Shown piece by piece: positions 1 through 64,000 of a stretch of 64,000 nucleotides of DNA. The notes under the pieces were generated by a model. It searched no databases, was not told the origin of the DNA, and saw only the letters and a list, made by a program, of their open reading frames with translations. A program made the position numbers and the translations under genes. This stretch comes from Oscillospiraceae bacterium (GTDB lineage Bacteria; Bacillota; Clostridia; Oscillospirales; Ruminococcaceae). Numbering within the stretch: position 1 is the stretch's first letter; each line of letters begins with the position of its first letter. Location: positions 301,792-365,791 of the forward strand of contig JAJQIF010000009.1 of assembly GCA_021199355.1 (NCBI GenBank). The letters run 5' to 3'.

Positions 1-323
1 AGCGACTCAAACCGGGTGCAGAACTTTTCTCTCAGCTTAAATCCGGCAATTCTCGGAACAAATACGGCGTCGCACCTTCCGATAAGGCTGTCGACATGCC
101 CGAGATATACCTTCAGAGAATAGCAAGCCTCGTCGATTGAGCGATTGATTCCGTTGGTCAGAATTTCTTTTGTTGTTGGTTCACTTACTACGCACTCAAT
201 TCCCAGACCACGGAAAAATTCTATCCAAAGCCTGCCGTACCTGTAGTAATGCAGGGCTCTCGGAATTCCGATGGTCTTGACTCCGGCGTATTCGTGAAAT
301 TCCTTCATAAAGTCAAGATTCAT
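1..323 (-). CDS. Partial (C-terminus outside window): DUF2229 / acyl-CoA dehydratase activase-related protein
   Basis: Manual reverse-strand translation from ATG at 323: MNLDFMKEFHEYAGVKTIGIPRALHYYRYGRLWIEFFRGLGIECVVSEPTTKEILTNGINRSIDEACYSLKVYLGHVDSL...; the IGIPRAL...W..FF..LG pattern is typical of the family. Not in the supplied ORF list because it runs off the edge. Confidence 0.75.
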   Translation of the reverse strand, partial: MNLDFMKEFHEYAGVKTIGIPRALHYYRYGRLWIEFFRGLGIECVVSEPTTKEILTNGINRSIDEACYSLKVYLGHVDSLIGRCDAVFVPRIAGFKLREKFCTRFES

Positions 324-487
324 TTATATTTGCCTTCAATTCGTTGTCGTAAAACCGTTGTGTTGATTACATCTATTATAGTCGAAAGAGGGACTTATGT
401 CAAGCAAAACACTTCAGGGCTGAAATACGCAAATTACGAAAATAGCCTCTTGACAAACGCTTCGCAATGTGTTAATATCGTATCAAT

Positions 488-584
488 AAAACAGGGGAGC
501 TTGCAAGGGCAGGCTGAGAGGGAGCGCGTTTCGCTCCGACCCATAACCTGATTCGGATAATACCGACGTAGGGCGTATAGCTTT
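488..584 (+). ncRNA. TPP riboswitch (THI element)
   Basis: Conserved core GGGGAGCTTGCAAGGGCAGGCTGAGAGG...GACCCATAACCTGATTCGGATAATACCGACGTAGGG upstream of thiT-thiN. Confidence 0.95.
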
Positions 585-621
585 TGGATGTTTATAGCAT
601 TCAGAACACTGTGCTTTGATT

Positions 622-646
622 GCCCCGTCGTTACGGGGCTTTTTTG
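622..646 (+). terminator. Expression-platform terminator of TPP riboswitch
   Basis: GCCCCGT-CGTT-ACGGGGC followed by a T run. Confidence 0.85.
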
Positions 647-703
647 TTGGAATCTTCTCAACCGGGCGATGTTTTAAATAACACAAAGAAAGGGATTACT
701 ATA

Positions 704-1270
704 ATGAAATCCTCACAGAAAACAAGAATCTTAGTCGAAGGAGCACTCATGATAGCTCTCGCTACCATCCTCTCCTACCTCAAGCTCTTCAATCTCCCGT
801 ATGGCGGCTCAATCACCTTTGAGATGATTCCTCTTATCCTTATGGGCTTAAGAAACGGACCCAAGTGGGGTTGCTTCACCGGTCTTGTTCATGGGCTTCT
901 GCAGATGATTATCGGCTTTGAAAATGTTCTTTACTGCACAACTCTTCTGAGCCAGGTTGGTTGCATCTTGCTCGATTATCTCGTAGCATTTACTGTCCTC
1001 GGTCTTGCTCTCGTATTCGCAAAGCCCTTCAAGAACCAGCTCGTCGGCGTGGGAGTCGGAACCGCAGTAGTCGGAGTATTTAGATTTATCTGCAGCTTCC
1101 TTTCCGGCGTTCTCATCTGGGGTGGTTATGCTCCCGAGGGAATGGGCGCAGCCGTTTATAGCTTCCTCTATAACGGCGCATACATGCTTCCCGACATCAT
1201 TATCTGCGTTGTAGTTCTCGTTCTTCTCAGAAAATTTGCTCCGAGACTCTTCAGAGTTGAAAAGGCATAA
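704..1270 (+). CDS. thiT: Energy-coupled thiamine transporter ThiT
   Basis: MKSSQKTRILVEGALMIALATILSYLKLFNLPYGGSITFEMIPLILMGLRNGPKWG...; polytopic, directly downstream of the TPP riboswitch. Confidence 0.9.
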   Translation: MKSSQKTRILVEGALMIALATILSYLKLFNLPYGGSITFEMIPLILMGLRNGPKWGCFTGLVHGLLQMIIGFENVLYCTTLLSQVGCILLDYLVAFTVLGLALVFAKPFKNQLVGVGVGTAVVGVFRFICSFLSGVLIWGGYAPEGMGAAVYSFLYNGAYMLPDIIICVVVLVLLRKFAPRLFRVEKA

Positions 1271-1274
1271 TTAC

Positions 1275-1907
1275 ATGTCCCGGGCGTTTATATTCGGTGC
1301 CGGTGAGACGGTGCCGCTTCGGGCTGTCCCCGAAGACGGCGACTTCGTAATCGCCGCCGACGGTGGGATGAGGTATCTTGACAGTCTCGGCATCAAGCCT
1401 GACCTGATTATCGGTGATTTTGATTCTTCACCCGAACCCGATTCCGGCGAAATAATCAAGCTCCCCGTAGAAAAGGACGATACGGATTCGGTATTTGCCG
1501 TCAGGTATTGCCTCGAGCACGGTTTCGATGAAATCCATATCTACGGTGGAACCGGAGGACGGATAGATCACACGATTGCCAATATCCAGACGCTTTCGTA
1601 TATCGCCGAGCATGGCGGAAGGGGATATCTCTACAGTCCCGAAATGGTCATGACCGTGATTCGGAATGACTTCACGTTTGAACCAACCGGAATTTTCTCG
1701 GTGTTCTCGCTCGGCGGGACTTCTCACGGAGTGTCGATAACCGGCGGTTTCTATGAAATGCGGAACGGTGAAATCTCATCGAGCTTCCCGATAGGTGTCA
1801 GCAATCATTCTGTCGGAAAGCCTGTGACTGTAACGGCTGGCGATGGAACCCTGCTTGTGATGTGGGCTGACCACGGAAAAGCGGCTGAAAAATTTATTGC
1901 CTACTGA
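1275..1907 (+). CDS. thiN: Thiamine diphosphokinase
   Basis: FVIAADGGMRYLDSLGIKPDLIIGDFDSS...KDDTDSVFAVRYCLEHGFDEIHIYGGTGGRIDHTIANI motifs; ATG at 1275, 4 nt after the thiT stop. Confidence 0.92.
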   Translation: MSRAFIFGAGETVPLRAVPEDGDFVIAADGGMRYLDSLGIKPDLIIGDFDSSPEPDSGEIIKLPVEKDDTDSVFAVRYCLEHGFDEIHIYGGTGGRIDHTIANIQTLSYIAEHGGRGYLYSPEMVMTVIRNDFTFEPTGIFSVFSLGGTSHGVSITGGFYEMRNGEISSSFPIGVSNHSVGKPVTVTAGDGTLLVMWADHGKAAEKFIAY

Positions 1908-1925
1908 CAACTTGATATAATAAGC

Positions 1926-1962
1926 CAAAGGGATGCCCGACTTAAGTAGGTATCCCTTTGTT
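1926..1962 (+). terminator. Rho-independent terminator after thiN
   Basis: CAAAGGGAT ... ATCCCTTTG inverted repeat, then a T-rich stretch. Confidence 0.6.
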
Positions 1963-2191
1963 GCTTATCTATATTTTGGATGGAGGAAAAAGATGGAACT
2001 GCAAAGTTTATAATATAGATCGGACCGTTTACGCTTCATCTTTACAAAATATTCAGTAAAGACCCGTTTTGAACCGTAACGTCTCGGAAGCTGTCTTTAT
2101 CTTTTCTATGCTTTTATTTTAGCACATTTTGAGCCGGATTCAAGAACAGGAAGATTACAAATGGTGACAACTCGGTTACAAAACCGGGCTA

Positions 2192-3277
2192 TCAGTTACA
2201 AATTTGTTCACCCAGAGCAAACAGATTCGTATCCCATGCAGGGTAATAGGGATAGTGCCGGATATAGAGCTTGTATCCCGGATTCATTTCATGAACCATG
2301 AGCGGAAGCTCAAACAAATCTCCGACCCTGTGATAAATCGCAATATTCAGCTTTGGTGAGCACTTTTTGATAGTCCCTTCGGCTCCCAAGAGTGCTGCCT
2401 TTTCCTCGCCCTCAATGTCCATTTTAATATAAGTACAGTCTGAATTATCAAGAATACTGTCAACGCTTCTGACTTCTATCTCTATCCCGTTATCACTTCG
2501 CCTGATTTTTCTTCCTCCGCCTTTCAGAACACGTGTAACCCCATCCTCGCTCCCGATTGCAGCGTTTATGAGACTGATATCCAGCAGGGAAGCGGTATTC
2601 TCCGAAAGCTTCCGGAAATTTCTCTTGTCCGGTTCGACGGCATATATCTCCTGATATTTCCCACCAGTAGCTTCCAAAAAGCCTGAAATAGTATCGCCCG
2701 TGTATGCGCCCAAATCAACATAAATTTCGTCGCTACCGAGACTAAGTATGTTCTCATGCGGTGAGCTTTCACAAGCCCGCAGAGGCTCAAGAAGCCCGGT
2801 AATCTTGTATTCAATCAGCTTTTCATAGCATAGCTTCGACTGCTCATCAGCCAATAGTTCATATACTGCCGAAATCTTGTCAAAGTTTTCTCTGAGATAT
2901 TCTTTCGTGAAAAGCCCGTCGCCGATAACCGGCATGTCTGGAACAAAAAGCCGATGCTTCTTTTCGATGCTGTCAATCTTATCTCTCAGCTCCTGATAAC
3001 CTGCTCCGAATGCAAGCACTATTGTAAACTTTTCTACTTGTCCTTCTATGTCTGACAGCTTGTGTATCTTGTGCCCCTCAAAGGTTTTGTCCCTGACAAA
3101 TTCGTCGCTTGCAAATATCCCGGCACAGGGAATTCCGTACTCATCAAATATCTTAAGAAGTTTGAGACAACCGTCGCCCATTCCGTAGATAAATATGGGA
3201 TCACTAGTACTCTTAAGAACATCTATGTATGAATCAAGCGAAAGAAATTTATTTATATCTGTCATAATGCGCTCCAA
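2192..3277 (-). CDS. FkbM family methyltransferase with N-terminal Rossmann-like domain
   Basis: YVDLGAYTGDTISGF...EIYAVEPDKRNFRKL...VDSILDNSDCTYIKMDIEGEEKAALLGAEGTI...YHRVGDLFELPL typical of FkbM methyltransferases. Confidence 0.8.
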   Translation of the reverse strand: MERIMTDINKFLSLDSYIDVLKSTSDPIFIYGMGDGCLKLLKIFDEYGIPCAGIFASDEFVRDKTFEGHKIHKLSDIEGQVEKFTIVLAFGAGYQELRDKIDSIEKKHRLFVPDMPVIGDGLFTKEYLRENFDKISAVYELLADEQSKLCYEKLIEYKITGLLEPLRACESSPHENILSLGSDEIYVDLGAYTGDTISGFLEATGGKYQEIYAVEPDKRNFRKLSENTASLLDISLINAAIGSEDGVTRVLKGGGRKIRRSDNGIEIEVRSVDSILDNSDCTYIKMDIEGEEKAALLGAEGTIKKCSPKLNIAIYHRVGDLFELPLMVHEMNPGYKLYIRHYPYYPAWDTNLFALGEQICN

Positions 3278-3457
3278 ACCGAATTTTTATACGTCAATTA
3301 TACGATTTTTCTTCTTAGACTGCAACAGAAATTTTCACAACTCTGAAAGTACGGTCAGGAATAAATCTGTGACTGCACACAAAATTTGGCGCAGGCTATT
3401 GCATTTTGAATCAAAAACGAATAAAATATATCCATAAACTCACACGGGAGAATAGCT

Positions 3458-4231
3458 ATGGTTTTTACTGTTGATGCCGGAAATACAAACATAGTCCTCG
3501 GCGTATTTGACGACGACGGAATGCTCATATTCACTTCAAGAGTGGCGACTGAAGCCTCTAAAACTGAGGATCAGTACGCTGTGGCTTTTGGTGACATTTT
3601 GCGCCTTTACGGTGTCGACAAAGCGGAGATAACGGGTGCGGCTGTTTCGACTGTCGTTCCTCAGCTTACAACCGCTCTCAAAAACGCTGTAAAGAAGCTT
3701 TTCGGTGTCGATGCGGTTGTGGTCGGCGCAGGTATCAAAACCGGTCTTAACATCAAAATCGGCAACCCCGCAAGCCTCGGCGCAGACCTTGTCTGCGGCG
3801 CAGTCGGAGCGCTCCTCAAGTATGCTCCTCCGCTTATAATTTTCGACTTCGGAACCGCAACGACGATTTCCGGAATCGACCGTAACGGAAGCTTTCTCGG
3901 TGGCTCGATTATACCAGGTGTTAATGTCTCGCTTCGTGCGCTTTCCTCGTCTGCGGCTCAGCTTCAGGACATCAATCCTGATTCTGGTGCAATAGATGTA
4001 ATAGGTGCGGACACAGTTGCTTCAATGCGCTCGGGAGTAATCCTCGGCAACGCCTCGATGATGGACGGCATGATTGAAAGATATCGTTCCGAGCTCGGCG
4101 AAGATGCCAAGGTTATCGCAACCGGTGGACTCGCTTCAAGCATCGTTCCTTACTGCAAAACAGAGGGAATCGTTCTTGACGGCGGACTTCTTCTTGACGG
4201 TCTCTACGCCATTTATCAGAAAAACCGTTAA
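3458..4231 (+). CDS. coaX: Type III pantothenate kinase
   Basis: MVFTVDAGNTNIVLGVFD...NPASLGADLVCGAVGAL...IIFDFGTATTISGIDRNGSFLGGSIIPGV...ATGGLAS. Confidence 0.93.
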   Translation: MVFTVDAGNTNIVLGVFDDDGMLIFTSRVATEASKTEDQYAVAFGDILRLYGVDKAEITGAAVSTVVPQLTTALKNAVKKLFGVDAVVVGAGIKTGLNIKIGNPASLGADLVCGAVGALLKYAPPLIIFDFGTATTISGIDRNGSFLGGSIIPGVNVSLRALSSSAAQLQDINPDSGAIDVIGADTVASMRSGVILGNASMMDGMIERYRSELGEDAKVIATGGLASSIVPYCKTEGIVLDGGLLLDGLYAIYQKNR

Positions 4232-4307
4232 AACAAAATATTCTGCTTCGTGAGTTTAAATACGGCGATTTACCGATTTATTCGGAAATCAGTCAGGAGT
4301 AGATAAT

Positions 4308-4904
4308 ATGCAAAAAACAAATTCCGCAAAAATCAGACAACTCACAATTTTGGGAATGCTGACAGCCATTGTTGTAGTCTTGCAATTCTTAGGCTCGTTC
4401 ATCAGATTTGGCGTCTTCTCAATCTCACTTGTGCTTATCCCAATAGTAGTCGGGGCAGCACTTTGTGGACCAGCGTCTGGGGCTTGGCTTGGCTTTGTGT
4501 TCGGCGTAGTGGTTCTCATTTCAGGAGATGCTTCTGCATTTTTGGCTGTAAATGTTCCGGGAACAATATTTATTTGTGTTCTTAAGGGAACATGTGCCGG
4601 ACTCTTCGCTGGACTTGTGTTCAGTCTTGTGAACAAGCTGAAGTTCAAGGGGAGCAAGTATGTCGCAACCGTTGCGGCGGCAGTCGCCTGTCCGGTTGTC
4701 AACACCGGAATCTTCCTTATCGGTTGCTTCCTCTTCTTCTATGATACCGTGGCTGAATGGGCATCGGCGTTGGGATATCAGAACGCTGTTGCGTACATGT
4801 TCCTGGTTCTTGCAGGAGGCAACTTCCTCTTCGAGCTTCTCTTCAACGTAATCCTGAGCCCCGTCATAGTGCGGATAGTAAATATAGGCGAAAAAACAGC
4901 ATAA
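4308..4904 (+). CDS. ECF transporter S component (possibly pantothenate-specific)
   Basis: Polytopic, about 200 aa; ILGMLTAIVVVLQFLG...VLIPIVVGAALCGPASGAWLGFVFGVVVL typical of ECF S components; adjacent to coaX. Confidence 0.8.
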   Translation: MQKTNSAKIRQLTILGMLTAIVVVLQFLGSFIRFGVFSISLVLIPIVVGAALCGPASGAWLGFVFGVVVLISGDASAFLAVNVPGTIFICVLKGTCAGLFAGLVFSLVNKLKFKGSKYVATVAAAVACPVVNTGIFLIGCFLFFYDTVAEWASALGYQNAVAYMFLVLAGGNFLFELLFNVILSPVIVRIVNIGEKTA

Positions 4905-4992
4905 TTTTTCCGGCTGATAGGTTTGAACACCTGTCAGCCATTTTTATGCTTGACAATCTTCTGCGATTATGTTATCATACAGAAAGAAATGG

Positions 4993-5226
4993 CGTTAACG
5001 AAGAGCGGCAAGGTAATTTTCTTCAAAGAGAGACAGCGGTTGGTGTGAGCTGTCGGGAAAGCCTCAGCCGGTAGCTTCCGAGCCGACGGGAAGAAAGGGA
5101 AGACCTGAGTAGAACCCGTCCGTAAGCGAACGTTATCCGCATTAAGAGGCAGGAAATTATCTTTTCTGCAATTTGAGTGGTACCGCGGGTTATCTCGTCT
5201 CAAGAATTTCTTGGGGCGATTTTTTT
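4993..5226 (+). ncRNA. T-box leader of valS (with terminator at about 5193-5226)
   Basis: T-box sequence GAGTGGTACCGCGGGTT, then a TCGTCTCAAGAA/TTTCTTGGGGCGA terminator hairpin with T run, immediately upstream of valS; upstream stem I elements. Confidence 0.9.
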
Positions 5227-5262
5227 ATTTCGCGGAATTTTATAAGGAAAGGTTCATCCAAA

Positions 5263-7881
5263 ATGAAAAAGGAAATGTCCAAGCTCTACGAGCCAAAGCA
5301 GGTCGAAGACAAGATTTATCAATACTGGCTTGATAACGACTGCTTCAAGGCTCACGCAGACCCCGATAAGGAACACTATACCATCGTTATCCCGCCGCCG
5401 AACATCACCGGTCAGCTCCATATGGGACACGCACTCGACAATACTTTGCAGGATATTCTCGTAAGATACAAGAGAATGTCCGGCTACGCGACTCTATGGG
5501 TTCCCGGAACCGACCATGCTTCGATAGCTACCGAGGCTAAAATAGTCGAGTCCATGCGTAAAGAGGGCTTGACCAAGGACGACCTCGGCAGAGAGGGCTT
5601 CCTCGAGCGTGCCTGGGCATGGAAAGACAAGTACGGCGGAAGAATCATCGAGCAGTTGAAGAAGCTCGGTTCATCCTGCGACTGGTCCCGCGAAAGATTC
5701 ACCCTCGACGAAGGCTGTTCAAAGGCAGTAAAAGAAGTATTCGTAAAATACTACGAAAAAGGTCTCATCTACAGAGGCGAGAGAATCATCAACTGGTGTC
5801 CTCACTGCATGACCTCTATTTCCAATGCAGAGGTTGAATATGAAGACCAGGCAGGACATTTCTGGCATTTAAGATATCCGCTTACCGACGGCTCCGGTTG
5901 GCTCGAGCTCGCCACCACAAGACCCGAAACCCTCCTCGGCGATACCGCAGTAGCGGTAAATCCGAAGGACGAAAGATATAAGGACTATGTCGGAAAGACC
6001 GTAACTCTTCCTCTTGTTGGCAGAGTCATCCCCGTAGTTGCCGACTCCTATGTTGATATGGAATTCGGTACCGGCGTTGTAAAGATTACTCCCGCACACG
6101 ACCCGAACGACTTCGAAGTCGGACAGCGTCACAATCTGCCCGTTATAAACGTAATGACAGACGACGCAAAGATTGTCGATGATTATCCGAAGTACGCCGG
6201 TATGGACAGATTCGAGGCAAGAAAGGCAATCGTTGAGGATCTCGAAGCCGGAGGATATCTCGTTTCCGTCGAGGAGCACGAGCATAATGTCGGCACTTGC
6301 TATCGTTGCGGAACCACAATCGAGCCGAGAGTATCGCTTCAGTGGTTCGTCAAGATGGCGGACCTTGCAAAGCCCGCAATCGAAGTCGTCAAGAATGGAG
6401 ACATCAAGTTCGTTCCCGAAAGATTCGAGAAGAATTACTTCAACTGGATGGAGGACATCCGTGACTGGTGCATCTCCCGCCAACTCTGGTGGGGTCATAG
6501 AATCCCCGCATTCTATTGCGATGACTGTGGCGAGATGATAGTCACGAAGGAAGATTCAGCCGTTTGCCCGCATTGCGGCAAGCCGATGCGTCAGGACCCC
6601 GACACCCTTGACACATGGTTCAGCTCTGCACTCTGGCCTTTCTCGACACTCGGATGGCCTGACGAGACGGAGGACCTCAAATACTTCTATCCCACATCAA
6701 CAATGGTTACCGGCTATGATATCATAACCTTCTGGGTTTCAAGAATGATAGTCGCCGGTATGGAGCATATGCACGAGAAGCCGTTTGACACCGTCTTCAT
6801 CCACGGTCTCGTAAGAGATTCTCAGGGCAGAAAGATGTCGAAGTCTCTCGGCAACGGTATCGACCCGCTCGAGATTATCGACCAGTACGGTGCTGATGCC
6901 CTCAGATTCATGCTCGCCTCCGGCAATTCACCCGGAAATGACATGAGATATTCCGACGAAAAGGTCAAAGCCGCCAGAAACTTCGCAAATAAGCTCTGGA
7001 ACGCAACAAGATATATAATGATGAACCTGCCCGAGGGTATGGAGATAACGGGAGAGCTTCCCGAAACCCTCACACTCGAGGACAAGTGGGTTGTTTCAAA
7101 GCTCAATACCCTTGCAAAAGAAGTAGGGGAGAACATCGACAAGTTCGAGCTCGGCGTCGCCGCATCAAAGCTCTACGACTTCATCTGGGATGTATTCTGC
7201 GACTGGTATATCGAGCTCACAAAGCCGAGAATTTCAGCCGGCGGCGAAACCGCCGAATCCGCACAGAAGGTTCTCGTCTGGGCTATGATAAGAATCTTAA
7301 AGCTTCTTCATCCGTTCATGCCGTTCATAACCGAGGAAATCTGGCAGAACTTGAAGGGCGGAACTCCTCTGATGCTCGAAAGCTATCCCGTATTCGAGGA
7401 AGCTCTTTCCTATCCCGAGGAGGAATACGACTTCGAGAAGATTATCGAGGCTATCAAGGCTATAAGAAACCTGCGTAGCGGCATGAACGTGCCTCCGTCG
7501 AAGAAAGCCGAGCTTTTCATCGAAACATCACACGCTGAGATATTCGAAAAGGGTATAATGTTCTTCGAACGGCTTGCCTATGCTTCATCAGTTGAGATAA
7601 CGGAGAAGGTAGAAAAAGAGGGCTGTGTAACTGCCGTTACCGATCAGGCAAGACTCTTCATTCCGCTCAGTGAGATTATCGACAAGGACAAGGAGCTTGC
7701 AAGACTCAATCGTGAGAAGGCATCCGCCGAGAAGGATATCTCAATCATCTCCGGCAAGCTTAATAACGAAGGCTTCTTGAAGAAGGCTCCCGCACAGCTT
7801 GTTGAATCTGAGCGCGAAAAGCTCGAGCGTGCCAAGGACAAGCTCTCAAAGATTGAGCAGTCGATAAGCGATTTGTCTTGA
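5263..7881 (+). CDS. valS: Valyl-tRNA synthetase
   Basis: PPPNITGQLHMGHALDNTLQD, KMSKSLGNGIDP, C-terminal coiled coil; start chosen at MKKEMSKLYEPKQVEDKIYQYW. Confidence 0.97.
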   Translation: MKKEMSKLYEPKQVEDKIYQYWLDNDCFKAHADPDKEHYTIVIPPPNITGQLHMGHALDNTLQDILVRYKRMSGYATLWVPGTDHASIATEAKIVESMRKEGLTKDDLGREGFLERAWAWKDKYGGRIIEQLKKLGSSCDWSRERFTLDEGCSKAVKEVFVKYYEKGLIYRGERIINWCPHCMTSISNAEVEYEDQAGHFWHLRYPLTDGSGWLELATTRPETLLGDTAVAVNPKDERYKDYVGKTVTLPLVGRVIPVVADSYVDMEFGTGVVKITPAHDPNDFEVGQRHNLPVINVMTDDAKIVDDYPKYAGMDRFEARKAIVEDLEAGGYLVSVEEHEHNVGTCYRCGTTIEPRVSLQWFVKMADLAKPAIEVVKNGDIKFVPERFEKNYFNWMEDIRDWCISRQLWWGHRIPAFYCDDCGEMIVTKEDSAVCPHCGKPMRQDPDTLDTWFSSALWPFSTLGWPDETEDLKYFYPTSTMVTGYDIITFWVSRMIVAGMEHMHEKPFDTVFIHGLVRDSQGRKMSKSLGNGIDPLEIIDQYGADALRFMLASGNSPGNDMRYSDEKVKAARNFANKLWNATRYIMMNLPEGMEITGELPETLTLEDKWVVSKLNTLAKEVGENIDKFELGVAASKLYDFIWDVFCDWYIELTKPRISAGGETAESAQKVLVWAMIRILKLLHPFMPFITEEIWQNLKGGTPLMLESYPVFEEALSYPEEEYDFEKIIEAIKAIRNLRSGMNVPPSKKAELFIETSHAEIFEKGIMFFERLAYASSVEITEKVEKEGCVTAVTDQARLFIPLSEIIDKDKELARLNREKASAEKDISIISGKLNNEGFLKKAPAQLVESEREKLERAKDKLSKIEQSISDLS

Positions 7882-7907
7882 TATAGAACAGGAAAAGGAG
7901 AAATGAA

Positions 7908-9221
7908 ATGAGAACAACCGTAAGCAAGCACCCATTGCTTTGGAGTATAGTAACTGTCGTGGTGTTCCTGATAGCACTGTGGGGACCGGCAATATTGATA
8001 TCCTATTTCGGACCGAGCTTCTTCCTTACGAACGGCGACTATGTCTATCAGGGAACGGTCGAGTGCTTCACCTCGCTGATTGGCATCGGCTTCGTCGCCC
8101 TGATGGGCTACGGCTGGATATGGAATGAGCGGGGAAAAGGTCTCGGCAAGGGCTTCCTCAGCGCCGGATACTTCATAGTGGTTTCGCTCTATTCGCTCGT
8201 AATCTACGTTGCAGACATCGCCTTGATGGATGACGTCGAGTTTAATCCTCTGTGGCAGATAATCGTATTTGTGCTGACAGTGCTTCTTATCGGACTTGCC
8301 GAGGAAACGTTTTTCAGGGGAGTTGTCGCCAACCTGTTCCTTGATAAGTACGGCAACGACCCAGCCGGCGTCTGGTGCGCCACGATATGCTCGGGAATGG
8401 TATTCGGACTGATGCACCTGTCGAACCTTATGTCTTCCGATACGGTCGGAGTTCTGGTTCAGGTCGTGGCGGCGTGTGCCATGGGAATGGCTCTTACTGC
8501 GATTTATTACCGTTGTCGCAACATCTGGGTTCTTGTTCTTGTCCATGCCTTTGTCGATTTCTGCGGAGCATTCTACTCCGGATTTATAGCCGGTGGCTCG
8601 CTCTCATCTACGATAAGCAGTTACGAGCCCTATCAGGTTATTTCGGCACTTCCATACCTCATTGTGACTGTAATTCTTCTGAGACCAAAGAAGTTGCGTG
8701 AGATAATCGCACTTCACCGTCTTAGCGGAGTGGAGGACACCTCCGTAGGCGTTGTAATGCCTGAGGAAAAGCTGAAATCTTCTTCGAAATCCAAGAGAAG
8801 CTGTGCGATTGCAGTAATTCTTGCAGTGGTGATTCTTCTCGGACTTTTTGGAGCAAGCGTTTACGCTTCCGAATATTCGAATTCGATATCCTATGAGTAC
8901 AGCGGCGAATGGGACGGCGAAGAATACTTCGGCACGGATGCGTTGGTCTTTACAACTCTTCACACCGCAGATTATACATTCACAATCTCGAATCTCCCGT
9001 CAACCAATTCGGCAAAGATGACCGTTATCGTTACAGACTCGAGCGGAGAAACCGTCTTTAGCGAAACCTTCGAGGGCAGAACGAGTGCCACGAGAACCGT
9101 CGGACTACAGGAAGGCGAGACCTATACTGTCTCGATCAACTATGATTATTCCGAAGTCGGCGAGCTCGCCGAGGGCGAACGGGATTACATGACATCTATA
9201 ACAGTAGAATATCTTGAATAA
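7908..9221 (+). CDS. CPBP family intramembrane glutamic endopeptidase with C-terminal extracytoplasmic domain
   Basis: GLAEETFFRGVVANLF (EExxxR) and a second motif, LVLVHAFVDFCGAF; C-terminal about 110 aa beta-rich segment after an extra TM. Confidence 0.82.
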   Translation: MRTTVSKHPLLWSIVTVVVFLIALWGPAILISYFGPSFFLTNGDYVYQGTVECFTSLIGIGFVALMGYGWIWNERGKGLGKGFLSAGYFIVVSLYSLVIYVADIALMDDVEFNPLWQIIVFVLTVLLIGLAEETFFRGVVANLFLDKYGNDPAGVWCATICSGMVFGLMHLSNLMSSDTVGVLVQVVAACAMGMALTAIYYRCRNIWVLVLVHAFVDFCGAFYSGFIAGGSLSSTISSYEPYQVISALPYLIVTVILLRPKKLREIIALHRLSGVEDTSVGVVMPEEKLKSSSKSKRSCAIAVILAVVILLGLFGASVYASEYSNSISYEYSGEWDGEEYFGTDALVFTTLHTADYTFTISNLPSTNSAKMTVIVTDSSGETVFSETFEGRTSATRTVGLQEGETYTVSINYDYSEVGELAEGERDYMTSITVEYLE

Positions 9222-9230
9222 AAATAAGAA

Positions 9231-9262
9231 AAGACCCTCATCAAGCGATGAGGGTCTTGTTT
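9231..9262. terminator. Bidirectional terminator between convergent CPBP gene and sigF
   Basis: AAGACCCTCATC-AAGC-GATGAGGGTCTT perfect 12-bp stem. Confidence 0.85.
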
Positions 9263-9265
9263 ACT

Positions 9266-9958
9266 TCAGTACAGCTTTTCCCGAAGATAGAGAAGAAGCT
9301 TCTTCTCTCTCCTTGAGACCTGCACCTGAGTCATGCCCAATCTTTCGGCGGTAGCCTGTTGGGTGAGGTCAAGAGTAAACCTGCAATATATCAGCGCTTT
9401 GTCTCTGTCGCTTAGCTCGCTTAATGCCTGCCTCAGTGCAAGCGAATTTGTGATTTTGGTTTCAGGTGACTCCACAGGCAAATCGAGCTGCGGCTCGCCG
9501 TCTTCTACCGGAGTCAGGCTCACCGTCGGCTGTGATACGCTTAAAGCTTCGATAATCTCTTCCTGTGAGAATCCGGTTATCTCGGAAAGCTCGCTTATGG
9601 TTGGCTCTCTGCCGTTATCAAGCTCGAATTTGCCTGAAGCTCTTGAAACGGCAAGGGAACGCTCTTTTACGGAGCGTGAGACCTTGAGGCTTCCGCCATC
9701 CCGGAAAAGCCGCCTTATCTCTCCCAATATGACCGGCACGGCATAAGTGGAGAACCGGACGCCTCTCGACGTGTCAAAAGACTTTACCGCCTTCACGAGT
9801 CCTACGCATCCGGCACTGTACAGCTCTTCATATTCAATTCCTTTGCCCCTGAATCTTCCGGCACATAATCTGACCAGCCCAAGATTGTTTTCAACCGTTA
9901 TCTCGTCTTCAATAACGTCGGGAAACGCTTCATTTTTAGCATATGTCTGAATGCTCAT
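9266..9958 (-). CDS. sigF: RNA polymerase sporulation sigma factor SigF
   Basis: Sigma-70 regions: ENNLGLVRLCAGRFRGKGIEYEELYSAGCVGLVKAVKSFDTSRGVRFSTYAVPVILGEIRRLFRDGG; located after spoIIAB. Confidence 0.92.
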   Translation of the reverse strand: MSIQTYAKNEAFPDVIEDEITVENNLGLVRLCAGRFRGKGIEYEELYSAGCVGLVKAVKSFDTSRGVRFSTYAVPVILGEIRRLFRDGGSLKVSRSVKERSLAVSRASGKFELDNGREPTISELSEITGFSQEEIIEALSVSQPTVSLTPVEDGEPQLDLPVESPETKITNSLALRQALSELSDRDKALIYCRFTLDLTQQATAERLGMTQVQVSRREKKLLLYLREKLY

Positions 9959-9963
9959 AATAC

Positions 9964-10410
9964 CTAAAGCTTGATTCCGAGCTTTTTGCGCAACGTTACC
10001 GTGGTTCCCGAACCGGGTTTACTGGTCACTTTCACATCGTCGCAGAAGCTCTCCATGACGGAGAACCCGAGACCGGAGCGTTCCTCTTCGGGATGAGTGG
10101 TATAAAGCGGCTCCATAGCCTGTCCGATATCCTCAATTCCGCACCCTCGGTCTTTGATTTTTATGTATACCGTTCTGTCGGGATAGATTTTTGCCGTTAG
10201 CTCGATGTTGCCCGAGCTGTTTCTGTAGGCGTGAACTATACAGTTTGTGACTGCCTCGCTGACCGCTGTTTTTATGTCTATAAGCTCGTCCATCTTCGGA
10301 TCCATAAGTCCGACGAAACTGCTGACTGACGCCCTCGCAAAGCTCTCGTTTGCGGACAGGGCAGGGAACACAAGCTTCATTTCGTTTGTGGGTTTAGCCT
10401 TGTTTGCCAT
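9964..10410 (-). CDS. spoIIAB: Anti-sigma F factor SpoIIAB
   Basis: MANKAKPTNEMKLVFPALSANESFARASVSSFV...AVSEAVTNCIVHAY...DRGCGIEDIGQAMEPLYTTHPEEERSGLGFSVME GHKL kinase motifs; start revised from the ORF-track start. Confidence 0.93.
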   Translation of the reverse strand: MANKAKPTNEMKLVFPALSANESFARASVSSFVGLMDPKMDELIDIKTAVSEAVTNCIVHAYRNSSGNIELTAKIYPDRTVYIKIKDRGCGIEDIGQAMEPLYTTHPEEERSGLGFSVMESFCDDVKVTSKPGSGTTVTLRKKLGIKL

Positions 10411-10750
10411 CCTGATTACCTCCTTTTCCGAAAACAGTCCCTGTGAGCTTGTCCATACCCGCAATCGACATGACTCTTTCGATATACGGCGGCATGTTCA
10501 CAAGCTCAACTTTTCCACCGATTTCTTTCATACTAAGATTTCTTCCCATAACAAGTCCAACTCCGGAGCTGTCCATAAATGTCACTCCCGAAAAATCAAG
10601 TCTGAGTAACTGAGGCTTGTTATCGTTTATGGCTGTGTCGATGTCCGCTCGAAGCCATTTTGCGCTGTGATGATCGATTTCACCAGTAATTTTCGCAGTG
10701 AGGATGCAATCGTCATCCGATTCCATATATACCGGCATTTTAGTTTTCAC
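10394..10750 (-). CDS. spoIIAA: Anti-sigma F factor antagonist SpoIIAA
   Basis: STAS domain: LRLDFSGVTFMDSSGVGLVMGRN; first gene of the spoIIA operon. Confidence 0.92.
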   Translation of the reverse strand: MKTKMPVYMESDDDCILTAKITGEIDHHSAKWLRADIDTAINDNKPQLLRLDFSGVTFMDSSGVGLVMGRNLSMKEIGGKVELVNMPPYIERVMSIAGMDKLTGTVFGKGGNQDGKQG

Positions 10751-10844
10751 TTCTCCTTCTTTGTTCTTTTTGCATAATTTTAAGGCGGTAAAGCCGCGAA
10801 ATCTGTCACACTCGGAAGATTTGAAAAAAATTTTTAAAAACCTC

Positions 10845-10872
10845 TTGACTTTCGCGGAAAAAGGGGTATACT
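10845..10872 (+). promoter_or_regulatory. Sigma-A promoter of the hrcA operon
   Basis: TTGACT (10845-10850), 16-nt spacer, TATACT (10867-10872), overlapping the CIRCE region. Confidence 0.7.
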
Positions 10873-10876
10873 ATAA

Positions 10877-10903
10877 TTAGCACTCGGAAAGAAAGAGTGC
10901 TAA
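10877..10903 (+). promoter_or_regulatory. CIRCE element (HrcA operator)
   Basis: TTAGCACTC-GGAAAGAAA-GAGTGCTAA, exact match to the consensus. Confidence 0.97.
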
Positions 10904-10954
10904 CACTTAAAAATTCAAATTGCCAACAGTCTTAATTCAAAGGTGAGGAATATT

Positions 10955-12058
10955 GTGGACGACCGAAAAATGAGAATACTTGCCGCCGTTGTTGACGAAT
11001 ATATCGTTACGGGCGAGCCGGTAGGGTCAAAATCAATAATGCGCTATGTCAATGCCTCAAGCGCGACAATCCGCAACGAAATGGCGGAGCTTGAGAAGCA
11101 GGGATATCTTGAACAGCCTCATACTTCCTCGGGAAGAGTTCCGACCTACAGCGGCTACAGGCTTTATGTCGACCATCTTATGCAGACAAATCCGATTCCC
11201 CCGGAAGAGCAGGAAAAGCTCGAAAGCATGCTCCCTAAGGATGACTATTCCGAAGAGAATCTCGTCAAGTCCGCTTCAAATGCTTTGGCGGAGCTCACAA
11301 GCTGTGCGACGTTTGTAACGACAGAAAACCCGAAGTTTTCGGTAATATCGAAGGTTGAGGTTATCCCGACAGGCAAGAGGATGTATGTCCTTCTGATGAT
11401 TTCTTCGACAGGAAGAATCCAAAACCGTACATGCAGACTGCAGCTTGACCTGACCGATGAACAGCTCAGCTACTTCACCGATTTCGTCAAGGAGAATCTT
11501 GAAGGCGTTCCGGTAAACGTGTTTAGCGATGAGATGCTTGAGAAGCTCGAAACGGCGATGGGAACCTACTTATTGACGCTTTCACCGCTCATGCAGGCAA
11601 TCTTCGACATGTCAAAGGACATGGCACAAAGAGATATAAGCATCTCGGGCGCCAAGAATCTGATTACGAGAACCGATGTCGATAAAAACGAGCTCATGAC
11701 CTTCATCGACACAAGCGATGAACTGAGGGAGCTCATTGATGACAGCTTCAGCGGAATACATGTCGTATTTTCTGAGGAGAACGACAATTTCGTAATCGGA
11801 AATTCAAGCCTTGTAAGCGGAGATTTCACAAAGAACGGCGAGGTTGCGGGGCATCTTGGCGTAATTGGTCCGATGAGAATCGATTACAAGAAAGTAATCC
11901 CTTACGTTGAATTTTTCACAAATAAGATTTCCGAAATTCTTTCGACCGCCGAAGGTGCACAGAATGAATTGAGAATTATATCGGACGACGGTGTCATTTC
12001 ACAGCCGCCGGATGCGACAGATACCGAAGAAAATGAGGTGAATACTAAGGATGAGTAA
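10955..12058 (+). CDS. hrcA: Heat-inducible transcriptional repressor HrcA
   Basis: DDRKMRILAAVVDEYIVTGEPVGSKSIMRYVNASSATIRNEMAELEKQGYLEQPHTSSGRVPTYSGYRLYVDHLM; probable GTG start at 10955 after an AGGTGAGG RBS. Confidence 0.95.
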   Translation: MDDRKMRILAAVVDEYIVTGEPVGSKSIMRYVNASSATIRNEMAELEKQGYLEQPHTSSGRVPTYSGYRLYVDHLMQTNPIPPEEQEKLESMLPKDDYSEENLVKSASNALAELTSCATFVTTENPKFSVISKVEVIPTGKRMYVLLMISSTGRIQNRTCRLQLDLTDEQLSYFTDFVKENLEGVPVNVFSDEMLEKLETAMGTYLLTLSPLMQAIFDMSKDMAQRDISISGAKNLITRTDVDKNELMTFIDTSDELRELIDDSFSGIHVVFSEENDNFVIGNSSLVSGDFTKNGEVAGHLGVIGPMRIDYKKVIPYVEFFTNKISEILSTAEGAQNELRIISDDGVISQPPDATDTEENEVNTKDE

Positions 12059-12644
12059 TGAAGATATAAAAGAGGAGAAGACCGAGGAGACTTCTGAAAA
12101 AGAAGTAATGGAAGAGGTTGAAGCCACAGATGAAGCTTCCGAGGTCGAAAATTCCGAGGCAGTCGAAGAAGCTCCCGAGGACGATGAGCTCACACTCTTG
12201 AAGAAAGAGAACGAAGAAATAATAAAAGAGCTTGCAGACCTCACGGATAAGTATCAGAGACTTGCCGCTGAGTACGACAATTTCAGAAAGCGTACTCAGA
12301 AGGAAAAGGCGGATATTTATCCCGACGCAATGGTTGCCGCAATAAAGGAGTTCCTCCCGATGGCGGATAACTTCGAGCGTGCCGCTACTGCCGAGACAAC
12401 CGATGAAAAGTATAAGTCGGGCGTCATGATGATCCAGAATCAGCTTTCAGATGCCTTTAAAAAGCTCGGAGTTGAGATAATCGACCCGAAAGGGGAGGAG
12501 TTCGACCCTCAATTAGAGGATGCCGTAACTCAGATAATTGATGAAAACCTTGGCGACAATGTCGTTGCCGAAGTTTATCAGAAGGGCTACAAGCGTGGCG
12601 ATAAGGTCATAAGACCCGCTATGGTCGCCGTTGCAAACTGTTAG
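12051..12644 (+). CDS. grpE: Nucleotide exchange factor GrpE
   Basis: LAAEYDNFRKRTQKEKADIY...FLPMADNFERA...DEFDPQLEDAV-like C-terminus; between hrcA and dnaK. Confidence 0.94.
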   Translation: MSNEDIKEEKTEETSEKEVMEEVEATDEASEVENSEAVEEAPEDDELTLLKKENEEIIKELADLTDKYQRLAAEYDNFRKRTQKEKADIYPDAMVAAIKEFLPMADNFERAATAETTDEKYKSGVMMIQNQLSDAFKKLGVEIIDPKGEEFDPQLEDAVTQIIDENLGDNVVAEVYQKGYKRGDKVIRPAMVAVANC

Positions 12645-12699
12645 TCCGAATAAAACAAGAAAAATCCAAATTTATCATACTTAATAAGGAGAGATTTAT

Positions 12700-14532
12700 A
12701 TGTCAAAAATCATAGGTATAGACCTTGGTACAACCAATTCATGCGTAGCTGTTGTTGAAGGCGGCGAGGCAGTAGTAATCCCTAACAGTGAAGGCGCAAG
12801 AACAACTCCTTCTGTTGTCGGAGTATCAAAGAACGGCGACAGACTCGTAGGTCAGGTTGCCAAGAGACAGGCAGTTGTCAACTATGACAACACCGTAATT
12901 TCAATCAAGCGCCATATGGGCTCCGATTACAAGGCTCAGATGGGCGGCAAGAGCTACACTCCTCAGGAGATTTCCGCAATGATTCTCCAGAAGCTGAAGC
13001 AGGATGCTGAAGCTTACCTCGGCGAGAAGGTAACCGATGCTGTTATCACCGTTCCGGCTTACTTCACCGACTCCCAGCGTCAGGCAACCAAGGACGCAGG
13101 ACAGATTGCCGGTCTTAACGTCAAGAGAATCATCAACGAGCCTACAGCCGCGGCACTTTCCTACGGAATCGACAAGGAAGAAAGCCAGAAGGTTATGGTT
13201 TATGACCTCGGCGGCGGCACCTTCGATGTCTCTATTATCGAGATGGGCGAGGGCGTAACCGAAGTATTGGCGACAGCAGGTAATAACCACCTCGGCGGCG
13301 ACGACTTCGACCAGAGAATCATTGACCTTCTCGTAAGCGAATTCAAGAAGTCGGACGGCATTGACCTTTCGAACGACAAGATGGCGATGCAGAGACTCAA
13401 GGAAGCCGCTGAAAAGGCTAAGATTGAGCTTTCAAACGTTGCTTCCTCCAACATCAACCTTCCGTTCATCACAGCTGATGCAACAGGACCTAAGCACCTC
13501 GACTACACTCTCACAAGAGCTAAGTTCAACGAAATCACCGCTGACCTCGTTGAGGCAACAGTAGGACCGGTTAAGCAGGCACTTTCCGACAGCGGACTCT
13601 CGACCAACGATATCAATAAGGTTCTCATGGTCGGCGGTTCTTCAAGAATCCCCGCAGTCGTAGATACAGTAAGAAAGATTACCGGCAAGGAGCCGTTCAA
13701 GGGAATCAACCCCGATGAGTGCGTTGCTCTCGGTGCCGCACTTCAGGGCGGTATCCTCGGCGGCGACGTCAAGGAAGGTCTTCTCCTTCTTGATGTAACT
13801 CCGCTTTCACTCGGTCTTGAGACCATGGGCGGTATCTGCACCAAGATTATCGACAGAAACACCACTATCCCTGTTTCCAAGTCTCAGATATTCTCTACTG
13901 CGGCAGACAATCAGTCCGCAGTTGATATCAACATCCTTCAGGGTGAAAGAGAATTCGCCAAGGACAACAAACAGCTCGGTATGTTCCGCCTCGACGGTAT
14001 TGCTCCCGCTCCGAGAGGAATCCCTCAGATCGAGGTTACCTTCGATATTGATGCCAACGGTATCGTAAACGTATCCGCAAAGGATCTCGGCACCGGTAAA
14101 CAGCAAAAGATTACAATCACTTCTTCCACCAACATGTCCAAGGACGATATCGACAAGGCTGTCAAGGAAGCCGAGCAGTTCGCCGCAGAGGACAAGAAGA
14201 AGCGTGAGGATGTCGACACAAGAAATCAGGCTGACCAGATGGTCTTCCAGTGCAAGAAGTCCCTCGAGGAATTCGGCGACAAGGTTGACGCTTCTGACAA
14301 GTCCGATTGCGAAGCCAAGATTTCTGCTCTCGAGGAAGCTCTCAAGGGCACTGACATGGAAGCTATCAAGTCGAAAGAGAAGGAGCTCGAGCAGTCGATT
14401 CAGAATATAGCCACAAAGGTATACTCTGCCGCTGCCGCTGAACAGCAGAATCAGCAGGGACCTGACGACAACGGTGGCAATAATGGCGGAGACGACAACG
14501 TAGTTGATGCCGACTTCACCGATGCCGACTGA
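12700..14532 (+). CDS. dnaK: Molecular chaperone DnaK
   Basis: [40 protein letters not shown]; full-length HSP70, 610 aa. Confidence 0.98.
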
Positions 14533-14611
14533 TTCAGACAGACAAAATAAAGCCAATCCGCCGAGCTTCATGGCGCGGCGGATTGGCAAACTTTCAATAT
14601 GGGAGTAAATT

Positions 14612-15793
14612 ATGGCGGATAAAAGAGATTACTACGAGGTCTTGGGTGTGCAGAAGGGCGCGACGGACGACGAGCTCAAGCATGCATACAGAACCCTCGC
14701 AAAGAAATATCATCCCGACCTTCACCCGAACGATAAGGAAGCCGAGGCTAAATTCAAAGAGGTCAACGAAGCATACGAGGTTCTTTCCGACAAGGACAAG
14801 AGGCAGAAGTATGACCAGTTCGGCTTTGCGGGAGTAGACCCGAGCTATGGAGCCGGTCAGGGCGGCGGAGCGTACGGCTCTTACGGCGGTACCGGCGGCT
14901 TCGGAGGAGGCTTTGGCGGATTCGGTGCCGACATGGGTGACATCTTCGACGCTTTCTTCGGCGGCGGTTCGACCCGTTCGAGCGCTTCAAATGCCAATGC
15001 TCCGAAGCGTGGTCAGGATTTGCGTCAGAAAATGACAATAAGCTTCATGGAAGCCTGCAAGGGCACAAAGAAGAATGTAAGAGTTTCACGTTATGATACC
15101 TGTCCCGATTGCAAGGGCACCGGAGCCAAGGGCGGTGCACAGCCGGAAACCTGCCCCGATTGCCACGGCACCGGAACGGTGAGAATAAACCAGAGAACCG
15201 CTTTCGGCACCTTCCAGTCAACACAGACCTGTTCGAGGTGCGGGGGCAGAGGTAAGATTATAAGAGAAGCCTGCACAACCTGTCAGGGGCAGGGAAGAGT
15301 CCGTTCGACCCTTTCACGCGAGGTTGAGATTCCCGCCGGAATTGATGACGGTCAGACGCTTCGCGTTCCGGGAGCCGGAAACTGCGGTGTAAACGGTGGA
15401 GGCTTCGGTGACCTCAATATAAAGATCAACGTCACCGAGGATGAGCTTTTCGAGCGTGAAGGCTACGACATCTATACCGAAGTTCCGATTTCATATATCC
15501 AGGCAGTTTTGGGCGACGAGATAACCGTTCCTACCATCGACGGCAACGTTAAATATACAGTTCCCGCCGGAACTCAGACCGGCACCGTATTCAGACTTCG
15601 CGGTAAGGGCGTCAAACGCCTTTATAAGAACGATCGTGGCGACCAGTATGTAACCGTTAAAGTCGAAGTCCCGAAGAATCTGAATAAGAAACAGGCTGAT
15701 TTGCTGAAGGCGTTCGATGATTCTCTTGAGGATAAGAACTCGGCTTCGAGAAAAAGCTTCTTTGATAAGCTCAAGGATTACTGGAACGGATGA
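14612..15793 (+). CDS. dnaJ: Molecular chaperone DnaJ
   Basis: J domain [33 protein letters not shown] region, four CxxCxGxG zinc-finger motifs. Confidence 0.98.
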
Positions 15794-15916
15794 GGTTGAC
15801 GGCTGTATTGTGTGGATGTACACCAATCCGTATCATATATTTATATTTACAATCAATGCCGTATGAGTTATAATCTTAATATAAAAGGCTGACAGCGCGT
15901 TTTTTCGGATAATTTC

Positions 15917-15932
15917 CCGAAAACGGTTGCAA
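15917..15932 (+). promoter_or_regulatory. Candidate catabolite-responsive element (cre)
   Basis: CCGAAAACGGTTGCAA fits WTGNAANCGNWNNCWW except at its first two positions; upstream of the GH27 gene. Confidence 0.4.
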
Positions 15933-15982
15933 AGCCTTGACGGTTAATAAATTCATACTTGCATCTGAAAGGAAGAGATTAT

Positions 15983-17143
15983 ATGCCTAAGAATCTGGGA
16001 CGTACTCCACCTATGGGCTGGAACTCATGGAATACCTTCACATGGAACATCAATGAAGAGCTTGTTATGCAGGCGGCTGACGAAATGGTCGCAACTGGGC
16101 TTAAGGATTGCGGCTATGAATACATAGTTATCGACGATTGCTGGTCCAAAAAAGAAAGAGATGAAAACGGCAAGCTCGTTGCCGACCCCGAAAAGTTCCC
16201 TCACGGAATGAAGTATCTTGCCGACTACATTCATTCGAAAGGGCTCAAATTCGGTATGTATTCCTGCTCGGGGACCCACACCTGTGCGGCTTATCCGGCA
16301 TCCTTCGAGCATGAATTTGTCGACGCGAATACCTTTGCAGAGTGGGGCGTTGACTTCCTCAAATATGATTACTGCTTCAAGCCGAAGGGAATCCCCGGCG
16401 AGCTTCTTTACAAGAGAATGGGAATGGCACTTCGTAACTGCGGAAGAGATATCCTCTTTTCGGCATGTAACTGGGGTCAGGATGACGTCTACACATGGAT
16501 CAAGGAAACCGGTGCCCAGATGTTCCGTTCTACCGGCGACATTCAGGACAGTTGGAACTCCATCGTAAACCTCGCGAAATCCCAGTTCGGCAGACAGAGC
16601 CAGCAGGGTGTTTACTGTTGGAATGATATCGACATGCTCGTTGTCGGAATGCACGGCGGCTCGAATAACGACTTTATCGGTGACGGCGGCTTCGGTTGCA
16701 CCGATACCGAATACAAGACCCACTTTTCGCTTTGGGCAATGATGAACTCTCCCTTGATGATTGGTTGTGACATCAGAAATATGAGCGATGCCACCAAGGA
16801 AATTCTCATGAATAAGGACGTTATCGCCATCAATCAGGACCCCGAGGGAAGGGGAGCATATGTCCTCGATTCTTCCGGATGGGACGACGGTCAGGTCATG
16901 ATTCTTGTCAAGCCTCTTGAGAACGGTGATTATGCAATCGGTCTCTTCAACTTCGGAGATAAGTTCGGCAGAGCGGCATCATTCCCGTTCTGGGATATGG
17001 GACTTCCGTCCTCTGCGGGTTACGGCTTCGAGATGTACGATTGTTGGAAGCATGAAACAATCGGCACCTATGCCGAAAGGTTCACAGCCGATGTTGAGGC
17101 TCACGATTGCCTTATTCTGAGAGCCAAGCTCGTCAAGCTCTGA
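15983..17143 (+). CDS. Glycoside hydrolase family 27 alpha-galactosidase
   Basis: LGRTPPMGWNSWNTF...YEYIVIDDCW...GLKFGMYSCSGTHTCAAYPAS...WGVDFLKYDYC...WNDIDMLVVG typical GH27; no signal peptide. Confidence 0.92.
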   Translation: MPKNLGRTPPMGWNSWNTFTWNINEELVMQAADEMVATGLKDCGYEYIVIDDCWSKKERDENGKLVADPEKFPHGMKYLADYIHSKGLKFGMYSCSGTHTCAAYPASFEHEFVDANTFAEWGVDFLKYDYCFKPKGIPGELLYKRMGMALRNCGRDILFSACNWGQDDVYTWIKETGAQMFRSTGDIQDSWNSIVNLAKSQFGRQSQQGVYCWNDIDMLVVGMHGGSNNDFIGDGGFGCTDTEYKTHFSLWAMMNSPLMIGCDIRNMSDATKEILMNKDVIAINQDPEGRGAYVLDSSGWDDGQVMILVKPLENGDYAIGLFNFGDKFGRAASFPFWDMGLPSSAGYGFEMYDCWKHETIGTYAERFTADVEAHDCLILRAKLVKL

Positions 17144-17346
17144 TGGCGAATTACGAAACCTGCCGCAAGTGCGGGCATAAGCTCGAAGGCGACGACATAG
17201 CGATTTATCGCAAGCTTGTGCTCAGGTGTGCAGATGAGTTTCTGTGCATCGACTGCCTGGCGGAGTATCTGGGGGTAAGCCGTGCGGCAATAGAAGCAAA
17301 AATCAGGTATTATCGCGAAAGCGGGACATGCCTTTTGTTCAGATAA
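17143..17346 (+). CDS. Small (67 aa) Cys-pair protein of unknown function
   Basis: MANYETCRKCGHKLEGDDIAIYRKLVLRCADEFLCIDCLAEYLGVSRAAIEAKIRYYRESGTCLLFR; TGATG overlap with the GH27 stop. Confidence 0.7.
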   Translation: MANYETCRKCGHKLEGDDIAIYRKLVLRCADEFLCIDCLAEYLGVSRAAIEAKIRYYRESGTCLLFR

Positions 17347-17353
17347 GTTAATA

Positions 17354-17382
17354 AGAAGCCGGCAATTACGCCGGCTTTTTTA
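17354..17382 (+). terminator. Rho-independent terminator
   Basis: AAGCCGGC-AATTAC-GCCGGCTTTTTT. Confidence 0.85.
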
Positions 17383-17447
17383 ACGGGCTTTCAACATCTT
17401 AAGTGTGATATAGCGGTGAAAAGCTGTTGAAAGATAGCCGAGGCTAA

Positions 17448-17476
17448 TTGACTTTTGCGACATGTGATGATATTAT
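17448..17476 (+). promoter_or_regulatory. Putative sigma-A promoter of ABC transporter gene
   Basis: TTGACT, 17-nt spacer, TATTAT. Confidence 0.5.
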
Positions 17477-17578
17477 AGAGTTTAAGACAAAATCAATAAT
17501 AAGACACCTTTGAAAAAGTTGTCGGGCAATGGTATTACATATGTGAAAGGAGAGCCTTAAACAAGGCGACATATAATA

Positions 17579-20518
17579 ATGCTGAAACTAACCAATATCA
17601 CAAAGGATTATTTCGTCGGTGACGAAACGATACACGCCCTGAAAGGTATAAGCATCGAGTTCAGGAAAAGTGAATTTGTTGCAATCTTAGGACCTTCCGG
17701 TTGTGGCAAGACGACGCTTTTAAACATCATCGGCGGACTCGACCAATACACGTCCGGCGACCTGTCCATAAATCGCCGTTCAACCAAGAAATTCAAGGAT
17801 TCCGACTGGGACAGCTACCGTAACCACTCTGTCGGCTTCGTCTTCCAGTCGTATAACCTGATTCCGCATCAGACGGTTCTCGCAAACGTTGAGCTTGCGT
17901 TGACGCTCTCGGGTGTCGGCAAGGCTGAGCGCAGAAAGAGGGCTATAGATGCCCTTAAAAAAGTAGGTCTCGAGGACCAGTTAAACAAAAAGCCGAACCA
18001 GATGTCCGGCGGTCAGATGCAAAGAGTTGCTATTGCAAGAGCACTCGTAAACGACCCTGAAATCCTGATGGCGGATGAACCCACAGGCGCACTCGATTCG
18101 ACGACAAGCGTTCAGATTATGGAGATTCTGAAGGAGGTCTCGAAGGACCGACTTGTTATAATGGTAACCCATAACCCCGAGCTTGCCGAGCAATATGCCA
18201 CAAGAATCGTCCGTTGTCTTGACGGCGTTGTTCAGAGCGACTCAAATCCTTATACCGAAGATGAATCTCAGCCTTCTCCCGACGAAATAAGAAAAGTCGG
18301 CAAAGAAAAGAAGCCGTCGATGTCCTTCGGAACCGCTCTTTCTCTGTCTCTTAATAACCTCATGACGAAGAAGGCACGAACGATACTGACCTGTTTTGCA
18401 GGTAGCATCGGAATAATAGGTATTGCTTTGATTTTAGCTGTGTCTACGGGTGTTCAGAACTATATCGACAGGGTTCAGGAGGACACACTTTCGTCATATC
18501 CGATAACCATCAGTGCAAGCGAGGTCGATATGACGGAGCTTATGACATCGCTGATGTCGACAAGCAGTGAAAACGAAGAAGAGCATGAGCTTGACGCCGT
18601 TTACAAGAGCAGTATCATGTCAAGCATGATGGAGTCGATGACGAATATCGAGACAAGAGAAAACAACCTCGTCAAGTTCAAGGAATATCTTGAAACGTCG
18701 GAAGAAATGAAGGATTACGCTTCAGCGTACACATACGAGTACGATACCGATATGAGCGTCTACGTCACGAATGCTGACGGCGAAATCGTCAAATCGGACT
18801 TAACCGACCTGATGACTTCTCTTTATGCAAGTATGGGTGTTGATATTTCAGGCTCAACGCTCACGAGCTATATGTCTCTTGACGCTTGGCAACAGCTTCT
18901 GAGCGGCATGGATGGCGAGATTGTAAACGAGTCGATGACCGAACAGTATGACGTCATAGCGGGACGTTGGCCCGAAAACTACGATGAGATTGTCATAGTT
19001 GTCGATTCGAACAACGAAATCAATGACATGATGCTCTATGCAATGGGACTTGTCACGAGCGATGAGCTTATCAGCGCGATGAGCGGTGAAGAAACCGACG
19101 ATGAGGACAGCGGTGTGACCTCATGGAGCTATGAAGACATCATGAACCTTGATTTCAGGGTAATCATGAACTGCGATAAATACCAGCTCAGTGAGGACGG
19201 AACAACTTATATCGATGCCACCGAAACCGAAACGGGTCTTCAGCTCCTCTATGATTCCGACAACGCCATAAAGCTTAAGGTCGTCGGCATCATTCGTCAG
19301 AGTGAAGACTCTGCATCAAGCTTCATGAGCGGAGTTATCGGCTACACAGGCGCGTTGACTGAATATATCATCGAAAGAACCGGGTCGAGTGACCTCGTAA
19401 CAGAGCAGATGGAGAATCCCGAGACCGATGTCCTGACAGGACTCAAGTTCTCAACCGGAGATGACGAGCTTTCTCTTGAGGATATCAAGGTCGAAGTTGA
19501 TGAGTGGATTTCAGAGCTCACCGATTCGGAGAAGGCGGAAGCATACCTTTCGCTTGCAAGCGTTCCGAGTGAAGACTATATAAGCACAGCTGTTGAGCAA
19601 TACCGCACGACGATGACCGATGAACAGATTGAGGACCTTCTCGTACAGGCATTTGTCAGCCAGACCCAGATGGATGAAGAGTCTATAAGGTCTTATATCG
19701 CGACACTCGATGCCACCACAGAGGACACATATATAAACCAGATTCTTTCCGCTTTGGTCGCTCAGCAATATGCCGAGACCATTTCGACTCAGCTCTCTGC
19801 TCTCAGCGATGCTGAGGTTGCCGCAATGTTCGATTCATATGAGCTTTCAGATGATGAATACCAGTCGCTCTATGACGAGAATATTCCGAGCGGTTTCTCG
19901 GATTCGACCTATGACGAAAACATGTCGCTTTTGGGCTATGTCGATCAGGGCTCACCCAGTGCAATCTATATCTATGCCGCATCGTTTGAAGACAAGGACG
20001 AAATCTCAACCTTGATTGAAGAATACAACGCAAGTGTTGACGAGGATGACCAGATTTCCTATACCGACTATATCGCGCTCCTGATGTCCTCGATGACGAC
20101 AATAATCAACGCTATTTCGTATGTCCTGATTGCGTTCGTAGCGATTTCGCTTATCGTTTCCTCAATCATGATTGCGGTCATAACCTACATCTCGGTTCTC
20201 GAGAGAACGAAGGAAATCGGTATTCTCCGCGCAATCGGTGCGTCGAAGGGCGATATCTCAAGAGTATTCAACGCCGAAACGCTTATCGAAGGATTTGTAT
20301 CGGGCGCAATGGGAATTATAATTTCTCTCCTGTTGCTGATTCCTATAAATATCATCCTGCAAAGCATCACAGGCATTTCCTACCTTGCGGCTTCGCTTCC
20401 TGCGGTGAGTGCAGTTGTACTCATAGTCATAAGCACGGTTCTCACTCTTATTTCCGGACTTGTTCCGTCAAGTATGGCGGCGAAGAAGGACCCCGTAGAG
20501 GCACTGAGAACAGAATAA
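17579..20518 (+). CDS. ABC transporter, fused N-terminal ATPase and FtsX/MacB-type permease
   Basis: Walker A GPSGCGKTT, signature MSGGQMQR, Walker B ILMADEPTGALD; TM helix, large acidic extracytoplasmic region, three C-terminal TMs with an ERTKEIGILRAIGASKGDI motif. Confidence 0.88.
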   Translation: MLKLTNITKDYFVGDETIHALKGISIEFRKSEFVAILGPSGCGKTTLLNIIGGLDQYTSGDLSINRRSTKKFKDSDWDSYRNHSVGFVFQSYNLIPHQTVLANVELALTLSGVGKAERRKRAIDALKKVGLEDQLNKKPNQMSGGQMQRVAIARALVNDPEILMADEPTGALDSTTSVQIMEILKEVSKDRLVIMVTHNPELAEQYATRIVRCLDGVVQSDSNPYTEDESQPSPDEIRKVGKEKKPSMSFGTALSLSLNNLMTKKARTILTCFAGSIGIIGIALILAVSTGVQNYIDRVQEDTLSSYPITISASEVDMTELMTSLMSTSSENEEEHELDAVYKSSIMSSMMESMTNIETRENNLVKFKEYLETSEEMKDYASAYTYEYDTDMSVYVTNADGEIVKSDLTDLMTSLYASMGVDISGSTLTSYMSLDAWQQLLSGMDGEIVNESMTEQYDVIAGRWPENYDEIVIVVDSNNEINDMMLYAMGLVTSDELISAMSGEETDDEDSGVTSWSYEDIMNLDFRVIMNCDKYQLSEDGTTYIDATETETGLQLLYDSDNAIKLKVVGIIRQSEDSASSFMSGVIGYTGALTEYIIERTGSSDLVTEQMENPETDVLTGLKFSTGDDELSLEDIKVEVDEWISELTDSEKAEAYLSLASVPSEDYISTAVEQYRTTMTDEQIEDLLVQAFVSQTQMDEESIRSYIATLDATTEDTYINQILSALVAQQYAETISTQLSALSDAEVAAMFDSYELSDDEYQSLYDENIPSGFSDSTYDENMSLLGYVDQGSPSAIYIYAASFEDKDEISTLIEEYNASVDEDDQISYTDYIALLMSSMTTIINAISYVLIAFVAISLIVSSIMIAVITYISVLERTKEIGILRAIGASKGDISRVFNAETLIEGFVSGAMGIIISLLLLIPINIILQSITGISYLAASLPAVSAVVLIVISTVLTLISGLVPSSMAAKKDPVEALRTE

Positions 20519-20531
20519 AATTTTGTAACAA

Positions 20532-20570
20532 AAAAGAGCTAACGGCACGATTTGTGGCGTTAGCTCTTTT
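20532..20570. terminator. Bidirectional terminator between the ABC gene and mfd
   Basis: AAAAGAGCTAACG...CGTTAGCTCTTTT. Confidence 0.85.
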
Positions 20571-20580
20571 ACTGTTATTA

Positions 20581-23500
20581 CTATTCCGCTTGCATTGTCT
20601 CCACGACCGCCTTCATCATCTGTAGCGGCTGTTCTTTCTTCCCGAGTGTGAGCTGGATATATCCGCCCTCGGAGCCGTTTACAAGGATTCTGCCGGCAAA
20701 CTTCTTCGTAAGATTCATGATGGAATTGACCGAAGCGTTCTCGGTGACATAGAAGATAAGGTTGTTACCTCGCTGGGTTATTTCCTTGATTCCGAGTCTC
20801 GCCGCACCGTTTCTTACGAGTGCAACGTCTATAAGACCCATAACCGATTTCGGCGGTTCTCCGTAGCGGTCGATAAACTCGTCGATAACGTCTTCCGAAT
20901 CCTCAACGGTCAGTATGGAGGCAATCTTCCGATAGGCTTCAAGCCTTGCCTTAAGCGACTCGATATAGGTCTCAGGAATAAAAGCATCAATCGTGACGTC
21001 GACAAGACAGTCCTCCGAAGCTTTCGGCTTGGTTTCTCCCTTGCTTGCGGCTATGGCTTCCTCAAGGAGCTGTAGGTACATATCATATCCAACAGCTTCC
21101 ATGTGCCCATGCTGTTTCGCAGAGAGTATCGACCCGACGCCTCTTATTTCGAGGTCCCTGAGGGCTATCTTGAATCCCGAGCCGAACTGCGTCAGTTCTC
21201 TTATCGCTTCAAGCCTCTTTGCGGCGACCTCCGACAGGACCTTTCCACGCCTGAATGTGAAATAGGCATACGCTCTTCTTGACGAACGCCCTACACGTCC
21301 CCTCAGCTGATATAGCTGTGAAAGCCCGAATCTGTCGGCATCCTCGATAATGAGTGTATTTACATTAGGAACATCGACGCCGGTCTCAATGATAGTGGTA
21401 CATACGAGAATGTCGATTTCTCGTTCCAGAAGCTGTCGCCATATTTCCGAAAGCTCCCTCTCGTCCATCTGTCCGTGAGCGACACCAATTTTAGCTCCCG
21501 GGAGATTCTGTTGAAGCCTGTATGCGCACGCATCGAGAGTTTCAATCCTGTTGTGTATGTAGTATACCTGTCCGCCACGCCGAAGCTCCTTATGAATCGC
21601 CTGCAGGATAACACCCTGCTGATATTCTATAACGTATGTCTGAACGGGATATCTGTCCGCCGGCGGTTCCTCGATAACAGACATATCTCTTATTCCGCTG
21701 AGCGCCATATTGAGGGTTCGGGGAATAGGGGTAGCCGAAAGAGTCAGAATATCAACAGAAGGGTAGAGCTCTTTCATATGCTCCTTGTGGGCAACGCCGA
21801 ATCTCTGTTCTTCATCTATAATGAGAAGTCCCAAGTCCTTGAACCTGATATCATTCTGAACAAGCCTGTGAGTGCCGATTACGAGGTCGATTTCGCCTCT
21901 CTCAAGCTTTCTTGCAATTACCTTCTGCTCTTTCTGAGAACGGAACCTCGACATCAGCTCTATATTTACGTCGAAGTGTTCGAAACGCCTTAAAGCAGTC
22001 TGATAGTGTTGCCAAGCAAGAACAGTCGTCGGAACGAGTATAGCGCACTGCTTTCCGTCAAGAATGCACTTCATGGCGGCTCTGAGAGCGACTTCGGTCT
22101 TCCCGAATCCTACGTCTCCGCAGAGAAGTCTGTCCATTGGGACAGGCTTTTGCATATCGGATTTTATTTCTTGTATTGACCTGAGCTGGTCGTCGGTTTC
22201 CTGATATTCGAATCTCTCCTCAAACTCCGTCTGCCAGACGTTGTCCTCAGAAAATGCAAAGCCCTTCGCAAGCTGTCTCTGGGCATAAAGCTTTATAAGC
22301 TCGTCTGCCATGTCCTTGCATGCTTTCTTGACCCGGGCTCTCGTTTTCGCCCATTCGGTCCCGCCGAGCTTACTCAGCTTGACGTTCTCGTCGTCGCCGG
22401 TTCCCACATACTTCGAAACCATATCAAGCTGTGTGACGGGGACATACAATACGTCTGTTCCGGCATACTTGATGGTAATGTAGTCTTTCGTGACCCCGTT
22501 CGTCTCAATGCTCGAGATTCCCTCAAACTTGCCGATTCCGTGCAGGCTGTGGACAACAAGATCTCCTTTTGAAATATCCGAAATGCTGTTGATTCGTTCC
22601 GAATTGTCGGGGCGTTTTTTGCTTCTCTTTCGAGCCGTAAAGACCTTTTGCTGAGTGATAACGGCGAATTTCGCCGTGGGGTATTCGAACCCTCCCGAAA
22701 GACAGCCGACACCGACATACACGAGCCCTTCCTGATAGACAGATTTATCGTTCAGTCTCTGGACTTTATACCCGTTTCGCTCGATATCCTGCGAGACAAT
22801 GCTTGCCGCCTTTGTGCTTCCAACAAGCACGACCATACAAAAGCCCCTTGTGATATAGTTTTCAATCTCGTCGTCAAGGGTTGCCGAGTCTCCGCTCCAG
22901 ACGGACGACTGGTAAGCCTCCGCAGAAATAAGCTTCTTGAGCCTTACGTCCGACCCGTGCATGAACGTGTCAAGATAAACGCATCCCATCTTCAAGGCTT
23001 TCTGGAACATCACTGCCGGTTCAATAGTGAATCCAGACATCTCTTTGAAGAGTAGTCCGTCTTCATACAGAAGTTTAATATCCTCCGAAAGCTGTGCCGT
23101 GACGTCTTTCGCTTTCTCCAGAACGTCTGAATACTCACAGATAACACAAACGCCGTCCTCGAAATAATCGAAAACTGTGCTTGTCTCGCCATAAATCTGC
23201 TTGTAGTATTTGTCAAGGCTTGCCGGCATCAGACCGGAATTTATCAGATCCAAATCCTGATTCAGGTGCTTCTTAATCTCTGGGGAACGCTTGCTGGATA
23301 CTTTTTCGAGTAGTTCTTTTACCTCAAAGGCGAGATTTTCGCCTGATATCAGAAGCTCTTTGGCAGGGGATATGGTAACGCTCTTGATAGTGTCAAATCG
23401 TCTCTGTGATTCGATATCAAAGGTTGAAACCGTGTCGATTTCGTCGCCCCAGAGCTCGAGTCTTATCGGCATGTTCATTCCGACGGGGAAGATGTCGACA

Positions 23501-24033
23501 ATCGAGCCTCTTATCGAAAACTGCCCGACTCCTTCTGTCTGCGGATAGCGTGTGTAGCCCATCTCGATAAGCCTCTCCGAGAGCTTTTCCGTATCAACCG
23601 AGTCGGCAGGGGAGAGAGTAAAGCTCATATCCCGGAGCATCTCCGGCGGAATCGTCCCCTCAAGGCATGCTTCGGCACTGCAAACGAGCACTTTTGCGGA
23701 CCCATTTTGAAGCTTTTCAAGAGCATAGATCCTCTTCTGCTCGTATTCCCGCGAGACAGCATCGACATCGGCGAGTATTATATCCCTTGCAGGGAACTGG
23801 CAGGCGATTTCTCTTCCTGCCATCTCGTTTATGTCGGACACCATTCTCACTGCGCTTGCGTCGTCGGGAGTGATGACCAGAACCGGTCTGTCCTGAGAAA
23901 GGCTGAGAACCGCATGCGCTTTATGAACGGACGAAAGCCCCGTCACCGAAGTGGGGAGCTGTCCGGATTTTACTGCCGTGTTTAGCTCCCGTAAGAATGA
24001 AAGCCTGTCTATGGCATCATAAAAAATACCCAT
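20581..24033 (-). CDS. mfd: Transcription-repair coupling factor Mfd
   Basis: 1150 aa; RID region GDLVVHSLHGIGKFEGI..., helicase motifs MDRLLCGDVGFGKTEVALRAAMK, DEEQRFGV, TRCF C-terminus. Confidence 0.97.
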   Translation of the reverse strand: MGIFYDAIDRLSFLRELNTAVKSGQLPTSVTGLSSVHKAHAVLSLSQDRPVLVITPDDASAVRMVSDINEMAGREIACQFPARDIILADVDAVSREYEQKRIYALEKLQNGSAKVLVCSAEACLEGTIPPEMLRDMSFTLSPADSVDTEKLSERLIEMGYTRYPQTEGVGQFSIRGSIVDIFPVGMNMPIRLELWGDEIDTVSTFDIESQRRFDTIKSVTISPAKELLISGENLAFEVKELLEKVSSKRSPEIKKHLNQDLDLINSGLMPASLDKYYKQIYGETSTVFDYFEDGVCVICEYSDVLEKAKDVTAQLSEDIKLLYEDGLLFKEMSGFTIEPAVMFQKALKMGCVYLDTFMHGSDVRLKKLISAEAYQSSVWSGDSATLDDEIENYITRGFCMVVLVGSTKAASIVSQDIERNGYKVQRLNDKSVYQEGLVYVGVGCLSGGFEYPTAKFAVITQQKVFTARKRSKKRPDNSERINSISDISKGDLVVHSLHGIGKFEGISSIETNGVTKDYITIKYAGTDVLYVPVTQLDMVSKYVGTGDDENVKLSKLGGTEWAKTRARVKKACKDMADELIKLYAQRQLAKGFAFSEDNVWQTEFEERFEYQETDDQLRSIQEIKSDMQKPVPMDRLLCGDVGFGKTEVALRAAMKCILDGKQCAILVPTTVLAWQHYQTALRRFEHFDVNIELMSRFRSQKEQKVIARKLERGEIDLVIGTHRLVQNDIRFKDLGLLIIDEEQRFGVAHKEHMKELYPSVDILTLSATPIPRTLNMALSGIRDMSVIEEPPADRYPVQTYVIEYQQGVILQAIHKELRRGGQVYYIHNRIETLDACAYRLQQNLPGAKIGVAHGQMDERELSEIWRQLLEREIDILVCTTIIETGVDVPNVNTLIIEDADRFGLSQLYQLRGRVGRSSRRAYAYFTFRRGKVLSEVAAKRLEAIRELTQFGSGFKIALRDLEIRGVGSILSAKQHGHMEAVGYDMYLQLLEEAIAASKGETKPKASEDCLVDVTIDAFIPETYIESLKARLEAYRKIASILTVEDSEDVIDEFIDRYGEPPKSVMGLIDVALVRNGAARLGIKEITQRGNNLIFYVTENASVNSIMNLTKKFAGRILVNGSEGGYIQLTLGKKEQPLQMMKAVVETMQAE

Positions 24034-24106
24034 AATATTCCTTCCAAATATTAAAAGATTGGCTTAACGACAGTTAAGCCCACTTAACGCTAGTTATGAC
24101 TTAACA

Positions 24107-24709
24107 TCAGTTAAGTCTGTTCATAGCTTCGTCAATCTTGCCATCGACGATAAGTTCAACACCGGTAATAGCTCTGTCAAAGGCTTCATTCATGGTGACA
24201 AACTCACTGTCAGTGAATCTCGAAAGAACCCATGCCGCCAGGTCATATTCCGGGTTCGGCTTCGCACCGATTCCGATTTTGACTCGAGGGAAGGTGTCCT
24301 TTCCACTTAAGTATATGATGCTCCGAAGTCCCTTCTGACCTCCGTCCGAGCCCTTTCTCTTAACCCGGATTTTGCCTAAATCAAGCGAGATATCGTCACA
24401 GATGACAAGCACATTCTCGATGGGAATCTTATAGAAATTCATCGCCTCGACAACAGCCTCGCCGCTTGAATTCATCATCGTTGTCGGCTTCATGATAAGA
24501 CACTTCTTGCCGGATATCGTAGCCTCTCCGCAGAGCGACTTGAACTTGAGCCTTTTGAGCTTGATGTTATACTTCTCAGCTAGCTTTTCGACCGTAAGCC
24601 AACCGCAGTTGTGGCGTGTTCTCTCATACTGAGATCCGGGATTTCCTAAGCCCACAATAAGCCATTCAATGCTTCCGGCTGTCTCTTTCTTTTTCGTAAA
24701 TAACCCCAT
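24107..24709 (-). CDS. pth: Peptidyl-tRNA hydrolase
   Basis: LIVGLGNPGSQYERTRHNCGW...KPTTMMNSSGEAV...VICDDISLDLGKIRVKRKGSDGGQKGLRSII. Confidence 0.95.
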   Translation of the reverse strand: MGLFTKKKETAGSIEWLIVGLGNPGSQYERTRHNCGWLTVEKLAEKYNIKLKRLKFKSLCGEATISGKKCLIMKPTTMMNSSGEAVVEAMNFYKIPIENVLVICDDISLDLGKIRVKRKGSDGGQKGLRSIIYLSGKDTFPRVKIGIGAKPNPEYDLAAWVLSRFTDSEFVTMNEAFDRAITGVELIVDGKIDEAMNRLN

Positions 24710-24785
24710 TTATATCCTCCGTTCATGACTTCAACCCGCACAACCGAAGTCGGGCGGGTGAGTGGTTTTATTTCTTCATTGTGAT

Positions 24786-26204
24786 TTAATCCTTTAGCTT
24801 TTCTTCGAGCTCTTTGCCTTTTTCAATATGGCGCTTAAGCTTATGCTCGGCATAGCCTTCCCTGATTTCAAGCTTTGAACGTTCAATGGCAAGCGCCCCG
24901 TCCGGAACATTCTTGCTGACTGTAGACCCCGCCGCAGTATAGGCGCAGTCGCCGATATTGACAGGAGCAATCAAATTAGTATTGCATCCAATAAACGCAT
25001 TATCGCCGATGCTGCATCTTGCTTTATTGGTTCCGTCATAGTTGACCGTCACAACGCCGCAACCGAAGTTGACGTTCTTTCCGACGTCGCTGTCGCCGAC
25101 ATATGTAAGATGAGCAACAGCCGTGCCTTCTCCGATTACGGAATTTTTAATCTCGACGAAATCGCCGACATGGGCATAGTCTTTTATAACAGTACCGGCT
25201 CTCAACTGTACGAACGGACCCACGGAAACATGCGATTCGACAGTGGCGTCATGAGCCACAACATTATCGAGCGTCGAATCATCTCCGACAACGGTGTTCT
25301 CAAGCCTCGAGTTCGGACCGATAACGCAATTCGTACCAATAACAGTATTGCCGGTGAGAATAGTTGACGGCAAAATCTTCGTGCCTGCACCAATCCTGAC
25401 ATCGGGGGAAATTGTAATTCCGTCGGTTGTGATAAACTCAACGCCGTTCTCGAGGTGTCGCTCAATTATTCTCTTTCTTGCGATGTCGTTGAGCTTCAAT
25501 AGCCCTTTTCTGTCATTAGCGCCTAAAACTGCGTCAGAATTGTCCGTTTTGAACGCAGTGACCTTCAAGCCTTTTGAGGTCATGAGGGCGACGGTATCTG
25601 TAAGATAATACTCTCCCTGAGCGTTTTCCCTTGTCAGCATCGGTAGGAATTCGAGAAGCTTCTCTGTGTCGAACCAATAGCATCCGGAATTTATCTCCCG
25701 TATTTTTCTCTCCTTGGGCGTGCAGTCCCTTTCCTCGATAATTGCACTCAGCTCTCCGCCTTTGCGGACTATTCTTCCGTAACCGTATGGGTTAGGGGAA
25801 TCGGCTGTGATAACGGTTGCCGCACTTCCGCTCAGCTTGTGAAATTCAAGAGCCGCTCTTATCGTCTTGAAGTCGATAAAAGGCGAATCGCCGCAGGCAA
25901 CAAGAGTGTGGCTTTCAGAATTCTTTTTAAGAAAATCCGAAAGAAACTCTTTTGCACACATAACTGCATGACCGGTTCCGAGTCTTTGAGACTGTAAAAC
26001 TGTTTCATATTTTCCGCAAAGATAATTGTCTATTTCATCCGCACCGTAGCCTTTGACTACGCAGATATTTTCAATTCCCGCATTCTCGCAAGCTTCCGTT
26101 ACCCATGAGAGCATCGGCTTCCCGAGCACCTCCATAAGAACCTTCGGCTTGTCTGAGTGCATTCTTTTTCCCGCACCGGCGGCGAGGATAATCGCGTTCT
26201 CCAT
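24786..26204 (-). CDS. glmU: Bifunctional N-acetylglucosamine-1-phosphate uridyltransferase/glucosamine-1-phosphate acetyltransferase
   Basis: MENAIILAAGAGKRMHSDKPKVLMEVLGKPML...ACGDSPF, left-handed hexapeptide repeats; start at MENAI with upstream GGAGG rather than the longer ORF start. Confidence 0.95.
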   Translation of the reverse strand: MENAIILAAGAGKRMHSDKPKVLMEVLGKPMLSWVTEACENAGIENICVVKGYGADEIDNYLCGKYETVLQSQRLGTGHAVMCAKEFLSDFLKKNSESHTLVACGDSPFIDFKTIRAALEFHKLSGSAATVITADSPNPYGYGRIVRKGGELSAIIEERDCTPKERKIREINSGCYWFDTEKLLEFLPMLTRENAQGEYYLTDTVALMTSKGLKVTAFKTDNSDAVLGANDRKGLLKLNDIARKRIIERHLENGVEFITTDGITISPDVRIGAGTKILPSTILTGNTVIGTNCVIGPNSRLENTVVGDDSTLDNVVAHDATVESHVSVGPFVQLRAGTVIKDYAHVGDFVEIKNSVIGEGTAVAHLTYVGDSDVGKNVNFGCGVVTVNYDGTNKARCSIGDNAFIGCNTNLIAPVNIGDCAYTAAGSTVSKNVPDGALAIERSKLEIREGYAEHKLKRHIEKGKELEEKLKD

Positions 26205-26465
26205 GTCTGCCTCCATAATCGCATTAAGAGCGTCTTTTCTGACGCTTATTCTAACCCAATTTATTATAGCGCAAACGAAAAATTCTTTCAAGAGCATTCT
26301 TACGTTGCATTTTGTATAAAAATGCACAAATTTTGTGCCTGTAATTTGTCATATTTTTTCTTCAAAGGGTATGGAAAAAATGAGAAGTATCTGATATAAT
26401 TATTGTAACCGTTTTATGGGCAAAATCGAATGAAATCGGTCAAATAACTTGGAGGTAAAAAAAGT

Positions 26466-29099
26466 ATGAGTAAAAAGTATTGTTACCTTTTCACCGAAGG
26501 CAACGCCAACATGCGTGAGCTTCTCGGCGGAAAGGGCGCAAATCTCGCTGAGATGACCAATATCGGTCTCCCTGTTCCTCAGGGCTTCACAATTTCCACC
26601 GAAGCCTGCACCCAGTACTATGAGGACGGTCGTGTAATCAATGATGAAATCATGGCTGAAATCATGGAGTACGTTGAGAAGATGGAGCAGATCACCGGTA
26701 AGAAGTTCGGCGACAAGGAAAATCCTCTTCTCGTATCCGTTCGTTCCGGCGCAAGAGCTTCAATGCCCGGTATGATGGACACGATTCTTAATCTCGGTCT
26801 TAACGAAGATGTTGTCAACGTCATCGCCGAGAAGTCCGGTAACCCCAGATGGGCTTGGGACTGCTACAGAAGATTCATCCAGATGTTCTCCGACGTCGTC
26901 ATGGAAGTCGGAAAGAAGCATTTTGAAAAGCTTATCGACCAGATGAAGCAGGAGAAGGGCGTTGTTTACGACGTTGAGCTCGATGCCGACGATCTTCACA
27001 ACCTTGCCAACCAGTTCAAGGCTGAGTACAAGGCACAGCTCGGCAAGGACTTCCCCGATGATCCTAAGGAGCAGCTTTATGAAGCAATCAGAGCTGTATT
27101 CCGTTCTTGGGACAACCCGAGAGCCAATGTTTATCGTATGGACCACGATATCCCTTATTCCTGGGGTACCGCTGTCAACGTACAGATGATGGCATTCGGC
27201 AACATGGGCGACGATTGCGGCACCGGTGTTGCATTCACCCGTGACCCGTCCACCGGTAACAAGGGTCTTTACGGCGAATTCCTCACCAATGCACAGGGCG
27301 AGGATGTTGTTGCAGGTGTAAGAACTCCTATGCACATCTCCGAAATGGAGCAGAAGTTCCCCGAAGCGTTCAAGCAGTTCACTGAGGTTTGCAAGACCCT
27401 CGAAAATCACTACAGAGACATGCAGGATATGGAGTTCACCGTTGAGCACGGCAAGCTCTATATGCTTCAGACAAGAAACGGCAAGAGAACCGCTCAGGCG
27501 GCTATCAAGATTGCCTGCGACCTTATCGACGAGGGTATGATTACGGAAGAGGAAGCTCTTATGCAGATTGATGCCAAGAGCCTCGATATGCTCCTCCACC
27601 CGACATTCGATCCTGCCGCCCTCAAGAAGGCTAAGCCCGTAGGCAAGGGTATCGCCGCTTCTCCCGGAGCCGCCGCCGGCACCATCGTATTCACAGCAGA
27701 GGATGCTGTTGAGCATGGCAAGAACAAGGAGAAGGTTGTTCTCGTAAGACTCGAGACCTCTCCCGAGGACATCGAGGGTATGAAGTACTCTCAGGGTATC
27801 CTCACCGTCAGAGGCGGACAGACCTCTCACGCCGCTGTTGTTGCAAGAGGAATGGGAACCTGCTGTGTTTCCGGCTGCGGCGACATCAAGATGGACGAGG
27901 AGAACAAGCAGTTCACTCTCGCCGGCAAGGTTTACCATGAAGGCGATCCTATCTCCCTTGATGGCTCCACCGGTAACATCTATGATGAGATTATCCCCAC
28001 TGTTCCCGCTGATCCCAACTCCGGCTACTTCGGAAGAATCATGGCACTCTCGGACAAGTACAAGAAGCTTGGCGTACGAACCAATGCAGATACCCCGAAG
28101 GATGCCAAGCAGGCAGCCGCTTTCGGCGCACAGGGAATCGGTCTCTGCCGTACCGAGCATATGTTCTTCGATCCTGAGAGAATCGGTGCATTCAGAGAGA
28201 TGATTTGCTCCGAGACCGTTGAGGAAAGAGAGAAGGCTCTTGCTAAGATTGAGCCTATGCAGCAGGCTGACTTTGAAGGACTCTTCGAGGCTTTGGGCGG
28301 ATATCCCGTTACCATCAGATTCCTCGACCCGCCGCTTCATGAATTCGTTCCCACCGAGGAAGCTGACATCGAAGCTTTGGCTGAGTCTCAGGGCAAGAGT
28401 GTTGCCTACATCAAGCAGGTTATCAACGACCTCCATGAGTTCAACCCGATGATGGGTCACCGTGGATGCCGTCTTACCGTAACATATCCCGAGATTGCCG
28501 TTATGCAGACCAACGCTGTCATCAAGGCGGCTATCAACGTACAGGCTAAGCACCCCGACTGGAACATCGTTCCCGAAATCATGATTCCTCTCGTAGGCGA
28601 TGTCAAGGAGCTCAAGTTCGTAAAGGATGTAGTTGTCAAGACTGCTGACGAGGTTATCAAGGCGGCAGGCGTCGACCTTAAGTATGAGGTCGGCACCATG
28701 ATTGAAATCCCGAGAGCCGCTCTTACCGCTGATGAGATTGCTACTGAGGCTGAGTTCTTCTGCTTCGGTACCAACGACCTCACTCAGATGACCTTCGGCT
28801 TCAGCCGTGACGATGCCGGCAAGTTCTTGCCCGCATACTATGAGAACAAGATTTACGAGTCCGATCCGTTCGCTCGTCTCGACACTACCGGTGTTGGCAA
28901 GCTTATGGATATGGCTGTTACCCTTGGCAAGAAGACCAGACCTTCGCTTCACTGCGGTATCTGCGGCGAGCACGGCGGCGATCCTTCTTCTATTGAGTTC
29001 TGCCACAACATCGGTCTTGACTATGTTTCTTGCTCACCGTTCAGAGTTCCGATTGCCCGTCTTGCCGCCGCTCAGGCTGCAATCAAGGACAAGAAGTAA
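26466..29099 (+). CDS. ppdK: Pyruvate, phosphate dikinase
   Basis: 877 aa; ...GGKGANLAEMTNIGLPVPQGFTIST..., GGQTSHAAVVARGMGTCCVSGCG active-site motif. Confidence 0.97.
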   Translation: MSKKYCYLFTEGNANMRELLGGKGANLAEMTNIGLPVPQGFTISTEACTQYYEDGRVINDEIMAEIMEYVEKMEQITGKKFGDKENPLLVSVRSGARASMPGMMDTILNLGLNEDVVNVIAEKSGNPRWAWDCYRRFIQMFSDVVMEVGKKHFEKLIDQMKQEKGVVYDVELDADDLHNLANQFKAEYKAQLGKDFPDDPKEQLYEAIRAVFRSWDNPRANVYRMDHDIPYSWGTAVNVQMMAFGNMGDDCGTGVAFTRDPSTGNKGLYGEFLTNAQGEDVVAGVRTPMHISEMEQKFPEAFKQFTEVCKTLENHYRDMQDMEFTVEHGKLYMLQTRNGKRTAQAAIKIACDLIDEGMITEEEALMQIDAKSLDMLLHPTFDPAALKKAKPVGKGIAASPGAAAGTIVFTAEDAVEHGKNKEKVVLVRLETSPEDIEGMKYSQGILTVRGGQTSHAAVVARGMGTCCVSGCGDIKMDEENKQFTLAGKVYHEGDPISLDGSTGNIYDEIIPTVPADPNSGYFGRIMALSDKYKKLGVRTNADTPKDAKQAAAFGAQGIGLCRTEHMFFDPERIGAFREMICSETVEEREKALAKIEPMQQADFEGLFEALGGYPVTIRFLDPPLHEFVPTEEADIEALAESQGKSVAYIKQVINDLHEFNPMMGHRGCRLTVTYPEIAVMQTNAVIKAAINVQAKHPDWNIVPEIMIPLVGDVKELKFVKDVVVKTADEVIKAAGVDLKYEVGTMIEIPRAALTADEIATEAEFFCFGTNDLTQMTFGFSRDDAGKFLPAYYENKIYESDPFARLDTTGVGKLMDMAVTLGKKTRPSLHCGICGEHGGDPSSIEFCHNIGLDYVSCSPFRVPIARLAAAQAAIKDKK

Positions 29100-29117
29100 T
29101 TCTGTTTCAAAGTGTTG

Positions 29118-29154
29118 TAATTTCGCCGTCCAAATCAATGGGGCGGCGATTTTT
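29118..29154 (+). terminator. Rho-independent terminator after ppdK
   Basis: TCGCCGTCC...GGGGCGGCGATTTTT hairpin. Confidence 0.65.
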
Positions 29155-29234
29155 ATGCCTCTTGATAAAATGCGACGAATATGATACAATATGGCATAGA
29201 GTGATGAAACTTAAATTGAAACGGAGGCGGTAAA

Positions 29235-31397
29235 TTGACAGAAAAATTCTTTCGTTCACAGCTGACCATTTTGAAACCGAAGCTTGTCGGTAGCACACTT
29301 GAGCAAGCAAGAAGAGGGCAGGATTTGCTTGGTGAGCTCATGGCATTTGTCGAGCACAAATCCGTAAGGACTGTCCGGCAGGACTTTCAGGATTTTTCAG
29401 CCGAATGGGTTATCCCGGACGAGTGCAGTTCTGCCGGAGTAATCCTATATCTCCACGGCGGTGGCTACACATGCGGCGGTCTTGAATATGCCCGAGGCTT
29501 CGGCTCGAAGCTTGCATCCGAATATGGTTTGAAGGTCTTCTGCTGTGCCTATCGCCTCGCACCTGAAAATAAATTTCCTGCGGCGCTCGATGATGCCCTC
29601 ACTTCGTATAAATACCTGATAGACAGTGGCTTTCCGTCCGACAGAATCGTCTTAGCCGGAGAATCAGCGGGAGGAGGGCTTTGCTACAGCCTTTGTCTCA
29701 AGCTGAACGAGATTGGACTTTCTCAGCCTGCGGGAATAATCGCAATTTCTCCTTGGACTGATCTGACCGCATCGGGTGAATCTTATGAAACCAATAAGGA
29801 AGTCGACCCAACGCTGACTTTTGAACAGCTCGAGTTTTATGCCGATAGCTATTCCTGCGACAGAACAAATCCCTTCGTCTCGCCGCTTTTCTTTGAGGAT
29901 GGCATCAAGCTTCCGCCATCGCTTATATTTGTCGGAGGCGACGAAATTCTCCTTGACGATTCTACAAGACTGCATAAGAAGCTTCTCGATAGCGGCAATC
30001 GCTCTAAGCTGATAATTGCCGAGAGAATGTGGCACGCCTACGTCCTGTATGACGTAAAAGAGCGTAAATCCGATTACGAGGTTATAAGAGATTTTATCGG
30101 CAGTCTGATACCGATTTCTACAGCAAGGTGGGTCAAACTCGACAACGCCGCGAAGATATTTCCCGCATCACGCCGCAAGGGCTGGTACAACATGTTCCGG
30201 GTGTCGGCTGAACTCAACGAGAATGTGGACCCGGTCGTTCTTCAATCTGCCCTCAATGTCACTGTCGGCAGATTCCCGACAATAGCCGCAAGGCTTAAAA
30301 CCGGTTTCTTCTGGTATTACCTCGAGGAACTGAAAACTCCTCCGACTGTCGTTCAGGACGGCTATCAACCCTTCATGCGCCATCCGTTTGATGACATAAG
30401 AAAGTGCGCCATAAGGGTGCTCTACTATAACAATCGGATCGCTGTTGAATTTTTCCACGCCGTAACCGACGGCACCGGCGGAATGATATTTTTGAAAACT
30501 CTTCTTGCCGAATATATCACCCAGAAGCATGATTTAAGAATTCCCGACGGACACGGTGTTCTGAACAGGCAGGCTTATCCCGAGCCGGAGGAGCTCGAAG
30601 ACAGCTTCCTGAAAAACAGGGGCTCTGTGAGTGCACAGCGGGATTTCAGCAAGTCATACCGCCTCAAGGGCACTCCCGAGCCCGACGGCTTTATCAACAT
30701 CACGACGGGAACGCTCGACGCAAACGCCATACACGAAGCCGCAAAGAGCAGGGAAGTGACTGTAACGGCATTTCTGGCGGCTGTAATGTTAATGTCGCTT
30801 ATCGAGGTGCAGAATTCCCATCAGAAAAAGCGTAGCAAACAAAAGATTGTCAGGGTTCAGATTCCCGTAAATCTTCGGAGACTTTTCCCGAGCAAAACCA
30901 TGCGCAATTTCGCACTTTTTGTCAATGTCGGAGTTGACCCGAGGATGGGAGAATATGAACTTGACGAAATTCTCTCGATAGTCAGTCATCAGCTATCGCT
31001 ACAGCTCACTAAGAAGAACATGCAGGCGGAGTTCACGCCGAATGTCAACGCCGAGCTCGTGATGGGAATCAAGGTCGTTCCTCTGTTCATCAAAAACATC
31101 GGCATGCGAATCGCTTTTTATCAGCTCGGAGAAGGGCAGTCCTGCCTTTCGATATCGAACTTAGGTATGATTGACCTCCCCGAGGAGATGAAAAAGTATA
31201 TCAGATACTTCGATTTTTCCACTGGAGTGCGCTCCTCGTCACCGTTTAACTGCGGTGTCTGCTCGTATGGCGACAAAATGAGAATTAATATTGTAAGAAG
31301 CTCGGTAGCGCCGGAGCTCGAAAGAATCTTTTTCACAAACCTTGTAAAACTCGGCTTTAAAGTCACCGTGGAAAGCAACCGGCGCGATGCCGAATAA
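29235..31397 (+). CDS. Fusion protein: HSL-family alpha/beta hydrolase plus C-terminal condensation/alcohol-acetyltransferase-like domain
   Basis: HGGGYTCGG oxyanion motif, GESAGGG nucleophile, DEILLDD and WHAY; then a C-terminal domain with HAVTDGTGG (HxxxDG). TTG start with upstream GGAGG. Confidence 0.82.
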   Translation: MTEKFFRSQLTILKPKLVGSTLEQARRGQDLLGELMAFVEHKSVRTVRQDFQDFSAEWVIPDECSSAGVILYLHGGGYTCGGLEYARGFGSKLASEYGLKVFCCAYRLAPENKFPAALDDALTSYKYLIDSGFPSDRIVLAGESAGGGLCYSLCLKLNEIGLSQPAGIIAISPWTDLTASGESYETNKEVDPTLTFEQLEFYADSYSCDRTNPFVSPLFFEDGIKLPPSLIFVGGDEILLDDSTRLHKKLLDSGNRSKLIIAERMWHAYVLYDVKERKSDYEVIRDFIGSLIPISTARWVKLDNAAKIFPASRRKGWYNMFRVSAELNENVDPVVLQSALNVTVGRFPTIAARLKTGFFWYYLEELKTPPTVVQDGYQPFMRHPFDDIRKCAIRVLYYNNRIAVEFFHAVTDGTGGMIFLKTLLAEYITQKHDLRIPDGHGVLNRQAYPEPEELEDSFLKNRGSVSAQRDFSKSYRLKGTPEPDGFINITTGTLDANAIHEAAKSREVTVTAFLAAVMLMSLIEVQNSHQKKRSKQKIVRVQIPVNLRRLFPSKTMRNFALFVNVGVDPRMGEYELDEILSIVSHQLSLQLTKKNMQAEFTPNVNAELVMGIKVVPLFIKNIGMRIAFYQLGEGQSCLSISNLGMIDLPEEMKKYIRYFDFSTGVRSSSPFNCGVCSYGDKMRINIVRSSVAPELERIFFTNLVKLGFKVTVESNRRDAE

Positions 31398-31414
31398 CCC
31401 CGGGAGGTGGATTT

Positions 31415-32110
31415 ATGTACTGTGTAAAATGTGGTGTGGAGCTTAAGGACAGCGAACATGTTTGCCCTTTGTGCCTGACTCCAGTGTTTCATCCCGATAT
31501 AAAACAGGAAGATTGCGAAAAGCCTTATCCCGAATTTCGCCGGGTAACCAAAAAGAGCGTCCGGGTAGCTGTCATGTTTGTTGTGACAGTCTGCTTCATA
31601 CTTGTGTCACTTATGGTAGCTATGATTGATTTCAACATCACTTCGGGCATAACTTGGTCGGGCTATGTGCTGGGTGCGCTCGTGATTTTGTATGTATCGT
31701 TCGCGCTTCCCGAGTGGTTCCGTCATCCGAACCCCGTAATATTCACGCCGATTGCGTTTGCAACGATAATACTGTACCTTTTGTATATAGACCTAACGGT
31801 TCATGGCGGATGGTTTCTGAGTCTCGCTTTCCCGATAGCGGGAATCGCCGGCATAATTGTGACAACAATGGTGACACTTTTGCGCTATGTTAAAAGGGGA
31901 CAGCTCTTTATAGTCGGCGGCACACTCATAGCCACCGGTGTGTATGTCTCACTCATAGAGCTCTTTATCTCTATTACCTTCGAGAGCGTAAGCTTTGTCG
32001 GATGGTCGGGCTTTCCGCTTGCGGCGTTCTTTATCTTAGGAATGATGCTGATAATAATCGGAATCTGTAAGCCCTTAAGACTGGCACTTTCAAAGATATT
32101 TTTCGTATAA
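31415..32110 (+). CDS. Zinc-ribbon membrane protein, DUF6320-like
   Basis: MYCVKCGVELKDSEHVCPLCLTPVFHP zinc ribbon followed by about six TM segments; 17 nt after the upstream gene. DUF name from memory. Confidence 0.7.
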   Translation: MYCVKCGVELKDSEHVCPLCLTPVFHPDIKQEDCEKPYPEFRRVTKKSVRVAVMFVVTVCFILVSLMVAMIDFNITSGITWSGYVLGALVILYVSFALPEWFRHPNPVIFTPIAFATIILYLLYIDLTVHGGWFLSLAFPIAGIAGIIVTTMVTLLRYVKRGQLFIVGGTLIATGVYVSLIELFISITFESVSFVGWSGFPLAAFFILGMMLIIIGICKPLRLALSKIFFV

Positions 32111-32251
32111 GAAAAGCGTTCTCGCAATGGCTGTGTTTTTGTACAAAAATTTGTCTTGCTTTTTATCATTCTAATATGATGTACTGATTGTCATATGCAA
32201 GTACAAATTAGAACTTATATGGAGAAAAAAGTTTATGAATTGGGAGGCTTT

Positions 32252-32689
32252 ATGGAAATACGAAAGATGGTCATAGATGATTACTCGGCAGTACACGAAT
32301 TGTGGATGTCTTGTAAAGGTATGGGGTTAAATAACATAGATGATTCGAAGAAAGGAATAGAAACCTTCTTAAAAAGAAATCCAGAAACTTGTTTTGTGGC
32401 GACAGAGCATGGGCAAATTATTGGTGTTATAATGGCTGGTCATGATGGTAGACGGGGATATATTTATCATACAGCTGTTCTGCCTGCTAACAGAAGAAAA
32501 GGCATTGGCAAAGAATTAGTGGATACGGTAACAAAAGCGTTGTATGATTTGGGAATCATAAAAGTTGCATTAGTTGTTTTCGATAGAAATGAAGTCGGGA
32601 ATGCTTTTTGGGAAAAACAAGGATTTACTGTACGTTACGATTTGATATATAGAAATAAATCGTTGATAAATACTGACTTTTGTAGGTGA
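32252..32689 (+). CDS. GNAT family N-acetyltransferase
   Basis: MEIRKMVIDDYSAVHELW...HTAVLPANRRKGIGKELVDTV...ALVVFDRNEVGNAFWEKQGF; GGGAGG RBS. Confidence 0.85.
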   Translation: MEIRKMVIDDYSAVHELWMSCKGMGLNNIDDSKKGIETFLKRNPETCFVATEHGQIIGVIMAGHDGRRGYIYHTAVLPANRRKGIGKELVDTVTKALYDLGIIKVALVVFDRNEVGNAFWEKQGFTVRYDLIYRNKSLINTDFCR

Positions 32690-32869
32690 AGCTATCTGAA
32701 AAATCGGTGAAAGTTATAATTTTCTCTTGATTTCTTGACACAAAGGGTGTATGATTGTATTCGAGGAGAGTTTGGATTTTACATAAAATTCGGCTCCGTA
32801 CCCAAAAAACACAATGCAAATGCGACTTGCGTCGCAGGCGCAAATGATAACAAAGGAGATAACTATACT

Positions 32870-34660
32870 ATGGCTACACTGACAAAGAACCCAAATGTCA
32901 ACAAGTGGGTTGATGAAATGATAGCTTTGACCAAGCCCGATCAGGTTGTCTGGATTGACGGCAGTGAGGATCAGCTCAATGACCTCCGTCGTGAGGCTTG
33001 TGAGACCGGCGAGATGATCGCTCTCAATCCCGAGAAGCTTCCCGGATGCCTCTATCACAGAACCAAGCCGAACGATGTTGCTCGTGTTGAAGACAGAACC
33101 TTCATCTGCACCAAGAAGAAGGAAGATGCAGGACCGACCAACAACTGGATGGACCCCAAGGAAATGTATGCAATGCTCACTCCTCTTTACGACGGAGTTA
33201 TGAAGGGCAGAACAATGTATGTCATTCCTTATTCCATGGGACCTATCGGCTCGCCTCTTGCAAAGGTTGGCGTTGAGGTTACCGACTCTATCTATGTCGT
33301 TCTCAACATGGCTATCATGACAAGAATGGGTGCTGACGCTTTCAAGAACCTCGGCGACACCTCGAACGACTTTGTAAGAGGTCTCCATTCCAAGGCTGAT
33401 GTTGACCCCGAAAAGAGATACATAGTTCAGTTCCCTGAAGATAATACAATCTGGTCAATCAACTCCGCATACGGCGGAAACGTTCTTCTCGGCAAGAAGT
33501 GCTTCGCTCTCAGAATCGCTTCCTATCAGGGCAAGAACGAAGGCTGGATGGCTGAGCATATGCTTATCCTCGGCATTGAGAAGCCGAACGGAGAAGTTGT
33601 ATATGTAACCGCCGCATTCCCGTCTGCTTGCGGCAAGACCAACCTCGCAATGCTCATTCCTCCGGAGGGATACAAGAAGAAGGGCTATAAGGTCTGGACC
33701 GTCGGCGACGATATCGCTTGGCTCAAGCCCGGTGAGGACGGAAGACTCTACGCTATCAATCCTGAGAATGGCTTCTTCGGCGTAGCTCCCGGTACCAACG
33801 AAAAGTCCAACTATAACGCTCTTGCTTCCACAAGAAAGAATACAATCTTCACCAACGTTGCTATCAACAATGACGACAACACCGTTTGGTGGGAGAAGCT
33901 CACCAAGGATCCGCCGGTTAATGCAACCGAGTGGAAGGGCGAAAAGGTCAACGGTGTTGAGTATACCGCCGCCGGTAACAAGCTTGCTCACCCGAACTCA
34001 AGATTCACTGCTCCCGCAGAGAATTGCCCTTGCATTTCTCCCGAGTTCAACAATCCTCAGGGCGTTCCGATAAGCGCAATGATCTTCGGTGGAAGACGTG
34101 CCAAGACCGCTCCTCTCGTTTACCAGTCGTTCAACTGGCAGCATGGTACCTTCGTTGGCTCTATCATGGCTTCCGAGACTACTGCCGCTGCAGCCGGTGC
34201 TGTAGGCGTTGTAAGACGTGACCCGATGGCTATGCTTCCGTTCTGCGGATACAACATGGGCGATTACTGGGCACATTGGCTTGAGATGGGCAAGATTCTT
34301 GGCGACAAGGCTCCTAAGATCTTCCACGTCAACTGGTTCAGAACCGACGACGAAGGCAACTTCATCTGGCCCGGCTTCGGCGACAACATGAGAGTTCTTG
34401 ACTGGATTATCAGCCGTTGCGAAGGTACTGTCGATGCTGTTGAAACTCCTATCGGCTATGAGCCCAAGCCCGAGGACATCAATATCGAAGGTCTTGACGG
34501 TATCACCGTTGACACTATCGCGGATTTGCTTTCTGTCGATAAGGACCTCTGGCTCGAAGATACCAAGAGCATCGAAGAGTTCTATTCAAGATTCGGCGAC
34601 AAGCTCCCGAAGGAAATGGCTTACGAGCTCAATGCCCTCAAGGAAAGACTTTCGAAGTAA
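32870..34660 (+). CDS. pckG: Phosphoenolpyruvate carboxykinase (GTP)
   Basis: VTAAFPSACGKTNLAMLIPP kinase-1 motif, DDIAW, FNWQHGTFVGSIMASETTAAA; start at MATLTKNPNVNKW. Confidence 0.95.
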   Translation: MATLTKNPNVNKWVDEMIALTKPDQVVWIDGSEDQLNDLRREACETGEMIALNPEKLPGCLYHRTKPNDVARVEDRTFICTKKKEDAGPTNNWMDPKEMYAMLTPLYDGVMKGRTMYVIPYSMGPIGSPLAKVGVEVTDSIYVVLNMAIMTRMGADAFKNLGDTSNDFVRGLHSKADVDPEKRYIVQFPEDNTIWSINSAYGGNVLLGKKCFALRIASYQGKNEGWMAEHMLILGIEKPNGEVVYVTAAFPSACGKTNLAMLIPPEGYKKKGYKVWTVGDDIAWLKPGEDGRLYAINPENGFFGVAPGTNEKSNYNALASTRKNTIFTNVAINNDDNTVWWEKLTKDPPVNATEWKGEKVNGVEYTAAGNKLAHPNSRFTAPAENCPCISPEFNNPQGVPISAMIFGGRRAKTAPLVYQSFNWQHGTFVGSIMASETTAAAAGAVGVVRRDPMAMLPFCGYNMGDYWAHWLEMGKILGDKAPKIFHVNWFRTDDEGNFIWPGFGDNMRVLDWIISRCEGTVDAVETPIGYEPKPEDINIEGLDGITVDTIADLLSVDKDLWLEDTKSIEEFYSRFGDKLPKEMAYELNALKERLSK

Positions 34661-34679
34661 TTCTGACCCGATGTATTTC

Positions 34680-34716
34680 AATCCTTCCGTCCTGAAAAGG
34701 GCGGAGGGATTTTTGC
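34680..34716 (+). terminator. Rho-independent terminator after pckG
   Basis: AATCCTTCCGTCC...GGGCGGAGGGATTTTT. Confidence 0.7.
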
Positions 34717-34861
34717 TCACAGGCTCTTATCTTTATAAATGTTTCAGATTTTGATATCAACTCGTTCAAAATCGTGCAATTTATACATGAAACAGGCTTG
34801 AAAAAGCAAATATTCGGCGATTTTGACACTTTACTTTTTCAGAAAAATCGGTATAATATAA

Positions 34862-35010
34862 TAATGTAAGGCGATGAAAAAGAGTATCGCATATAAGATT
34901 TCTTTTCAAAACGCCTGACCTTTAATTCTGACAGTTGTCTTCATAATATAATGTTCCAAGTAAATGGTGGAGTAAGAGAGTGACTTTGTCCTCTCTTATT
35001 TCACTTTTTC
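34862..35010 (+). ncRNA. Candidate small RNA or long leader of unknown class
   Basis: TATAAT at 34852-34857, internal hairpin GCGAT/ATCGC, ends in a 14-bp stem GTGGAGTAAGAGAG/CTCTCTTATTTCAC followed by TTTTTC; the downstream gene has its own TATAAT at 35045. Confidence 0.4.
34967..35010 (+). terminator. Rho-independent terminator of candidate ncRNA
   Basis: 14-bp stem (two G-U pairs), loop TGACTTTGTC, T run. Confidence 0.7.
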
Positions 35011-35074
35011 GGTTATTTCTCTTTTCAAGTTGCAAGATTTGTGCTATAATTCAAAAGATAGAAAGGACATTGCC

Positions 35075-35806
35075 ATGCAGAAGATATTAGGATATATGCG
35101 TAAAGCGATAACGGAGTTTGATTTGATTCAGGACGGTGACAAGATAGCCGTCGGTGTTTCCGGCGGAAAAGACAGTCTTGTCCTTCTTATGGGGCTTATC
35201 CGCCTCAGGCAATTTATAGGAATAGACTACGATATAACGGCTTTGACTATTGACCCTCAGTTCGGCGGAGTAGAGACAGACTATTCTCCTGTCATGAGAC
35301 TTTGCAAAGAGTATAGCGTTCCCTATGTCGTTGAGAAATCCGACATTGGAAGCATAGTTTTTGATATAAGAAAAGAGTCGAATCCCTGCTCCCTCTGTGC
35401 CAACATGAGAAGGGGAGCGCTGAATAGCAAGGCTAAAGAGCTCGGTTGCAATAAAGTAGCCCTCGGACATCACTATAACGACGTTGTCGAGACCTTCATG
35501 ATGAATCTCTTCATTGAAGGCAGAATCGGTTGCTTTTCGCCGAAAACCTATCTCGACAGAAGCGATATTACGATTATAAGGCCGCTTGTCTTCGCACCGG
35601 AAAGAGAGATTAAAAACGCCGCAAGGCGGAATAATTTAGAGATAGTGAAATCAAAATGCCCTGCCGACGGCGTAACCAAACGGCAGGAAATGAAGGATTT
35701 CTTAAGAGAACGTGAGCGAGAGGACAAGGGCTTTACCGACCGTATTTTCGGAGCGCTGAGACGCTCGGGAGTCGACGGCTGGGGATTCAAGGAGGATACA
35801 AAATGA
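35075..35806 (+). CDS. TtcA-like tRNA 2-thiolation ATPase
   Basis: KIAVGVSGGKDSLVLLMGL PP-loop, CSLCANMRRGAL, LGHHYNDVVET; start at MQKILGYMRKAITEFDLI. Confidence 0.85.
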   Translation: MQKILGYMRKAITEFDLIQDGDKIAVGVSGGKDSLVLLMGLIRLRQFIGIDYDITALTIDPQFGGVETDYSPVMRLCKEYSVPYVVEKSDIGSIVFDIRKESNPCSLCANMRRGALNSKAKELGCNKVALGHHYNDVVETFMMNLFIEGRIGCFSPKTYLDRSDITIIRPLVFAPEREIKNAARRNNLEIVKSKCPADGVTKRQEMKDFLREREREDKGFTDRIFGALRRSGVDGWGFKEDTK

Positions 35807-36570
35807 GATTACTTATGATTGGCGATGTCGTAGCACAGACAGGCTGTGACTTTCTGGCGTCAAAGCTGCGCGACATCAAGAAGAGATATAATATTGATGT
35901 AACCGTCATCAACGGCGAGAATTCCGCCTCCGGCAACGGCATAACCGTTCATTCCTGCGATTTCCTCACAAGAATCGGTGCAGACGTTGTCACGACCGGC
36001 AACCACGCTTTCAAGCGAAGGGAATCGCTCGGAATTTTCGACAATGTCCCTCACCTCATAAGACCGGCAAACTATTCCGATGAGGTTTGCGGTAAGGGCT
36101 ATTATGTCCTTGATATGGGCAGATGTCAGATTGCTGTTATAAACCTTATGGGCGTCATCTATATGGAGCCGCTTGCAAATCCGTTCAGAACCGTTGATGA
36201 GATACTTGCGGGAATCGAAACGAAGAATATTTTCGTTGATTTCCACGCCGAAGCCACAGCCGAAAAGAAGGCTCTCGGCTTCTATCTCGCCGGAAGAGTA
36301 ACTGCGGTTATGGGGACACATACACATGTCCAGACTGCGGATGAGACTATTCTTGATGGCGGAACAGCATATATTACAGATGTCGGAATGACCGGTCCCG
36401 AGGATTCCGTCTTGGGGGTAAATAAAGAGATAGCAATCGAAAAACAGCGGCTCAACTTCCCCGTAAGATTCGCCGAAGCCGATACGCCATGCTTCATTAA
36501 CGGAGTAGTGGTTGAGTTCGACGAGAAAGCCGGCAGAGCATCTCACATTGAGAGAATCATTGAGCGCTGA
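35803..36570 (+). CDS. ymdB: YmdB family metallophosphoesterase
   Basis: MRLLMIGDVVAQTGCDFL...VINGENSASGNGIT...GADVVTTGNHAF...VDFHAEATAEKKALGFYLAGRVTAVMGTHTHVQTAD. Confidence 0.92.
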   Translation: MRLLMIGDVVAQTGCDFLASKLRDIKKRYNIDVTVINGENSASGNGITVHSCDFLTRIGADVVTTGNHAFKRRESLGIFDNVPHLIRPANYSDEVCGKGYYVLDMGRCQIAVINLMGVIYMEPLANPFRTVDEILAGIETKNIFVDFHAEATAEKKALGFYLAGRVTAVMGTHTHVQTADETILDGGTAYITDVGMTGPEDSVLGVNKEIAIEKQRLNFPVRFAEADTPCFINGVVVEFDEKAGRASHIERIIER

Positions 36571-36572
36571 GT

Positions 36573-37094
36573 CTATGCTCCGAGAAACAGTCTGACTGCA
36601 AGTGCGGAAAGAATAAACGCCGTGAAATCGCCCACGAGTGCCGAGGGCAGGGCATGGCGTGTTTTCTTTATCTTGACGGCTCCAAAGTAAACGGCAACGG
36701 TGTAAAGTGTTGTCTCCGTTGAACCCATCAGCACGCTTGCAACCCGACCGATAAAGCTATCAGCGCCGTATTCCGACAGAATGCTGTCGAGCATTGAAAG
36801 CGCACCACTTCCCGAAACCGGTCGCATGAGCGCCAGAGGCACGCATTCGGATGGGATTCCTATAATCGAAGTGATTGGCTCAATTAGATTTGTCAATGCC
36901 GAAAGCGCACCCGAAGCCTTGAACATCTCTACTGCCAGCATAAGAGCGACCAGAGAGGGGAGTATGTCGAAGCAGACGGCGATATTCTCTTTTGCTCCCG
37001 CTATAAACGTATCGAAAACGCCTATTTTCTTATGTAAGCTGTAAAGAATAACTCCGAGAACAAATACAGGGACAATAAGACTTGTAATTCTCAC
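36573..37094 (-). CDS. spmB: Spore maturation protein B
   Basis: VFVLGVILYSLHKKIGVFDTFIAGAKENI...ALMRPVSGSGALSML...GSTETTLYTVAVYFGAV. Confidence 0.9.
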   Translation of the reverse strand: MRITSLIVPVFVLGVILYSLHKKIGVFDTFIAGAKENIAVCFDILPSLVALMLAVEMFKASGALSALTNLIEPITSIIGIPSECVPLALMRPVSGSGALSMLDSILSEYGADSFIGRVASVLMGSTETTLYTVAVYFGAVKIKKTRHALPSALVGDFTAFILSALAVRLFLGA

Positions 37095-37678
37095 TTTTTT
37101 CTCCGTCCTATCTTATCAAAAGCATATGCACACACAATAGCCGCTGTCAGTGACAGAACCGAAACCGTCAACACACACGGCAGAATGTCCATCGGCGACC
37201 TGCTCCCATATGTAAGCCGCAGTGCCGCTACGGTTGATGGTATAAGCTCTATCGAGGAAGTGTTGATTACCGTAAGAAGCACCATGTTTCTGGATGCCGT
37301 ATCTTCACAGTTTTCTTCTGCTTTAAGCTCTTTCATAGCTTCAATTCCGAGAGGGGTTGCGGCGTTTCCGAGACCGAAGAGATTGGCAGTAATGTTCATG
37401 GCGATGGCTTTGAATGCTTTTGAGTTTTTGTCAAGACCTCTGAATATAATACTAACGATCGGACTTATCAGACGTGCAATCCTGTCTGTAAGTCCGCTTT
37501 TTTCGGCGAGCTTCATAACTCCGCCCCATGTTGCCATCGCACCCAAAATGCTCAGTGTCAGCGTCACTGCGGTTTGTCCGCTCGTTAAAACGGCATTTGA
37601 GACAGCTTCCGCTCCTCCGTTAAAAAATCCATATACGCAGGACACTGCGATAATTCCCGCCAGTATAAAATCTATCAT
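37091..37678 (-). CDS. spmA: Spore maturation protein A
   Basis: ATWGGVMKLAEKSGLTDRIARLISPI...AMNITANLFGLGNAATPLGIEAMKEL...; overlaps spmB by 4 nt. Confidence 0.9.
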   Translation of the reverse strand: MIDFILAGIIAVSCVYGFFNGGAEAVSNAVLTSGQTAVTLTLSILGAMATWGGVMKLAEKSGLTDRIARLISPIVSIIFRGLDKNSKAFKAIAMNITANLFGLGNAATPLGIEAMKELKAEENCEDTASRNMVLLTVINTSSIELIPSTVAALRLTYGSRSPMDILPCVLTVSVLSLTAAIVCAYAFDKIGRRKK

Positions 37679-37834
37679 ATGTTAAACTCCTTTGTGTTTC
37701 ACAGAGCTATTTGTTACGACGATATAAAAACTGTTTTTTCACACCAATTTCTGAAATTTTACCTCGAATGGTACTTGCATTATGTCGAATTATGCTGTAT
37801 AATATTTATATAAACGTCAAGGAGGTACGACACT

Positions 37835-38083
37835 ATGAAATCAACCGGTATTGTAAGAAGAATCGACGAGCTTGGAAGAATTGTCATCCCCATGGAGCTC
37901 AGAAAGTCTATGGACCTTAACATCAAGGACCCCATCGAGATTCTGACCGACGGCGACAACATTATCCTGAGAAAGTATTCCAATTCCTGCGCTCTTTGCG
38001 GTGAGGGCGAGGATATCATTCCTTTCGGCAACAAGCATATTTGCCCTGCTTGCCTTAAGAAAATCAAGGAAATGGAAATCTGA
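37835..38083 (+). CDS. AbrB family transition-state regulator with C-terminal zinc-ribbon-like Cys pairs
   Basis: MKSTGIVRRIDELGRIVIPMELRKSMDLNIKDPIEILTDGDNIILRKY then CALC...CPAC. Confidence 0.9.
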   Translation: MKSTGIVRRIDELGRIVIPMELRKSMDLNIKDPIEILTDGDNIILRKYSNSCALCGEGEDIIPFGNKHICPACLKKIKEMEI

Positions 38084-38108
38084 TCCGGCTCTTTTTCTGT
38101 CGTATAGG

Positions 38109-38147
38109 ATTCAGGTGTGTATTTCGGTACGCGCCTGAATTTTTTAT
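38109..38147 (+). terminator. Rho-independent terminator
   Basis: ATTCAGGTGTG...CGCGCCTGAATTTTTTA. Confidence 0.7.
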
Positions 38148-38283
38148 ATTTATATGTATATGATTTGAGACTCCGAAAAATGAAATTAATGTGTAACTCT
38201 TGCAATAAACATCGTATTGTGATACAATAGCCTAGGTGAATATGGTTTTTAAGCACCAATTTTTTTACGGAAGGTATCTTCAT

Positions 38284-39558
38284 ATGACCTTAGCAATGAC
38301 TTCTGACTTTGTCCGTGAGCTTCTTGACAGCGACGGCAATGTTATCTATTTTCCGAACAGTACTCTGTTTACAAAGCTGTTCCCGAACGGACTTTCAATC
38401 GACAACGTAATGTTCACGATTCCGGGGATCAATCTCGACATCTATTGGTATGGATTCCTGATTGCCGTCGGAATGGTTCTCGCAATGATATACGCATTCT
38501 CGAGATGCCGTAAATTCGGCCTCGATATCGACAGAGTGACCGATACCGTTCTTGCCGGTCTCATCGGCGGAATAATCGGCGCAAGACTCTACTATGTTAT
38601 ATTCAGCCTCGAGAATTATATGACAGAAGAGGGAACCCTCGATTTCGCAGAGATATTCAACATCCGTGACGGCGGACTTGCTATCTACGGCGGCATAATC
38701 GGCGGACTTTTAATCGGCGGAATAATGGCGAAGATCCGAAAGGTCAAGCTGATGCCTATGCTCGACCTTGCCGGAATGGGCTTCCTTATAGGTCAGTGCA
38801 TAGGGCGTTGGGGCAACTTCTTCAACCAGGAGGCATACGGTTATTCTGAAGCAGCCGGCTCGCTCCCTTGGGGAATGGTTTCAAAGAGTATCCTGAACGG
38901 TATTTACTTCTTTGTATATCCCGACAACACTTCGGTTGTAACGAATCGTGCTGTCGATATGCTCGCACATCCTTGCTTCCTGTATGAATCGCTCTGGTGC
39001 CTCTTAGGCTTCATAATCCTTCACATCTATTCGAAGCACCGCAAATATGACGGTCAGCTCTTCCTCATGTATATCGGCTGGTACGGCTTCGGCAGATTCT
39101 GGATTGAAGGCTTGAGAACTGACAGCCTGTACCTTGTCAATAACGACGTAATTTCGCTCAAGGTTTCTCAGCTCCTTGCCGGAACTTGCTTCATCTTCGC
39201 GGTAATAATGCTCATCTATCTGGGCATAAGAGGTAAGAAGCAGGGTGGATATGTGCTTTATTGTAATACCGATGAATCAAAGGCTCTCCTGAAAGAAGCT
39301 TATAAGAAGTCAAAGAAGGGTCAGAACGAAAGCCTCGAAGAGGATGAGCATATTGTCGATGACACTGTCGGTGACAACGCCGAAGATAATGTCGACGACA
39401 ATCAGCATATACTTGCCGATGAGTTCCGAAACGAAGGTGAAGAGGCTTCCGAATCGGAGGAATCCGAAGTGAGTGAAGAATCCGAGCAGGAAGAAGCTTC
39501 GGAAGCTGAATCTGTGCAGGAAACCGAACCGGAAGCAGAAACAAAAACAGAAGAATAA
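38284..39558 (+). CDS. lgt: Prolipoprotein diacylglyceryl transferase with long acidic C-terminal tail
   Basis: RDGGLAIYGGIIGGLLIGG, GQCIGRWGNFFNQEAYG, GWYGFGRFWIEGLRTDSL; start choice uncertain (38242 and 38236 also possible). Confidence 0.9.
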   Translation: MTLAMTSDFVRELLDSDGNVIYFPNSTLFTKLFPNGLSIDNVMFTIPGINLDIYWYGFLIAVGMVLAMIYAFSRCRKFGLDIDRVTDTVLAGLIGGIIGARLYYVIFSLENYMTEEGTLDFAEIFNIRDGGLAIYGGIIGGLLIGGIMAKIRKVKLMPMLDLAGMGFLIGQCIGRWGNFFNQEAYGYSEAAGSLPWGMVSKSILNGIYFFVYPDNTSVVTNRAVDMLAHPCFLYESLWCLLGFIILHIYSKHRKYDGQLFLMYIGWYGFGRFWIEGLRTDSLYLVNNDVISLKVSQLLAGTCFIFAVIMLIYLGIRGKKQGGYVLYCNTDESKALLKEAYKKSKKGQNESLEEDEHIVDDTVGDNAEDNVDDNQHILADEFRNEGEEASESEESEVSEESEQEEASEAESVQETEPEAETKTEE

Positions 39559-39585
39559 AATCAACAAATTACAAAGGGGAATAAT

Positions 39586-40440
39586 ATGGCAGAAATTATA
39601 GACGGAAAAGCCGTTGCGGCGGCTGTAAAAGAAAGAATCCGTAAGGACGCAATCAGATTCCAGAAGACATCTAAAGTCGTTCCGGGTCTTGCTGTGGTCC
39701 TTGTCGGAAATGATCCCGCATCGAAAATATATGTAAGAAACAAGAAGAAAGCTTGCGAAGAGGTCGGCTTTAAATCATTTGAATACGTTCTTCCGGAGGA
39801 AACACCCGAGATTGTTCTGTTGGAGCTAATAGATTCACTCAACAAGAATCCCGAAATCCACGGTATTCTGGTTCAGCTTCCTCTTCCCAAGCATATCGAT
39901 GAGGACACTATTATAGCGGCAATCAATCCGAAGAAGGATGTTGACTGCTTCCACCCGATTAACGTCGGAAAGCTTGTCACCGGCGGCGGAGACTTTGCAC
40001 CGTGCACTCCTGCGGGGGTAATGGAGCTCATAAAGTCGACCGGAGTCGATGTAGCAGGTAAAAGATGCGTAGTTGTCGGAAGAAGCAATATTGTCGGCAA
40101 GCCGATGGCAATGCTTCTCCTGCAGGCAAACGGCACCGTGACGATTTGCCACTCGAAGACAGAAAATCTTGGCGATATATGCCGTGAGGCTGATATACTT
40201 GTTGCCGCTGTCGGCAAGTCAAAGCTTATCACCGGCGATATGATAAAGCCCGGGGCGGTTGTAATCGACGTGGGAATGAACAGAGATGCAAACGGCAAGC
40301 TCTGCGGAGATGTCGATTTCAAGGCGGCATCCAAGATTGCAGGCTTCATAACTCCCGTTCCCGGAGGAGTCGGACCGATGACTATTGCCATGCTCATGGA
40401 GAACACCTATACCGCGGCAAAGCTCTCGGTGGTCAAGTAA
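39586..40440 (+). CDS. folD: Bifunctional methylenetetrahydrofolate dehydrogenase/cyclohydrolase
   Basis: VGNDPASKIYVRNKKKACEEVGF, GILVQLPLPKHID, VVGRSNIVGKPMAMLL, TPVPGGVGPMTIAMLMENT. Confidence 0.96.
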   Translation: MAEIIDGKAVAAAVKERIRKDAIRFQKTSKVVPGLAVVLVGNDPASKIYVRNKKKACEEVGFKSFEYVLPEETPEIVLLELIDSLNKNPEIHGILVQLPLPKHIDEDTIIAAINPKKDVDCFHPINVGKLVTGGGDFAPCTPAGVMELIKSTGVDVAGKRCVVVGRSNIVGKPMAMLLLQANGTVTICHSKTENLGDICREADILVAAVGKSKLITGDMIKPGAVVIDVGMNRDANGKLCGDVDFKAASKIAGFITPVPGGVGPMTIAMLMENTYTAAKLSVVK

Positions 40441-40449
40441 TAAAAATTA

Positions 40450-40486
40450 AGTCCTGTCTCATATAGTAGTGAGACAGGGCTTTTTA
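40450..40486 (+). terminator. Rho-independent terminator after folD
   Basis: GTCCTGTCTCA...TGAGACAGGGCTTTTT. Confidence 0.8.
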
Positions 40487-40574
40487 TATCTTCTGAAGTC
40501 TTCACAAAAATCTTTCTTTGTCCCAAAAACCGCATATCTGAGCCGAATTTTAAAAAAATCTTACTTAAAAAAGC

Positions 40575-40603
40575 TTGACAGTCTAAATCCAAAGTGTTAT
40601 AAT
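40575..40603 (+). promoter_or_regulatory. Sigma-A promoter of the mntP operon
   Basis: TTGACA, 17-nt spacer, TATAAT. Confidence 0.8.
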
Positions 40604-40614
40604 CAACGCAAGTG

Positions 40615-40735
40615 AATTTCCCGTGAGGGAGTAGCAAGCGCGGTTTTCCGCGTAGCAAGTCAACATCCTGACTGTGGTGCAGGCGAAAGCGTCTCTGACC
40701 GCAATCTGGCTTGTTTTAAATTGCGAGACTCATGT
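40615..40735 (+). ncRNA. yybP-ykoY (Mn2+) riboswitch
   Basis: GAGGGAGTAGCAAGCG...GCGTAGCAAGTCAACATCCTGACTG...CTGACCGCAATCTGGCTTG; followed by terminator hairpin and mntP. Confidence 0.88.
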
Positions 40736-40777
40736 ATAACTGTAAAGCTGTACAAGTGTCGTATATACGATTTATAC

Positions 40778-40817
40778 ACCCAAGTTCGGCTCGGCAGTCG
40801 TACTTGGGTTTTTGCTG
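40778..40817 (+). terminator. Expression-platform terminator of Mn riboswitch
   Basis: ACCCAAGT...ACTTGGGTTTTT. Confidence 0.8.
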
Positions 40818-40844
40818 CTAACTAACTGGAGGTAGATATTAATT

Positions 40845-41432
40845 ATGGAGTGGAGCTTTCTGTTCTTCTTCAACAGCGCACTTCTCGGAGTAGGTCTTGC
40901 GATGGATGCCTTTTCGGTGTCGATGGCAAACGGTCTGAACGAACCGAGAATGAAAAAGGGTAAGATGTGCGGAATTGCGGGTGTCTTCGCCGGATTTCAG
41001 GCTCTGATGCCGATGATCGGCTGGATTTGTGTACATACAATCGTGCAGTATTTCACCGCGTTTGAGAAGCTGATCCCCTGGATTGCACTCATCCTTTTGG
41101 GTTTTATCGGCGGAAGAATGATTGCCGAGGGAACCAAGAAGGGCGAATCTGAAGAGGAGAACATGGGTCTTGGCATAGGAGCGCTTCTGATTCAGGGAAT
41201 TGCAACCTCAATCGACGCTCTTTCGGTCGGCTTTACGATAGCCGATTACAACTGGGTTATGGCACTCGTGGCGTCTCTGATAATCGCATTGGTAACATTC
41301 ATTATATGCATGATTGGACTCGTTATCGGAAAGAAATTCGGAACCAAGCTTTCGAACAAGGCACAGATTCTTGGTGGAGTAATACTGATTGCCATCGGTC
41401 TTGAAATTTTCATTACCGGTCTTATCGGATAA
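40845..41432 (+). CDS. mntP: Manganese efflux pump MntP
   Basis: GVGLAMDAFSVSMANGL and GIATSIDALSVGFTIA repeats; downstream of yybP-ykoY element. Confidence 0.9.
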   Translation: MEWSFLFFFNSALLGVGLAMDAFSVSMANGLNEPRMKKGKMCGIAGVFAGFQALMPMIGWICVHTIVQYFTAFEKLIPWIALILLGFIGGRMIAEGTKKGESEEENMGLGIGALLIQGIATSIDALSVGFTIADYNWVMALVASLIIALVTFIICMIGLVIGKKFGTKLSNKAQILGGVILIAIGLEIFITGLIG

Positions 41433-41452
41433 AAAGTTAAAGGAGAATTGTT

Positions 41453-44089
41453 GTGAGATATTATTGTGAAGAAAAAGAAACGGTTCTTAAGGAACTCGAA
41501 TCTTCAGAAAACGGTCTTTCGACGGAAGAAGCCGGGAAAAGGCTCGAACGCGACGGCAAAAACGTATTAGCCGCCAAAAAGGGCAAGAGTCTCATAAGAA
41601 GGTTCTTGGAAGAGCTTGCTGACCCGATGATAATTATTCTTCTGGTTGCGGCTCTCGTAAGCGGAATTCTGGCGGTCGTTGAGAATGACAGCTTTGCCGA
41701 CGTTATTATTATTCTGTTTGTAGTCATAGTAAACGCTGTCTTGGGCGTTTATCAGGAAAGCAAGGCAGAAAAGGCGATAGAAGCCTTGCAGGAAATGTCC
41801 GCCGCCACATCTAAGGTAATGCGTGACGGTAAAATTACGACCGTCAGGAGCGAAGAGCTTGTAGTCGGAGATATCGTAATCCTCGAGGCGGGCGATGCTG
41901 TGCCTGCTGACCTCAGAATACTCACGAGCGCAAGCCTGAAAGCTGAGGAAGCCGCACTAACAGGTGAATCCGTCCCCGTAAATAAGTTTATAGACATTAT
42001 AAACCTCAGAGACGGCGAGAAGGATGTCCTCCTCGGCGACAGAAAGAACATGCTTTATATGGGCAGTACCGTCGTCTATGGCAGAGGAACAGCCGTCGTA
42101 ACAGCCACCGGCATGGACACCGAGATGGGCAAAATTGCCGATGCTTTGCAGAATGCCGAGGAAGGTGACACACCGCTCCAAATCAAGCTCAATCAGCTTT
42201 CAAAGGTTCTTACATGGTTGGTTCTCGGAATTTGTGTAATCGTATTTGCCGTTCAGCTTTTAAGAGCCGGAAGCCTCAACTTCGAGCTTATCCTCGACTC
42301 GTTCATGATAGCCGTTTCGCTTGCGGTTGCCGCCATTCCGGAAGGTCTTGCGGCGGTGGTAACTGTTGTACTTTCAATCGGCGTTACCAACATGTCAAAG
42401 CGCAACGCCATAATCCGCAAACTTACAGCCGTCGAAACCCTCGGCTGTGCTCAGATAATCTGCTCGGATAAGACAGGTACTCTTACCCAGAACAAGATGA
42501 CTGTCGTTGACTTCTACGGCGACGAAGACAAGAAGATTGCCACGGCTATGGCACTTTGCAGTGACGCCGAGCTTATGGAGGACGGCACAGTAACAGGCGA
42601 ACCCACAGAAGCGGCGCTTGTCGCATGGGCAAACACTCTCGGCTTGGACAAGCCCACACTGAAGTCAAAGCTTGCTCGCTGTGGTGAAGCTCCGTTCGAT
42701 TCGCAAAGAAAGATGATGTCGACCGTTCATTCATCCGACAGTTCTTATATCCAGTTCACAAAGGGCGCCCCCGATATCGTTATTGATAAATGCACATTCT
42801 ATCTCGAGAATGGCAAGCCTGTCCCGATGACCGAAGAGCACAAGGCAGAAATACTCGCCGCTAACAAGGCTATGGCTGATAAGGCGCTTCGTGTTCTTGC
42901 ATGTGCCGAGAGGCTCTGGGATGCTATGCCCGATGATTGCGACAGTTCGAACCTTGAGCATGACCTCTGCTTTATCGGTCTCTGCGGAATGATTGACCCC
43001 GTCCGTCCAGAAGTCAAGGACGCCATTGAAGAGTGCCGCGAAGCCGGAATAAGACCGATTATGATAACCGGTGACCACATCGACACCGCCGTTGCAATCG
43101 CAAACGAGCTCGGCATCATGACCGGAGGCTACAAGGCGGTTACCGGCGCTCAGCTCAATGAAATGGACGACGAAACGTTCGCTAAGGAATTTATGAATAT
43201 CAGCGTCTATGCCCGTGTTCAACCGGAGCATAAGACGAGGATAGTCAACGCTTGGAAAAACGCCGGCTACGTCACTGCTATGACCGGCGACGGCGTAAAC
43301 GATGCTCCTTCAATCAAAGCGGCTGATATCGGTGTCGGAATGGGTATCACCGGAACCGACGTAACAAAGAACGTCGCTGATATGGTTCTCGCTGACGACA
43401 ACTTCGCTACGATAGTCGGAGCCGTAGAAGAGGGAAGAAGAATCTACGACAACATAAGAAAGGCTATCCAGTTCCTCTTAGGCTCGAATATGAGCGAAGT
43501 CTTAAGTATCTTCTTCGCAACCCTCATGGGCTTTACAATCCTGAAGCCTGTACACCTTCTCTGGATTAACCTTGTAACAGATTGCTTCCCTGCACTTGCT
43601 CTCGGTACCGAAAAGGCAGAGCCTGATATCATGAAGCGCAAGCCCCGTGACGCAAAGGCAGGAATCTTCGCAGGCGGCATGGGTATCGACATCGGCTATC
43701 AGGGTCTTCTGGTTACGATTTTGGTATTAGCTTCCTACTTCATCGGTGACTTCATGGAAACCGGTTCGTTTACAATCGCCAACAGTGCGGACGGCACGAC
43801 AATGGCATTCCTTACGATGTCAATGGCTGAGATATTCCATAGTCTGAATATGCGTTCGCAGAGAGGCAGTATTTTCAAGCTTGGTTCTCAGAACAAGCTT
43901 CTCCTTCTGGCGGCTGTAGCTTCTCTCGTCGCTACAACTCTTGTATGCGAGATTCCCGTTATCGCTAACGCGTTCGAATTCACAAGCGTTGAGCTTAATG
44001 AGTATCTGATTGCTATTGCACTTGGCTTCCTCATTATCCCGATGGTCGAGATAGTGAAGTTCTTCCAGCACAAATTTGCGAAGGATTGA
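41453..44089 (+). CDS. P-type cation-transporting ATPase (PMCA/SERCA-like, Ca2+ or Mn2+)
   Basis: AAIPEGLAAVVTVVLSIG, CSDKTGTLTQNKMTV, MTGDGVNDAPSIKAADIGVGMGITGTDVTK; 878 aa; GTG start. Confidence 0.92.
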   Translation: MRYYCEEKETVLKELESSENGLSTEEAGKRLERDGKNVLAAKKGKSLIRRFLEELADPMIIILLVAALVSGILAVVENDSFADVIIILFVVIVNAVLGVYQESKAEKAIEALQEMSAATSKVMRDGKITTVRSEELVVGDIVILEAGDAVPADLRILTSASLKAEEAALTGESVPVNKFIDIINLRDGEKDVLLGDRKNMLYMGSTVVYGRGTAVVTATGMDTEMGKIADALQNAEEGDTPLQIKLNQLSKVLTWLVLGICVIVFAVQLLRAGSLNFELILDSFMIAVSLAVAAIPEGLAAVVTVVLSIGVTNMSKRNAIIRKLTAVETLGCAQIICSDKTGTLTQNKMTVVDFYGDEDKKIATAMALCSDAELMEDGTVTGEPTEAALVAWANTLGLDKPTLKSKLARCGEAPFDSQRKMMSTVHSSDSSYIQFTKGAPDIVIDKCTFYLENGKPVPMTEEHKAEILAANKAMADKALRVLACAERLWDAMPDDCDSSNLEHDLCFIGLCGMIDPVRPEVKDAIEECREAGIRPIMITGDHIDTAVAIANELGIMTGGYKAVTGAQLNEMDDETFAKEFMNISVYARVQPEHKTRIVNAWKNAGYVTAMTGDGVNDAPSIKAADIGVGMGITGTDVTKNVADMVLADDNFATIVGAVEEGRRIYDNIRKAIQFLLGSNMSEVLSIFFATLMGFTILKPVHLLWINLVTDCFPALALGTEKAEPDIMKRKPRDAKAGIFAGGMGIDIGYQGLLVTILVLASYFIGDFMETGSFTIANSADGTTMAFLTMSMAEIFHSLNMRSQRGSIFKLGSQNKLLLLAAVASLVATTLVCEIPVIANAFEFTSVELNEYLIAIALGFLIIPMVEIVKFFQHKFAKD

Positions 44090-44113
44090 ATATAAAAACT
44101 TGGAGGGTATGTT

Positions 44114-45538
44114 ATGAAAGAGTATATAAAGGGCGCAAACCCCTATATGCCGCTTTGGGAACACGTTCCCGACGGTGAGCCGAGAGTCTTCGAGTATAAC
44201 GGCGAAAAGCGTGTTTATGTTTACGGCTCTCACGACATCGAGAAAACCCAGTATTGTGGAAGAAATCAGGTTGTGTGGAGTGCGCCTGTCGATGACCTGA
44301 CAGACTGGACCTGCCACGGCGTTTGCTACACTGCAACTGACAACAGTGTTCTTTATGCTCCCGACGTTGTTCAGAAGGGCGATACCTTCTATCTCTATGC
44401 CGCCGAGGCATGCGGCTCGAGAATCATGGTTGCAAGCTCCAAGAATCCCGCAGGACCGTTCGAGAACCCAATAAAGACCGACCTTGGTTTCGACCCGGGT
44501 GTGCTTGTAGATGACGATGGCAGAGTTTATGCTTATTGGGGCTTCTGCGGTTGCTATTGCGGCGAGCTTAATGATGACATGGCTACAATCAAAGAGGGGA
44601 CATTCCATGCTCATCCGATGGGGCATACTCCCTGGCAGGATGTAGATGACGGACATCTTGACCCGGACGACGCTTTCTTTGAGGCTTCATCTCCGAGAAA
44701 AGTTATGGGTAAATACGTTTATATCTACTCTAAGAGATACTATACCCCCGTTCCCGAGCTCGGTGTCTACACTCATAACAACGGCTTCCTGTCCTACAAG
44801 TACAGTGACAGTCCTCTCGAAGGTTTCCAGCCGGGTGGAGATATAAGCTTCAACGGCGGCGAGATTCTCAAGAACCCCGACGGCACCGGAGAAATGACAT
44901 ATCGTTGGGGCAACAATCACGGAAGCATCGCTGAAATAAACGGCAAGTGGTATATTTTCTATCACCGCCATACCGGAACCGACGAGTTTGCCCGTCAGGG
45001 AATGCTTGAACCTGTAGACGTTGCTATGGACAAGAACGGTAAAATCTACATCGGCGATATCACCTATGTAAACGGTGAGCCCGTATCCTCAAAGCCCGTT
45101 GAGATGACCTCTCAGGGCGCACATATCAACGGTTTGGATGCCTATAAGCTCATTTCAGCCGGCTATGCCTGCCATCTCCGTGGCGGAAGCACTCAGGCTT
45201 ATATAAAGCCGGTTTATGAGCAGGATGACAACATCTCTGCACCCATCGTGAACATCACAAACGGCACCGTTGCGGGTTATAGATATATCCAGTTCGGTAG
45301 CAACGCGCCGAAGACCGTCACTGTAGAATTAACAGCCTTGAAGGATGCGACTGTCAATGTCCGCCTTGACACCCATGATGGCAGAGTAGTTGCAACCATA
45401 AATCTGGAAGCAGGGGAAACTGAAGCCACAGCTGACCTGACAACCGGAATCATCGGCAAGCATGCTGTGTATTTCGAGTTTAAATCCGATAGCACTGAAC
45501 CTGTTGCCGAGTTCTCAAGATTCACATTTGACAGATAA
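44114..45538 (+). CDS. Glycoside hydrolase family 43 protein
   Basis: GANPYMPLWEHVPDGEPRVFEYNGEKRVYVYGSHD...YAPDVVQKGDTFYLYAA...DPGVLVDDDGRVYAYWG; C-terminal CBM-like beta domain. Confidence 0.85.
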   Translation: MKEYIKGANPYMPLWEHVPDGEPRVFEYNGEKRVYVYGSHDIEKTQYCGRNQVVWSAPVDDLTDWTCHGVCYTATDNSVLYAPDVVQKGDTFYLYAAEACGSRIMVASSKNPAGPFENPIKTDLGFDPGVLVDDDGRVYAYWGFCGCYCGELNDDMATIKEGTFHAHPMGHTPWQDVDDGHLDPDDAFFEASSPRKVMGKYVYIYSKRYYTPVPELGVYTHNNGFLSYKYSDSPLEGFQPGGDISFNGGEILKNPDGTGEMTYRWGNNHGSIAEINGKWYIFYHRHTGTDEFARQGMLEPVDVAMDKNGKIYIGDITYVNGEPVSSKPVEMTSQGAHINGLDAYKLISAGYACHLRGGSTQAYIKPVYEQDDNISAPIVNITNGTVAGYRYIQFGSNAPKTVTVELTALKDATVNVRLDTHDGRVVATINLEAGETEATADLTTGIIGKHAVYFEFKSDSTEPVAEFSRFTFDR

Positions 45539-45543
45539 TAAAA

Positions 45544-45572
45544 GTCCCTCACAGCCTAAACTGTGAGGGATT
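45544..45572. terminator. Bidirectional terminator between GH43 gene and asnB
   Basis: GTCCCTCACAG-CCTAAA-CTGTGAGGGAT. Confidence 0.8.
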
Positions 45573-45575
45573 TAT

Positions 45576-47402
45576 TTAATCTCCGAAGTACACTTTATAC
45601 CAGACCAGGAACGTATAGATAGTCCATATCTTTCTTGAGTTGTCGTATTTGCCGTTCCTGTGGTCGTCGAGGAGCTGAACAGCTTTTTCGGTATTGAAGA
45701 ACTTTCTGCCGTTCTCGCTCTCGAATTCTGACTTCACGATATTGTAGTACTTATCCTCCTTGAGCCATACACGAATCGGGACAGGGAAGCCGAGCTTTTT
45801 CTTGTCGGCGGTCCTTGGCGGGCAGGCTCTGTGCGCCGCAAGTCTCATGGCATACTTGGTATTTTCCTTCGTGACACGATACTTTGTCGGTATCTTCTCG
45901 CCGAGAGCCATAACCTCTTTATCAAGGAACGGAACTCTCAGCTCAAGCGAGTTTGCCATACTCATCCTGTCAGCCTTGAGAAGAATGTCACCGGCAAGCC
46001 ACATGTTGAGGTCCAAGTATTGCATCTTTGTGACATTGTCCTTATCGGATACTTTATCATAGAACGGCTTTGTAATCTCCATAGCGTTCGGAGCATCAGT
46101 CTGAATCTTCAGAAGAGCTTTTCTCTCTTTTTCCGAGAAGATATAGGCGTTTCCGATAAATCTCTCTTCAAGGTCCTTACCACGTCTTATAAGGAAATTC
46201 AGACCTCTGTGCGCAGGCAGATGCTCACAGATTTTTCCGATTCCTCGTCTTATGGGGCGGGGGATTTTATTGTAGATGGCGACGTCGTCCGGCTCTTTAT
46301 AGATATTGTAGCCGCCGAAAATTTCGTCCGCACCTTCGCCACTCAGAACGACCTTGACGCTCTCGGAAGCGAGCTTACAAACGAAGTACAGCGCGACAGC
46401 CGCAGGGTCGGCAAGTGGTTCGTCCATGTGATACTGAATCTTCGGGAATTCTCCCCAGTATTCGTCGGCGGTGATGACCTTCGAAATGTTCTCTTTACCG
46501 ATAAACTTCGAAAATTCTTTAGCGTAGCCAATCTCGTTATATCTCTCATCTTCGCCGAAGCCGACAGTAAATGTCTTGTCGACATTCGCAACCGCCGCAA
46601 CGTAGCTCGAATCTACTCCGCTTGAAAGGAAGCTTCCGACCTCAACATCGGCTATCTTGTGAGCCTCAACCGAGTCTTTGAAGGTGTCCGAAATCTTATC
46701 GACCCACTCGTCAAGCGAAGGCTCTTCATCCGCTTCGAATTCGACGCTCCAGTATCTCTCGACAGAAAGCTTACCGTTCTTATATAGGAACGAGTGAGCC
46801 GGGGGAAGCCTGTAAACTCCCTTGAAGAAGGTCTCTACGCACGGGGAATACTGGAATGTGAGATAGCTCTCAAGTGCCGCCTCATTGAGCTCTTTTTTGA
46901 AAAGCGGGTGCAGAATCAGGCTCTTGATTTCCGAGCCGAAGATGAAGCTTCCGCCCATCTCGGTGTAGTAAAGAGGCTTGATTCCGAAATAGTCCCTCGC
47001 ACCGAAAAGCTCTTTTTTGTTCTTGTCCCAGATAACAAACGCAAACATGCCTCTGAGCTTATTAAGCATATCCTTGCCCCATTGCTCATAGCCGTGAACA
47101 AGAACCTCGGTGTCGGTGTTCGTTTTGAAGGTGTGTCCCTTCATAATGAGCTCTTCGCGTAGCTTCTGATAGTTGTAAATCTCGCCGTTGAAGACAATTA
47201 CCATTGAGCCGTCTTCGTTGTAAATTGGCTGATCTCCGCCTGCAAGGTCAATAATAGAAAGCCTGCGAAATCCCATTGCAATGTCCTGATCGATGTATTC
47301 TCCGTCGGAATCAGGACCTCGATGCTTGATTGAATCCATCTGACGCTCAAGAACCGTTTTTGCGTCCTGAATGGTGTTTGTAAAGCCGACAAAGCCGCAC
47401 AT
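45576..47402 (-). CDS. asnB: Asparagine synthase (glutamine-hydrolysing)
   Basis: MCGFVGFTNTIQ...SIKHRGPDSDGEYID; SSGVDSSYVAAVA; SGEGADEIFGGY. Confidence 0.95.
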   Translation of the reverse strand: MCGFVGFTNTIQDAKTVLERQMDSIKHRGPDSDGEYIDQDIAMGFRRLSIIDLAGGDQPIYNEDGSMVIVFNGEIYNYQKLREELIMKGHTFKTNTDTEVLVHGYEQWGKDMLNKLRGMFAFVIWDKNKKELFGARDYFGIKPLYYTEMGGSFIFGSEIKSLILHPLFKKELNEAALESYLTFQYSPCVETFFKGVYRLPPAHSFLYKNGKLSVERYWSVEFEADEEPSLDEWVDKISDTFKDSVEAHKIADVEVGSFLSSGVDSSYVAAVANVDKTFTVGFGEDERYNEIGYAKEFSKFIGKENISKVITADEYWGEFPKIQYHMDEPLADPAAVALYFVCKLASESVKVVLSGEGADEIFGGYNIYKEPDDVAIYNKIPRPIRRGIGKICEHLPAHRGLNFLIRRGKDLEERFIGNAYIFSEKERKALLKIQTDAPNAMEITKPFYDKVSDKDNVTKMQYLDLNMWLAGDILLKADRMSMANSLELRVPFLDKEVMALGEKIPTKYRVTKENTKYAMRLAAHRACPPRTADKKKLGFPVPIRVWLKEDKYYNIVKSEFESENGRKFFNTEKAVQLLDDHRNGKYDNSRKIWTIYTFLVWYKVYFGD

Positions 47403-47623
47403 ATGCTGTCATCCTCCTTTGTTGAATGCCGTGGGCAGTTCCCACAGCCGAAAAGACATATCTTATCAAACTATTATAGACGATTTGGAAGCATTTTTCA
47501 AGCCCATAACAAGAAATATGGTTACAAGCGGGTTACAAATAATGAAAATTCGCAAAATTCCTTGAAAGTCACGCCTTTTTGCTATATAATAATCGGTAGA
47601 AAGATTTTCAGAGGAGCATACCC

Positions 47624-48493
47624 ATGGCTAACGTATCAAGAACCAAAAAGCCTCTCAAGGTAAGATATAATTTCGGAATAGTCCTGTTGGGAGTTATCAT
47701 AATTTTCGGTGTCGTCTTCTACAGATATATGAAAAGCACGACCCTTGAAGAAGTGCTGTCCGAGGACAGAGAGATATATGTCCCTTCGTTTGCGTCGATT
47801 TTGGGAAACGATGACGAGGAGGAAGAGGATAACTCAGTAGCAACGGATACCGATTCCGAATCCAAGGAGTCGGAACCTTCGGAAATAATAAATCCCGTTC
47901 CCGAAAGTGAGGCTGTCTCAAACGATTACCTTGACAGCTGCGTTTTCATCGGCGATTCGATAACCTATGGGCTTTCCTCTTATGGCTTGGTTTCGTCCTC
48001 GAGTGTCTACGCAAGCGTTTCGATGAGCATTGCCAAAATTGAAACCGAGGAAATCGAAACCCAGTATGGCACAATGACCGTTCTGGATGCGCTCGAGGAA
48101 AGTCAGCCGGAAAATATCTATGTCATGCTCGGCACAAACGGCGCGGCGTGGCTCAGTGTCGACGACATGTATGACTATTTCACGTCATTCATGAAGAAGC
48201 TGATGAATAAATGCCCCGACTCTGAGATTTATATAATCTCGGTGCCTCCGGTAACCTCGGATAAAGAATCGTCTGTCGAAACGCCAATATCCAACAGCGA
48301 CCTTGACAGCTTCAACGAGCTTCTTCTTGAGTATGCCAATGACAAGTCGCTTCACTATCTCGATGTCAATTCATATCTTAAAGACGGCGGAAGTTCGCTT
48401 CCGTCATCATATGCGGAAAATGACGGTGTCCATCTGAAATACTCCACCTATGAGCTGTTTATAGACTACATACTCACGCATGTTGCCGGATAG
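47624..48493 (+). CDS. Membrane-anchored SGNH/GDSL hydrolase
   Basis: N-terminal TM; SCVFIGDSITYGLSSYGL; MLGTNGAAW; DGVHLKY. Confidence 0.75.
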   Translation: MANVSRTKKPLKVRYNFGIVLLGVIIIFGVVFYRYMKSTTLEEVLSEDREIYVPSFASILGNDDEEEEDNSVATDTDSESKESEPSEIINPVPESEAVSNDYLDSCVFIGDSITYGLSSYGLVSSSSVYASVSMSIAKIETEEIETQYGTMTVLDALEESQPENIYVMLGTNGAAWLSVDDMYDYFTSFMKKLMNKCPDSEIYIISVPPVTSDKESSVETPISNSDLDSFNELLLEYANDKSLHYLDVNSYLKDGGSSLPSSYAENDGVHLKYSTYELFIDYILTHVAG

Positions 48494-48503
48494 GAGATAT
48501 AAT

Positions 48504-48968
48504 ATGAAAAAAATCGGAATAATAATTCTTGCGGTTACAGTGCTTTTCACTGCCTGCGGAAGCGCTCTTCCTTCACCTGATGCTACAGAACTGGCAACAG
48601 AAATACTTGAAACTCTCGGAGAGCCCGATAATTTCGCACTTGCGGACAGCGAAACAGTCGATATAGTCTTCGGTTGTGACAGCTCCGTTTATGATGATTA
48701 CTGCGTCATGTACTCAACAGAGGACATTTCGGCAGATATAATTGCAATTTTCAAGTCGCCGGACGATGAGACACAGGATGAAACCGAAGAAATGCTTGAA
48801 GAGTTTCTCGATACAAGGCTCAACGATTTCAAGGGTTACGCCCCGTTGGAGGTTCAGAAAATCGAAAACACCAAGCTCATCACCTACGGGAGCTATGATA
48901 TTCTGATTATAATTTCTGATTTTGATACCGCAAAAAGCGTTGTTGACAGCGAATTTGCGACCGAATAA
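48504..48968 (+). CDS. DUF4358-like lipoprotein
   Basis: MKKIGIIILAVTVLFTACGSALPSPDATELATEILETL... lipobox FTAC; family name from memory. Confidence 0.65.
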   Translation: MKKIGIIILAVTVLFTACGSALPSPDATELATEILETLGEPDNFALADSETVDIVFGCDSSVYDDYCVMYSTEDISADIIAIFKSPDDETQDETEEMLEEFLDTRLNDFKGYAPLEVQKIENTKLITYGSYDILIIISDFDTAKSVVDSEFATE

Positions 48969-49027
48969 AGGAATAAGACTTTACTGTGGCTTTTTTGAAC
49001 CTTCAAAAATCAGCACTTGACTTCACA

Positions 49028-49062
49028 GATATGCGTCGGAAATTTATCGTCCGACGCATTTG
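49028..49062 (+). terminator. Rho-independent terminator
   Basis: ATGCGTCGGA-AATTTATCG-TCCGACGCATTTGTT. Confidence 0.75.
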
Positions 49063-49144
49063 TTAAGCCTGACGCCTTGCTTGACATAATATACAAAACC
49101 CAACAAAAAAATTCTCGCAAATTTGGATTGACAACTGCGTCAAG

Positions 49145-49191
49145 ATACAATATACTTGACTTACTGGAACTTCAAGCCCAATATGTTGTGT
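49145..49191 (+). promoter_or_regulatory. Tandem candidate NrdR boxes
   Basis: ATACAATATACTTGAC (49145) and GCCCAATATGTTGTGT (49176); starts 31 bp apart; second matches ACACWATATATWGTGT at 13/16. Confidence 0.6.
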
Positions 49192-49294
49192 TTGCAAGCT
49201 TTCGCAACAACAACATCTTCCGGTTTAAAATATAACTCCTTAAACCCGATTTTGAGATGAATTGCAGAAATATTACCCAGACGGAGGAAGAAAA

Positions 49295-51619
49295 ATGATT
49301 ACCAAAATTCAGAAAAGGGACGGAAGAATAGTCACCTTCAATGTTGAAAAGATAGCGAGTGCTATATATAAAGCCGCGGAATCTGTCGGTGGCACCGATT
49401 ACGATCAGGCTCTTGAAATTGCGGGAAGAGTGTGCGACGCTGTTGAGGCGAGCGGCAAGAAAATTCCCACGGTAGAAGAGATTCAGGACGAAGTTGAGAG
49501 AACTCTTATCGAAGAGGGTCACGCATCTACCGCAAAGGCTTATATTCTCTACAGAGCCAACAGGACGAGAGTCCGTGAGATGAATACGAAGATCATGAAG
49601 ATTTATGAGGAGCTCACCTTCAGCTCCGCCAAGGACAGCGACACAAAGCGTGAGAACGCCAACATCGATGGCGATACCGCAATGGGCACCATGCTCAAGT
49701 ACGGCTCCTGCGGCGCAAAGGAATTCTACGAGATGTATGTCCTTGACCCGAAGTTTGCAAAGGCTCACTCCGAGGGCGATATTCACATTCACGACCTCGA
49801 CTTCTATACTCTCACGACTACCTGCACACAGATTGATCTCACCAAGCTCTTCAAGAACGGCTTCTCGACCGGTCACGGACACCTGAGAACCCCGAACGAG
49901 ATTTCGAGCTATGCGGCGCTTGCCTGCATCGCCATCCAGTCCAACCAGAACGACCAGCACGGCGGTCAGTCGATTCCGAAGTTCGACTACGACATGGCGG
50001 AGGGCGTAAAGAAGACCTTCATGCACCGTTATCGCGACAATGTGATCCGTTCATTGGAGCTTGTCGATAACGTTGATTCAGTCGGAGCGGGGGGCTACGT
50101 CAGAAATTATCTTGATGAGCTTGCACACAAGGGCTTGGTACCGACTCTTGACATGACCGACGAATACCGTGCGGCTGAGGCTGAGTATCTCAAGAAATAC
50201 TGCTCTGATGAAGAGATTGCAAAGATTCAGAAATTTGCTTATGAGTCTTCCGTCAAGGAAACCGACAAGGCAACCTATCAGGCGATGGAAGCTCTTATCC
50301 ATAACCTCAACACCATGAACTCCCGTGCCGGTGCTCAGACTCCGTTCAGCTCCATCAACTACGGAACAGACACCTCGACAGAGGGCAGAATGGTTATAAG
50401 AAATATCCTCCTTGCCGAGGATGCGGGTCTCGGAAACGGTGAAACTCCTATCTTCCCGATTCACATCTTCAAGGTCAAGGAAGGCATAAACTACAACCCC
50501 GGCGACCCGAACTATGACATGTTCAAGCTTGCATGCAAGGTTTCCGCCAAGCGTCTCTTCCCGAACTTCTCGTTCATCGACGCTCCGTTCAACCTTCAGT
50601 ACTACAAGGAGGGTGACCCCGACACCGAAATCGCCTATATGGGTTGCCGCACAAGAGTTATAGGCAACGCCTATGACCCGACCCGTCAGATAGTCACTGG
50701 AAGAGGAAATCTTTCGTTCACTTCAATCAATCTCCCTCGTCTCGCTATCGAGTCAAAGGGCGATGTTGATCTCTTCTACAAGAAGCTTGACGACATGATG
50801 GACCTCGTTATCGAGCAGCTTATGGCAAGATTCAAGATTCAGTCGGAGAAGAAGGTCAAGAACTACCCGTTCCTCATGGGGCAGGGCGTATGGCTCGACT
50901 CCGAGAAGCTTTCCGCCGATGACACCGTCGGCGAGGTCCTCAAGCACGGCACCCTTTCCGTCGGCTTCATAGGTCTTGCGGAGACCCTCAAGGCTCTTAT
51001 CGGCAAGCACCACGGCGAAAGCGAAGAGGCAAGAAAGCTTGGTTACGAGATTATCTCAAGAATGAGAGCAAGACTCGACGCTGAAACCGAGAAGACCCAC
51101 CTCAACTGGTCGCTTCTTGCGACACCCGCCGAAGGTCTTTCGGGAAGATTCGTAAGAATCGACCGTGAAAAGTACGGCTCTATCGAAGGTGTAACCGACA
51201 GAGAGTATTACACCAATTCATTCCACGTTCCTGTTTACTATCCCATCAGCGCTTTCGAGAAGATAAGAATCGAAGCTCCTTATCACGCGCTCACAAATGC
51301 CGGACACATCAGCTATGTCGAGCTTGATGGAGATCCCTTGCAGAATCTTGATGCCTTCGAGAAGATTATCCGCTTCATGAAGGAATCCGGCATCGGCTAC
51401 GGCTCAATCAACCACCACGTCGACAGGGACCCTTGCTGTGGCTTCACAGGCATAATCGGCGATACTTGCCCCAAGTGCGGCAGAAAAGAGCATGAGGGCA
51501 GCTACGGTTTCGAGAGAATCCGCAGAATCACCGGTTATCTTGTCGGAACGCTCGATCGCTTCAATGATGCTAAGCGTGCAGAGGAGCGAGACAGAGTCAA
51601 GCATTCAATCACCGAGTAA
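49295..51619 (+). CDS. nrdD: Anaerobic ribonucleoside-triphosphate reductase
   Basis: ATP-cone MITKIQKRDGRIVTFNVEKIASAIYKAAE; C-terminal DTCPKCGRKE zinc site and RIRRITGYLVG glycyl radical motif. Confidence 0.96.
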   Translation: MITKIQKRDGRIVTFNVEKIASAIYKAAESVGGTDYDQALEIAGRVCDAVEASGKKIPTVEEIQDEVERTLIEEGHASTAKAYILYRANRTRVREMNTKIMKIYEELTFSSAKDSDTKRENANIDGDTAMGTMLKYGSCGAKEFYEMYVLDPKFAKAHSEGDIHIHDLDFYTLTTTCTQIDLTKLFKNGFSTGHGHLRTPNEISSYAALACIAIQSNQNDQHGGQSIPKFDYDMAEGVKKTFMHRYRDNVIRSLELVDNVDSVGAGGYVRNYLDELAHKGLVPTLDMTDEYRAAEAEYLKKYCSDEEIAKIQKFAYESSVKETDKATYQAMEALIHNLNTMNSRAGAQTPFSSINYGTDTSTEGRMVIRNILLAEDAGLGNGETPIFPIHIFKVKEGINYNPGDPNYDMFKLACKVSAKRLFPNFSFIDAPFNLQYYKEGDPDTEIAYMGCRTRVIGNAYDPTRQIVTGRGNLSFTSINLPRLAIESKGDVDLFYKKLDDMMDLVIEQLMARFKIQSEKKVKNYPFLMGQGVWLDSEKLSADDTVGEVLKHGTLSVGFIGLAETLKALIGKHHGESEEARKLGYEIISRMRARLDAETEKTHLNWSLLATPAEGLSGRFVRIDREKYGSIEGVTDREYYTNSFHVPVYYPISAFEKIRIEAPYHALTNAGHISYVELDGDPLQNLDAFEKIIRFMKESGIGYGSINHHVDRDPCCGFTGIIGDTCPKCGRKEHEGSYGFERIRRITGYLVGTLDRFNDAKRAEERDRVKHSITE

Positions 51620-51636
51620 ATTATCGGAGGCTCACT

Positions 51637-52164
51637 ATGAAACTCAGAATGTCCGGAGTCGTCGGCGAATCAATCGTCGACGGTCCCGGAATCAGATACA
51701 CCGTTTTCGTTCAGGGCTGTCCTCATCATTGTGAGGGTTGCCACAATCCGCAGACTCACGATTTTTCGGGAGGATATGACGACGATACGGATGCACTTTA
51801 CGAAAAAATAATCGAAGATCCGCTGCTGGACGGCGTCACGTTCAGCGGCGGCGAGCCGTTTTGTCAGGCAAAGCCCTTGGCAGAGCTTGGACGCAAGCTG
51901 AAAACAAATGGCTTGGGGGTAATATCCTATACCGGTTACACCGTTGAGTATCTACTCAAGAATGCAAACGAGGAAAACGGCTATATGGAGCTCCTGAAAA
52001 CCATAGACTGGCTCGTCGACGGAAGATTCGTTCTCTCACTCAAGAGCTATGAATGTCGTTTCAGAGGAAGCACCAATCAGCGGATTATTGACGTTCCAAA
52101 AACGCTTGAAAAATTCACGGAAGGATTGCCCGAGGATACATGGGCTGTTGTCGTTGACTTATAA
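51637..52164 (+). CDS. nrdG: Anaerobic ribonucleoside-triphosphate reductase activating protein
   Basis: QGCPHHCEGCHNPQTHDFSGG radical-SAM CxxxCxxC; VTFSGGEPF. Confidence 0.95.
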   Translation: MKLRMSGVVGESIVDGPGIRYTVFVQGCPHHCEGCHNPQTHDFSGGYDDDTDALYEKIIEDPLLDGVTFSGGEPFCQAKPLAELGRKLKTNGLGVISYTGYTVEYLLKNANEENGYMELLKTIDWLVDGRFVLSLKSYECRFRGSTNQRIIDVPKTLEKFTEGLPEDTWAVVVDL

Positions 52165-52186
52165 AACCCATAGAACCGTTTCGGTC

Positions 52187-53812
52187 ATGAAAAAAATATT
52201 ACTCTTTTCGCTGATAAGCTGTCTTGTTTTCATGACGGCTTGTTCCCCTTTAGAGAGGGTTATTGAATTTTTCAGCGATGACGGTACCGGCTATATCTTC
52301 AAAATCAGTCTTTCCGATGACCCGGAAATCCTCGACCCGCAGATTGCTACAGACGAAAGCTCAATCGCAATTCTGAAGAACATGTTTGTTGGGCTCCTGA
52401 AACAGGATTCGGACGGCACAATCTCCACAGCCGGAGCGAGCGACTATACCATTTCAGCAGACGGCTTGACCTACACGTTTTATCTTGATGAAAGATACGC
52501 GTGGAAGACGACAGCTGACTGGGAAGGCTCAGTAACCGCTTATGACTACGAATTTGCTTTCAGAAGACTGTTTAGTCCTGAAACCGGTTCGCCATATGCT
52601 TCCGATTATTTCTCGATTCTCAATTCCGAAGCCGCATATAACGGTGAAGCTGAACTGACGGAAATCGGCGTGCACGCCACAGATGATTACACCCTTGTGA
52701 TAACTCTCGAATATCCAAATGCCGAGTTCCTGAGCCTTCTTACAAGGCTTCCAGCATCTCCTTGCAACGAGGAATTCTTCGAATCCTGCAAGGGCAAATA
52801 TGGACTCGAAGCCGAGTGCATCGCCTCAAACGGTGCGTTTTACGTCAGATATTGGCTTCATGAGGAGTACAGCACCGATAACTACGTTCGTCTTCGTCGT
52901 AATGATTACTACAGCGAGTTCAACGATGTATATCCATACGGCGTAAATTATTTGATTGAAAGTGACGAAGCTGTAAGGCTATCAGACTTTACAGGTGGCA
53001 CAACCGATGTTTATATATCATCGACTTTTGAAAGCTCGCTTGAAGAGTCGACATATCGGAGCTACTCGGTTTATTTCTGTGGACTCGTAATAAATCCCGA
53101 GAATGAAATCCTTTCAAGGACGGAGGTCGCTGAAATAATCTCGATGGCAATCGACAGGGAAGCACTTGACACCGAAACTCCCGACATTCTTACAGCTGCA
53201 TATGGCATAATCCCATATGACGCTTATGTCGGAAGCTCGAATTATCGCAAGAGTGCCGACAGCTCGCTCGAGGATATCCTGATTTATAACGAACAGCTTG
53301 CCGAATACAAGTGGAGCTTCACCCTAACCGACAGTGAAAAGCTGACTCTCTACGGCTTGAAGATAATGGTTCCCGATACGTTCGAGTACACAGATTATCT
53401 TTCACTTGTTACCGGAATGCTGAACGATACGCTCGGTATTGGCGTAGGGATAGATATCGTCAACGAATCGGATTATGCTTCGCGTCTTGCGAGCGGTGAT
53501 TACGAAATCTGCCTTGTAGAGATAGAATCTTCTTCCGGCTCTGCGTTTGATTATATCGAAGCCTTCTCTGACGGAACCTATGGAATCTCGAGTGAAGGCT
53601 GTGCCGAAGCGGTCGAATCAAGTGGCAAGTATTCAACCTTGTCATCTGCAATATACGCCATATCAGAAGCAGAGAAGGATATTATCTCTTCGTATCAGTG
53701 CCTGCCGCTATGGTATGCCGAGAAATTTGTCTTTACTGCGGATGATGTTTCAGGACTTGAGTATGACGTATTTTCCGGTGCGGCGATTTTTGAAACGGTA
53801 AAAAAGCAATAG
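52187..53812 (+). CDS. OppA-like peptide ABC transporter substrate-binding lipoprotein
   Basis: MKKILLFSLISCLVFMTACSP lipobox; DDPEILDPQIATDESSIAILKNMFVGLLKQD...AYDYEFAFRRLFSPETGSPYA. Confidence 0.85.
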   Translation: MKKILLFSLISCLVFMTACSPLERVIEFFSDDGTGYIFKISLSDDPEILDPQIATDESSIAILKNMFVGLLKQDSDGTISTAGASDYTISADGLTYTFYLDERYAWKTTADWEGSVTAYDYEFAFRRLFSPETGSPYASDYFSILNSEAAYNGEAELTEIGVHATDDYTLVITLEYPNAEFLSLLTRLPASPCNEEFFESCKGKYGLEAECIASNGAFYVRYWLHEEYSTDNYVRLRRNDYYSEFNDVYPYGVNYLIESDEAVRLSDFTGGTTDVYISSTFESSLEESTYRSYSVYFCGLVINPENEILSRTEVAEIISMAIDREALDTETPDILTAAYGIIPYDAYVGSSNYRKSADSSLEDILIYNEQLAEYKWSFTLTDSEKLTLYGLKIMVPDTFEYTDYLSLVTGMLNDTLGIGVGIDIVNESDYASRLASGDYEICLVEIESSSGSAFDYIEAFSDGTYGISSEGCAEAVESSGKYSTLSSAIYAISEAEKDIISSYQCLPLWYAEKFVFTADDVSGLEYDVFSGAAIFETVKKQ

Positions 53813-53857
53813 CATCAGCTGTGAGCTTATTTATAAAATAAGATAGGAGACAAAGTT

Positions 53858-54517
53858 ATGGATATTAAAACAATACTTTCAATGTGCGATCACACTCTTT
53901 TGTCGCAGGGGGCTACATGGGAGGAAATCAAAGCTATCTGTGATGACGGAATGAAGTATCACACCGCTTCCGTCTGTATTCCTTGCTCATACGTCAAGCA
54001 AGCAAAGGATTATGTCGGAGATAAACTCCCGATCTGCACGGTTATCGGTTTCCCCAACGGTTACTCGACCACTGCAACTAAGCTTTTCGAGACCGAGGAT
54101 GCCCTCAAGAACGGTGCAGATGAGATTGACATGGTAATAAATATCGGCTGGCTCAAGGATAAGAAATACACTGAGATTCAGTCTGAAATTTCCGAGCTTA
54201 AAAAAGCTTGTGGCGATAAGGTACTGAAAGTTATTATCGAAACCTGTCTTCTTACCGATGAAGAGAAAATCAAAATGTGTGAAATCGTCTCAAATTCCGG
54301 CGCCGACTTCATCAAGACTTCGACCGGATTCTCGACGGCAGGCGCCACCAAGGAGGATGTTGCACTCTTCAAGGCTCATGTGACCGGCGGGCTTAAAATC
54401 AAGGCGGCAGGAGGAATCAAGTCGATAGAAGATGCCGAGGAGTTCATCAGACTTGGTGCCAATCGCCTCGGAACATCAAGAATAGTAAAAATAGTCAAAG
54501 AAAAGGAGCTACTGTAA
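53858..54517 (+). CDS. deoC: Deoxyribose-phosphate aldolase
   Basis: [15 protein letters not shown]...[17 protein letters not shown]...[14 protein letters not shown]...[15 protein letters not shown]. Confidence 0.96.
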
Positions 54518-55242
54518 TGAGTGAAGTTAAATCCACACCGCATATTCAGCTTGAAGAAGGCGGATATTTTGCAAAAACCGTACTTATGCCCGGCGACCCT
54601 CTCAGGTCTTCGAAGATAGCACATGATTATCTCAGCGATCTGAAGCTCGTAAATAACGTAAGAGGCGTTCAGGGCTACACCGGTCTCTACAAGGGCGAGC
54701 CGGTCTCCGTTATGGCGAGTGGCATGGGCATGCCTTCAATCGGCATCTATTCCTACGAGCTTTTCAATTTCTTTGGAGTTGAAAATATCATTCGTATCGG
54801 TTCAGCCGGAACTCTCCATGAGAATATCCATGTTAGAGATATAGTTTTCGGGCAGGGTGCTTGCACCGATTCGAGATATGCCGAAACCTTCAAGCTTCAG
54901 GGCACCTTTGCTCCTATCTGCGATTTCGGACTTCTGAGTGTTGCCGTTGAAGAAGCACAGAAGCTCGGTGCCACATATCATGTTGGCAATCTTCTTTCCT
55001 CCGATGTTTTCTATGGCGACAACACAACCGCCAATCCCGGCTGGCAGAAGATGGGCGTAATGGCTATCGAGATGGAAGCGGCGGCTCTCTATATGAATGC
55101 CGCAAGGGCAAAGAAGAAAGCCCTCGCAATGTGCACAATCTCTGACAGCCTTGTTACCGGTGAAGTTACTACAGCTGAGGAGAGGCAAAACTCCTTCACT
55201 CAGATGATGGAAATCGCTCTCAACACGGCAATTCGTCTCTAA
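54517..55242 (+). CDS. deoD: Purine-nucleoside phosphorylase (DeoD type)
   Basis: MPGDPLRSSKIAHDYL...GYTGLYKGEPVSVMASGMGMPSIGIYSYEL...MAIEMEAAALYMNA. Confidence 0.95.
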   Translation: MSEVKSTPHIQLEEGGYFAKTVLMPGDPLRSSKIAHDYLSDLKLVNNVRGVQGYTGLYKGEPVSVMASGMGMPSIGIYSYELFNFFGVENIIRIGSAGTLHENIHVRDIVFGQGACTDSRYAETFKLQGTFAPICDFGLLSVAVEEAQKLGATYHVGNLLSSDVFYGDNTTANPGWQKMGVMAIEMEAAALYMNAARAKKKALAMCTISDSLVTGEVTTAEERQNSFTQMMEIALNTAIRL

Positions 55243-55254
55243 GAGGATAACATA

Positions 55255-56424
55255 ATGAAAAGAGTATTTTTGATAGTTTTGGACAGCGTGGGTTGCGGCG
55301 CTCTCCCGGATGCCAATCTTTTTGGCGATGAGGGCACAAATACCCTGAGAAGCTGTTATAACACCGGCATTTTAGACATTACGAACATGCAGAAGATGGG
55401 AATCGGAAATATCGAGGGACTATCGTTCTTAGGCGAGACTGCTAACCCAACTGCCGCAGTCGCAAGACTTCGTGAGAAGTCAATGGGCAAGGACACCACG
55501 ACCGGTCACTGGGAGATGGCGGGCATCGTTTCGGACAAGCCGATGCCGACATTCCCGAACGGCTTTTCCGAGGAAATACTGAACGAGTTTTCCGAGAAGA
55601 CCGGCAGGGGAGTTCTCTGCAATCTTCCGTATTCCGGCACCGATGTAATCCGTGATTACGGCGAAGAGCATATAAAGACCGGCAAGCTCATTGTCTACAC
55701 CTCTGCCGACAGCGTCTTCCAGATTGCGGCTCATACCGATGTGGTTCCGCTTGAAGAGCTTTACGAGGATTGCAGGATTGCCCGGGAAATTCTCACCGGC
55801 GACAACGCAGTCGGACGCGTAATTGCAAGACCCTTTACGGGTGAACCGGGCAACTTTACCCGTACCGCCGACCGAAAAGATTTCTCTCTGGAACCGACAT
55901 CGGTAACGATGCTCGATGCTCTTAAGGCTTCCGAAAAGGACGTTATCGCAGTCGGCAAGATAACCGATATTTTCGCCGCAAGAGGAATAACAAAGTCGCT
56001 CCTGTCGCATGGAAATCCCGATTGCATGCGGGATACAATAGTTGCCCAGAATCTGGACTTCGAGGGCTTGTGCTTCACGAACTTGGTCGACTTCGACATG
56101 GTCTATGGTCACAGAAACAATGCCGTCGGCTACGCAACCGCTCTGAACGAATTTGATTCATGGCTCGGCGGATTTGTTGCTGATATGAAGCCTGATGATA
56201 TTCTCATGATAACCGCCGACCACGGCTGTGACCCGGGCGACGTGAGCAACGACCACTCCCGTGAGTATGTGCCGTTGATAGTCTACGGCGAGAAAGTAAA
56301 CACTTTCAATATGGGAACCCTGCAGTCATTTACCGGCATCGCTTCGACAGTTTGTGACTACTTCAATGTTGAAAGTCATTTCTTCGCCGAAAGTTTCTTA
56401 AACGAAATTCTGAAAGAGGGCTGA
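55255..56424 (+). CDS. deoB: Phosphopentomutase
   Basis: KRVFLIVLDSVGCGALPDANLFGDEGTNTL...KDTTTGHWEMAG...TADHGCDPG. Confidence 0.96.
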   Translation: MKRVFLIVLDSVGCGALPDANLFGDEGTNTLRSCYNTGILDITNMQKMGIGNIEGLSFLGETANPTAAVARLREKSMGKDTTTGHWEMAGIVSDKPMPTFPNGFSEEILNEFSEKTGRGVLCNLPYSGTDVIRDYGEEHIKTGKLIVYTSADSVFQIAAHTDVVPLEELYEDCRIAREILTGDNAVGRVIARPFTGEPGNFTRTADRKDFSLEPTSVTMLDALKASEKDVIAVGKITDIFAARGITKSLLSHGNPDCMRDTIVAQNLDFEGLCFTNLVDFDMVYGHRNNAVGYATALNEFDSWLGGFVADMKPDDILMITADHGCDPGDVSNDHSREYVPLIVYGEKVNTFNMGTLQSFTGIASTVCDYFNVESHFFAESFLNEILKEG

Positions 56425-56426
56425 GT

Positions 56427-56840
56427 ATGATTACAAGAGAAGAGCTTTCAAAGATGGCAGTGGAAGCAATGGCGAGCGCATATTCGCCCTATTCCGGGTA
56501 TAAGGTCGGAGCCGCACTTCTCTGTGCCGACGGAACCGTCTATACAGGAGCCAACATTGAAAACGCAAGCTATGGCGTATCGAATTGCGCCGAAAGAACG
56601 GCCTTCTTCAAAGCTGTGTTCGACGGTAAGCGCGAATTCACCGACATCGCCGTTTGCGGCGGTAAGGGCGGAGTGCTTGACGATGAGATTTTCTCTCCCT
56701 GCGGCGTTTGCAGACAGGTAATGAGAGAATTCTGCGATGACGATTTCAGAATCCACATGGTCACAAAATCCGATATCACAACCGTCACGCTTGCCGAGCT
56801 TCTCCCATACGGCTTCAAGCCGGACAGACTTGAAAGATAG
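56427..56840 (+). CDS. cdd: Cytidine deaminase
   Basis: AYSPYSGYKVGAALLCADGTVYTGANIENASYGVSNCAERTAFFKA...SPCGVCRQVMREF. Confidence 0.96.
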   Translation: MITREELSKMAVEAMASAYSPYSGYKVGAALLCADGTVYTGANIENASYGVSNCAERTAFFKAVFDGKREFTDIAVCGGKGGVLDDEIFSPCGVCRQVMREFCDDDFRIHMVTKSDITTVTLAELLPYGFKPDRLER

Positions 56841-56852
56841 GAGCAAATTACT

Positions 56853-58151
56853 ATGACAATGTACGATATAATCCTCAAAAAGCGCCGAGGATATGAACTG
56901 ACGGATGAGGAAATCAAGTATGCAGTTGACGGCTTTACCGATGGCAGTATTCCGGATTATCAGATGTCGGCTCTTGCGATGGCAATCTGCTTCAACTCGA
57001 TGACCGACCGCGAAACCGCAACTCTCACGTTTGCAATGGCGGATTCGGGAGATCAACTTGACTTGTCCGAATTTGGGAATATGACCTGCGACAAGCATTC
57101 AACCGGCGGAGTAGGAGACAAGACCTCACTCATCGTTGCGCCTCTGGTCGCATCCTGCGGCGGAGTTTTCGCAAAGATGAGCGGCAGGGGACTCGGACAC
57201 ACCGGCGGAACCATTGACAAGCTCGAATCAATCAGGGGCTACAGAATCGAGCTGAGTGAGGAAGAATTTCTTGAGCAGACAAGAAAAATAGGCATCTGCG
57301 TCATCGGTCAGACCGGCAACATGACTCCTGCCGACAAGAAGCTCTATGCTCTTCGTGATGTGACCGCAACCGTCGATAGCATTCCTCTTATTGCTTCAAG
57401 CGTCATGTCAAAGAAGCTTGCCGCTGGCGCCAAGTCGATTGTTCTTGACGTAAAAGCCGGTAGCGGAGCGTTCATGTCCGATGCCGAATCGGCAAAGGTC
57501 TTAGCGGAAAAGATGGTTGAAATCGGCAGAAGGTGCGGAAGAAACGTTTCCGCACTCATAACCAATATGGACATGCCTCTCGGAAAGTGCGTCGGAAACT
57601 CCCTTGAGGTTCTTGAGGCTATTTCCGTTCTCAAGGGTGAGACCAAGGATGAGCTGAGAGAGCTTTGTTTGGAGCTCGCTTCAACGCTTCTTTCGATGTG
57701 CCACGAGATATCTCACGAAAGTGCCCGCAAAATGGCTGAAACCGCCCTTAATAGTGGCTCTGCATTCGAGAAGTTCAAGGAGTGGATTTCCGCTCAGGGT
57801 GGCAATGCTGATTGGGCGGATAATACGGATTTGTTCCCGAAGGCTCAATTTAGCCTCGAGGTTCGTGCTGAAGCTGACGGCGTAATCCAGTCGATGAATA
57901 CCGCTCAGATTGGCAGAGCTTCATCCGCTCTCGGCGCAGGCAGAATGAAAAAGGGCGACCCGATAGACCTCGAAGCCGGAATAATCATCGAGAAGAAAAC
58001 CGGCGACGAAGTCAAGAAGGGCGACCTTTTGGCGACCCTCTACTCAAACAAGCAGGACACGCTTCTTCACTCGTCAATCATCTATACAGACGCTTTGAGC
58101 ATTTCACCCGAGCCGGTTGAAAAGCCGAAGCTCATCTTCGATAAGGTCTGA
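56853..58151 (+). CDS. pdp: Pyrimidine-nucleoside phosphorylase
   Basis: MYDIILKKRRGYELTDEEI...DKHSTGGVGDKTSLIVAPLVASCGGVFAKMSGRGLGHTGGTIDKLESI. Confidence 0.94.
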   Translation: MTMYDIILKKRRGYELTDEEIKYAVDGFTDGSIPDYQMSALAMAICFNSMTDRETATLTFAMADSGDQLDLSEFGNMTCDKHSTGGVGDKTSLIVAPLVASCGGVFAKMSGRGLGHTGGTIDKLESIRGYRIELSEEEFLEQTRKIGICVIGQTGNMTPADKKLYALRDVTATVDSIPLIASSVMSKKLAAGAKSIVLDVKAGSGAFMSDAESAKVLAEKMVEIGRRCGRNVSALITNMDMPLGKCVGNSLEVLEAISVLKGETKDELRELCLELASTLLSMCHEISHESARKMAETALNSGSAFEKFKEWISAQGGNADWADNTDLFPKAQFSLEVRAEADGVIQSMNTAQIGRASSALGAGRMKKGDPIDLEAGIIIEKKTGDEVKKGDLLATLYSNKQDTLLHSSIIYTDALSISPEPVEKPKLIFDKV

Positions 58152-58250
58152 CACAGTAAAGCTTTTTCGACTTTACATCGACAAAATTCTTCTTGAAATC
58201 TGTTTTCACCGTGATATTATATCTCCGATAATTCATTCGGAGGTGAAAAT

Positions 58251-58460
58251 ATGGTTACATATAAGATTGTTGAAAGCTGTAAAGGCGTGTGCACTTACGG
58301 GATTGTTGCTGTTGACTCCGAAGAGATAATAGCGGAAATCAACGACATAAGCGCAGACAAAGAAGCTGTAGCCGGGCTTGCGGAGCTTATGAACCGTTAT
58401 CAACTTTCTTTGGTTCACTTCAAAGACGTAATCGAAGATTTTCTTGTCAGAGAATATTAA
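58251..58460 (+). CDS. Small conserved protein (DUF6514-like)
   Basis: MVTYKIVESCKGVCTYGIVAVDSEEIIAEINDISADKEAVAGLAELMNRYQLSLVHFKDVIEDFLVREY; GGAGG RBS; family name from memory. Confidence 0.65.
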   Translation: MVTYKIVESCKGVCTYGIVAVDSEEIIAEINDISADKEAVAGLAELMNRYQLSLVHFKDVIEDFLVREY

Positions 58461-58497
58461 GTATTCAAAGAATACTATGTAATCAGGAGGATTCAAC

Positions 58498-59265
58498 ATG
58501 GAAACAGTGTCAATAACACTCAACGAAGAGAGAAACGTCAGCCTGACGGCATATCTACAGCCTGTCGGTGGTGAATTCTGGGGGATAGAAAAGCGTCCTG
58601 CGATGATAGTTCTTCCCGGCGGAGGTTATATGTACTGCTCTGAAAGGGAAGCCGACCCCATAGCGTTTGTCTATCTACAGGCGGGGTATCAGGTTTTCAT
58701 TCTGAGGTATTCTCTCAGTGAAGATTGTGCTTGGTCGAATCCTCTTGACGATTACGAACAGGCTTACGAGCTTATCAGGAATAACAGTGAAGAATGGCAT
58801 GTTGACATGGACAAGATTGCCGTAATCGGCTTCTCAGCGGGAGGACATCTTGCGGCGGCAACCGCAACCATGTCAAAGTATCGCCCTGCCGCCTGCATCT
58901 TGGGATATCCCGTCATAGTCAAAGAGACTGCCGACGTTTATATTCCGTCTGCTCCCGATATCATCGAAGCTGTTGATGACGAGACAAGCCCTTGCTTTAT
59001 CTTCTCCTCAAGAACAGACGGCATCGTTCCGCCTGAGAACACAATCAGGCTTCTTGATGCTCTGAATCGCTATAATGTGCCTTTCGAAGCTCATATCTAC
59101 GGTTTTGCCAATCACGGCTTCTCAACCTGTGAACCCTGCCTGCAAAATACCGACTGGATTTGCAGTCGTACCCGAAACTGGGTTAGGGACAGCCTTGAGT
59201 GGCTCGGAGATACCATAGGAGTTCTGAAAGTAGGAGATCCCGACTGGATGAAAAACAGCGATTAG
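58498..59265 (+). CDS. Alpha/beta hydrolase (esterase/lipase-like)
   Basis: VLPGGGYMYCSEREADPIA...IAVIGFSAGGHLAAA...GFANHGFS. Confidence 0.82.
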   Translation: METVSITLNEERNVSLTAYLQPVGGEFWGIEKRPAMIVLPGGGYMYCSEREADPIAFVYLQAGYQVFILRYSLSEDCAWSNPLDDYEQAYELIRNNSEEWHVDMDKIAVIGFSAGGHLAAATATMSKYRPAACILGYPVIVKETADVYIPSAPDIIEAVDDETSPCFIFSSRTDGIVPPENTIRLLDALNRYNVPFEAHIYGFANHGFSTCEPCLQNTDWICSRTRNWVRDSLEWLGDTIGVLKVGDPDWMKNSD

Positions 59266-59345
59266 TCTTATACTTCCGCCGGTGTATAGTAAGTAGCATC
59301 GGCGGATTCTTTTTTTGCCTCACAAAATCTTTTTTGAAAAAGGGC

Positions 59346-59374
59346 TTGACAAATGCACCGGGATTTAGTATAAT
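59346..59374 (+). promoter_or_regulatory. Sigma-A promoter of tRNA-Val
   Basis: TTGACA, 17-nt spacer, TATAAT. Confidence 0.85.
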
Positions 59375-59390
59375 CTATTTTGTTCCGAAC

Positions 59391-59466
59391 GAAGGTATAG
59401 CTCAGCTGGTAGAGCACCTGCTTGACGTGCAGGGGGTCATAGGTTCGAGTCCTATTATCTTCACCA
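59391..59466 (+). tRNA. tRNA-Val (GAC), CCA encoded
   Basis: GAAGGTA...TATCTTC acceptor, D-arm GCTCAGCTGGTAGAGC, anticodon loop TTGACGT (GAC), GGTTCGAGTCC T-arm, ACCA end. Confidence 0.96.
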
Positions 59467-59468
59467 TA

Positions 59469-59499
59469 ACCGTCTCAATACTGAGACGGTATTTTTTTT
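59469..59499 (+). terminator. Rho-independent terminator after tRNA-Val
   Basis: ACCGTCTCA-ATAC-TGAGACGGT then T8. Confidence 0.92.
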
Positions 59500-59511
59500 G
59501 TCAAAAAGTGC

Positions 59512-59573
59512 TTGACATTTTCAGATACAGTGTTAAAATTAGTTGCGAACGCAATCGTTGCGGTTGCAACTAA
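59512..59573 (+). promoter_or_regulatory. marR-ABC operon promoter and candidate MarR operator
   Basis: TTGACA (59512), 16-nt spacer, TAAAAT (59534); 35-bp palindrome TTAGTTGCGAACGCAATCGTTGCGGTTGCAACTAA at 59539-59573. Confidence 0.7.
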
Positions 59574-59593
59574 TTTAAGAGAGGGGAATCGCT

Positions 59594-60043
59594 TTGCCTA
59601 AGATACTGAGACAAACAGATGTCATAAGCCGTTGCGGAAATCTTTTCAGAGCTGACAGGCTGAAGGAAAATGAGCTTTGCGAAGGGCTTTGCTCATGGCA
59701 TTTAGCCTACATCATTCCGATAGCTCATCACCCGGGAATATCCGCCGAAGAGCTCGGCAGGCACGTTTTCGTCAACAAGAGCAATATCGCAAGAAATCTC
59801 GCTCATCTTGAGGAGGACGGCTTCATAACTCGTGAGCAGTCAAAGACCGATAAGAGAATACTTTGCTGTTATCCCACGGAAAAGCTCAACGCCGTGCTTC
59901 CGGCGGTTATGCAAGCCACCAATGAGTGGAACGACTATATCACGGAGGACCTGACGCCCGAGGAAAGAGGGACCTTCGAGTCGCTTCTTGCAAAGGTCGC
60001 CGACAGAGCCAGAGAATATTACGAGGGGAGAGACAAGCAGTGA
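59594..60043 (+). CDS. MarR family transcriptional regulator
   Basis: HHPGISAEELGRHVFVNKSNIARNLAHLEEDGFITREQSKTDKRILCCYPTEK winged-helix motif. Confidence 0.9.
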   Translation: MPKILRQTDVISRCGNLFRADRLKENELCEGLCSWHLAYIIPIAHHPGISAEELGRHVFVNKSNIARNLAHLEEDGFITREQSKTDKRILCCYPTEKLNAVLPAVMQATNEWNDYITEDLTPEERGTFESLLAKVADRAREYYEGRDKQ

Positions 60044-61764
60044 AGCTGATTTTGCGTTATCTTAAGCCGATTTGGGGTTCTGTGGCAGTCGCTATGACAA
60101 TCAAGTCTATCGGCACTATTGCTGAGCTTGCCCTACCGTATATTTTAAGTTACATATTAGGAAGCATAGTTATTCACGAGAAAATATCTGAGATTTTGTT
60201 ATGGGGCGGACTGATGGTCGCTTGCTCTGTGTTTGCATGCACTCTGAACGTAATCGCCAATCGCCGTTCTGAGCTTCTGACAAGAACCGCCGTAGAAAAG
60301 CTTCGCCAGGACTTGTTTGAAAAGACCATCCGGCTTTCTGCCGCTCAGACGGACAAGTTCACAATAGCATCCTTGGAATCGAGAATTACAACCGACACAT
60401 ACAACATAAGACATTTCCTGGGAACTATGCAACGTATGGGCATCAGACAGCCGATAATGCTTATCGGCGGAGTTATCATAACCCTCTTCATGGATGTTCA
60501 TCTCGCAATCGTCATGATAGCGATGGTTCCGATAATCTTTGCTGTTGTCTGCTTCATTTCGATGAAGGGCGTTCCGCTTTACACCAAAGTCCAGCATTCG
60601 GTTGACGGAATGACCAGAGTTGTCCGTGAGGACGTTTCCGGCATCAGAGTCATCAAGGCTCTGTCAAAAGAAACCTACGAGCAAAGCCGTTACGATGTCA
60701 CAAATAAAGTCTTGGTAAAAGATGAGAAGAAAGCAAATATCACGATGGGTCTTGTAAATCCCATTATGACGCTTTCAATGAACCTTGGTATTGTCGTGGT
60801 CGTAGTCCTGGCGGCATACAGAATCCAAGGCGGCACCTCCGCTCCGGAAACTGTAATCGCCTTCATGCAGTATTTTACTCTCATTTCAAATGCGCTTATG
60901 GGAGTTACAAGACTGTTCGTTATGTATACAAAAGCCGAAGCATCCTCAAAACGCATTGACGAAGTGCTTTTCAGTGAGGAAGATCTGAAAGTCGCTGACA
61001 AGTCCCAGTATCCCGATATCGAGACAGACAAGCATATTGTTTTCAAAAACGTTTCCTTCTCATATGAGGGTAAGAAGAACAATCTTGAGAATATCAATCT
61101 CGAGATAGAGCGTGGCGGAACTCTCGGCGTAATCGGTGCCACGGGGAGCGGAAAATCAACTCTAATCAAGCTTCTTATGCGCTTCTATGACGTTACAGAC
61201 GGCGCAATTTATATCGACGGTGAAGACCTGAGAACTATATCTAAAGATAAGCTTTACACACTCTTCGGCAGTGCCATGCAGAACGACTTCCTCTATGCGG
61301 ATACGATAGAAGGGAATATCCGCTTCGGCAGGAATCTTACGCACGAGGAAATAGTCGAAGCCGCTAAAATAGCACAGGCAGACGGCTTTATCTCTGCCAA
61401 GAAAGACGGTTACGACAGCGTTTTAGCTGTCAAGGGTGCTAATCTTTCCGGAGGACAGAAACAGAGAGTTCTTATTTCCCGTGCCGTTGCTACAAAACCT
61501 GACATACTTATCTTGGATGACAGCTCTTCGGCACTTGACTATAAGACCGATGCGAATCTGAGAAAGGCTTTAGCTGAGAATATTCACAACTCTACAGTTA
61601 TTACTGTCGCCCAGAGAGTCTCATCGGTCAAGAGCTGTGACAGAATTCTCGTCCTTGATGACGGAGAAATCATCGGCTACGGCACCCATGATGAGCTGAT
61701 GGAGAATTGCAGTGAGTACCGCGAAATAAGTGAATCTCAGATGGGAGGCGGTTTCGTTGAATAG
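60040..61764 (+). CDS. ABC exporter half-transporter (degenerate-site subunit)
   Basis: GATGSGKST, LSGGQKQR, LILDDSSSALD, VAQRVSS; GTG start overlapping the marR stop. Confidence 0.93.
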   Translation: MKLILRYLKPIWGSVAVAMTIKSIGTIAELALPYILSYILGSIVIHEKISEILLWGGLMVACSVFACTLNVIANRRSELLTRTAVEKLRQDLFEKTIRLSAAQTDKFTIASLESRITTDTYNIRHFLGTMQRMGIRQPIMLIGGVIITLFMDVHLAIVMIAMVPIIFAVVCFISMKGVPLYTKVQHSVDGMTRVVREDVSGIRVIKALSKETYEQSRYDVTNKVLVKDEKKANITMGLVNPIMTLSMNLGIVVVVVLAAYRIQGGTSAPETVIAFMQYFTLISNALMGVTRLFVMYTKAEASSKRIDEVLFSEEDLKVADKSQYPDIETDKHIVFKNVSFSYEGKKNNLENINLEIERGGTLGVIGATGSGKSTLIKLLMRFYDVTDGAIYIDGEDLRTISKDKLYTLFGSAMQNDFLYADTIEGNIRFGRNLTHEEIVEAAKIAQADGFISAKKDGYDSVLAVKGANLSGGQKQRVLISRAVATKPDILILDDSSSALDYKTDANLRKALAENIHNSTVITVAQRVSSVKSCDRILVLDDGEIIGYGTHDELMENCSEYREISESQMGGGFVE

Positions 61765-63595
61765 ACTTCAGAATGACATAAAAGGTCAATCCAAGAGGGG
61801 AGAGACCCAGAAGCTCGATAAGAAGACCCGTAACGGTGTTCTCCTGAGGCTTTCAAAGTACATACTCCAACATAAATTTCTCTTTGCAATAGCGATTGTC
61901 TTGACCCTCGTCTCGAATCAGCTTGCACTTATGGGACCGGAGTATTCCGGTAACGCCATAGACGCTATGGCATCTCAGGGCAACGTCGATTTCCAAGCCG
62001 TCTGGCAGAATGTCGTGTATATGCTCGCTTGCTACATAGCTTCGGCTGTTCTTTCATATATGATGTCGGTTCTGATGATTCATATAAGCCAGAAGATAGT
62101 CTATACAATGCGGCGTGAGCTTTTCGAGAAGCTGACGAGCTTGCCGATTGGTTACTTCGACACTCATCCGGCGGGCGACATGATAAGCCGGATCTCTTAT
62201 GATATCGACACCGTCAACACGTCCCTTTCGACCGATTTGGTTCAGGTTCTGACGAGTATTTATACTGTTGTGGGCTCTCTCGTCTTCATGTGGAGAATAT
62301 CCAAACCGCTGATTATCGTGTTTGTGATAACTGTCCCGATTTCGGTTTTCATGACTCAGTATCGTTCGAAAAAAGTCCGTCCTCTCTTCCATAAGCGCTC
62401 GTCGGAATTGGGCGAGCTCAACGGCTATGCCGAGGAAATGCTTTCCGGTGGCAGGACAATTTCAGCGTATGGCATGGAGAAGGAAATCTCCTCTCGTTTC
62501 GGCAAGAGAAACAAGCAGGCTATGGACGCCGATTACACCGCAGAGTACTACGGCGCACTTTTGGGACCGTCGGTCGGACTTGTCAACAACCTGTCTTTGT
62601 CACTGATAATGATTTTAGGTGGCATAATGTATATGTTCTCAAGCTCGGGAGCAATCAAGGAAGCTTCACTCTTCTTTATCTCACTCGGTGGAGTTGCAAA
62701 GTTTGTCCAGTACTCAAGAAAGTTTGCGGGACCGATAAACGAGTTTGCCCAGATAATGAACGAGTTCCAGTCCGCATTTTCAGCGGCTGAGCGTGTCTTC
62801 AGAATTTTGGACGAGAACCCGGAGCCTGCTGATTTACCTGACGCTTTGCCTCTGGACGAAGTTGATGGCGAGGTAGAACTTAATAACATCACATTCAGCT
62901 ATACCAAGGGCAGAACAATACTGAAGAATATAAACATCTCAGCAGAACCCGGAAAGACCATAGCGATAGTCGGACCTACCGGAGCAGGCAAGACGACAAT
63001 AATAAATCTCCTCATGCGCTTCTATGAGCCTGACAGCGGCGAGATTACCGTTGACGGCGCCGAAATTCACAGCCTCAAACGCAGTGACTTGCGAAAAGCA
63101 TACACGATGGTTTTGCAGGATACATGGCTATTCGGCGGTACCATCTATGAAAACATCGCCTATGGTAAGGAAGATGCCACTATTGAAGAAGTCAGAGAGG
63201 CAGCCCGTGCCGCGAAGATGGAGTCATATATTGAACACCTTCCTGATGGCTATGATACTGTCATCTCCGACGACGGCGTGAATATCTCTAAGGGTCAGCG
63301 ACAGCTTATAACTATAGCCCGTGCTATGCTGATGAACGAGAAGACCCACATGCTCATACTTGATGAAGCAACATCAAACGTCGACTCAAGAACCGAGATT
63401 CTGATTCAGGAAGCGATGAAGAAGCTTATGAACGGCAAGACCTCGTTTGTAATTGCACACAGGCTTTCAACAATCCGCAATGCCGACATGATTCTTGTTT
63501 TGCAGAATGGCGAAATCACCGAGAGCGGAACACACGACGAGCTGATGAAGATAGGCGGCTTCTATGCAACGCTTTATAACTCACAGTTTGTGTGA
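61757..63595 (+). CDS. ABC exporter half-transporter (consensus Walker B subunit)
   Basis: GPTGAGKTT, ISKGQRQL, LILDEATSNVD, IAHRLST; probable TTG start at 61757 after GGGAGGCGG. Confidence 0.92.
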   Translation: MNRLQNDIKGQSKRGETQKLDKKTRNGVLLRLSKYILQHKFLFAIAIVLTLVSNQLALMGPEYSGNAIDAMASQGNVDFQAVWQNVVYMLACYIASAVLSYMMSVLMIHISQKIVYTMRRELFEKLTSLPIGYFDTHPAGDMISRISYDIDTVNTSLSTDLVQVLTSIYTVVGSLVFMWRISKPLIIVFVITVPISVFMTQYRSKKVRPLFHKRSSELGELNGYAEEMLSGGRTISAYGMEKEISSRFGKRNKQAMDADYTAEYYGALLGPSVGLVNNLSLSLIMILGGIMYMFSSSGAIKEASLFFISLGGVAKFVQYSRKFAGPINEFAQIMNEFQSAFSAAERVFRILDENPEPADLPDALPLDEVDGEVELNNITFSYTKGRTILKNINISAEPGKTIAIVGPTGAGKTTIINLLMRFYEPDSGEITVDGAEIHSLKRSDLRKAYTMVLQDTWLFGGTIYENIAYGKEDATIEEVREAARAAKMESYIEHLPDGYDTVISDDGVNISKGQRQLITIARAMLMNEKTHMLILDEATSNVDSRTEILIQEAMKKLMNGKTSFVIAHRLSTIRNADMILVLQNGEITESGTHDELMKIGGFYATLYNSQFV

Positions 63596-63662
63596 TTTCT
63601 CTTGCAAACTCCTATGAAATCGTGTATAATACCTGTTAGCGATTAATCGGGAGGGAATACAC

Positions 63663-64000
63663 TTGAGAATCAAAGCAGTGGTATTCGATGTCGGAAGAAC
63701 ACTGATGGAATACATAGACATGCCGAACTCGTGGCTTGATTATTATGCGCCTGCACTTCATCATGTGAGAGAGGTTTTAAATCTTCCCGTAAGCGATGAA
63801 GAGCTTGATAAGTCGATAGAAATCTATCGTTCATACAGTCCGCAGGTGAAACCGAGAGAGAAGGACTTCACACCGGAAGAAATTTTTTCGGACGTAACAA
63901 AAGACTGGAGCTGTGAATTCAATCTTTCTGACGTAATAAAAGAGTTCTTCGCTTATATGGATCTGAAACCATATATCTATCCGGACACGGTACCAAACTT
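63663..64000 (+). CDS. Partial HAD superfamily hydrolase (continues beyond window)
   Basis: TTG start after GGGAGGGAATACAC: MRIKAVVFDVGRTLMEYIDMPNSWLDYYAPALHHVREVL... HAD motif I DVGRT. Confidence 0.75.
   Translation, partial: MRIKAVVFDVGRTLMEYIDMPNSWLDYYAPALHHVREVLNLPVSDEELDKSIEIYRSYSPQVKPREKDFTPEEIFSDVTKDWSCEFNLSDVIKEFFAYMDLKPYIYPDTVPN

Follow-up and report, generated by a model that had tools for sequence, protein, structure and literature searches.

The locus described here encodes a single polypeptide in which an esterase-like half is joined to an acyltransferase-like half, and whose gene is followed almost at once by that of a small membrane protein. It lies within a window, by which we mean the whole 64,000-nt stretch analysed from an Oscillospiraceae bacterium, and consists of two same-strand open reading frames, of 720 aa at 29235-31397 and 231 aa at 31415-32110, with 17 nt between them, just as the original prediction had placed them. 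The 720-aa frame opens with a TTG codon behind a likely ribosome-binding site, GGAGGCGG (29223..29230, + strand), a call drawn from the sequence and from a start position shared by relatives. A second likely site, GGGAGGTG (31401..31408, +), likewise read from the sequence, precedes the shorter frame. Further upstream, a putative sigma-70 promoter, TTGATA-17-TACAAT with an extended -10 TG (29162..29190, +), gave the best score in the scan at 10 of 12 consensus matches, an assignment by consensus match alone. Together, the promoter-like site and the ribosome-binding sites appear consistent with an operon.

The 720-aa frame is not a product of chance, because it is intact in 28 of the 30 congeners sampled and dN/dS is low. 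Values against five congeners fall between 0.035 and 0.13 for the hydrolase, acyltransferase and DUF6320 parts alike, and by this measure purifying selection acts on all three. AlphaFold2 modelled the whole fusion at a pLDDT of 87, with a stretch of low confidence (mean pLDDT 69-51, residues 291-320) marking a predicted inter-domain linker at about residues 291-298 (30105..30128, +). A profile search of the source genome returned a single AATase match, the window fusion, and two Abhydrolase_3 genes. The other Abhydrolase_3 match is a 255-aa esterase-like gene elsewhere in the window (58498-59265, +), just 5' of tRNA-Val (59391-59466). A 748-aa open frame on the opposite strand (26760-29006, -), antisense to a pyruvate phosphate dikinase-like gene (26466-29099), is most likely a shadow ORF.

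Pfam and NCBIfam, together with PDB matches by sequence and by fold, place the N-terminal half (residues 1-290; 29235..30104, +) among the HSL/family IV esterases. Abhydrolase_3 matches at 2.4e-47 over residues 70-270, and the HGGG (residues 74-77) and GESAGGG (142-148, with GESAG at 142-146) motifs are conserved in the fused relatives. The NCBIfam model GESAG_HSLs scores 215.7 bits, below its curated cut-off of 430, so this match does not assign the protein to that subfamily. The best Foldseek matches, PMGL3 (2.5e-28), EstD11 and EstE5, indicate an alpha/beta hydrolase fold; these enzymes and Est8 share the fold with the N-terminal half at target-normalised TM-scores of 0.87-0.90, and GxSxG also, with PMGL3 having a Ser-His-Glu triad as well. 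All four are stand-alone enzymes, whereas the window domain is fused to an acyltransferase. Est8 (PDB 6y9k) is a close match at 31% identity. The intact HSL motifs of the original prediction were correct as to HGGG, GESAGGG and the histidine, but most likely not as to an aspartate as the acid. Glu237, within GGDE, most likely serves as the catalytic acid: like Ser144 and His267 it is unchanged in 46/46 fused relatives, in contrast to the variable Asp236 just before it, and the PMGL3 esterase offers a precedent with its catalytic Glu243 within GADE (PMC7824956). A match to Say1_Mug180 was set aside as evidence of a sterol substrate, because that profile also matched 12 of 13 HSL enzymes in the set.

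The C-terminal half (residues 299-720; 30129..31394, +), a predicted AATase-type acyltransferase domain by Pfam, hhalign and its motif, opens with WxxLDNAAKIFPA and carries HAVTDGTGG at residues 408-416. The HxxxDG within it (408-413), which had been noticed from the outset, is present in 53/53 relatives. The Pfam AATase profile (PF07247) matches residues 487-677 at 6.1e-11 (42 bits against a gathering cut-off of 22) through its C-terminal part only, and 27 of the 53 relatives match at E 0.01. A condensation-type fold, one of two points on which the original prediction had been made to depend, was borne out by hhalign against condensation domains of other Firmicutes, which gave 97% over 313 columns with HxxxDG aligned. 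Just one of 17 condensation domains is matched by the AATase profile, and weakly, while PapA_C gives a weak match to the acyltransferase family, and neither PF00668 (NRPS condensation) nor WS/DGAT found a Pfam match in the window protein or its relatives. By these profile comparisons the half belongs with the alcohol O-acyltransferases (AATase, weakly PapA_C) more than with NRPS condensation enzymes. PapA-type, WS/DGAT and NRPS condensation enzymes do share HxxxDG and a homologous fold with it, but their direct Pfam matches are weak or absent and the locus has no carrier-protein context. The BAHD motif DFGWG is absent from the window translation and the family alignment, as it is from yeast Atf1 (PMC5484351). 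Searching PDB sequences with the acyltransferase profile gave no significant match, and in a fold search with the whole-chain model the match list was filled by hydrolases. With the catalytic residues of both halves in place and unvarying (the triad in 46/46 fused relatives, HxxxDG in 53/53), neither half is a relic.

A probable relative of the acyltransferase half has been characterised. Clo1313_1074 of Clostridium thermocellum (WP_003519433.1), a 50.4 kDa protein of previously unknown function whose operon is shared with an esterase/lipase, acetylated 2-phenylethanol to 2-phenylethyl acetate when expressed in E. coli, did not act on linear C2-C10 alcohols, and was modelled on the fold of a trichothecene O-acetyltransferase (PMC8112048). 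Translation of the published primers (PMC8112048) gives a start of MNYPKKVEW... and an end of ...EIVSNM*, and members of the unfused clade start MRQRKSVEWTRLDNASK... and end in EITSNL (e.g., ...GIDIEITSNL*) or EIISNF. From these primer-encoded terminal peptides, as distinct from the full sequence, Clo1313_1074 probably belongs to the window family, which it also resembles in its esterase/lipase operon; it differs in that its genes are separate, no fusion is reported and DUF6320 is not mentioned. By analogy with this probable homologue, where alone it was assayed, acyl-CoA:alcohol O-acyltransferase activity may be expected of the window family. The system is thus not entirely the undescribed one first proposed, the probable C. 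thermocellum member having measured alcohol acetyltransferase activity (PMC8112048). A search of openly licensed papers found no mention of DUF6320, and none of a fused esterase-acyltransferase.

That partner (31415..32110, +), which begins MYCVKCG...CPLCLTP, had been described as a DUF6320-like polytopic protein with an N-terminal CxxC...CxxC ribbon, and that description held for the ribbon and the predicted helices. The DUF6320 profile (PF19845) matches it at 1.8e-6 (28.4 bits, just below the cut-off of 29.9), Zn_Ribbon_1 also matches, and 16 of 18 aligned homologues match DUF6320 at E 0.01. The zinc ribbon, CxxC-x10-CxxC (31415..31486, +), has its four cysteines (C3, C6, C17 and C20) invariant across 95 aligned homologues. 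Six transmembrane helices are predicted by the AlphaFold2 model (pLDDT 92.3) at residues 47-76, 81-100, 107-129, 134-158, 163-188 and 199-217, so that the ribbon is followed by a six-helix membrane domain, the layout of the other DUF6320 members seen. A fold search of this model against the PDB gave no match.

How tightly these parts are held together was assessed by scanning GTDB genomes with the acyltransferase profile, which yielded at least 580 loci, the listed ones mainly from animal-gut Clostridia MAGs; the 80 nearest the query were kept for gene-order counts. DUF6320 lies directly 3' of the acyltransferase in 77 of these 80; of the three others, two break off close to the end of a contig. 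Conservation of the parts together, the second point on which the prediction had rested, is therefore evident. The hydrolase is less constant: 37 loci have it fused, 8 have it upstream and 4 downstream, and the other 31 have none nearby. Among the 77 loci with DUF6320, 29 lack a neighbouring hydrolase, and several genomes with no linked hydrolase have no counterpart genome-wide (G037, G055, G046, G034 and G425). In a 399-genome sample of the phylum, 24 genomes have an acyltransferase match and 16/16 DUF6320 matches above 79 bits sit directly behind an acyltransferase. Of 15 module loci from this sample, 10 have a hydrolase directly upstream, in many cases with a short overlap of a few nucleotides. 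Because the hydrolase is variously fused, adjacent or absent while DUF6320 is near-constant, gene order indicates that the core is acyltransferase plus DUF6320, with the esterase as a recurrent third partner. This view departs from the early emphasis, which had been on the hydrolase-acyltransferase pairing. A quick tree built from 112 acyltransferases requires the fused label to change seven times, at least five of them via well-supported branches. A single origin of the fusion finds no support in this tree, which would fit either repeated fusion or one fusion followed by later fission. Conserved as it is across hundreds of genomes, the gene set is probably a real membrane-linked module for making and removing esters, in keeping with the ester-modifying module first suggested.

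The reading we prefer, and which we think has about an even chance of being right, is a membrane-associated cycle of O-acylation and de-acylation acting on a hydrophobic or aromatic alcohol. The C-terminal half, with its HxxxDG histidine as base, would acylate the alcohol hydroxyl with CoA as donor, the group transferred being probably acetyl or some other short acyl. The N-terminal half, as a cytosolic family IV esterase (Ser144-His267-Glu237), would cleave the same kind of ester, so that in vivo the halves would run in opposite directions on a shared substrate. DUF6320 would set the site, holding or regulating the enzyme at the membrane through its six helices with the zinc ribbon as a docking head. 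This is the best reading because two intact, opposed active sites are combined with a membrane partner, and because yeast offers a precedent in which Atf2 acetylates and the HSL-like Say1 deacetylates sterols as a cycle (PMC4076087). There too an AATase-type acyltransferase opposes an HSL-type esterase at membranes, although Atf2 and Say1 are two separate eukaryotic proteins with no zinc-ribbon partner. By the same likeness, the module may serve to control how a small lipophilic alcohol is exported or turned over, or how toxic it is. The cycle cannot be universal in the family, since the esterase is missing nearby in 31/80 loci and genome-wide in several cases. A bolder form, in which the opposing activities on one chain, under DUF6320 control, determine how far a lipophilic alcohol of the membrane or of host origin is acylated, as a new and widespread gut module, we consider rather unlikely.

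The same parts could instead serve glycerolipid remodelling, the C-terminal half acylating diacylglycerol or another membrane lipid hydroxyl in DGAT/PapA-like fashion, the N-terminal half acting as the matching lipase and DUF6320 presenting the lipid. The near-universal membrane partner would suit such a role, as would a diacylglycerol-kinase-family gene (DAGK_cat 8.9e-31) 22 nt past DUF6320 in Anaerotruncus colihominis VE303-02, and a gene for DegV, a fatty-acid-binding protein family, directly upstream of the acyltransferase in three loci (L136, L138 and L142). These neighbours point to lipids but are too rare to carry much weight: the kinase occurs in one locus only, the DegV cases are one clade, a WS/DGAT Pfam match is absent, and Clo1313_1074, the probable characterised member, has a small aromatic alcohol as its acetyl acceptor. 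We regard glycerolipid remodelling as doubtful. The DegV genes, and the MarR-type regulator gene that precedes them in L136 and L138, are mostly confined to one clade and may reflect common descent or chance, and the kinase was dropped as a general partner, being found at a single locus. The Anaerotruncus locus (NZ_CP094683.1 27208-31008, L181) has hydrolase, acyltransferase (annotated as a hypothetical protein) and DUF6320 in order, but unlike the window its set is unfused and plasmid-borne, with the diacylglycerol-kinase-family gene next in an apparent operon.

Two further explanations turn on why the halves are joined. The original prediction suggested transacylation; in such a relay the N-terminal half would form an acyl-enzyme from an ester, and the fused chain would hand the acyl group on to a second alcohol with no need of CoA. 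Family IV esterases are capable of acyl transfer (the title of PDB 6y9k, at 31% identity, reads 'Esterase EST8 with transacylase activity') and a fusion holds both sites close together. An obligate relay is nonetheless disfavoured, because roughly one in three loci that are otherwise intact has no hydrolase (29/77 keep acyltransferase and DUF6320 with none nearby), and several such genomes have none genome-wide; split genes are common, and the usual donors of HxxxDG enzymes are CoA or carrier thioesters. Such transfer is possible, yet we judge it very improbable. A looser tie, in which co-expression or co-localisation is the sole reason for the linkage and esterase and acyltransferase each have a substrate of their own, with DUF6320 as regulator or sensor in place of an anchor, strikes us as improbable to a lesser degree. 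The varying position of the hydrolase (fused, upstream, downstream or absent) speaks for it, as does a DUF6320 membrane domain at the C-terminus of an XRE-type regulator, but the fused forms are not one clade (5-7 label changes) and pairs in distant families suggest a functional tie.

Through this gene set DUF6320 gains a defined partner and a role open to testing, and the loci point to ester-forming and ester-removing activity in hundreds of mostly animal-gut Clostridia. To our knowledge, the products of such activity in gut Clostridia have not been looked for so far. Should the substrate be a host or dietary alcohol, such as a sterol, an aromatic alcohol or a lipid, the module would represent an unrecognised gut transformation. 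In the XRE-type case (L236:1438-2352, -), the DUF6320 membrane domain, at 42.6 bits, forms the C-terminus of a helix-turn-helix regulator, and a neighbouring pair in L201 (6276-7042, -) resembles this arrangement; both are possible membrane-bound transcription regulators. As the same membrane domain sits behind an XRE domain, DUF6320 may have a sensing role, perhaps a general one at the membrane.

A genome of the same genus (G012; L044), 95% complete, lacks the module and has a weak acyltransferase match only. The module or parts of it also occur on unverified faecal scaffolds named 'Bacteriophage sp.' (MT835493, MT835472, MT836634 and MT835641; L182, L203, L204 and L205), which are probably bacterial sequence filed as phage.
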